A stretch of DNA of 25,219 nucleotides, from positions 1-25,219 of IMG/VR virus record IMGVR_UViG_3300043640_000069. One strand, 5' to 3'. Origin of the DNA: a virus. This document shows, piece after piece, positions 1 to 25,219 of this stretch. The notes under the pieces are model-generated. The model was given only the letters and a program-made list of their open reading frames with translations. It made no database searches and was not told the DNA's origin. The position numbers and the translations under genes were made by a program. Within the stretch, counting starts at the first letter, position 1. Every line of letters begins with the position of its first letter.

Positions 1-1
1 C

Positions 2-1642
2 AACTTACCACCTGACGCGCAAATTGTAATTGTGCAGGGGGATGATCCGGATAATCCAACACGCTTCCCCAGCCGTAGCGAAGCGCTGTTCTTTGTTACT
101 TGCAGCTTGGTACGCGCTGGCGCTGACGATGACACCATAGCGGGCGTACTGATGAACCGCGATAACGGCATCAGTAGCAGCGTATTAGAAAACAGACGAC
201 CTGAGAAGTATGCAGCCAAGCAGATCCAAAGCGCACGGGAAGAATGTGATAATCCATGGCTACGCAAGCTCAACGCTAAACATGCCGTCATCGGTGACAT
301 CGGTGGCAAGTGCCGTATTATTAGCGAAGTGGTTGACCACGGGTTGGATCGCCCAAGGATAAGTTACCAGTCCTTCCAGGATTTTCTCAATCGCTACATG
401 AATATTAAGGTGGAGATAGGGCGGGATCAGAAAGGTCATGCGCTTGAAATGCCCGCTGGTAAGTGGTGGATTCAACAGGCGTTGCGCCGCCAGTATGAAA
501 CCATTGTATTCGCTCCAGGGCGCGAAGTAGGTAATGCCTACAACCTATGGAAAGGCTTTGCTTGCGAAGCGCTTCCCGGCGACTGCGACTTATTCATTAC
601 CCATATCCGGGAGAACGTGTGCAGCGGAAACAAGGAATGGTTCGACTACCTAATGGGCTGGATGGCGCGGGCTGTGCAGCAACCAGATCGTCCAGGTGAA
701 ACGGCTATCGTTATGCGCGGCGACATGGGTACAGGTAAGAGCTTCTTTGCTAAAACCTTCGGCAGCTTGTTCGGTCGCCACTACTTACAGGTCAGCGACA
801 GCAAGCACTTGGTAGGCAGCTTCAACGCGCACTTACGCGACTGTGTGGTGTTGTTTGGAGACGAAGCATTCTATGCCGGTGATAAAAAGCATGAGTCGGT
901 TCTCAAAACACTTATCACAGAAGAGCATATTACTATTGAGGCAAAGGGTGTAGACGTCGTCGCCAGCCCAAACTATACGCATATCATTCTCGCGTCGAAC
1001 AATCAATGGGTTGTTCCGGCTGGCTTGCGTGAACGCCGGTTCTTCGTGCTGGACGTAGGCAATGCTCAGATACAGAACAAGGCATACTTCGCCGCCATTA
1101 AAAAGCAGATGGATACCGGCGGACGTGAAGCCTTGCTGCACATGCTACTTACCTATGACATCAAGGCGTTTGAGGTACGCACAGTTCCACAGACCAGCGC
1201 TCTCAATGAACAGAAGCTATTAAGTAGCAGCGCCGAAGATCAATGGTGGTTGAACAAGCTGGAAGAAGGCCGCTTAAATGAAAAGCATAACTTCTGGGAA
1301 AAGGAAATCACCAAGAAGCAGTTGCACGATGATTATGTTATGGCCATGCAACGCGGCGGGGTAATGCGCCGCGCCAGTGAAACCAGCTTGGGAATGTACC
1401 TACGCAAAATATGCGGCAAGCCGTGGCCAAAGGTAACGCGCCGCATGGCGGAAATAAGTATTCTAGGACCATACGGCGAAGAGCAGCGGGTAACGCGCCA
1501 GACATATTTTTACCAGTTCCCCAGCCTTGCGGAATGCCGCGCCAAGTGGGACGCCGACCACACCAGTAAGCACGAATGGATGAACGAAGTGGACGCCAGC
1601 ACACAGCCGGATTTATTGGATAACCCCATACCGTTCGAATAG
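2..1642 (+). CDS. Primase-helicase (superfamily 3-like ATPase), 5' end missing
   Basis: Replicative primase/helicase-type protein, probably unwinding and/or priming phage DNA. The frame is open to the window edge with no upstream stop, so the gene starts outside; 546 residues are visible, and the GTG at 32 is not needed as a start. Numbering from that GTG, a Walker A motif GDMGTGKS lies at residues 230-237, a Walker B-like VLFGDEA follows (D277, E278), and an arginine-rich GLRERRFF segment at about 331 may supply the arginine finger or sensor. This order and spacing fit the DUF5906 / D5-type helicase domain of phage and plasmid primases. The N-terminal catalytic primase part would lie upstream of the window, so primase activity is inferred. 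The P1 intergenic region follows it. Confidence 0.85.
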   Translation, partial: NLPPDAQIVIVQGDDPDNPTRFPSRSEALFFVTCSLVRAGADDDTIAGVLMNRDNGISSSVLENRRPEKYAAKQIQSAREECDNPWLRKLNAKHAVIGDIGGKCRIISEVVDHGLDRPRISYQSFQDFLNRYMNIKVEIGRDQKGHALEMPAGKWWIQQALRRQYETIVFAPGREVGNAYNLWKGFACEALPGDCDLFITHIRENVCSGNKEWFDYLMGWMARAVQQPDRPGETAIVMRGDMGTGKSFFAKTFGSLFGRHYLQVSDSKHLVGSFNAHLRDCVVLFGDEAFYAGDKKHESVLKTLITEEHITIEAKGVDVVASPNYTHIILASNNQWVVPAGLRERRFFVLDVGNAQIQNKAYFAAIKKQMDTGGREALLHMLLTYDIKAFEVRTVPQTSALNEQKLLSSSAEDQWWLNKLEEGRLNEKHNFWEKEITKKQLHDDYVMAMQRGGVMRRASETSLGMYLRKICGKPWPKVTRRMAEISILGPYGEEQRVTRQTYFYQFPSLAECRAKWDADHTSKHEWMNEVDASTQPDLLDNPIPFE

Positions 1643-1728
1643 GCCATATCTGCGATTATACGGGATATGTGTAAAATTAAAGGTATTATCTCCTTTATAC
1701 TCCAATGACTTAGCTCCTAATTATTAAG
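1643..1728. other. Intergenic AT-rich spacer upstream of P1
   Basis: This stretch between the helicase stop and P1 contains two weak inverted repeats: CATATC at 1645-1650 with GATATG at 1664-1669, and TAAAGG at 1678-1683 with CCTTTA at 1692-1697. Neither is followed by a run of T, so neither is a convincing intrinsic terminator. A further short repeat, ACTTA (1708-1712) with TAAGT (1725-1729), abuts the -35 box of P1 and could be a regulator site. I see no coding potential here. Confidence 0.4.
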
Positions 1729-1757
1729 TTGTCTTTTAGTCCGGCCTGAGATATACT
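1729..1757 (+). promoter_or_regulatory. Promoter P1, sigma70-type
   Basis: The -35 box TTGTCT (1729-1734) is separated by exactly 17 bp from the -10 box TATACT (1752-1757). The predicted transcript start is near 1764. The same -35 box, spacer length and spacer start (TTTAGTCCG) recur at P2 (5686-5714), which strongly supports both as real promoters. P1 would drive the small-gene operon beginning at 1805. Confidence 0.85.
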
Positions 1758-1763
1758 ATATAG

Positions 1764-1783
1764 GTAGGGTGGAGAGACCCTGC
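1764..1783 (+). promoter_or_regulatory. 5'-terminal mRNA hairpin of the P1 transcript
   Basis: GTAGGGT (1764-1770) pairs with ACCCTGC (1777-1783), with one T-G wobble, around a GGAGAG loop. The stem begins about 7 bases after the -10 box, so it would form at the extreme 5' end of the mRNA. P2 carries the same loop at the same place. A 5'-terminal stem like this commonly protects bacterial mRNA from 5'-end-dependent decay, but that role is inferred. The purine-rich loop could also bind a protein or an RNA. Confidence 0.65.
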
Positions 1784-1804
1784 ATAACAACCAGAGGAGC
1801 CGTT

Positions 1805-1984
1805 ATGTTTACCGATACAGTACAGACCCCGATTAAAAGTACCTACGCACCGATCTATGAAAAGATTGAGCAGATGCGTAATGAGTACAAAGTTCAACGC
1901 CTTGCCAGCTTAAACCACAAGCTGATTGCCGGTATTGCCTTAAGCACCAAAGAGATGCTTGAGCGCGAACTGTTAGCAGCGTAA
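1805..1984 (+). CDS. Small helical protein, first gene of the P1 operon
   Basis: A 59-residue protein of unknown function. The start at 1805 is chosen because AGAGGAG lies five bases upstream, and because the same RBS-start block (AGAGGAGCCGTTATGTTT) is conserved before the first gene of the P2 operon. An ATG at 1769 in the same frame has no ribosome site and would lie within the leader hairpin. The protein is charged and predicted mostly helical after the first 15 residues. Both promoter-proximal proteins begin Met-Phe, but otherwise share no clear similarity. Its position suggests early, strong expression. Confidence 0.75.
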   Translation: MFTDTVQTPIKSTYAPIYEKIEQMRNEYKVQRLASLNHKLIAGIALSTKEMLERELLAA

Positions 1985-1994
1985 CGGAGGCCAT

Positions 1995-2285
1995 ATGACC
2001 AACCAAGTAACATTGACCAAAGAGCTGAACGCTAAGATGCACCCTACCAAGCGTGTGTATAACAGCACCAGCTTACCGACCGTTTTTACCCACGATGAAA
2101 TTTCCTGGAGTAGCAACGACGACCAGTACGTTATTAAGCTGGACCGCAACACTAACATAATTACCGGCCACTATTACGACTGGGACGAAGAGGCACAAGA
2201 CTGGACGGACAAGCACGATGTACCAATGACCGCCGACCAGATTATGCGCCACATAACCAACGACCATTTATTGATGGTGAGGTAA
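1995..2285 (+). CDS. Hypothetical acidic, aromatic-rich protein
   Basis: A 96-residue protein, unrecognised. ACGGAGG stands six bases before the ATG. The middle (about residues 35-75) is rich in Trp, Tyr and Asp and looks like short beta strands (YVIKLD, NIITGHYYDW), followed by a helical tail. The first residues (MTNQVTL, then KRVYN about twenty residues on) resemble the protein at 14562 (MTNSVTL, RRCYN), which may be a shared N-terminal module. One base separates its stop from the next ATG. Confidence 0.75.
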   Translation: MTNQVTLTKELNAKMHPTKRVYNSTSLPTVFTHDEISWSSNDDQYVIKLDRNTNIITGHYYDWDEEAQDWTDKHDVPMTADQIMRHITNDHLLMVR

Positions 2286-2286
2286 T

Positions 2287-2511
2287 ATGAAAAACAACCA
2301 AACACACGCGGCGCGATTACGCGCCGCACAGGTGCAAGTAGCCTTACTGGTAAAGGAGCTGAACTTTCTTAACGGGCGCTTTGATGCCCTGGAGCGCGAC
2401 GACATACCTTACTGCATTGATGATGCACTTAGCGAAGCTATTGACGGCCTGGAAACCGCCGAAGGCCATTTAGACAACGCCGTGGCAGCGTTGCGGGCTG
2501 GTGTAGTATGA
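2287..2511 (+). CDS. Hypothetical helical protein
   Basis: A 74-residue protein, unrecognised. It is almost wholly helical with alternating hydrophobic residues (ARLRAAQVQVALLVKELNFL and a second helix near the C-terminus), consistent with a helical hairpin or coiled coil. A GGTAAT sequence precedes the ATG and the coding sequence couples to the preceding stop. The last codons overlap the next start as ATGA (2508-2511), so translation is probably coupled. Confidence 0.7.
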   Translation: MKNNQTHAARLRAAQVQVALLVKELNFLNGRFDALERDDIPYCIDDALSEAIDGLETAEGHLDNAVAALRAGVV

Positions 2512-2702
2512 GCGAGGAAAAGAAAGAATGGGCATATGGTGCAGCCAGCGGCAAGCTCTACATGCTGCTCCACCGTATGCTTATAGAGGCGGAAGCTGGC
2601 AAGCCGATGCCCGCGCACCTAATGGAAGAAGCCCATGTGGTGATGGCAGAGGCGGATGAGTTGCCGCGCTTTAACCGGCTGCTTGGCAAGAAGGCGGGGT
2701 AG
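2508..2702 (+). CDS. Hypothetical small helical protein
   Basis: A 64-residue protein of unknown function. It starts within an ATGA overlap with the preceding gene. It contains one long amphipathic helix around residues 14-30 and a second around 38-52. The C-terminal GKKAG is basic. A stop-start junction with one intervening base leads to the gene at 2704. Confidence 0.7.
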   Translation: MSEEKKEWAYGAASGKLYMLLHRMLIEAEAGKPMPAHLMEEAHVVMAEADELPRFNRLLGKKAG

Positions 2703-2703
2703 T

Positions 2704-2898
2704 ATGACCAACATGACCACCGAAGAAGCACACCAGCCGCATGTTACCGCCGCACTTAAATACATGCGCGACCAGATGCACAACGAAGACCCCGAGCTGG
2801 TGTTGTTAAAGCTGCAAGCGTTTAGCCTAGCCAGCTTCATAATTTGTAATTGTTACGCAACCATGTTTGAGGAGAACACAAAATGGATAGCAGTTTAA
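2704..2898 (+). CDS. Hypothetical helical protein
   Basis: A 64-residue protein, unrecognised. The frame is open from 2656, but ATG 2704 is preferred because AAGGCGGGGT lies just upstream and the earlier codons lie inside the previous gene. It has a helical body, and residues 40-55 (LASFIICNCYATMF) are hydrophobic with two Cys. The 3' end overlaps the next gene by 16 bases, and the RBS of that gene (GAGGAGA) lies inside this one. Confidence 0.7.
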   Translation: MTNMTTEEAHQPHVTAALKYMRDQMHNEDPELVLLKLQAFSLASFIICNCYATMFEENTKWIAV

Positions 2899-3155
2899 TT
2901 TACGACCCTATGCGCTTTATGCCAGACGTGTTCCCGGATGAACTTGGCCGCTGGCGCGTGTACGATGCGGAGGGCTGTGGTATATGCGCCCGTGCGGAAA
3001 CCCAGCACAGCGCGGAAACCATTGCCGTATTACTTAACATTAAAGCAGAACTTGAAAAGGGGTGCAGAGCAGACGTCTATGACATAAAAACTGGAAGGAG
3101 AATACCCGATGAACTTTTGGGAACGCGAAACGCCCGTCAATTGGGCTGCAATTAA
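2883..3155 (+). CDS. Hypothetical protein with strand-rich N-terminal half
   Basis: A 90-residue protein, unrecognised. The ATG at 2883 has GAGGAGA eight bases upstream. A compact beta-rich core is likely at residues 20-38 (GRWRVYDAEGCGICA), followed by a helix (SAETIAVLLNIKAELEKG). This strand-helix plan is frequent in small phage proteins of unknown role. The end of the frame overlaps another possible short gene starting at 3109. Confidence 0.7.
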   Translation: MDSSLIYDPMRFMPDVFPDELGRWRVYDAEGCGICARAETQHSAETIAVLLNIKAELEKGCRADVYDIKTGRRIPDELLGTRNARQLGCN

Positions 3156-3288
3156 TCAACCAACACAGGAGAAACCTAATGCGACCGTCAACAGTAAAAA
3201 AGCTAGTTACCAAGGCAAAACCCAAAGCGAAAGCAAAGGCAGCGCCGAAGCACAAGACCCGCGAACAATGGCTGATGGCAGCCGTTAA
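3109..3288 (+). CDS. Possible overlapping small gene
   Basis: A 59-codon frame (MNFWERETPVNWAAINQPTQ at its start) with a very good ribosome site, GGAAGGAGA, seven bases before the ATG. It overlaps the 3' end of the gene at 2883 in another frame and the first 110 bases of the metallopeptidase gene. Its second half merely reads the Lys-rich start of that gene in another frame and looks low in complexity. The RBS argues for translation and the double overlap argues against, so it is listed as possible only. Confidence 0.35.
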   Translation: MNFWERETPVNWAAINQPTQEKPNATVNSKKASYQGKTQSESKGSAEAQDPRTMADGSR

Positions 3289-3838
3289 AAAGCTGCAACC
3301 CATTTTTAAGAAGCATGGCTATCCCATACCTGAGAAGCTGCAAGTAAGTTGTGGCTGGCCGCACGGTCATCGCAAGGAAACAATCGGCCAGTGTTTCTAC
3401 AAGAGCAACACGGCGGACGGTACTGTCCACTTGTTCGTAAGCCCTGCCTTGGGCGATGACGGTGTACGGGTGCTTGACGTGCTGGTGCATGAGCTGGTTC
3501 ATGCGGCGGTTGGCGAAGGCCACGGGCATCGCGGTGACTTTAAGAAGCTGGCGCGGTTAATAGGGTTGGAAGGACCACTGACCGCAACCATAGTAAGCGA
3601 GGGAACCGTGCTGCATGGAGCGCTAAAGAAGATCCACACCATGCTCGGCACATACCCGCACAGCGTTATTAACTATAAGCTAGGCAAAGTGAAAAAGGAT
3701 GCGACGTGGGTGCGCGTGAAGTCCACGAAGAATCCAGAATACACTATGGCCATTAGCATTAAGAATCTTAAGCACAGCGGCTTCCCCCTGGATCCATGGG
3801 GACAGAAGATGGTGCTTAAGACAGCCGTTCGCATATGA
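3179..3838 (+). CDS. SprT-like zinc metallopeptidase-family protein
   Basis: A 219-residue protein. Residues 104-108 are HELVH, a zinc metallopeptidase HExxH motif, followed by GHGHRGDFKKLA (115-126), the third-ligand region typical of SprT-like/YpjP-type domains. These relate to DNA-protein crosslink repair proteases and to uncharacterised phage enzymes. The first 30 residues are a Lys/Ala/Pro-rich tail (KAKPKAKAKAAPKHK), likely to bind nucleic acid. CAGGAGA precedes the ATG. The domain assignment rests on motif and spacing, and the substrate is unknown; a protease acting on DNA-bound proteins is a reasonable inference from the basic tail. Confidence 0.8.
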   Translation: MRPSTVKKLVTKAKPKAKAKAAPKHKTREQWLMAAVKKLQPIFKKHGYPIPEKLQVSCGWPHGHRKETIGQCFYKSNTADGTVHLFVSPALGDDGVRVLDVLVHELVHAAVGEGHGHRGDFKKLARLIGLEGPLTATIVSEGTVLHGALKKIHTMLGTYPHSVINYKLGKVKKDATWVRVKSTKNPEYTMAISIKNLKHSGFPLDPWGQKMVLKTAVRI

Positions 3839-4101
3839 GGTTGCTCCCCCTCATCGCGGTGGTGGTTGTTACCCTTGGGCAAATTCATAACGCCCAAGGG
3901 GAGCAGCTTTTCGACGCGCAACAGGCTGTCCATGAAGCGGGTGCGGACTATGGCAGCGCAAGCGTAGGCACACGGGCAGAACCAAAAGTACCCAGCGCCA
4001 AGCCTGAGAAACTACGCGAGAGGATAGTTGTCATTTGTAAACCCGAAAACTTTAGTTATGGTAAGGGCGAGAATACCGCCTGTGAAATTAAACACTACTA
4101 A
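3835..4101 (+). CDS. Small protein with signal peptide, probably exported
   Basis: An 88-residue protein, overlapping the previous stop by ATGA. The N-terminus (MRLLPLIAVVVVTLG, then an AQG-E region near residue 22) has the positive, hydrophobic and polar parts of a Sec signal peptide with a plausible cleavage site after about residue 20-22. The mature part is polar with two Cys (near residues 68 and 83), which could form a disulfide in the periplasm. There is no lipobox. A perfect 9-bp inverted repeat (3872-3900) lies inside the signal-peptide region. Possible roles are envelope-directed (superinfection exclusion or lysis accessory), but none is shown. Confidence 0.65.
   Translation: MRLLPLIAVVVVTLGQIHNAQGEQLFDAQQAVHEAGADYGSASVGTRAEPKVPSAKPEKLRERIVVICKPENFSYGKGENTACEIKHY
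3872..3900. repeat. Perfect 9-bp inverted repeat inside coding sequence
   Basis: CCCTTGGGC (3872-3880) and GCCCAAGGG (3892-3900) flank an 11-base spacer. It lies 37 bases into the signal-peptide gene and is not followed by a T run. The same word occurs in the stem of the strong terminator at 17165-17219. It would be a stable mRNA hairpin shortly after the start codon and could reduce translation or polymerase passage. Confidence 0.6.
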
Positions 4102-4117
4102 CCTTAAGGGGAGATAT

Positions 4118-4402
4118 ATGAAAACAGTACGAGTAGAATTCAACTTAAAAGTTGACGATAAGACATCGCATAAGTCCGTCCGCGAACTTGTGAAAAAAGG
4201 CATCCTTACCGCCTTTGAAGAATCCGACAACGTAGTGCCTACCATTACAAGTCTGAACGTGGACAACGTTCAAAAGGCTGCACCTAAGCCCAAGCTGGTA
4301 AAGAAGGCGAAAGCCAAGCCCGCCAAAAAGCCCAAGGCAGCTAAGACCCTACCCAAGCGCTCGCCGCTTGGTCGTGCTATCGAAAAAGCTGCGAAGCAGT
4401 AG
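4118..4402 (+). CDS. Small protein with H1-like Lys/Pro/Ala tail
   Basis: A 94-residue protein. ATG 4118 is chosen for the phage's recurrent ribosome site AAGGGGAGATAT immediately before it; the frame opens earlier, at 4028, with no such site. Residues 1-52 could fold as beta-alpha (KTVRVEFNLKVDD, then a helix SVRELVKKGILTAFEES). Residues 55-94 are strongly basic and repetitive (KLVKKAKAKPAKKPKAAK), resembling histone H1 or bacterial nucleoid-protein tails. It probably binds nucleic acid. A similar tail occurs at the start of the SprT-like protein two genes upstream. Confidence 0.7.
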   Translation: MKTVRVEFNLKVDDKTSHKSVRELVKKGILTAFEESDNVVPTITSLNVDNVQKAAPKPKLVKKAKAKPAKKPKAAKTLPKRSPLGRAIEKAAKQ

Positions 4403-4406
4403 CACC

Positions 4407-4559
4407 ATGCTTTTCATAGGCGGTATTTCTCTTCTCATCGCTAACCTATGGCTCATGCTTTGGGTTGTGTTGCCATTCCGCGCTTATAAGCCCGCGTGTT
4501 TATGTATGGCGCTGGTTCATGTATTTGTAGCGGCGGGCGCATGGCATATCTTTGGATAA
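4407..4559 (+). CDS. Small membrane protein, two transmembrane segments
   Basis: A 50-residue hydrophobic protein with two likely membrane helices, about residues 2-22 (MLFIGGISLLIANLWLMLWV) and 31-48, joined by a short basic turn (FRAYK). ATG 4407 has only a weak ribosome site (GCGAAG), so expression may depend on coupling to the upstream gene, which ends at 4402. It overlaps the next membrane protein gene by 19 bases. The paired small membrane proteins could be a holin/antiholin set or envelope modifiers, but no endolysin lies in this window. Confidence 0.5.
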   Translation: MLFIGGISLLIANLWLMLWVVLPFRAYKPACLCMALVHVFVAAGAWHIFG

Positions 4560-4735
4560 TACTTATTTACTTGGCGATCGGCTGCATTGTTTCCTACCCG
4601 ATGGAAGTGCAGCAACGCCGCAAGAATGAACGGCTGGAGGCAAATGTCTTCGTTATGCTGCTCATGTGCTGGCCTTACTATGTAGTGCTGACCGGCTATC
4701 TATTCTATAAACACATTAAGGGGAGAACGAAATGA
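4541..4735 (+). CDS. Small membrane protein, two transmembrane segments
   Basis: A 64-residue protein with hydrophobic segments at about residues 3-20 and 38-56, separated by a charged stretch (QQRRKNERLEAN), ending in a basic tail (KHIKGRTK). The start at 4541 fits the first hydrophobic helix and has GGCGGG upstream; an earlier in-frame ATG at 4496 lies wholly within the preceding gene. The ATGA overlap with the next gene (4732-4735) supports this reading frame. Confidence 0.6.
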   Translation: MAYLWIILIYLAIGCIVSYPMEVQQRRKNERLEANVFVMLLMCWPYYVVLTGYLFYKHIKGRTK

Positions 4736-5100
4736 AACACAAACACAAAACCGTTAAGCTCACTGGCGAGGCGCTGGCTAAGGGCAAGGTGTTCGTAGCT
4801 GCACAGCGCGAATACATGGCAGCCATTGACGCGCTGGAAGAGCAACAGCAAAAGGAACTTGAGGCGCTGAGTGAGCAACACCACAGCAAGCTGAAAGTTA
4901 TGTTCAACGAAGTGGCAGAGCTGGCCGGTATTGAGCCGGACGACGGCTGGCATATGGACACCGAATACATGGATGAGCATGGCGACCTGTTCCTGGGTAA
5001 GTGTGACCATGAACGCCGTGGCCGTGGTCCGCTTGGCTTGGATCCGGAAGCACTTAGCGCCCTGTTTGAGAAACAACTTAAACGCCCGAGGGAGCACTAA
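4732..5100 (+). CDS. Hypothetical coiled-coil protein
   Basis: A 122-residue protein, unrecognised. The strong site AAGGGGAGA precedes the ATG. Residues 20-65 form a clear amphipathic coiled coil (EEQQQKELEALSEQHHSKL). A polar Asp/His-rich segment follows (DGWHMDTEYMDEHGD), then a basic C-terminal region. One base separates its stop from the ATG at 5102. Confidence 0.75.
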   Translation: MKHKHKTVKLTGEALAKGKVFVAAQREYMAAIDALEEQQQKELEALSEQHHSKLKVMFNEVAELAGIEPDDGWHMDTEYMDEHGDLFLGKCDHERRGRGPLGLDPEALSALFEKQLKRPREH

Positions 5101-5101
5101 G

Positions 5102-5428
5102 ATGCGAGCTGGCAACGTAGAGGTGGAGCTGAAGGAGCGCGGCTTGCACTTTGTTATTATCGTAACGGTGTACTCTCCCACCATTGGCCGCGCCGGTCTA
5201 CCGCTGGCCACAAGTCAGACCATCAACAAGCCACACCTAGCGGGCAGCAAAGAAAAGCTCTATGAGGCTGTGCAAGGTGCAGCGCTAATGATAGCAGAGC
5301 ACCAAGCAAAAAGCCCTACCATCCGCGCTAACCATAACACGGGTGACATCAAGCACGAAGCAATAGAGGCGATGGAACAGGAGTTCGCGGAGTATGGCAA
5401 AAGAAAAGCTGCACAGAAACCTCACTAG
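5102..5428 (+). CDS. Hypothetical protein
   Basis: A 108-residue protein, unrecognised. ATG 5102 is chosen because CGAGGGAG lies eight bases before it and it follows the preceding stop by one base; the frame is open further upstream, but only as a shadow of the coiled-coil gene. The first part is strand-rich (VEVELKERGLHFVIIVTVY) and the last third is helical and acidic, then basic (KRKAAQKPH). It overlaps the next gene by 35 bases. Confidence 0.7.
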   Translation: MRAGNVEVELKERGLHFVIIVTVYSPTIGRAGLPLATSQTINKPHLAGSKEKLYEAVQGAALMIAEHQAKSPTIRANHNTGDIKHEAIEAMEQEFAEYGKRKAAQKPH

Positions 5429-5612
5429 CGAACTGGTGTATGGCTTTGCCGTGGCCACGATAAACGCTGACGCTTATGATGCCATGAACCTTACTGAACG
5501 TTCAGCATTCATGCGCCGCGTTTATCGGCTATGGGGTGGCAACCTTGAAGGCGCTTATAACGCCAAGACAAATGAATACACCCTGCACCAGCCAAAGGAG
5601 GCTATAACGTAA
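5394..5612 (+). CDS. Hypothetical protein, last full gene of the P1 operon
   Basis: A 72-residue protein, unrecognised. GCGGAG precedes ATG 5394. It has helices at residues 8-25 and 32-46 (TERSAFMRRVYRLWGG) and a polar tail. It overlaps the preceding gene's 3' end by 35 bases. Only a seven-residue frame follows before the P2 region. Confidence 0.65.
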   Translation: MAKEKLHRNLTSELVYGFAVATINADAYDAMNLTERSAFMRRVYRLWGGNLEGAYNAKTNEYTLHQPKEAIT

Positions 5613-5623
5613 GGGGGAGATAA

Positions 5624-5647
5624 ATGAAAAGATACGGTAAAAGGTAA
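5624..5647 (+). CDS. Seven-residue frame with a full-strength ribosome site
   Basis: MKRYGKR followed by a stop. The site AAGGGGGAGATAA sits directly before the ATG, identical in style to the best starts in this genome. It may be a translated micro-peptide, or the surviving start of a gene lost when the P2 segment was inserted or duplicated. The absence of any other gene in 5613-5763 favours a remnant. Confidence 0.25.
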   Translation: MKRYGKR

Positions 5648-5685
5648 GTCACTGGCCAATAGGGATTTTTGGCAGAGGATTTTAG

Positions 5686-5714
5686 TTGTCTTTTAGTCCG
5701 AAACCGGATAAAAT
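5686..5714 (+). promoter_or_regulatory. Promoter P2, sigma70-type
   Basis: The -35 box TTGTCT (5686-5691), a 17-bp spacer and the -10 box TAAAAT (5709-5714) give a predicted start near 5721. The -35 box and the first nine spacer bases match P1 exactly; the rest of the spacer has diverged while the hexamers and spacing are kept. It drives the long operon starting at 5764. The region 5648-5685 has only a 5-bp inverted repeat (GCCAA/TTGGC, 5655-5673) and nothing else I can assign. Confidence 0.85.
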
Positions 5715-5720
5715 GGTTAG

Positions 5721-5742
5721 GTAGGGTTGGAGAGACCCCTGC
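5721..5742 (+). promoter_or_regulatory. 5'-terminal mRNA hairpin of the P2 transcript
   Basis: GTAGGG (5721-5726) pairs with CCCTGC (5737-5742), followed inward by a T-C mismatch and a T-A pair closing a GGAGAG loop (5729-5734). Relative to P1, one base is inserted on each arm, so the outer stem and the GGAGAG loop are both kept. It starts at the predicted +1, like its counterpart at 1764-1783. Confidence 0.65.
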
Positions 5743-5763
5743 AACACAACCAGAGGAGCCGTT

Positions 5764-6030
5764 ATGTTTGACCACACCACAAAGCTGAAAAGCATAGTAG
5801 AGCAACAAGGCCAAAAGGCCACGACCAGTCATGCCGCATGGGGGCGCAATGCTAACCTTGTGCTTGTTACCGGCACGACCCAAGGGTACGCGCTGCTTAA
5901 TTTTAATAGCAATGAAACCGCTGCAAATGTAGCCGACGCCCTTATTGGCGCGGGCTATAATGTTGCAAGCCTTGTTTATGCGCGTGGCGACAAAATGCGT
6001 AGCAACATGCAATTGAAAGTGGAGGCATAA
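5764..6030 (+). CDS. Hypothetical protein, first gene of the P2 operon
   Basis: An 88-residue protein, unrecognised. The start is fixed by the conserved AGAGGAGCCGTTATGTTT block shared with 1805. It has strand-helix character: residues 30-47 (ANLVLVTGTTQGYALLNF) look like two strands, followed by a helix (NETAANVADALIGAG) and another strand. Expression should be strong and early because it directly follows P2. Confidence 0.75.
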   Translation: MFDHTTKLKSIVEQQGQKATTSHAAWGRNANLVLVTGTTQGYALLNFNSNETAANVADALIGAGYNVASLVYARGDKMRSNMQLKVEA

Positions 6031-6031
6031 C

Positions 6032-6568
6032 ATGGGCGCTTTAACCATAAACCATAAACCCCGCAACCCTGACCTATACTATGTGCCTGACCGTGTGCGC
6101 CTTATACTGTGGCAAGCCGTACCAATGGACAACGGTGCAACCGTGTTTAACGGCAAGCCCTGTGTGCTGGAAATTGCCGACATAATTGAATGCGACACCG
6201 GCGACGCCGAAGACTTTATTACTGAGCGCATGGTAAAGCTGGTGGACGAAGGTAATTTCTTTTATGCCTATGTGGACATTGAAGGCATTCCAGGCCAGCG
6301 CCCTTATGTGCCGCCCGTTAGTGTGGACGTGCTTATACCCGCCACGCCTAGTAATGACTGGCAACCAACCGATGCGACGCTGGTGGTGCTGGACAGCACT
6401 GCCGAGCCTGACTATGATGATAGCGAATGGGTAGTTGCCACTATTACGGAAGACACCATTAGCTTTGACCTGCCAGGAACCGACCGTGTTGCCATTACCA
6501 TAACCGGCGCAAGCCGCCCTACACTGGCAAAGGCATTACATGCCGCGCTTGCTGTAGTGTTTGAATAG
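6032..6568 (+). CDS. Hypothetical acidic, strand-rich protein
   Basis: A 178-residue protein, unrecognised, and one of the larger early proteins. GTGGAGG precedes the ATG at 6032. It is markedly acidic, especially residues 50-85 and 125-150, and appears to contain many short beta strands (YVPDRVRLILWQAV, WVVATITEDTISFDL), ending in a helix (TLAKALHAALAVVFE). Acidic early phage proteins are often nucleic-acid mimics or inhibitors of host enzymes, but nothing specific supports that here. Confidence 0.75.
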   Translation: MGALTINHKPRNPDLYYVPDRVRLILWQAVPMDNGATVFNGKPCVLEIADIIECDTGDAEDFITERMVKLVDEGNFFYAYVDIEGIPGQRPYVPPVSVDVLIPATPSNDWQPTDATLVVLDSTAEPDYDDSEWVVATITEDTISFDLPGTDRVAITITGASRPTLAKALHAALAVVFE

Positions 6569-6576
6569 GGGGAGAT

Positions 6577-6795
6577 ATGGACGCCACACCCCGCAAGCAC
6601 AGCTTCCGCTTTACCAAGCTAATGTTGGATGGTGACGCCGCTGGCCAGCGCATAAGCAAGACCATGGAGTTTGATAACTTGCAGACGTTTCTAAATGCTC
6701 GGAAGCGTTTCCGTAACGACATGTTTACGGACAAGGTGCATAACAACACCCTGCTAACACCAAAGGGCAGATACAAAATAACGGAGGTTGAATAA
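6577..6795 (+). CDS. Hypothetical basic protein
   Basis: A 72-residue protein, unrecognised. AGGGGGAGAT directly precedes the ATG. It is basic, with a helix at about residues 33-47 (NLQTFLNARKRFRNDMF) between short strands. The stop overlaps the next start by one base (TAATG). Confidence 0.7.
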   Translation: MDATPRKHSFRFTKLMLDGDAAGQRISKTMEFDNLQTFLNARKRFRNDMFTDKVHNNTLLTPKGRYKITEVE

Positions 6796-7088
6796 TGCGT
6801 ACCATTTTATCGGCAGAGCGCCAAAGCATTCCCACCATGCACGAGCATGACACCCGTGATACGGTGCTGCATGTGGACATGGATGGCTGTTACCCCTACG
6901 AGGTGCTTGTGGTGCTGGTGGAGGGCGGCGCTAACGATTACGCCGCATACTATGGCCTTGTGCCTACTATGCGCCACGACGACGACCACCTTAACCAGTG
7001 GGTAGCAGCGCACGGCCACAAACTCAGCTTTGAGAAGGCCAAGGGTTATTTTCCCATCGGCTTGGTAGCGGAGAAGTACCGCGCATGA
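6795..7088 (+). CDS. Hypothetical protein
   Basis: A 97-residue protein, unrecognised. ACGGAGG precedes ATG 6795, which shares a base with the preceding stop. Residues 25-45 contain strands (TVLHVDMDGCYPYEVLVVLV) and the rest mixes His/Asp-rich turns (MRHDDDHLNQW) with a helix. An ATGA overlap leads to the next gene. Confidence 0.7.
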   Translation: MRTILSAERQSIPTMHEHDTRDTVLHVDMDGCYPYEVLVVLVEGGANDYAAYYGLVPTMRHDDDHLNQWVAAHGHKLSFEKAKGYFPIGLVAEKYRA

Positions 7089-7315
7089 CCATAGCACCCC
7101 TTTGGGCAAGGATGATTGAAAACGGTAAAGCCAGCGGCAAGCCTATTTGCGAAGAGGCCAGCATGTTAAGCCGTGAAAGTTATATACCATGCGGGCAGCC
7201 CGCTAAGAAGGTGCTGCACAGCCCCCGCGATGGCCGTGACTATAATATGTGTGAACCATGTGCCGACCATAATCGCGGGCGCGGCATGTTTATCAAAGGA
7301 GATATAAATGCCTAA
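7085..7315 (+). CDS. Small Cys-containing protein, possible zinc binder
   Basis: A 76-residue protein. It begins in an ATGA overlap. Cys residues at 22, 36, 56 and 59 (PCGQPAKKVL, then NMCEPCADH) could make a zinc knuckle; the last pair is a CxxC followed by His. The pattern resembles small phage zinc proteins, but no family is recognised. It overlaps the next gene by eight bases. Confidence 0.7.
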   Translation: MTIAPLWARMIENGKASGKPICEEASMLSRESYIPCGQPAKKVLHSPRDGRDYNMCEPCADHNRGRGMFIKGDINA

Positions 7316-7613
7316 AGAAAGCACCAGCAACGTCTATATGAAAATCCACGCGCCAAGCGGATTAAACGGCAAGAACCACATTGAGGAATTTGACCCGCCA
7401 ATTAAAATGACTTACCGCGAGATGCAGAAGTTCCTCAAGGCGGATACCCTGCAATGGGTAAAGTCCACACGCCCAAACAGGCAGCTTGTCATGGATGAAA
7501 ATGGCCTCTACACCCGCAAGCCTGATAACCAGCTTGCTACCAGCTTCGTACACCCGTCCATAATGGTGGATGGTTATGTGCGCGGCAACTGCCTTATGAT
7601 TAGCAGCAAGTAA
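7308..7613 (+). CDS. Hypothetical protein
   Basis: A 101-residue protein, unrecognised. AAAGGAGATATAA precedes the ATG. It appears to contain beta strands at both ends and a central helix (TYREMQKFLKAD), with a Lys/Arg-rich middle. No catalytic motif is visible. Confidence 0.7.
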   Translation: MPKESTSNVYMKIHAPSGLNGKNHIEEFDPPIKMTYREMQKFLKADTLQWVKSTRPNRQLVMDENGLYTRKPDNQLATSFVHPSIMVDGYVRGNCLMISSK

Positions 7614-7622
7614 GGGGGAGAT

Positions 7623-7847
7623 ATGGATTTTCTGGTAACGGTTCGCCTCACTAACTTTGACGATGCACTTGATTATTATAGCAAGGCGTTGTCAATGCCA
7701 CGGCGGGAGGAGGCTAAGGCTTCTCTCAGCTTTGAAACAAACGGCCAAGTTAAGATCCTGTCAAGGGACATACTGCAACCAACTAAACGGGAGGATAAGT
7801 ATGGAAGTAGAACACAACATGACGAGACGGTTCACGCCGGTCAATGA
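7623..7847 (+). CDS. Hypothetical protein
   Basis: A 74-residue protein, unrecognised. AAGGGGGAGAT directly precedes the ATG. The first 30 residues could form strand-helix (FLVTVRLTNFDDALDYYSKA), a plan seen in small ferredoxin-like folds. The last 16 residues overlap the next gene in another frame and are polar and probably disordered. Confidence 0.65.
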   Translation: MDFLVTVRLTNFDDALDYYSKALSMPRREEAKASLSFETNGQVKILSRDILQPTKREDKYGSRTQHDETVHAGQ

Positions 7848-7992
7848 TGGCTTGCGTGGGTACATGATAGGATGGGACAACGTACCGGCACAAGGCGACA
7901 AGCTGATGGTGCAGGGTACGCCTTACAATGTTGAAGAAGTATCGCCGCAAGGCAGGGCTGGTATATGGACCGCCAGCTTGGAGGTCGTATGA
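7801..7992 (+). CDS. Hypothetical SH3-like small beta protein
   Basis: A 63-residue protein. ATG 7801 is chosen because CGGGAGGATAAGT precedes it; the frame is open from 7657, but those codons are shadows of the gene at 7623. It is strand-rich with Gly turns (GLRGYMIGWDNVPAQGDKL, YNVEEVSPQG), consistent with a small beta barrel. An ATGA overlap at 7989-7992 couples it to the next gene. Confidence 0.65.
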   Translation: MEVEHNMTRRFTPVNDGLRGYMIGWDNVPAQGDKLMVQGTPYNVEEVSPQGRAGIWTASLEVV

Positions 7993-8159
7993 CTAAACAA
8001 GAGGGCGAAACACACGCCTCAAAGGTACTGGCTGAACGTGAGAAAAAGCCCCAAGATACAGCAAAGCCCCGCACGGGCTTAATGTTGTTTATAGGGAGCA
8101 GCATGGCAATGGGTGCTTTGATGCTAAGTAAACGCCTAGGAAAAGGACACGAATTATGA
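7989..8159 (+). CDS. Small protein with one membrane segment
   Basis: A 56-residue protein starting in an ATGA overlap. Residues 1-30 are charged and probably cytoplasmic. Residues 30-48 (GLMLFIGSSMAMGALML) form a likely transmembrane helix, followed by a basic tail (SKRLGKGHEL). The role is unknown; the size and topology fit a small inner-membrane effector. Confidence 0.65.
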   Translation: MTKQEGETHASKVLAEREKKPQDTAKPRTGLMLFIGSSMAMGALMLSKRLGKGHEL

Positions 8160-8410
8160 GCAGAGCAATGAGCGCACTTATCGAGCTGGAGGACAGCGTA
8201 TTTGTGCTGTTGCAGTTGCAGGAAGACGCAAAGAAGAACGGCAAGAGCGCCGTCAAAGACCGTTACATGGCTGCAAAGTGCCGCCGTGACCTTGCCCTCA
8301 AGCGGGCGCAAGAGGTAATTAAGCAGGGCGGGCAGTTGCTTGAGCGCGAAGCGTTCGCCGCCCGTAAGCAAGCCAATAAGGAGTCGCGCCCATATGCAGC
8401 CCGCAAATAA
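8156..8410 (+). CDS. Hypothetical helical basic protein
   Basis: An 84-residue protein, unrecognised, overlapping the previous stop as ATGA. It is almost entirely helical and highly charged, with two long amphipathic helices (residues 4-30 and 40-75) rich in Lys, Arg, Ala and Gln. It is likely a helical hairpin or coiled coil. Confidence 0.7.
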   Translation: MSRAMSALIELEDSVFVLLQLQEDAKKNGKSAVKDRYMAAKCRRDLALKRAQEVIKQGGQLLEREAFAARKQANKESRPYAARK

Positions 8411-8621
8411 TAATTGTAATTGTGACCTTACCGCGCTGGGTAAGCTACTGCTTGACGCTGGTGAGGCCGGTGAACAATTATGCAGCGCCATAGACCGCGT
8501 GGTAGCGGCGCATGAGCAAGGCAACACTGCCCGCCTGACCAATGCCATTTATACGCTTGAACATTTACGCAACAAACTAAGGGGAGATACGGATGCAAAA
8601 GAAATACCTAAAAGAGATTAA
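8394..8621 (+). CDS. Hypothetical helical protein
   Basis: A 75-residue protein. ATG 8394 has AAGGAG upstream and lies within the 3' end of the preceding gene; an upstream in-frame start at 8340 has no ribosome site. The start holds NNNCNCD, followed by two helices (LGKLLLDAGEAGEQLCSAID and RLTNAIYTLEHLRNKL). Its last 29 bases overlap the next gene, whose RBS (AAGGGGAGATA) lies inside it. Confidence 0.65.
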   Translation: MQPANNNCNCDLTALGKLLLDAGEAGEQLCSAIDRVVAAHEQGNTARLTNAIYTLEHLRNKLRGDTDAKEIPKRD

Positions 8622-8841
8622 GCGCACTGGTGATAAGTTCCTGGCAACCTACATGGACGGCACTACCAGCACCAGCCATGACGCCGCCAGCTTCTGGATG
8701 ATAATGCAGGAGAAAGGCGCAACGCTGGAGGAGGTGGAAGCCTATATTAAAATGGGTAGGCAGGTTGATCCACAACATGAGTACGATGAAATTGAACGCA
8801 TATTAAAAGCGCAACAGGAGGCGACAAATTATGCCGATTAA
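8593..8841 (+). CDS. Hypothetical protein
   Basis: An 82-residue protein, unrecognised. AAGGGGAGATACGG precedes the ATG. The start (KKYLKEIKRTGDKFLATYMD) is mixed strand and helix, and the rest is helical and acidic (TLEEVEAYIKMG, EYDEIERILKAQ). It overlaps the next gene by 11 bases. Confidence 0.7.
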   Translation: MQKKYLKEIKRTGDKFLATYMDGTTSTSHDAASFWMIMQEKGATLEEVEAYIKMGRQVDPQHEYDEIERILKAQQEATNYAD

Positions 8842-9088
8842 AGAATCAGTAGTAGTTCCCGAGTGTGACTGCCCCGTATGTGGCAAGAAGCTCAACCGCG
8901 TAAGTGGTGTGGACAATGAAGGTACGCCGAGCGAGGGCGACTTTACCGTGTGCATCGCATGTAGTAGCTTGCTGGTGTTTATGCCAGACCTAACCGTGCG
9001 GATGCCTACCGTAACCGAAACTGAGCTGGCCAGCACCATCCCCATTATCAACCGGCTGCAACGCACTATAAGCATGGTGAACGGATGA
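8831..9088 (+). CDS. Small zinc-ribbon protein
   Basis: An 85-residue protein. C14-x2-C17 (CDCPVCGKK) and C41-x2-C44 (VCIACSS) form a four-Cys zinc-ribbon arrangement with an additional C12. The C-terminal 35 residues are helical and non-polar. CAGGAGG precedes the start. Zinc-ribbon proteins of this size in phages often bind nucleic acid or host polymerase, but the role here is unknown. Confidence 0.75.
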   Translation: MPIKESVVVPECDCPVCGKKLNRVSGVDNEGTPSEGDFTVCIACSSLLVFMPDLTVRMPTVTETELASTIPIINRLQRTISMVNG

Positions 9089-9582
9089 CCTGGAACCTAA
9101 CCACCTTTGGCGTTCAGCAACGTAGCTGCTCCAGTTGCATCTATCGCAAGGACAGCCCGCTTGACATTAAAGAGCTGGAGGCACAGATAGCCGACCCAAA
9201 CATGCGCGGCTATTTCAAAGGCTATCGCGTATGTCACCACAGCCCTAATAAAACATGCTGTCGCGGATTTTGGAACCGACACAAGAACAAGTTTAACCTT
9301 GGGCAGATAGCGATCCGCCTTGGGCTAGTGCAGTTTGTAAACGACGACTTTGAAAGGAATAACATGGAAGATTTATTTACGGTATGTAAAGGCAAGCGGG
9401 ACGTGAAGTGCCGCTTTGTTGAGATGGCTCCCGGCGACGTGCGCGTTTACAAGGTGGAATATAAGCAGAGCAAGAACTGGTCGGTAACGGTAGGGCGCAA
9501 GTGGCCTACCCGCTTTGAGGCGCTGGCATTCCTAAAGGAGAAGGGCTGGGTAGTGCAAGTCATGGAGAAGGACGTTGCGTAA
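9085..9582 (+). CDS. Cys/His-rich phage protein, possibly two domains
   Basis: A 165-residue protein. The first 93 residues hold a CSSC motif (residues 15-18) followed by YRKD, then CHH and CCRGFW, a metal-binding set typical of a small family of phage proteins of unknown function. Residues 94-165 are a separate basic strand-rich domain (KCRFVEMAPGDVRVYKVEY). Met94 (9364) has AAAGGAAT just upstream, so the second domain could also be made alone. The metal-binding domain shares the C-x2-C-x-(F/Y)-R ... CH pattern with the gene at 11075. It overlaps its neighbours by four and eight bases. Confidence 0.7.
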   Translation: MTWNLTTFGVQQRSCSSCIYRKDSPLDIKELEAQIADPNMRGYFKGYRVCHHSPNKTCCRGFWNRHKNKFNLGQIAIRLGLVQFVNDDFERNNMEDLFTVCKGKRDVKCRFVEMAPGDVRVYKVEYKQSKNWSVTVGRKWPTRFEALAFLKEKGWVVQVMEKDVA

Positions 9583-9757
9583 CCCCATAGCCAGAGTGAT
9601 TCGCGGCATACGCCCAAAGGTAGTTCCCGGCAAGCGGGCGCGTCCATGCGTCGGTTGCGGAGGCAGCGGCACGGCGTATGATGCACCGGACAACGGCCAT
9701 TTAGATGACATGGGACACACATGCGAAAAGTGCAAAGGCAGCGGAGAGGAAGTATGA
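9575..9757 (+). CDS. Small DnaJ-type zinc-finger protein
   Basis: A 60-residue protein. The start is probably TTG 9575, with GAGAAGGA just upstream; no ATG precedes the key motifs. It contains two CxxCxGxG motifs, C25-C28 (CVGCGGSG) and C50-C53 (CEKCKGSG), characteristic of the DnaJ zinc-binding domain, without any J domain. The next gene begins in an ATGA overlap and carries two more such motifs. The likely function is metal-stabilised binding to protein or nucleic acid. Confidence 0.7.
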   Translation: MRNPIARVIRGIRPKVVPGKRARPCVGCGGSGTAYDAPDNGHLDDMGHTCEKCKGSGEEV

Positions 9758-10410
9758 CATTCCGCAAAATCAAAAGTGACCCACGTCAACGCGCCCTGTT
9801 CTTCAACACGGGCGGCGCGTTGCATGATAAGAAGCGCGAAGATACAGCCGAAGAGGTGTTGGAAATTGAATGCCCTGTATGTAGTGGCACAGGCCATGCA
9901 AGAGCCGACATAACACAGTCCTGTTTCAAATGCGGCGGGCAGGGCTATATGCAAGCAACACCGCAGACACTAACACAAACACTAAGGGAGCCAAAAATGC
10001 AGCCGAATACGGTGAACAGCCTTAAGGAGATTGAAAATATAATCGATCCCGCCACGTTAAAGCCCAAGGCAATAAGCGACGACAAAGCAATTACGCTTCG
10101 CGACGTTTATAACTTGCTGCAAGCGCTGTTTGAACTCAACACCAAAATCTATGAGGAATTAACCACTGAGCGCGAGGATGATGACGCTGCACCTACCCGC
10201 CGCCGCTACGACACCAAGGCAAAGATAATCGAAGCCATGCGGGACGGGCGTAGCTGGAGCATCTTCCAACTGTGGGAACACCTTAAGATTGAAGAGCCGA
10301 AGATAGGGCAGAACGCCATTAGCAGCGCCAGCCGTATCATGTGGCAAGAAGGCCAGTTGGTGAAGCTGCAAAAGGGTATTTATAAATTAGCTGAGGAGGA
10401 GTTAGCGTGA
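9754..10410 (+). CDS. DnaJ-type zinc finger fused to winged-helix-like domain
   Basis: A 218-residue protein. The start at 9754 is set by GGAGAGGAAG and the ATGA overlap. Residues 40-47 (CPVCSGTG) and 57-64 (CFKCGGQG) are DnaJ-type zinc motifs. Residues 82-140 are helical (DVYNLLQALFELNTKIYEEL) and could dimerise. Residues 150-215 have the helix-turn-helix and wing character of a winged helix (YDTKAKIIEAMRDGRSW, ISSASRIMWQEGQLVKLQKG). The last part resembles domains in phage and plasmid regulators, so DNA binding is a fair inference. Met82 (9997) has AAGGGAG upstream and could yield a protein lacking the zinc finger. Confidence 0.65.
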   Translation: MTFRKIKSDPRQRALFFNTGGALHDKKREDTAEEVLEIECPVCSGTGHARADITQSCFKCGGQGYMQATPQTLTQTLREPKMQPNTVNSLKEIENIIDPATLKPKAISDDKAITLRDVYNLLQALFELNTKIYEELTTEREDDDAAPTRRRYDTKAKIIEAMRDGRSWSIFQLWEHLKIEEPKIGQNAISSASRIMWQEGQLVKLQKGIYKLAEEELA

Positions 10411-10691
10411 GGCGCTGGCTATTATATAAGCTGCTTGACTGGCTGCATGGGCGCGGTTATAAATACCACGACCGCTATGAGCCGCTTGCCTATTGGTGGC
10501 TGGAGCGCGGGGTGTTGCGCCGCATATGGCATAACATAAAGCCTACCAGCACACAGCGCGTCGGCGTGTTTAAGGTAGTAACCCGCCACGGTAAGACCTT
10601 CTTCCGATGCCGTAAGGCCAAAGGACCACCACCGCCACAGCATGTTAACTGTCGCTGTGTCATGCAACCAGAATTGGATGAAATATCATGA
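10407..10691 (+). CDS. Hypothetical basic protein with PPxHxNCRC motif
   Basis: A 94-residue protein. The GTG start at 10407 overlaps the preceding stop (GTGA) and has GAGGAGG upstream. It is very basic and aromatic at the start (RRWLLYKLLDWLHGRGYKY). Near the end it has GPPPPQHVNCRC, close to the PPxHPNCR signature at the end of gp7-like head morphogenesis proteins (compare PPAHPNCRS in the gene at 21860). The meaning is unknown; the cysteines may bind metal. Confidence 0.65.
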   Translation: MRRWLLYKLLDWLHGRGYKYHDRYEPLAYWWLERGVLRRIWHNIKPTSTQRVGVFKVVTRHGKTFFRCRKAKGPPPPQHVNCRCVMQPELDEIS

Positions 10692-10930
10692 CCGACCTAG
10701 CACCTGAGATACTAAACTGGCATCCCATACCCGACTATGCTTGGCATTGCACCATCCAGGAATTCATGGAGGCTTGCCAGCCAAGAGGCATGATAATCAA
10801 CAGTGACGGCATAGGCTTTTATGCCAGCGCCACACGGGAGACGGACAAGGCCATTCTCCCCAGCGAAATAGCCAAGGGTGACGGCTACTACGATAAACGC
10901 TTTACTCATGTGTGTTGGTACAACGCATGA
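10688..10930 (+). CDS. Hypothetical protein
   Basis: An 80-residue protein, unrecognised, starting in an ATGA overlap. It shows strand and loop character with several Trp, Tyr and His (NWHPIPDYAWHCTI, THVCWYNA). The central segment (SDGIGFYASATRETDKAI) suggests a small alpha/beta fold. An ATGA overlap leads to the next gene. Confidence 0.65.
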   Translation: MTDLAPEILNWHPIPDYAWHCTIQEFMEACQPRGMIINSDGIGFYASATRETDKAILPSEIAKGDGYYDKRFTHVCWYNA

Positions 10931-11082
10931 AAATTGCATACACCATTCTCGCGATTATATTTCTCGCCACGCTCATAACCCTTGGGCGAGCATACTGGCT
11001 GGAGACTCATCCACCGTTCCCATCTGCGGACGGCGGCAAAGCATTACTACGACCAGAACTATGGAGGCTCAGCGATGATTAA
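10927..11082 (+). CDS. Small membrane-anchored protein
   Basis: A 51-residue protein starting in an ATGA overlap. It has one N-terminal hydrophobic segment, residues 3-19 (IAYTILAIIFLATLITLG), which is a signal anchor or uncleaved signal, followed by a polar 30-residue tail (HPPFPSADGGKALL). It overlaps the next gene by eight bases. The size and topology fit a small phage envelope protein, but no function is known. Confidence 0.6.
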   Translation: MKIAYTILAIIFLATLITLGRAYWLETHPPFPSADGGKALLRPELWRLSDD

Positions 11083-11608
11083 AAAACTTATCTACAGATG
11101 GAAGTACCGCAAATATAAAACCAAGCGTCGCAGCATGTGTGAGAACTGTGCCTTTAGGCATGGCAGCGCCGAGCGAAGCAACTGCTTCAAATGGCAGCCG
11201 CTAATAGCCGCCTTACGCTTGGGTGATACCTTCCACTGCCATGAAACAATGTGGCCTTTGGGCTTTGGCATAATGAAGAAGTACGGTAAGTTCGACAACA
11301 CCCGCCGCGTTGACGGTATGCAATGCCAACCCCATGAGCATCCGCTATGCGCGGGCTATGTGGCAATGTTCCCCGAGCGCCATGAAAACGCCCAAGCAGT
11401 AGGCTTATTCCAGCACCAACAAGATGCGATAGATGCGCTGGTAAAGCCGCAAGAGGAACAGCTTGAACGCTTTGGCCGCAACATGGACAGGCTGCACCGT
11501 AAAGGCCAGCCGCCAAAAATAACATTCATCCAGGAGGTAGGTGAGGTGGACGAGCTAATTTTCAAAGCACTTAAAACAAAGGGGGAGCTGCATGATAATA
11601 AAGATTAA
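11075..11608 (+). CDS. Cys/His-rich phage protein with helical C-terminal half
   Basis: A 177-residue protein. ATG 11075 is preferred because CTATGGAGG precedes it; the frame opens earlier at 10982. A basic start (KKLIYRWKYRKYKTKRR) leads to a metal-binding-like set: C-x2-C (MCENCAFR), then CF, then HCHE and more Cys/His (QCQPHEHPLCAGY). The pattern C-x2-C-x-(F/Y)-R ... F-x-CH matches the gene at 9085. Residues 110-177 are helical (DAIDALVKPQEEQLERFG). The molecular role is unknown. Confidence 0.7.
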   Translation: MIKKLIYRWKYRKYKTKRRSMCENCAFRHGSAERSNCFKWQPLIAALRLGDTFHCHETMWPLGFGIMKKYGKFDNTRRVDGMQCQPHEHPLCAGYVAMFPERHENAQAVGLFQHQQDAIDALVKPQEEQLERFGRNMDRLHRKGQPPKITFIQEVGEVDELIFKALKTKGELHDNKD

Positions 11609-11801
11609 GCACGAGCTGGCCGGTGGCCATGTTCACATGGGTATGTGGATGGGTACGACCGAAGGAGCGCTTGGCAAGTGCGGGACGCTGGTAATGAGAG
11701 ATATTGAATTTATAGTCTTTCAACACCTGTTAGACCGAGGTGCTTACGGTAGTAAAACTCAAGATCAAATAATATGGGAAAGGATAACCAAAAATGAATA
11801 A
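11592..11801 (+). CDS. Hypothetical protein
   Basis: A 69-residue protein, unrecognised. AAAGGGGGAGCTGC precedes the ATG. It has strands at the start (IIKIKHELAGGHVHMGMWMG), then a short helix and a polar end. It overlaps the genes on both sides by 17 and eight bases. Confidence 0.65.
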   Translation: MIIKIKHELAGGHVHMGMWMGTTEGALGKCGTLVMRDIEFIVFQHLLDRGAYGSKTQDQIIWERITKNE

Positions 11802-12255
11802 GAACGCATTACACGCCGCTATCCAGCTGCATAACAAAACGATTCGCGCCATGCACACGGCTAACAATAGCCAGAAGGTAAGTATGGCCATGGAAATAGC
11901 CCGCATGAATGGCAAGCTGCTTACGGCACTGGCTGAGATAGTTGAACTCATGGACGTACTTAAGGTGGAAAACATTACCACGCTGCAAGCGCTGTGCATA
12001 CAGGGCGGCGCAATGGCGGGCATGATCCGCAAGGTGAACGACGGTGTTGAAGGTAAGTTTTTAGTGCCGGACTTTGACTTGGTAACGCCGCCGACGTGGG
12101 AAAACTTTAAGAACGAGCTAGCCGTGGTAATGAAAACCATTATCGCCATGCAGCCACACCATGACAAAATTGCGGAAGCTGTAAACGACAATGACACAAG
12201 TGAGCGCGTCCACAAGACGGGCGGTATGGACGACGAGGGGAATACCAATGGATAA
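11794..12255 (+). CDS. Hypothetical helical protein
   Basis: A 153-residue protein, unrecognised. AAAGGATAACCAAAA precedes the ATG. Residues 1-60 are long helices (IQLHNKTIRAMHTANN, MAMEIARMNGKLLTALAE). A conserved-looking middle segment (WENFKNELAVVMKTI) precedes a polar disordered tail (NDNDTSERVHKTGG). The first part looks like a helical bundle of the kind used for small oligomeric phage proteins. It overlaps the Nudix gene by eight bases. Confidence 0.7.
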   Translation: MNKNALHAAIQLHNKTIRAMHTANNSQKVSMAMEIARMNGKLLTALAEIVELMDVLKVENITTLQALCIQGGAMAGMIRKVNDGVEGKFLVPDFDLVTPPTWENFKNELAVVMKTIIAMQPHHDKIAEAVNDNDTSERVHKTGGMDDEGNTNG

Positions 12256-12724
12256 TTATCAGGAGTATGTAGCGGGCTTCCTGCTCAGCGAACTCAATGG
12301 TAGCCTGTTGCTGGTGCGTAAGACGAAACCCGTATGGCAAGCGGGCAAGCTGAACGGCATTGGTGGCAAGGTGGAGCCAGAAGGCGCGAACCTGGAACCG
12401 TATGACGCCGCCATGCAACGCGAATGGAACGAGGAAACAGGTGGCAGCATTGCGCCTGAATACGGCTGGACACAATTTGCAACCATTGTATTCCCCCGCG
12501 CCAGAGTGCATTTCTTCCGGGGAACCACTAAGCAGAACGTATGTCTATTGGACGGGGTACTCAACGACGTAGGCGAGCGCCTGGAGTGTGTGCCGCTGCA
12601 TGGCATAGCCGATCGCACTGACATGATCCATAATTTACGCTGGCTTATACCGCTGGCGTTTCACGACCCCGCTCCCGGCATGAAAACCACGGACGGTGAA
12701 TGGAGGGAGATACGGTCATGGTAA
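12248..12724 (+). CDS. Nudix hydrolase
   Basis: A 158-residue hydrolase of nucleoside diphosphate derivatives. A Nudix box spans about residues 40-65: GGKVEPEG, then E50, seven residues, and REWNEETG (58-65), matching the RExxEExG core with its metal-binding Glu residues. The segment between the first Gly and the first Glu is longer than the canonical GX5E, so there is a small insertion. ATG 12248 is preferred because GAGGGGAA precedes it. The substrate is unknown; oxidised dNTPs, NAD or ADP-ribose derivatives, or capped RNA are all possible. The nearby phosphoribosyltransferase hints at nucleotide metabolism. Confidence 0.85.
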   Translation: MDNYQEYVAGFLLSELNGSLLLVRKTKPVWQAGKLNGIGGKVEPEGANLEPYDAAMQREWNEETGGSIAPEYGWTQFATIVFPRARVHFFRGTTKQNVCLLDGVLNDVGERLECVPLHGIADRTDMIHNLRWLIPLAFHDPAPGMKTTDGEWREIRSW

Positions 12725-12978
12725 GGCTCTCAGATAAGCGCATGGCACATTTCAATTTAATGAATAGCCGTGGTAATATCACGGACGAAGACATTGAACG
12801 GTGTAGGGCTGCATATCTAAAGCAAGTGACTGAGCCGCTGGCAGCTAAAAACCCTGGACGCGAATTTGAAATACTCCTGGGACAATTCAAGGTGACGAAA
12901 TACGAGGACGGTACGTTGCAAGGAAACGCCTCAGACGTGATTGCAGTATGGCTTGACGGGAAAGGACCTCTACTATGA
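12718..12978 (+). CDS. Hypothetical protein
   Basis: An 86-residue protein, unrecognised. GGAGGGAGATACGG precedes ATG 12718, which overlaps the Nudix stop by seven bases. It has a helix (DEDIERCRAAYLKQVTE) followed by strands (EFEILLGQFKVTKYEDG, SDVIAVWLDG). It ends in an ATGA overlap. Confidence 0.65.
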   Translation: MVRLSDKRMAHFNLMNSRGNITDEDIERCRAAYLKQVTEPLAAKNPGREFEILLGQFKVTKYEDGTLQGNASDVIAVWLDGKGPLL

Positions 12979-13352
12979 GCGATGAACCTAAACGCTGGCG
13001 ACAAATGCTGCTACCTTGGGCAGAGGAAGAGCGCGGCGAGCTGCTTAAGCGGCTGGAGAACATGAGCGCCGAACTTAAACAGGCCAAAGGCCGCAAGGAC
13101 ATGTTTAGCAGCGCCATATTCCTTGCAGGGCTTGGCGCTATCATGTGGACGATGGGTCACTTTAGTAATTACATGGAGAAAAAGGGTAAGATGCTGTCCA
13201 CCGAGTGGAAGCTTAAATATGATGAGCAGGGCAAGCCGCGTGAAGAATACTGGAGCGGGCGCACCCTTACTGAACAAGCATTGGAACCAAGCTGGGTTAA
13301 GTACCTAGCAGAACGAGGAGAGCCAGATGGCAAGCAAAAGACCAAATCCTAA
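12975..13352 (+). CDS. Hypothetical membrane-associated protein
   Basis: A 125-residue protein. Residues 20-40 are a charged coiled coil (EERGELLKRLENMSAELKQA) and residues 45-62 (SAIFLAGLGAIMWTMGHF) are a probable single transmembrane segment. The rest is polar with a basic end. The start overlaps the preceding stop as ATGA, and the end overlaps the DUF1653 gene by 26 bases. Confidence 0.7.
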   Translation: MSDEPKRWRQMLLPWAEEERGELLKRLENMSAELKQAKGRKDMFSSAIFLAGLGAIMWTMGHFSNYMEKKGKMLSTEWKLKYDEQGKPREEYWSGRTLTEQALEPSWVKYLAERGEPDGKQKTKS

Positions 13353-13578
13353 AACCGGCGAACTATACCGGCACTATACGGGCGACGTGTATAAGGTGCT
13401 TGCGTTAAGCCAGCACAGCGAGACGGGTGAGTTCTTTGTTATATACCGGCTAAAGAACGCGCATGACGATGTAATTGCATGGGCGCGGCCTTTAGCCATG
13501 TTCCTGGAAGACGTCCGCATACCCGATCCAGCGGACACTATATTAGGTGTGCTAGTGCAGAGGTTTACAAAGCTATGA
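13327..13578 (+). CDS. DUF1653 family protein
   Basis: An 83-residue protein with the conserved pattern of DUF1653: a GxxYRHYxGDVYKVL start (residues 11-25), HSETGEFFVIYR (30-41), then WARPLAMFLEDV (52-63). The family is a small beta-rich fold of unknown function found in bacteria and phages. GAGGAGAGCCAG precedes the ATG. It overlaps the preceding gene by 26 bases and the phosphoribosyltransferase gene by four (ATGA). Confidence 0.85.
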   Translation: MASKRPNPKTGELYRHYTGDVYKVLALSQHSETGEFFVIYRLKNAHDDVIAWARPLAMFLEDVRIPDPADTILGVLVQRFTKL

Positions 13579-13958
13579 AATCATTATTCACCTTGGGCGA
13601 ATTCACCAGTCACAGCGGCAAGCTGCTACAATATAAAATTGACTGCGACGCCCTAACCGCCGATGACCTCGCTTGTTTGGCAGCACAGGGCGCAAAGCTA
13701 CTCAAGCCGTTTAGTGTGGTGGTAGGCATACCCACGGGCGGCTGGAGGCTGGCAGACCTAATACGGGACTACGCAACCCCAGGAGCTAATAGCGCCTTAA
13801 TCGTGGACGATGTATATACCACCGGCCACAGCATGGAAGTTGAACGCGCCCGCGCCCTACAAGACCGCTATAGTAATGTGCAGGGGTTGGTAATATTCAA
13901 TCGCAGTGGACGCGCTGATCTCGGCTGGGTGCATAGAATGGTAGATGTGCTGATATGA
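13575..13958 (+). CDS. Phosphoribosyltransferase-family protein
   Basis: A 127-residue protein. Residues 74-84 (ALIVDDVYTTG) form the PRPP-binding loop of type I phosphoribosyltransferases, preceded by VVVGIPTGGWRLAD (48-61), which matches the upstream pyrophosphate-loop region. It is short for an orotate or hypoxanthine enzyme and lacks a recognisable hood, so the base substrate cannot be assigned. ATG 13575 is chosen because it overlaps the previous stop (ATGA). It may act in nucleotide or NAD salvage during infection (inferred). Confidence 0.8.
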   Translation: MKSLFTLGEFTSHSGKLLQYKIDCDALTADDLACLAAQGAKLLKPFSVVVGIPTGGWRLADLIRDYATPGANSALIVDDVYTTGHSMEVERARALQDRYSNVQGLVIFNRSGRADLGWVHRMVDVLI

Positions 13959-14218
13959 CCGGCATAATCACCAAGCTGAAAAAAGGCCAGCGCTGGCTCC
14001 GCCGTTACCAGAACGGGACGGAGGTGGTGTATCAGGTGTTGCACATATTCGTTGACCTACATGGTAGGCAGAAGGTGGTTATACAAATGGTTCCACGCGC
14101 TCCCAAGCTAATCGGCACTATGTATTTCCAACGAGGTAATAAGCAACCCCCGCGCATTGTCAGCCCAAGTTATCTATGCTGCTTTTCGCCCAAGGAGGCA
14201 ACCTATGAACCTAAGTGA
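13955..14218 (+). CDS. Hypothetical SH3-like beta protein
   Basis: An 87-residue protein starting in an ATGA overlap. A GQRWLRRY motif near residue 11, followed by alternating strands (EVVYQVLHIFVD, QKVVIQMV), suggests a small beta barrel. Plan and length resemble the DUF1653 protein two genes upstream, but conserved residues are not shared. It is basic overall. Confidence 0.65.
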   Translation: MTGIITKLKKGQRWLRRYQNGTEVVYQVLHIFVDLHGRQKVVIQMVPRAPKLIGTMYFQRGNKQPPRIVSPSYLCCFSPKEATYEPK

Positions 14219-14399
14219 GCTGCTCTCTTTTCACCACGAAGTAACGGATCTGCAAGAGCGTGTGTTAAAAAGCAAAATCCATCCCGAAACTGCTCGCGAG
14301 GAAATCGTGCGCCTCAAAGAGCGCTGGTGGCAGGAGATGCACAACGTAGTTGATCTGGTGGTAGTGCTGGCAAGGGAGGCTAAGGATGACGACGAGTGA
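14205..14399 (+). CDS. Hypothetical helical protein
   Basis: A 64-residue protein. ATG 14205 has AAGGAGGCAACCT upstream; the frame opens at 14157, inside the preceding gene, without a ribosome site. It is almost fully helical and charged (EVTDLQERVLKSK, EEIVRLKERWWQEM, VVVLAREAKDDDE), likely a helical hairpin. It overlaps the next gene by 14 bases. Confidence 0.65.
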   Translation: MNLSELLSFHHEVTDLQERVLKSKIHPETAREEIVRLKERWWQEMHNVVDLVVVLAREAKDDDE

Positions 14400-14565
14400 C
14401 ATGGTGGCTATAGGCTGCTACATAGTTACCGACTGGCTACGCAACCGCGCCGCTGGATTATTGGCCGCACGGGATATCATGCCGGTATGGAACATGAAGG
14501 GCATAGAGAAATATAATGTGTTGTATGCTACCAAGCGCACGGCTTATGCCAGGAGGAAAGAATGA
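14386..14565 (+). CDS. Hypothetical small basic protein
   Basis: A 59-residue protein, unrecognised. The ATG at 14386 has GGGAGGCTAAGG directly upstream and its stop overlaps the next start as ATGA (14562-14565), so it fills an otherwise empty stretch in the operon. It has one Cys and two Trp and a basic helical end (RTAYARRKE). The middle (WLRNRAAGLLAARDI) is an amphipathic helix. Confidence 0.65.
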   Translation: MTTSDMVAIGCYIVTDWLRNRAAGLLAARDIMPVWNMKGIEKYNVLYATKRTAYARRKE

Positions 14566-14813
14566 CGAATAGTGTGACGCTACAACATAGAAACAGGCAG
14601 TTGGTGAACACTGATCCACAACGCCGTTGCTATAATGGTTGCCACTTTAGTTCGGAGCTGGTGTGGACAGCATGGGAAACCCTAGAATACTTGCAACCGG
14701 AACAGGTGGAGCGCCGCTTAAAGTTTTGGCAGGAGCTTAACGACTATGCTGTTAGCGCCAGAGGGCAGGGTGCTAAAAGTGAATTCAGAATAGTGGAGGC
14801 GGTACATGGATAA
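14562..14813 (+). CDS. Hypothetical protein with RCYNGC motif
   Basis: An 83-residue protein. AGGAGGAAAG precedes the ATG. Residues 18-28 (DPQRRCYNGCHF) and the helical region with W-x2-W-x2-L (VWTAWETLEYL), then FWQELNDYAVS, look like a conserved small phage protein, but I cannot name the family. The first residues resemble the gene at 1995. Confidence 0.7.
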   Translation: MTNSVTLQHRNRQLVNTDPQRRCYNGCHFSSELVWTAWETLEYLQPEQVERRLKFWQELNDYAVSARGQGAKSEFRIVEAVHG

Positions 14814-14991
14814 GATTGATATACGCCAGGAGCTACACCGGCTCAGCGGCCACTTGCGCCAAAACAGTATTATCGATGCCTACGATTTACTAAAGCGCAT
14901 GATTAAACAAATGGACGACGAATACTACAGCAACCCGGAGAACTTCAAAGAAGATACCCGTAACGATAGCAGACCGAAAGGAAAGATATGA
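14806..14991 (+). CDS. Hypothetical helical protein
   Basis: A 61-residue protein. GTGGAGGCGGTAC precedes the ATG and it overlaps the preceding gene by eight bases. Its helices (IRQELHRLSGHLRQN, AYDLLKRMIKQMDDEY) are followed by a polar, probably disordered tail (NPENFKEDTRND). The function is unknown. Confidence 0.65.
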   Translation: MDKIDIRQELHRLSGHLRQNSIIDAYDLLKRMIKQMDDEYYSNPENFKEDTRNDSRPKGKI

Positions 14992-15404
14992 CAAAAGTTT
15001 ATTTATGTGTTGGTGGACCCATAGACGGCCAGTGGAAGCAGTTTGACGGCGACGTCATGGAAGTGGCCGTGGACAGCCGTAACCCCTTAAGCCAGCCTAT
15101 TGACATGACCAAGGTAACGGCAACCCAGCTTAACAGTATGCGTAAGGTGACCTATAAGAAGCTGGATTTCAACACACCAACCGGCTATCGTACGTTCTGG
15201 ACGCCGCTTAGTTGGAGCGCCCTAAACATACTGGATGCCCTAAGTACCAACTATAACAAAGATGGGTTGGAGCAGTGGCGGGCTTACATAGACAAGAAGA
15301 TGGAGTTACAAGAACTTCAAGAGCGTATAGAGGCGCTGTGCCTACAGCTTGACGTAACGGTACACCACGACATCGCCAAGGACATGAGGAGGATGCTTAA
15401 ATGA
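14988..15404 (+). CDS. Hypothetical protein with GGPIDGQ motif
   Basis: A 138-residue protein, unrecognised. GAAAGGAAAG precedes the ATG, which overlaps the previous stop. A strand-Gly-rich motif (VYLCVGGPIDGQW) opens the protein; similar GGPxDG openings occur in many small phage proteins. The middle has strands and Trp/Thr clusters (YRTFWTPLSW), and residues 100-130 are a coiled coil (KMELQELQERIEALCLQL). An ATGA overlap couples it to the gene at 15401. Confidence 0.7.
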   Translation: MTKVYLCVGGPIDGQWKQFDGDVMEVAVDSRNPLSQPIDMTKVTATQLNSMRKVTYKKLDFNTPTGYRTFWTPLSWSALNILDALSTNYNKDGLEQWRAYIDKKMELQELQERIEALCLQLDVTVHHDIAKDMRRMLK

Positions 15405-15556
15405 GGCATGATTATGACATGGAGTTTCCCGAACCTAGCAGCTTCGCAATGCAATTCCGCTGCAAGCATTGCCAAGACGTACAACCAACTATGGATGCAG
15501 CACTGGCCAAGCAGGACAGACCATGTGGAGGCAAAGATGACAAAAGGAATGTATAA
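15401..15556 (+). CDS. Small Cys-containing protein
   Basis: A 51-residue protein. AGGAGGATGCTTAA precedes the ATG, which overlaps the previous stop as ATGA. A C-x2-C (CKHC, about residues 21-24) and a later Cys could bind metal. The last 20 bases overlap the next gene. It reads better than the competing frame at 15408, which lacks a ribosome site. Confidence 0.6.
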   Translation: MRHDYDMEFPEPSSFAMQFRCKHCQDVQPTMDAALAKQDRPCGGKDDKRNV

Positions 15557-15758
15557 AGCAAGTGATATCCGCAAGGACGGGCTGCTAAAAATAAATAAGC
15601 TGCGTGAACGGGAGATGCCGCTTCCGCTGCTTAACCCGCACAGCCTTACCCGTGTCAAGGAGGAATTAGACAAGATACGGTCGCCATTAACTCTAGTGTC
15701 CATCGCTAAGTTGATACAGGTGTACCTTCATGCCGAAAAGTTGCGGAGGCTAAAGTGA
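15537..15758 (+). CDS. Hypothetical basic helical protein
   Basis: A 73-residue protein. ATG 15537 has GTGGAGGCAAAG upstream and begins within the end of the preceding gene; the frame extends back to 15408 without a ribosome site. It is basic and helical (IRKDGLLKINKLREREM, LTRVKEELDKIRS, LIQVYLHAEKLRRLK) and could bind nucleic acid. The GTGA overlap at its end couples it to the next gene. Confidence 0.65.
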   Translation: MTKGMYKASDIRKDGLLKINKLREREMPLPLLNPHSLTRVKEELDKIRSPLTLVSIAKLIQVYLHAEKLRRLK

Positions 15759-15988
15759 CCGAGCGCTGCGAACACTGTGGACATAGCATTGGACCGCGTA
15801 AGCCGATGCGTATTTGTACGCTGTGTAAGCGGCCAATAAGCAAGCGAGAGAAATGGCATTTCATTGACGTGATGATAGGCAAGGTGCGAACGACACAGGT
15901 GCAGCATAGACACTGTGATAACCCTGAGAGCTACTATACCAAAGAGGAGCAAGCCAAAGTGGAAGCTAGATGGAAAGGTAAGCGATGA
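15755..15988 (+). CDS. Small zinc-ribbon protein
   Basis: A 77-residue protein with a GTG start (GCGGAGG upstream, GTGA overlap). CEHC (residues 5-8) and CTLC (21-24) make a four-Cys zinc ribbon, with a further HRHC later. The rest is basic and helical (EEQAKVEARWKGKR). This is the clearest zinc ribbon among the small genes and is likely to bind nucleic acid, although the target is unknown. Confidence 0.75.
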   Translation: MTERCEHCGHSIGPRKPMRICTLCKRPISKREKWHFIDVMIGKVRTTQVQHRHCDNPESYYTKEEQAKVEARWKGKR

Positions 15989-16224
15989 ACAATATCATGA
16001 AGGCCATGTTCCTGGCCGTAAACCCTGCCAGCGTGTTCCACTGTGTAAAGTGCAATAAGACGCCGGACGGTGTTGAAGGCCATAACGACGCGGCAACCAA
16101 TAGCTCATATGCAATAGTGTATTGCCACGGCGCAAAGCAGCATGTGGAGCTGGACCCCTTAGAGGTGTACCTATACCCTTACGACGTGTTTGAAACTAAA
16201 GGGGGAGAAGATGGTAAAGCATAA
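15985..16224 (+). CDS. Small Cys/His protein
   Basis: A 79-residue protein starting in an ATGA overlap. HCVKC (about residues 19-23) and CHG later could bind zinc. It contains strands (SYAIVYCHGAKQHVELDP) and an acidic end (VFETKGGED). It overlaps the next gene by 14 bases. The function is unknown. Confidence 0.65.
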   Translation: MNNIMKAMFLAVNPASVFHCVKCNKTPDGVEGHNDAATNSSYAIVYCHGAKQHVELDPLEVYLYPYDVFETKGGEDGKA

Positions 16225-16540
16225 AGTACCAAGAGATCAACGTGAGCATAACCAGCCGGAAGAATGCAACAGAGTATTTGAACAGATAGCGTTCATCCTC
16301 ATGAATTGTAATGGCCTGAACCTAGATGGCCTTACTAAGCATTTAGTGGCGCGTCTCACGCCGATGGACATAGCACACCCCGGATTTACCGGCTTAAAAA
16401 GTTATATGAGAATACTAAAGAGATATGGTTGCGTTCGTGTGAAGAGTTACATCTACATATGGTGCGGCGATAAGGAATCCTTTGGCCGGTTGATGGCAGA
16501 CCGGCGCAAGGATCCACTACCCTCAACCGTGCGCCTTTGA
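16211..16540 (+). CDS. Hypothetical protein, possible winged-helix
   Basis: A 109-residue protein. ATG 16211 is chosen for AAAGGGGGAGAAG immediately upstream. Residues 20-80 have the spacing of a helix-turn-helix with a wing (RVFEQIAFILMNCNGLNLD, LTKHLVARL, SYMRILKRYGCVRVKS), so DNA binding is possible but not shown. The C-terminus is basic. A 47-base gap, containing the RBS of the next gene (AAAGGAGA), follows. Confidence 0.6.
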   Translation: MVKHKVPRDQREHNQPEECNRVFEQIAFILMNCNGLNLDGLTKHLVARLTPMDIAHPGFTGLKSYMRILKRYGCVRVKSYIYIWCGDKESFGRLMADRRKDPLPSTVRL

Positions 16541-16587
16541 GGACTATATCTTGGCGCATATAAACCTTTGCAAAGGAGACTACCAAT

Positions 16588-17022
16588 ATGATTACGAGTG
16601 AAACAAGAACCAAAATGCAGATTCTCGGGTTACGCACGGCAGCCAATGAAATGCTGGACGAGGCAGACCGCATGGAAGCTGCACTAAAGGAAGCCGGTGT
16701 TGCCGTTAAGAACCATCGTGGTCCGGATAAGAAGCCGCGCCAAGTGGGTAAGCGGGCAAAGCCTGTGCCGGTGGACACAAAGCCTAAGCGCGTACACCAT
16801 GCCAAGCGTAGCCTGGACCGCTGGACTCCTAAAGACGATAAATACCTGTTGGAAACTAAGGCGACGCACAAGCAGCGGGCTAAACACCTTGGACGCACAC
16901 CCAAGGCATGTCAAATCCGCCTATGCTACTTGCGTCGCAAGAATGGGACGTCGCCGCTGGCTGGTAAGACTGGCGCGGCTGTTCGTCTTGCCGTGGCCAA
17001 TGGTAATAAGGGTAAGAAGTAA
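16588..17022 (+). CDS. Basic protein with Myb/SANT-like DNA-binding domain
   Basis: A 144-residue protein, the last gene of the long operon. Residues 1-40 are a helical acidic region (TAANEMLDEADRMEAALKEA). Residues 42-75 are a Lys/Pro-rich linker (GPDKKPRQVGKRAKPVPV). Residues 76-120 resemble a Myb/SANT helix-turn-helix (RWTPKDDKYLLE, then AKHLGRTPKACQIRL), with the spaced Trp, acidic and LGRTxxA elements seen in small phage and bacterial Myb-like factors. It is very basic, so DNA binding is likely. Placed just before the early/late junction, it is a candidate regulator of that region (inference). CAAAGGAGA precedes the start. Confidence 0.7.
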   Translation: MITSETRTKMQILGLRTAANEMLDEADRMEAALKEAGVAVKNHRGPDKKPRQVGKRAKPVPVDTKPKRVHHAKRSLDRWTPKDDKYLLETKATHKQRAKHLGRTPKACQIRLCYLRRKNGTSPLAGKTGAAVRLAVANGNKGKK

Positions 17023-17054
17023 TTATTGAATAGTTAAGAACTTATATTATCATG

Positions 17055-17082
17055 TGCTAGAATTCTATATTATTGATAATAT
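17055..17082 (+). promoter_or_regulatory. Possible extended -10 promoter with AT palindrome
   Basis: TGCTAGAAT (17055-17063) matches an extended -10 element (TGn plus a -10-like hexamer) with no good -35 box. It is followed by a perfect inverted repeat, ATATTAT-TG-ATAATAT (17067-17082), which could be a repressor site over the transcript start. A transcript from here would run straight into the terminator at 17165-17219, giving an RNA of about 150 bases. Confidence 0.3.
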
Positions 17083-17110
17083 ATCCACTACCCGTCCTCT
17101 CTCCCCCGTG

Positions 17111-17151
17111 CTTGCATGGGTTGGACGGTACAGCCCGCCATGAGATGCAAG
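17111..17151 (+). ncRNA. Possible structured small RNA upstream of terminator
   Basis: CTTGCAT (17111-17117) pairs with ATGCAAG (17145-17151); inside it, GGGTT (17118-17122) pairs with AGCCC (17132-17136) around a 9-base loop. With the terminator hairpin just downstream and the weak promoter upstream, this would form a compact terminated RNA (about 17070-17219). It matches no RNA family that I recognise. It could equally be the 3' untranslated end of the early operon mRNA. Confidence 0.35.
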
Positions 17152-17164
17152 TGGTAAGCGCTGG

Positions 17165-17219
17165 AAGCCCAAGGGTACATCGTAGCTTCGCGCTCCGGTT
17201 CCTCCCCTTGGGCTTTTTT
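17165..17219 (+). terminator. Strong intrinsic terminator ending the early operon
   Basis: AAGCCCAAGGG (17165-17175) pairs perfectly with CCCTTGGGCTT (17205-17215), an 11-bp stem around a 29-base loop, and the 3' side runs into TTTTTT (17214-17219). It lies 143 bases after the last early gene and is the clearest intrinsic terminator in the window. Confidence 0.85.
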
Positions 17220-17262
17220 ATTGTCGGTCTCGTGGCTTTGCTCACTGGCGCGGGTGCAGGGG

Positions 17263-17271
17263 TGCTATAAA
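17263..17271 (+). promoter_or_regulatory. Possible extended -10 promoter
   Basis: TGCTATAAA (17263-17271) has the TGn-TATAAA form with no good -35 box. It follows the early terminator and could start a transcript through the repeat region toward the late genes. A short palindrome, GTGACGGTCAC (17294-17304), lies about 25 bases downstream and could be an operator. The evidence is limited to sequence form. Confidence 0.25.
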
Positions 17272-17338
17272 ATAACCATATGAAAAGTTGTCTGTGACGG
17301 TCACCTCTTCATGTTGCGTACTCCTTATTGCACCAGTT

Positions 17339-17373
17339 AGAGCCGCCTTTGGTTAATAGCCCAAGGTGGCTCT
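17339..17373. other. Long hairpin in the early/late junction
   Basis: Fourteen base pairs with one mismatch and one wobble: AGAGCCGCCTT (from 17339) pairs with AAGGTGGCTCT (to 17373), then GG with CC, around a TTAATAG loop. There is no T run after it on either strand, so it is not a standard intrinsic terminator. It could be an RNA processing site or a protein site. Confidence 0.55.
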
Positions 17374-17418
17374 TCTAGGTTTAAGGGGTTGGAATATAAA
17401 CCTTGCTAACGTCACCAT

Positions 17419-17434
17419 CGCCCAAGGTAGGGCG
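17419..17434. other. Short hairpin between repeats
   Basis: CGCCC (17419-17423) pairs with GGGCG (17430-17434) around AAGGTA. It lies eight bases after the first repeat copy and eight before the 15-base palindrome. Confidence 0.4.
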
Positions 17435-17442
17435 GCTTAACT

Positions 17443-17457
17443 GCTTACAATGTAAGC
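17443..17457. promoter_or_regulatory. Perfect 15-base palindrome, operator-like
   Basis: GCTTACA-A-TGTAAGC is an odd palindrome with seven perfect pairs about a single central base. This length and symmetry are typical of a site for a dimeric helix-turn-helix regulator. It lies in the early/late junction between the first two CCTTGCTAAC repeats. No regulator gene can be tied to it. Confidence 0.5.
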
Positions 17458-17492
17458 GGAACTCCATGTCATTGTGTACCTTGCTAACATAG

Positions 17493-17522
17493 TAACCTCT
17501 TGCGGTCGCTGTGGTTATTTTT
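17493..17522 (+). terminator. Weak terminator-like hairpin
   Basis: TAACC (17493-17497) pairs with GGTTA (17513-17517), enclosing a small GCG/CGC hairpin, and is followed by TTTTT. The stem is short, so function is doubtful. Confidence 0.25.
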
Positions 17523-17839
17523 GTCTCGAGGGGTGGGAATAGGTTAGCTGGTTAGCAAGGCACACTACCTCGAATAATTTATAATAAATAGTATAGTAAT
17601 TATATAGGGGGAATGGGGACTTACCCCTGTATGGGCGTCCTTGCCAACCTGATCCAAAATTAAATAACAAGGCACACTATTGGACTTTTAGGTAGGGTAG
17701 GTCGGCAAGGCTGTTTCTCCGTGATGAATTTTGCTTTTCGTTGGTAGAGCCTCCGCTGCTTGGGCGAAAGTCAATGGCGCGTGGCCAAACGGAACTCTAA
17801 AGTTTCCTCTCGACTCTCGCTGTTATGTAAAGGGAGATA

Positions 17840-17851
17840 TGCTAATATAAT
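17840..17851 (+). promoter_or_regulatory. Probable late promoter
   Basis: TGCTAATATAAT contains both an extended -10 (TGC plus TAATAT, 17840-17848) and a perfect TATAAT (17846-17851). The -35 region (TTATGT, 17823-17828) is poor, which fits a promoter needing a phage activator or the extended -10 alone. It is the last candidate before the terminase genes, and a start near 17858 would give a short leader for them. Confidence 0.5.
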
Positions 17852-17905
17852 CAGGAGAATCACTGAGAGATGCCGTTCTCAGGATTAAAGGGGGAGAGTA
17901 ATGAA

Positions 17906-18460
17906 GTGGCAGACCGTAAACAGATAAAGACCCGCAAGCCGGATAACATGCGCTTACCAGCCGACAAGAAGTTGAACGCGGAAGGCAAAGCTGCATTCCT
18001 AGAGGAGTATGCTAAGGACGCCGCGTTCTATACCGCTGGCAAAGCGCTAGGCATTCATCCAACAGAGCTTGAACGCGCCCTGGAGGAAGACCCAGAGTTC
18101 GAGCTTGAATGCCGCATGGTAACTAAGCGCCGCGTTGAGGCCATGGAAAGCGAAGCCTTCCGCCGTGCTGTAGTAGGTGTGGACGAGCCTGTGTATTACA
18201 AGGGCATGGTGGTCGGGCATATAAACCGCAAGAGTGACGCCATGCTGCAAATGCTGCTTAAGGCGCATGACCCTAAGCGTTACCGCGAAGGCATCAGCGA
18301 AGCCGCTGGCGCTCAAGGTGGTGTGTTGCTGCTTGCTGCACCTATGTCGCCGGACATGTGGCGGGCAGCGGCGGAGCAAATGCGTAAGCAACAAATGTCA
18401 TTGGCCATTGGCAGCGAAAAGATCATAGATCAGCCAAGCAATGAAATAGTGCGCGGATGA
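17906..18460 (+). CDS. terS: Terminase small subunit
   Basis: A 184-residue protein, probably the DNA-recognition subunit of the packaging motor. Family evidence is mainly positional (it overlaps the large terminase by four bases, ATGA) plus a helical N-terminal domain with a helix-turn-helix look (AAFYTAGKALGIHPTELERA, about residues 43-62) and a helical oligomerisation part. I prefer GTG 17906 because AAAGGGGGAGAG lies seven bases upstream. ATG 17870 is in the same frame (196 residues), with AGGAG 12 bases upstream, and remains possible. An eight-codon frame, MKWQTVNR, starts at 17901 with better spacing to the same ribosome site and could compete. Confidence 0.75.
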   Translation: MADRKQIKTRKPDNMRLPADKKLNAEGKAAFLEEYAKDAAFYTAGKALGIHPTELERALEEDPEFELECRMVTKRRVEAMESEAFRRAVVGVDEPVYYKGMVVGHINRKSDAMLQMLLKAHDPKRYREGISEAAGAQGGVLLLAAPMSPDMWRAAAEQMRKQQMSLAIGSEKIIDQPSNEIVRG

Positions 18461-19929
18461 TCACATACGAACAAGGCCAAGAGAAGAAGGCACTACACCA
18501 AGCGCTTAAGGGGAGGCAACTCGGCTGGACGCCACAGCCGGGAAGCCAAGAATACTTTCTCATGTGTCCCGAGTTTGAAGTGCTCTATGAGGGTGAACGC
18601 GGTCCAGGTAAAACGGATGCGCTCATCATGGACTTCGCTCAGCATGTAGGTAAGGGATGGGGTGGAGAGTGGCGCGGTATCTTGTTCCGTCAAACATTTG
18701 CACAGCTCAGCGACGTTATCAATAAGACGCTTAAGTGGTTCCCCCGCATGTGGCCGGGAGCAGTGTATAATCGCAGCGACCATACATGGACATTCCCCGA
18801 TGGAGAACAGTTGCTTCTCCGGTATATGAAGTCTCCTGAAGATTACTGGAACTACCACGGTCACGCATACCCATGGATAGGTTGGGAGGAGTTGACCAAC
18901 TGGCCGACCGATGAATGTTACCTACGGATGATGTCATGTTGTCGTAGCACCGTGCCTGGATTGCCGCGTAAGTACCGCGCTACGACCAACCCTTACGGCG
19001 TGGGACATACATGGGTAAAGCACAGGTTCCGCTTACCGAACTTCCGCTGGCGCGTTATCACGGACAGCTATCGTGAGGGTAAGCTGGAGCCGCCGCGTGT
19101 TGCTATTCCAGGCTTCCTCAAAGAGAACATTGTGCTGCTTGAGGCGGATCCCGGATACTATAACAGGCTGGTAGCGTCAGCGCGTAACAAGAGCGAGCTT
19201 AAGGCATGGACCGAAGGTAGTTGGGATATTGTGGCTGGTGGTATGTTCGACGACATGTGGGAACCTAAGCACCTCGTTATCCCCAGCTTCCCGATTGAAC
19301 TTATTCCGCGTGGCTGGCGCATTGACCGCTCGTTTGACTGGGGATCATCCGCGCCGTTCTCAGTTGGTTGGTGGGCTGAGAGCAATGGTGAAGCGCTTGA
19401 GTGGGAGGGTAGGTGGTTCGGCACGGTGAGGGGAGATCTCATTCGCATTGCTGAATGGTATGGCAGCACAGGCAAGCCGAATGAAGGCGTAAGAATGTTG
19501 GCAACGGACATCGCTGATGGTATAATCGATAGGGAGGAAGATCTCGGTTTGAAGGGTCGTGTCAAAGCGGGACCGGCTGATACCAGTATCTTCACGGAAG
19601 AGAATGGTGTATGTATAGCCAAGGATATGCAGAAGCAGGGCGTCCGCTGGGAGCGGGCTGATAAGGGTAAGGGCAGCCGCGTTCAAGGCTGGGAACAGAT
19701 AAGGAAACGCATGAAGGCAGCACTACCTAACCCCGACCACCTACCACGAGAGAAGCCAGGACTGTTTGTGACCGACCGCTGCTCTCACTTTATCCGCACC
19801 ATTCCTGTATTACCAAGGGATGATAAGAACCTGGACGATATTGACACCGACGCTGAAGACCATATTGGTGACGAGGTGCGTTACAGGGTATGCCGCAAGG
19901 TCATCAGCGTAACACAGCAAGGCTTTTAA
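18457..19929 (+). CDS. terL: Terminase large subunit
   Basis: A 490-residue packaging ATPase and nuclease. Walker A is GERGPGKT (residues 46-53), and a Walker B-like YPWIGWEEL near residue 140 supplies the catalytic Glu. A coupling-like motif (ATTNPYGVGHTW) follows at about 174-185. The C-terminal nuclease domain has the expected acidic residues: DRSFDWGSS near residue 290, ATDIADG near 350 and a late DAEDHIGDEVRY near 470. It recognises the small subunit and the portal and cuts concatemeric DNA to fill heads. The ATGA overlap with the small subunit and the RBS before the portal gene fix the boundaries. Confidence 0.95.
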   Translation: MITYEQGQEKKALHQALKGRQLGWTPQPGSQEYFLMCPEFEVLYEGERGPGKTDALIMDFAQHVGKGWGGEWRGILFRQTFAQLSDVINKTLKWFPRMWPGAVYNRSDHTWTFPDGEQLLLRYMKSPEDYWNYHGHAYPWIGWEELTNWPTDECYLRMMSCCRSTVPGLPRKYRATTNPYGVGHTWVKHRFRLPNFRWRVITDSYREGKLEPPRVAIPGFLKENIVLLEADPGYYNRLVASARNKSELKAWTEGSWDIVAGGMFDDMWEPKHLVIPSFPIELIPRGWRIDRSFDWGSSAPFSVGWWAESNGEALEWEGRWFGTVRGDLIRIAEWYGSTGKPNEGVRMLATDIADGIIDREEDLGLKGRVKAGPADTSIFTEENGVCIAKDMQKQGVRWERADKGKGSRVQGWEQIRKRMKAALPNPDHLPREKPGLFVTDRCSHFIRTIPVLPRDDKNLDDIDTDAEDHIGDEVRYRVCRKVISVTQQGF

Positions 19930-19940
19930 GGAGAACGACT

Positions 19941-21518
19941 ATGCCAGAGAAACCAGATCCAAAAGATCCAAGCAATATCTCCTCAGCCTATCAGGCGATG
20001 TCGCCACGGTGGGAAATCCTCAACGCTGTGTTAGGTGGAACTGAATCCATGCGAGCAGCCGGTGCGAAGTACCTACCTAAGCATGAGGCTGAGAAAGACC
20101 AAGACTGGCAAGCCCGCCGTGATGCGACCACGCTATACAACGGCCTTGAAATGATTCTTGACAGCCTAAGCAGCAAGCCATTCGCCGAACCTATCCAGCT
20201 CCAGGACGACGTGCCTGAGAAGATTAAGGAGATGTGTGAGGACATTGATTTGCAAGGTAACAACCTTGACGTCTTTGCCTACAACTGGTTCCGAGAAGGT
20301 GTTGGCAAGGGCTTCTGTCATATACTGGTGGACTTCCCCCGCGTTGATAAGGTAAAGCCTGACGGCCAGCCGCGCACAGCCGCCGACGATCTACAGGAAA
20401 ACCTCCGGCCTTACTGTTGCAGGGTATGTCCTGAGAACGTAATCGCGGCCACATACGAGGTCGTCAATGGTGTTGAAACGCTTACCCAAGTACGCATTGT
20501 TGAAGCGGTGGTGGAGCAAGACGGCTTCCTTGAAGTGCATAAGACGCAGATACGTGTCCTTGAAATTGGCAAGGTGACCATCTATGAGAAGAAGGAAGTC
20601 AATGGAAAGGTGACATGGGTGCAGCTTGACCAGTATGAAACCAGCCTGGATTTCATTCCCTTCATCACCTTCTATGCGGAGCGTGAAGATTTCATGGTGG
20701 CTAAACCACCTCTCATGGATATCGCATACCTCAACATTACGCATTGGCAGAGCACCAGTGACCAGCGCAACATTCTCACGGTAGGTAGGTTCCCTATGCT
20801 GGCCGTCAATGGCATGAGCGATGAGGAAGCTAAAATTGTGGTAGGTCCGCGCCAGTTCCTACGCACCAGTGAGCCGCAAGGCAAGTTCTACTATGTGGAG
20901 CCTACAGGTGCAGCCATTAGCGCCGGACGTGAAGATCTGCTCGACCTTGAGGAGAAAATGTTTAGCCAAGGCACAGAGTTCCTCAAGGAGAAGCCAGGAG
21001 GCCAGACGGCTACAGCACGGGCGCTTGATAGTGCTGAGGCAATAAGCCCGCTCCAGGTTATGGCTCTCAGCTTTAAGGACAGCGTTGAATTGGCGCTGGA
21101 CTATATGGCCAAGTGGTTGAAGCTTGAAACTGGTGGCAGCGTTAAGATCACCACTGAGTTCGGCGCTAACGAAAGCACCCAGCAAGATCTCACCACGCTG
21201 GATAATGCGCGTGGTCGCAAGGATATAAGCCGCAAGGCATACCTTGAAGAACTGCAACGCCGTGGCATTGTCAACGAGGAGTTTGATGCAGAGGAAGACC
21301 AAGCACAGCTTGAGGAAGAAGCGCTTACGCTTAACGGCGGCGCTGGCTTTGACCTTGATCCTAATGCTGGCGACCCTACCAACCCGGACGATCCCAACTA
21401 CGACCCTACTAAAGATCCGGAACACGCCAGCTATATCGACCAGAACGATACGCCGCCTAAGAAGCCCGCTAAAGGAGCTAAGGGTGCAAAGAAGCCGCCA
21501 GTGAAGCCAAAAGAATAA
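19941..21518 (+). CDS. Portal protein, DUF4055 type
   Basis: A 525-residue portal forming the head vertex ring through which DNA passes. ATG 19941 follows TAAGGAGA; the frame opens at 19890 inside terL. The N-terminal region (YLPKHEAEKDQDWQARRDAT, then YNGLEMILDSLSSKPF) has the pattern of the DUF4055 portal family. The centre contains the long helical stem region and the end is an Asp/Pro/Lys-rich disordered tail (from about residue 470: NAGDPTNPDDPNYDPTKD, ending KGAKKPPVKPKE). Its place between terL and the head genes supports the call. Confidence 0.9.
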   Translation: MPEKPDPKDPSNISSAYQAMSPRWEILNAVLGGTESMRAAGAKYLPKHEAEKDQDWQARRDATTLYNGLEMILDSLSSKPFAEPIQLQDDVPEKIKEMCEDIDLQGNNLDVFAYNWFREGVGKGFCHILVDFPRVDKVKPDGQPRTAADDLQENLRPYCCRVCPENVIAATYEVVNGVETLTQVRIVEAVVEQDGFLEVHKTQIRVLEIGKVTIYEKKEVNGKVTWVQLDQYETSLDFIPFITFYAEREDFMVAKPPLMDIAYLNITHWQSTSDQRNILTVGRFPMLAVNGMSDEEAKIVVGPRQFLRTSEPQGKFYYVEPTGAAISAGREDLLDLEEKMFSQGTEFLKEKPGGQTATARALDSAEAISPLQVMALSFKDSVELALDYMAKWLKLETGGSVKITTEFGANESTQQDLTTLDNARGRKDISRKAYLEELQRRGIVNEEFDAEEDQAQLEEEALTLNGGAGFDLDPNAGDPTNPDDPNYDPTKDPEHASYIDQNDTPPKKPAKGAKGAKKPPVKPKE

Positions 21519-21534
21519 CATATAAGGGGAGAAT

Positions 21535-21876
21535 ATGATTACGTCGCTACCATTCAATTACTTGAAGATAGGATACCAGCGTGTAGAGATACGGTTAGTT
21601 GAGACCGGCATCCTCGGCGATGACTATGGCCACTTCTATAAAAAGAAAAACTACATTGCCATATGTCAGGATCAGAATCCCGCTGAGGCCGCTAACACAC
21701 TCATCCATGAGGTGCTCCATGCAGTATGGCGGCACTTTGATCTGGACAGTGAGGTAGATGTCAAGGATCGTCAGGAGCATAAAGTGGCGTCTATTGCCAA
21801 TGGTCTGACGCAAGTGTTTAATGACAACCCAGAGTTCTATAAATGGGTAGGAGAACAACTTGGCCACAGCAAATGA
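21535..21876 (+). CDS. Small HExxH metallopeptidase-like protein
   Basis: A 113-residue protein with HEVLH at residues 58-62 and an acidic and His-containing stretch after it (RHFDLDSEVDV). The HExxH suggests a zinc metallopeptidase-type fold, often found in phage head gene blocks but of unknown function. ATAAGGGGAGAAT directly precedes the ATG. Possible roles are processing of head proteins or a structural metal site. It overlaps the head-morphogenesis gene by 17 bases. Confidence 0.75.
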   Translation: MITSLPFNYLKIGYQRVEIRLVETGILGDDYGHFYKKKNYIAICQDQNPAEAANTLIHEVLHAVWRHFDLDSEVDVKDRQEHKVASIANGLTQVFNDNPEFYKWVGEQLGHSK

Positions 21877-23032
21877 AATATATTTTGATGCAGCTATACG
21901 GCATCAGATAGGCTTACGCCGGTTTAGCACCACTGAGATCAAGCGGATGCTGACGTTGCTGCAACGTGCTGACGCGGATTTGACCGAGAAGCTTCGCGCC
22001 CGCCTTGGGCGTGTGTCAGAGGCCAGTCGCAGCGACTTCACCAGTGACCGCCTTAAGGCATTGCTTGCTGACGTCAAGGTAGCGCGTGTGGAAGCGTTGC
22101 GTGAGTTGAAGACGCAGACCAAAGGCACAATGTATTCTCTTGGCAAGAACGAGGTGGTATTCGAGCAGAAGATGATTCAAAGCAGTGTGCCGGTGGAACT
22201 CAGCTTCGCCACGGTAAGCACGGCCACTATCAAGGCGGCATTATTCAGCCAGCCTTTCCAGGGTAAGATGGTAACGGACTGGTTCACGGATCTCACGAAG
22301 AGCGATATACGCCGCCTCACGCAGACCATTCAACTCGGTGTGGTGGAAGGCCAAACAACGGACGACATCGTGCGTAGTGTTATAGGCACACGCGCCAATG
22401 GATACACCGACGGCATCCTAAGCACCACACGGCGCGAAGCTGAGGCAGTAGTACGCACGGCGCTCAACCATACCAGCAACGCGGCGCGGGAAACGGTGTG
22501 GGATAATAACGCCGATATTATACAGAACCTCCGCTGGACGTCCACGCTTGATGGGCGCACAAGTGCCGTATGCCGTGCGCGTGATGGTGAAGTGTACCCT
22601 ATTGACAGCGGTCCACGCCCGCCCGCGCACCCTAACTGTCGCAGTATCATGGTAGCTGTGCTGGACGGTGTTGGCATTGTAGGTAAGCGCCCATTTGTAG
22701 CCGACATTCGTACGCCGGATGAGCGTGAGACAGATTTCCGAGCGCTTGCTAAGGAGCAGGGTGTTAGCATTGGCGATGTGCGTAGCGCATGGGCTGACAA
22801 GGTGATAGGCCGCGTACCAAGCGAGACCACCTATCAGCAATGGCTAACCCGTCAGAGCGCCGCCTTCCAGGATGAGGTGCTGGGTAAAACTAAGGGCGCG
22901 TTGTTCCGCCGTGGTGGATTGCAACTTGACCAGTTCATTGACCGCGCCGGTAACGAGTTGAGCCTGGAGCAGTTGAAAGCGACAACTCCTTGGGCGTTTG
23001 ACGCGGCTAACATTGACCTTGATGATGTGTAG
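21860..23032 (+). CDS. Head morphogenesis protein, SPP1 gp7-like
   Basis: A 390-residue minor head protein. The start is probably TTG 21860 with GTAGGAGAACAAC upstream. The diagnostic C-terminal segment of the SPP1 gp7 / Mu F-like family is present: LDGRTSAVCRARDGEVYP followed by GPRPPAHPNCRS, at about residues 228-262. A long helical N-terminal part probably binds the portal. In relatives this protein is packaged in small numbers and affects head assembly and DNA ejection. Confidence 0.9.
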   Translation: MATANEIYFDAAIRHQIGLRRFSTTEIKRMLTLLQRADADLTEKLRARLGRVSEASRSDFTSDRLKALLADVKVARVEALRELKTQTKGTMYSLGKNEVVFEQKMIQSSVPVELSFATVSTATIKAALFSQPFQGKMVTDWFTDLTKSDIRRLTQTIQLGVVEGQTTDDIVRSVIGTRANGYTDGILSTTRREAEAVVRTALNHTSNAARETVWDNNADIIQNLRWTSTLDGRTSAVCRARDGEVYPIDSGPRPPAHPNCRSIMVAVLDGVGIVGKRPFVADIRTPDERETDFRALAKEQGVSIGDVRSAWADKVIGRVPSETTYQQWLTRQSAAFQDEVLGKTKGALFRRGGLQLDQFIDRAGNELSLEQLKATTPWAFDAANIDLDDV

Positions 23033-23035
23033 CGT

Positions 23036-23281
23036 ATGCCCAAACATGGCCTTACATTCTACTGTGATAGTAAGCGGCATCTTATTTGCTTGCCTTACAA
23101 CACTGAGAACTTACACAAGATGGCGTCCATCCTTGGTATCAAGAGATGCTGGTTCCACAACAGCGACAAGCCGCATTACGATATTCCATTGCGGCGCGTC
23201 AGGGAGATAAGAGCACAGTGCGAGTTCATAACGGCCAAGCAACTATTGTCAATTATCAACAACGCACTTGCTGAGAGATAG
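23036..23281 (+). CDS. DUF4031 family protein
   Basis: An 81-residue protein fitting DUF4031: a short strand (GLTFYCDSKRHLICLPYNTE), LHKMASILGIKRCWFH, then HYDIPLRRVREI. This small family of unknown function is common in phages and bacteria, where it recurs among metabolic and head genes. No good ribosome site precedes the ATG, which lies three bases after the preceding stop, so translation is probably coupled. The Cys residues and HYD motif suggest a metal or ligand site. Confidence 0.8.
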   Translation: MPKHGLTFYCDSKRHLICLPYNTENLHKMASILGIKRCWFHNSDKPHYDIPLRRVREIRAQCEFITAKQLLSIINNALAER

Positions 23282-23357
23282 GGTACGGGGTACGATTGTG
23301 TCCTCGGCCTTATAAACGCCGTGAGTTTATTTTAACCAAACTAAGGGGAGACCTACC
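23282..23357. other. Intergenic leader of the scaffold gene
   Basis: It holds a direct repeat GGGTACG-GGGTACG at its start, the terminator-like hairpin at 23303-23333 and the RBS AAGGGGAGACCTACC. I see no promoter with two good boxes. Confidence 0.4.
23303..23333 (+). terminator. Weak terminator-like hairpin
   Basis: CTCGGC (23303-23308) pairs imperfectly with GCCGTGAG (23318-23325), followed by TTTATTTT. It could partly reduce transcription into the scaffold gene or be only a processing hairpin. The stem is weak. Confidence 0.3.
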
Positions 23358-24155
23358 ATGGAATTCGATATTGAAAAAGTATTAGAGGTTGACAGCCTTG
23401 ACGCCGTGCCGGAAGCATTCCGCCCGCTGTATGCCGCGAAGGATAATAAGTTCGTTCTCGGTGAAACATTCAAGCCGACCGCTGGTGCAATTAGCGCACT
23501 GAGCAAAAGCATGAAGGCCATTCGTGATGAGAACAAAGGCTTGAAGGGCAGCAAGATCGACCTGAGTGAACTGGCTGAGTTCGGCGCTACCCCTGCGGAA
23601 ATCAAAGCGGCTGTTGCTGCTAAGATTGATGAGCTCACGGGTGAGCTGGCCAAAGGCAAAGACGGCAAGATCAACCTTGAGAAGATCAAGCAAGAGCTGG
23701 CCGCTGGCCATGCCAAAGAACTGGAGAAGGGTAATGCCAAGGTCACGGCGCTTACCAACCAGCTCTATGACTTGCTGGTGACGCAACAGGCCACGTCCGC
23801 CGTCGCTGAAGAAAAAGGTGTGCCTGAACTTTTGATGCCCTTCCTCAAGGACAAGGTAAAGGTCATCGAAGAAGACGGTAAGTTCAATGTGTTTGTAGTG
23901 GATGCAGCCGGTGATCGCCGGTATAGCGGCACGACTGGCGCACCAATGAGCGTGAAGGAACTGGTGAAGGAGATGAAGGCGAATGAGAAATACGCTCGCC
24001 TGTTTGACAGCACCACCAACACGGGCGGCGGTAAGCAAAGCCAAAGCAGCCAGCAAACTAAAACCACCACGACCACGGGTGAGCTGACTGGCATTGCAAA
24101 GATCAAGGCTGGCCTGGATAAAGGTCAGGCGAAGCAGAACCTGAACAATAACTAG
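23358..24155 (+). CDS. Scaffold protein
   Basis: A 265-residue, Lys/Glu-rich, mostly helical protein located just before the major capsid gene, where tailed phages place the scaffold. The first part (residues 1-40) resembles the short ordered start of GP20-type scaffolds (AFRPLYAAKDNKFVLGE). Residues 50-130 are coiled coil (LAKGKDGKINLEKIKQELAA). The tail is a Gly/Ser/Gln/Thr-rich linker (TTNTGGGKQSQSSQQTKTT) leading to a basic helix (IAKIKAGLDKGQAKQNL), probably the capsid-binding end. AAGGGGAGACC precedes ATG 23358. Confidence 0.8.
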   Translation: MEFDIEKVLEVDSLDAVPEAFRPLYAAKDNKFVLGETFKPTAGAISALSKSMKAIRDENKGLKGSKIDLSELAEFGATPAEIKAAVAAKIDELTGELAKGKDGKINLEKIKQELAAGHAKELEKGNAKVTALTNQLYDLLVTQQATSAVAEEKGVPELLMPFLKDKVKVIEEDGKFNVFVVDAAGDRRYSGTTGAPMSVKELVKEMKANEKYARLFDSTTNTGGGKQSQSSQQTKTTTTTGELTGIAKIKAGLDKGQAKQNLNNN

Positions 24156-24178
24156 AAGATACGTCTTTCTCAGTTGTA

Positions 24179-24238
24179 AGATAGCGGCGGGTGAGTAAAG
24201 CTACATTCATAATTGTGGTTTTATAACCGCCGTTATCT
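24179..24238 (+). ncRNA. Long imperfect mRNA hairpin before the capsid gene
   Basis: The outer stem pairs AGATAGCGGCGG (24179-24190) with CCGCCGTTATCT (24227-24238), 12 pairs with one G-T wobble. The inner stem pairs TAAAGCTACA (24196-24205) with TGTGGTTTTA (24214-24223), 10 pairs with two wobbles. A GTGAG/TAA internal loop separates them and the apical loop is TTCATAAT. It has no T run after it and resembles an RNase III-type substrate or stabilising hairpin rather than a terminator. Confidence 0.7.
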
Positions 24239-24241
24239 CTG

Positions 24242-24329
24242 CCCCCATAAGGTGATCTGAGGGGGTTTACGTCCGCTACCATAAGGTGATCTGAGGTAGC
24301 AATCTCTCCGTACGGTGATCTGAGGAGGG
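24242..24329 (+). ncRNA. Three tandem hairpins with a shared 14-nt loop
   Basis: Hairpin 1: CCCCC (24242-24246) pairs with GGGGG (24261-24265). Hairpin 2: GCTACC (24275-24280) with GGTAGC (24295-24300). Hairpin 3: CTCTCC (24304-24309) with GGAGGG (24324-24329), one wobble. All loops are 14 bases: ATAAGGTGATCTGA twice and GTACGGTGATCTGA once. Stem sequences differ completely yet stay paired while the loop is kept, the mark of a selected RNA element. The region lies 62 bases before the major capsid start. The loop core AGGTGATC is complementary to the 3' end of 16S rRNA. The function is not known to me. Confidence 0.8.
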
Positions 24330-24390
24330 CTGATGCTTAGTATAACAGGCGTTGTGTCCATACCGATTTAACCTAATAGGAGATTCCAAC

Positions 24391-25219
24391 ATGACTTCAG
24401 TTACCCTCGCAGAATCCGCCAAACTTGCTCAGGACGAGCTGGTTGCTGGCGTTATTGAACAAATCATCACCGTCAACCAGATGTTCGAAGTATTACCGTT
24501 TGATTCCATCGACGGTAACAGCCTCGCATACAACCGTGAAAACGTCCTCGGCGATGTTCAGGTTGCTGGTGTAGGTGACAGCATTACCGCTAAGGGTGCT
24601 GCAACGTTCACCAAGAAGAACGTCAACCTGACCAAAATCATCGGCGATGCGGAAGTTGACAACATGATTCAGGCCACTCGTTCCGGCAACGGCAACGATC
24701 AGAAGGCTGTTCAGGTTGCCAGCAAAGCTAAATCCTGCGGACGTAAGTATCAGGACATGCTCATCAATGGTAGCGGTTCGGCTAACGAATTCGAAGGCCT
24801 CATCCTGCTTTGCGCCAGCGACCAAAAGGTCGACACTGGTGGCAACGGTAGCGCCCTGAGCTTTGAAATCATGGACAACCTCATCGATCTGGTGACCGAT
24901 AAAGACGGCAGCGTGGATTACATTGTAATGCCCGCCCGTACTCGCCGCGCTTACCGTGCATTGCTCCGCGCCCTTGGTGGCACGAGCATGAACGATGTGG
25001 TAGTAATGCCGTCCGGCGGAAAAGTGGAAGCCTATAACGGCGTCCCCGTATTCCGTAACGACTACATTCCTACCGACCAGACCAAAGGTGGATCCAGCAA
25101 CACCACGACCATCTTCGCCGGTACGCTGGATGATGGTAGCCGCTCGCATGGCATCGCGGGTATTACCGCCGCCAATGCAGCCGGTATCAACGTGGTTGAA
25201 GTAGGTGAAAAAGAAACGG
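24391..25219 (+). CDS. Major capsid protein, 3' end missing
   Basis: 276 codons are visible without a stop and the gene continues past the window. The start is ATG 24391 with TAGGAGA eight bases upstream. The sequence shows a helical N-arm (LAESAKLAQDELVAGVIEQI), strand-rich parts (AYNRENVLGDVQVAGVGDS), a middle helix with many polar residues, and PSGGKVEAYNGVPVFRNDYI with a Gly/Ser loop (TKGGSSNTTT), in keeping with an HK97-like major capsid fold. It lies directly after the scaffold. The codon choice is more C-ending than in the early genes, as often seen in the most expressed phage gene. The main shell subunit is the best assignment. Confidence 0.9.
   Translation, partial: MTSVTLAESAKLAQDELVAGVIEQIITVNQMFEVLPFDSIDGNSLAYNRENVLGDVQVAGVGDSITAKGAATFTKKNVNLTKIIGDAEVDNMIQATRSGNGNDQKAVQVASKAKSCGRKYQDMLINGSGSANEFEGLILLCASDQKVDTGGNGSALSFEIMDNLIDLVTDKDGSVDYIVMPARTRRAYRALLRALGGTSMNDVVVMPSGGKVEAYNGVPVFRNDYIPTDQTKGGSSNTTTIFAGTLDDGSRSHGIAGITAANAAGINVVEVGEKET

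Follow-up and report, generated by a model that had tools for sequence, protein, structure and literature searches.

GNGAY pentaloop hairpins in the capsid and scaffold leaders of tailed phages, a candidate protein-read RNA operator

Comparison of leader sequences indicates that a large group of tailed phages tags the mRNAs of the major capsid protein (MCP) and of the head scaffolding protein with small RNA hairpins presenting a GNGAY pentaloop. Documented below are the RNA structure that is conserved, where it lies and the two genes it targets. The hairpins appear to be a docking site, so far undescribed, at which a protein would set the amounts of capsid and scaffold. We give roughly even chances to the reading that they form a cis-acting RNA operator of tandem units, recognised by a protein, which would coordinate the synthesis of the two.

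The window is the whole stretch of DNA analysed, a virus record of 25.2 kb (25,219 nucleotides). It carries a head module, comprising the small and large terminase subunits, portal, head morphogenesis protein, scaffold and MCP, and among named phages it is closest to those of Pseudomonas and others of the Mesyanzhinovviridae type. The features of interest are as follows.

23358 to 24155, plus strand: head scaffolding protein gene (PHROG 206, E 1.6e-41)
24179 to 24238, plus strand: long stem-loop with a 12-bp outer stem, found by folding, directly 5' of the tandem hairpins
24242 to 24265, plus strand: hairpin 1, stem CCCCC/GGGGG (24242-24246/24261-24265), inner AG/CT, GTGAT pentaloop at 24252-24256
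24275 to 24300, plus strand: hairpin 2, stem GCTACC/GGTAGC (24275-24280/24295-24300), inner AG/CT, GTGAT pentaloop at 24286-24290
24304 to 24329, plus strand: hairpin 3, stem CTCTCC/GGAGGG (24304-24309/24324-24329) with one G-U pair, GTGAT at 24315-24319
24377 to 24382, plus strand: Shine-Dalgarno-like TAGGAG of the MCP gene, found by inspection
24391 to 25219, plus strand: MCP gene, running off the window (PHROG 212, E 3.5e-67)

The three hairpins occupy the gap between scaffold and MCP genes and end 61 nt 5' of the MCP ATG. A preliminary description reported them as three tandem hairpins before the MCP gene with different stems and a nearly invariant 14-nt loop, and this is confirmed: the stems are exact, and the loops read ATAAGGTGATCTGA in two copies and GTACGGTGATCTGA in one, which differs at two positions. 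GGTGATCTGAGG occurs exactly three times in the record, always within these hairpins, and they are the only hairpin pairs in the window whose 14-nt loops are at least 11/14 alike and which stand no more than 60 nt apart. Within the "14-nt loop", GTGAT is closed by AG/CT, with an internal loop beneath; in hairpin 3 a single G-C pair and a C.U mismatch close it. Folded in isolation, the 88 nt retain all three hairpins in the minimum free energy structure, with the inner 2-bp AG/CT closing GTGAT in copies 1 and 2. When more flank is folded, hairpin 3 competes with an alternative fold, and a 111-nt stretch has no excess stability over its shuffles (z 0.5). The evidence for function is therefore comparative and not thermodynamic. 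No consensus promoter was found in the window, and no canonical hairpin precedes its own scaffold gene. At 23312-23330, 5' of that gene, ATAAAC-GCCGTGA-GTTTAT forms a hairpin of another kind whose loop has 7 nt; it is possibly a diverged form. A hairpin ahead of the tandem ones was also seen by eye in several relatives.

Upstream regions were taken from 50 viral contigs encoding MCP relatives. Their leaders show the loops GTGAT, GCGAT, GTGAC or GAGAT on ever-changing stems, for example AGG-GTGAT-CCT, AGC-GTGAT-GCT and CCAGA-GCGAT-TCTGG. The 14-nt block is best taken for a local version of a shorter signal, the GNGAY pentaloop hairpin, with the consensus GN-GNGAY-N'C and an otherwise free stem. 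The block itself, as NNA[AC]GGTGATCTGA, recurs before the MCP genes of two other loci (L087 and L088, MCP about 62% identical) on wholly different outer stems, which makes it a real sub-form and not a private repeat. A scan of all collected loci found the block repeated nowhere beyond the window and these two, and an exact 14-mer search of IMG/VR returned 54 contigs with a single match in each. For the 14-nt loop proposed earlier this is a refinement: the conserved unit is the pentaloop within it. The pentaloop follows from sequence and pairing; its probable fold, by inference, is GNRA-like with the final base flipped out. Pentaloops that depart from the GNRA fold by one turned-out base are known protein contacts (PMC12550061).

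The first batch of 41 non-redundant leaders contained 42 GNGAY hairpins with at least three Watson-Crick pairs, in 28 leaders, against 1.6±1.2 in shuffles; the motif was noticed in this same batch, whose statistics were run afterwards with several stem thresholds and loop classes examined. GNGAY was enriched about 25-fold and the other loop classes (GNAAN, CNGAY, 4-nt loops) were near chance, and an unbiased ranking of pentaloops placed GTGAT, GCGAT, GTGAC and GAGAT first. In a second batch, for which the loop class was fixed beforehand and whose members were free of BLAST matches (70 nt, 70% identity) to the first, 30 of 35 leaders matched, their MCPs belonging to the same family. Under a relaxed energy rule, a stable GNGAY hairpin is found in 86% of 80 non-redundant MCP leaders, compared with 7% of shuffles. 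The recurrence upstream of capsid genes on which the preliminary description had staked its reading is thus present at the level of sequence, and its proposal of selection on an RNA hairpin presenting a specific loop is supported by the different stems on which GNGAY recurs in relatives.

Leaders lacking a GNGAY hairpin include that of an Acinetobacter phage whose MCP is 64% identical. In Chloroflexi-associated relatives (MCP 30–46% identical) none was found upstream of the matched part, most matches starting past the start codon. GGG-GGGATA-CCC occurs twice in the MCP leader of Brevundimonas phage Delta (L115); its loop of six bases includes GGGAT and is possibly a motif variant. The loci L184–L195, on contigs assigned to Flavobacteriales, Anaerolinea, Microbacteriaceae and others, encode MCP relatives of 56–75% identity; the contigs are probably phage sequences binned with these MAGs. 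Rfam gave no match in the window at the gathering score; for YuA and four other loci it gave one tRNA only. The best weak match had E 0.58. The papers searched contained no description of such hairpins in leaders of this phage family.

The least circular test of pairing picks sites by their loop letters alone. At such sites in MCP leaders the first flanking pair forms in 82% of cases, against 42% with partners shuffled; for the second pair the figures are 84% and 60%, and a weaker excess extends to roughly the sixth. The relatedness of the leaders is not fully corrected in these shuffles. Scaffold-leader sites show the same excess, which is absent near the loop in MCP coding sequence. In the alignable YuA clade there are compensatory changes from G-C to C-G and from A-U to C-G. 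RNAalifold found two pairs changed on both sides in this clade, with a small and slightly unfavourable overall covariation term. Sites that are tandem and palindromic might also be a DNA-level operator or iteron repeats, with the palindromes accidental. This is disfavoured, and we regard it as hardly credible, since few loop letters are common to the sites, the paired arms vary freely, and the sites are always oriented as in the mRNA.

When GNGAY hairpins with at least four pairs were mapped around 95 loci, just two peaks appeared within 3 kb, on the plus strand only: one at the MCP leader, the other about 1.0–1.2 kb upstream, at the scaffold leader. No comparable peak was found on the reverse strand or for control loops. 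Tandem pairs number 98.6 per 100 kb in the MCP and scaffold zones, 0.4 elsewhere in the same loci and 0.1 in unrelated viral contigs. Under a strict rule, both sites are present in only 31 of the 81 loci with enough flank. The median end of the last hairpin is at -14 from the scaffold start codon, at the Shine-Dalgarno sequence, and at -52 from that of MCP. The role first suggested, that of raising the capsid gene far above its neighbours, is not simply correct, because the same hairpins precede the scaffold gene.

Scans of 13 phage genomes (three partial) likewise placed tandem pairs mainly at the leaders of MCP and scaffold. PaMx28 and Donnerlittchen have their scaffold gene roughly 4 kb upstream; it carries its own hairpin pair, which ends at the Shine-Dalgarno sequence. 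In both phages opposite-strand genes precede MCP, whose leader has a hairpin pair in PaMx28 and the same kind of hairpins in Donnerlittchen. This arrangement speaks against intercistronic processing or a scaffold-terminator role. A third tandem site in these two phages, before a 313-aa protein, is probably a coding coincidence, because in both it lies inside the preceding reading frame. Separately, in G004 (the record behind L078), at about 35024–35043 on the minus strand, a tandem pair (GCCG-GTGAT, GGC-GTGAC) immediately precedes the ribosome site of an ORF of 461 aa, which by eye resembles a ParB-domain DNA methyltransferase; it may be a third target or chance.

Positions and loop letters also bear on two other roles. 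The hairpins could be passive stabilisers, 5' structures slowing the decay of two highly expressed mRNAs, and indeed they form stable folds in leaders of abundant structural proteins. We think this unlikely: a stabiliser should tolerate any stable loop, whereas the enrichment is confined to GNGAY, and the position at the scaffold Shine-Dalgarno sequence also argues against it. The other role is ribosome loading, in which the loop would pair with the 3' end of 16S rRNA, AGGTGATC being complementary to GATCACCT. The window loops contain this 7–8-nt complement, and the most enriched 6-mers are GTGATC and GGGTGA. However, GGTGATC is present in only 19 of 107 hairpins, the closing pair is as often C-G (39) as G-C (38), and GCGAT and GAGAT loops break the complement and keep the stem. 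Ribosome loading by such pairing, one of the roles raised in the preliminary description, is accordingly disfavoured and very improbable.

Promoter-like sequences were found in 17 of 80 leaders, against 4.7 expected, and strict terminators in 14 of 80 loci between scaffold and MCP and in 16 of 73 after MCP. MCP would therefore often be its own transcription unit, which leaves room for a role in antitermination or anti-pausing, the RNA acting on RNA polymerase directly, as in HK022 put, or through a peptide, as with lambda N on boxB. In keeping with this, the first hairpin starts a median of 27 nt past the -10 element in the 14 loci with a consensus promoter; N peptides read GNRA-like pentaloops in lambdoid boxB RNAs (PMC12550061); and put consists of two stem-loops, putL lying just after a promoter (PMC9378689). 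Against it, boxA (CGCTCTTTA) is not enriched, with at least 7 of 9 positions matched in 7 of 80 leaders versus 13.7 expected from shuffles, the sites end at the scaffold ribosome site, and in most genomes scanned other operons are not led by them. We consider antitermination a rather unlikely explanation, though one to be kept in mind.

In the tandem-operator reading that we prefer, each 5' leader would carry one to three tandem stem-loops, each presenting a GNGAY pentaloop, and a putative protein would read the loop and the top of the stem. On scaffold mRNA the last hairpin ends about 14 nt before the start codon, and because this position coincides with the Shine-Dalgarno sequence a bound protein should block ribosomes. 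On MCP mRNA, with the hairpin end about 50 nt upstream, the effect should be weaker or different. A single binding protein would in this way coordinate both partners of procapsid assembly. Protein binding, the effect on translation and the identity of the binder are what we infer.

Our leading guess is that the binder is made in the head module, as scaffold or MCP, which would give autogenous control; a host protein is also possible. The families present in all 14 genomes, searched from Ab18 reading frames, belong to the head and packaging module, and G004 lacks most of the replication genes seen in Ab18. A head-module binder is favoured because genomes sharing few replication genes have these families in common. 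No separate non-structural family was shared across all 14 genomes in this search, which would miss small divergent proteins. The predicted scaffold model had no PDB match at E<=0.001 and gave no lead to an RNA-binding fold, and the scaffold protein has no convincing sequence relative. We put forward, as a tentative possibility, that the scaffold or capsid protein of a dsDNA tailed phage represses both mRNAs by sequence-specific binding to their GNGAY pentaloop hairpins and so balances the two proteins, in an autogenous circuit for assembly that has no relation to the one in ssRNA phages.

The leaders might instead adopt a higher-order fold, for loop-receptor docking or ligand sensing, that needs no dedicated protein. 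GNRA-like loops generally dock into RNA receptors, and on inspection L055, L058, L080, L086, L090, L093 and others have more elaborate helices and a second shared hairpin. Simple two-hairpin leaders with no further conserved sequence are nevertheless common, and a receptor motif was not found, so that we judge this improbable. In the six loci named, the second hairpin is approximately GGCGNC-GNGAN-GNCGCGCC and follows the first, which suggests a larger leader structure in one subgroup.

To our knowledge, control of the scaffold:capsid ratio in tailed phages is poorly understood at the RNA level. A compact hairpin common to the scaffold and capsid genes across a phage family offers pull-downs and reporters a defined target, and may be one half of a new RNA-protein pair for biotechnology.

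Several known systems share parts of this arrangement. The lambdoid boxB RNAs (lambda, P22), read by N peptides, are likewise short stems in phage leader RNA, with a GNRA-like pentaloop of the kind predicted here; their pentaloops differ in sequence from GNGAY (GACAA in P22, for example), and they act with boxA on transcription ahead of early operons, whereas the hairpins described here stand before scaffold and capsid genes. HK022 put, compared by its published description, also has two adjacent leader stem-loops, with putL near the promoter. However, putL and putR share sequence, contact RNA polymerase directly and serve early operons, while conservation in our hairpins is limited to the loop and the second stem pair. 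Targets of ANTAR proteins (EutV, NasR, AmiR) resemble them in having two small tandem hairpins whose loop letters are conserved and whose stems are freer, and are defined by tandem hexaloops with A at position 1 and G at position 4 (PMC3369931). These overlap terminators of host operons, unlike the pentaloops here, which show no such overlap at the scaffold site; six-base loops are not enriched in the leaders, in contrast to five-base GNGAY.

The coat-protein operators of the ssRNA phages MS2 and PP7 are loop-presenting hairpins adjoining a ribosome site, at which the capsid protein is a translational repressor. A capsid protein as repressor is one version of the logic proposed here, but these phages have ssRNA genomes, an unrelated coat fold and other loops, and the operator is on the replicase gene. 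In P22, work by King and Casjens reportedly found that scaffolding synthesis is autoregulated post-transcriptionally by unassembled scaffold. This resembles the proposed circuit in that scaffold synthesis is controlled after transcription; we know of no RNA site defined for it. Because boxB, put, ANTAR targets and the ssRNA-phage operators share parts only, and Rfam has no family for them, we set the GNGAY hairpins apart and call them a putative loop-presenting RNA operator with a new loop and new targets.
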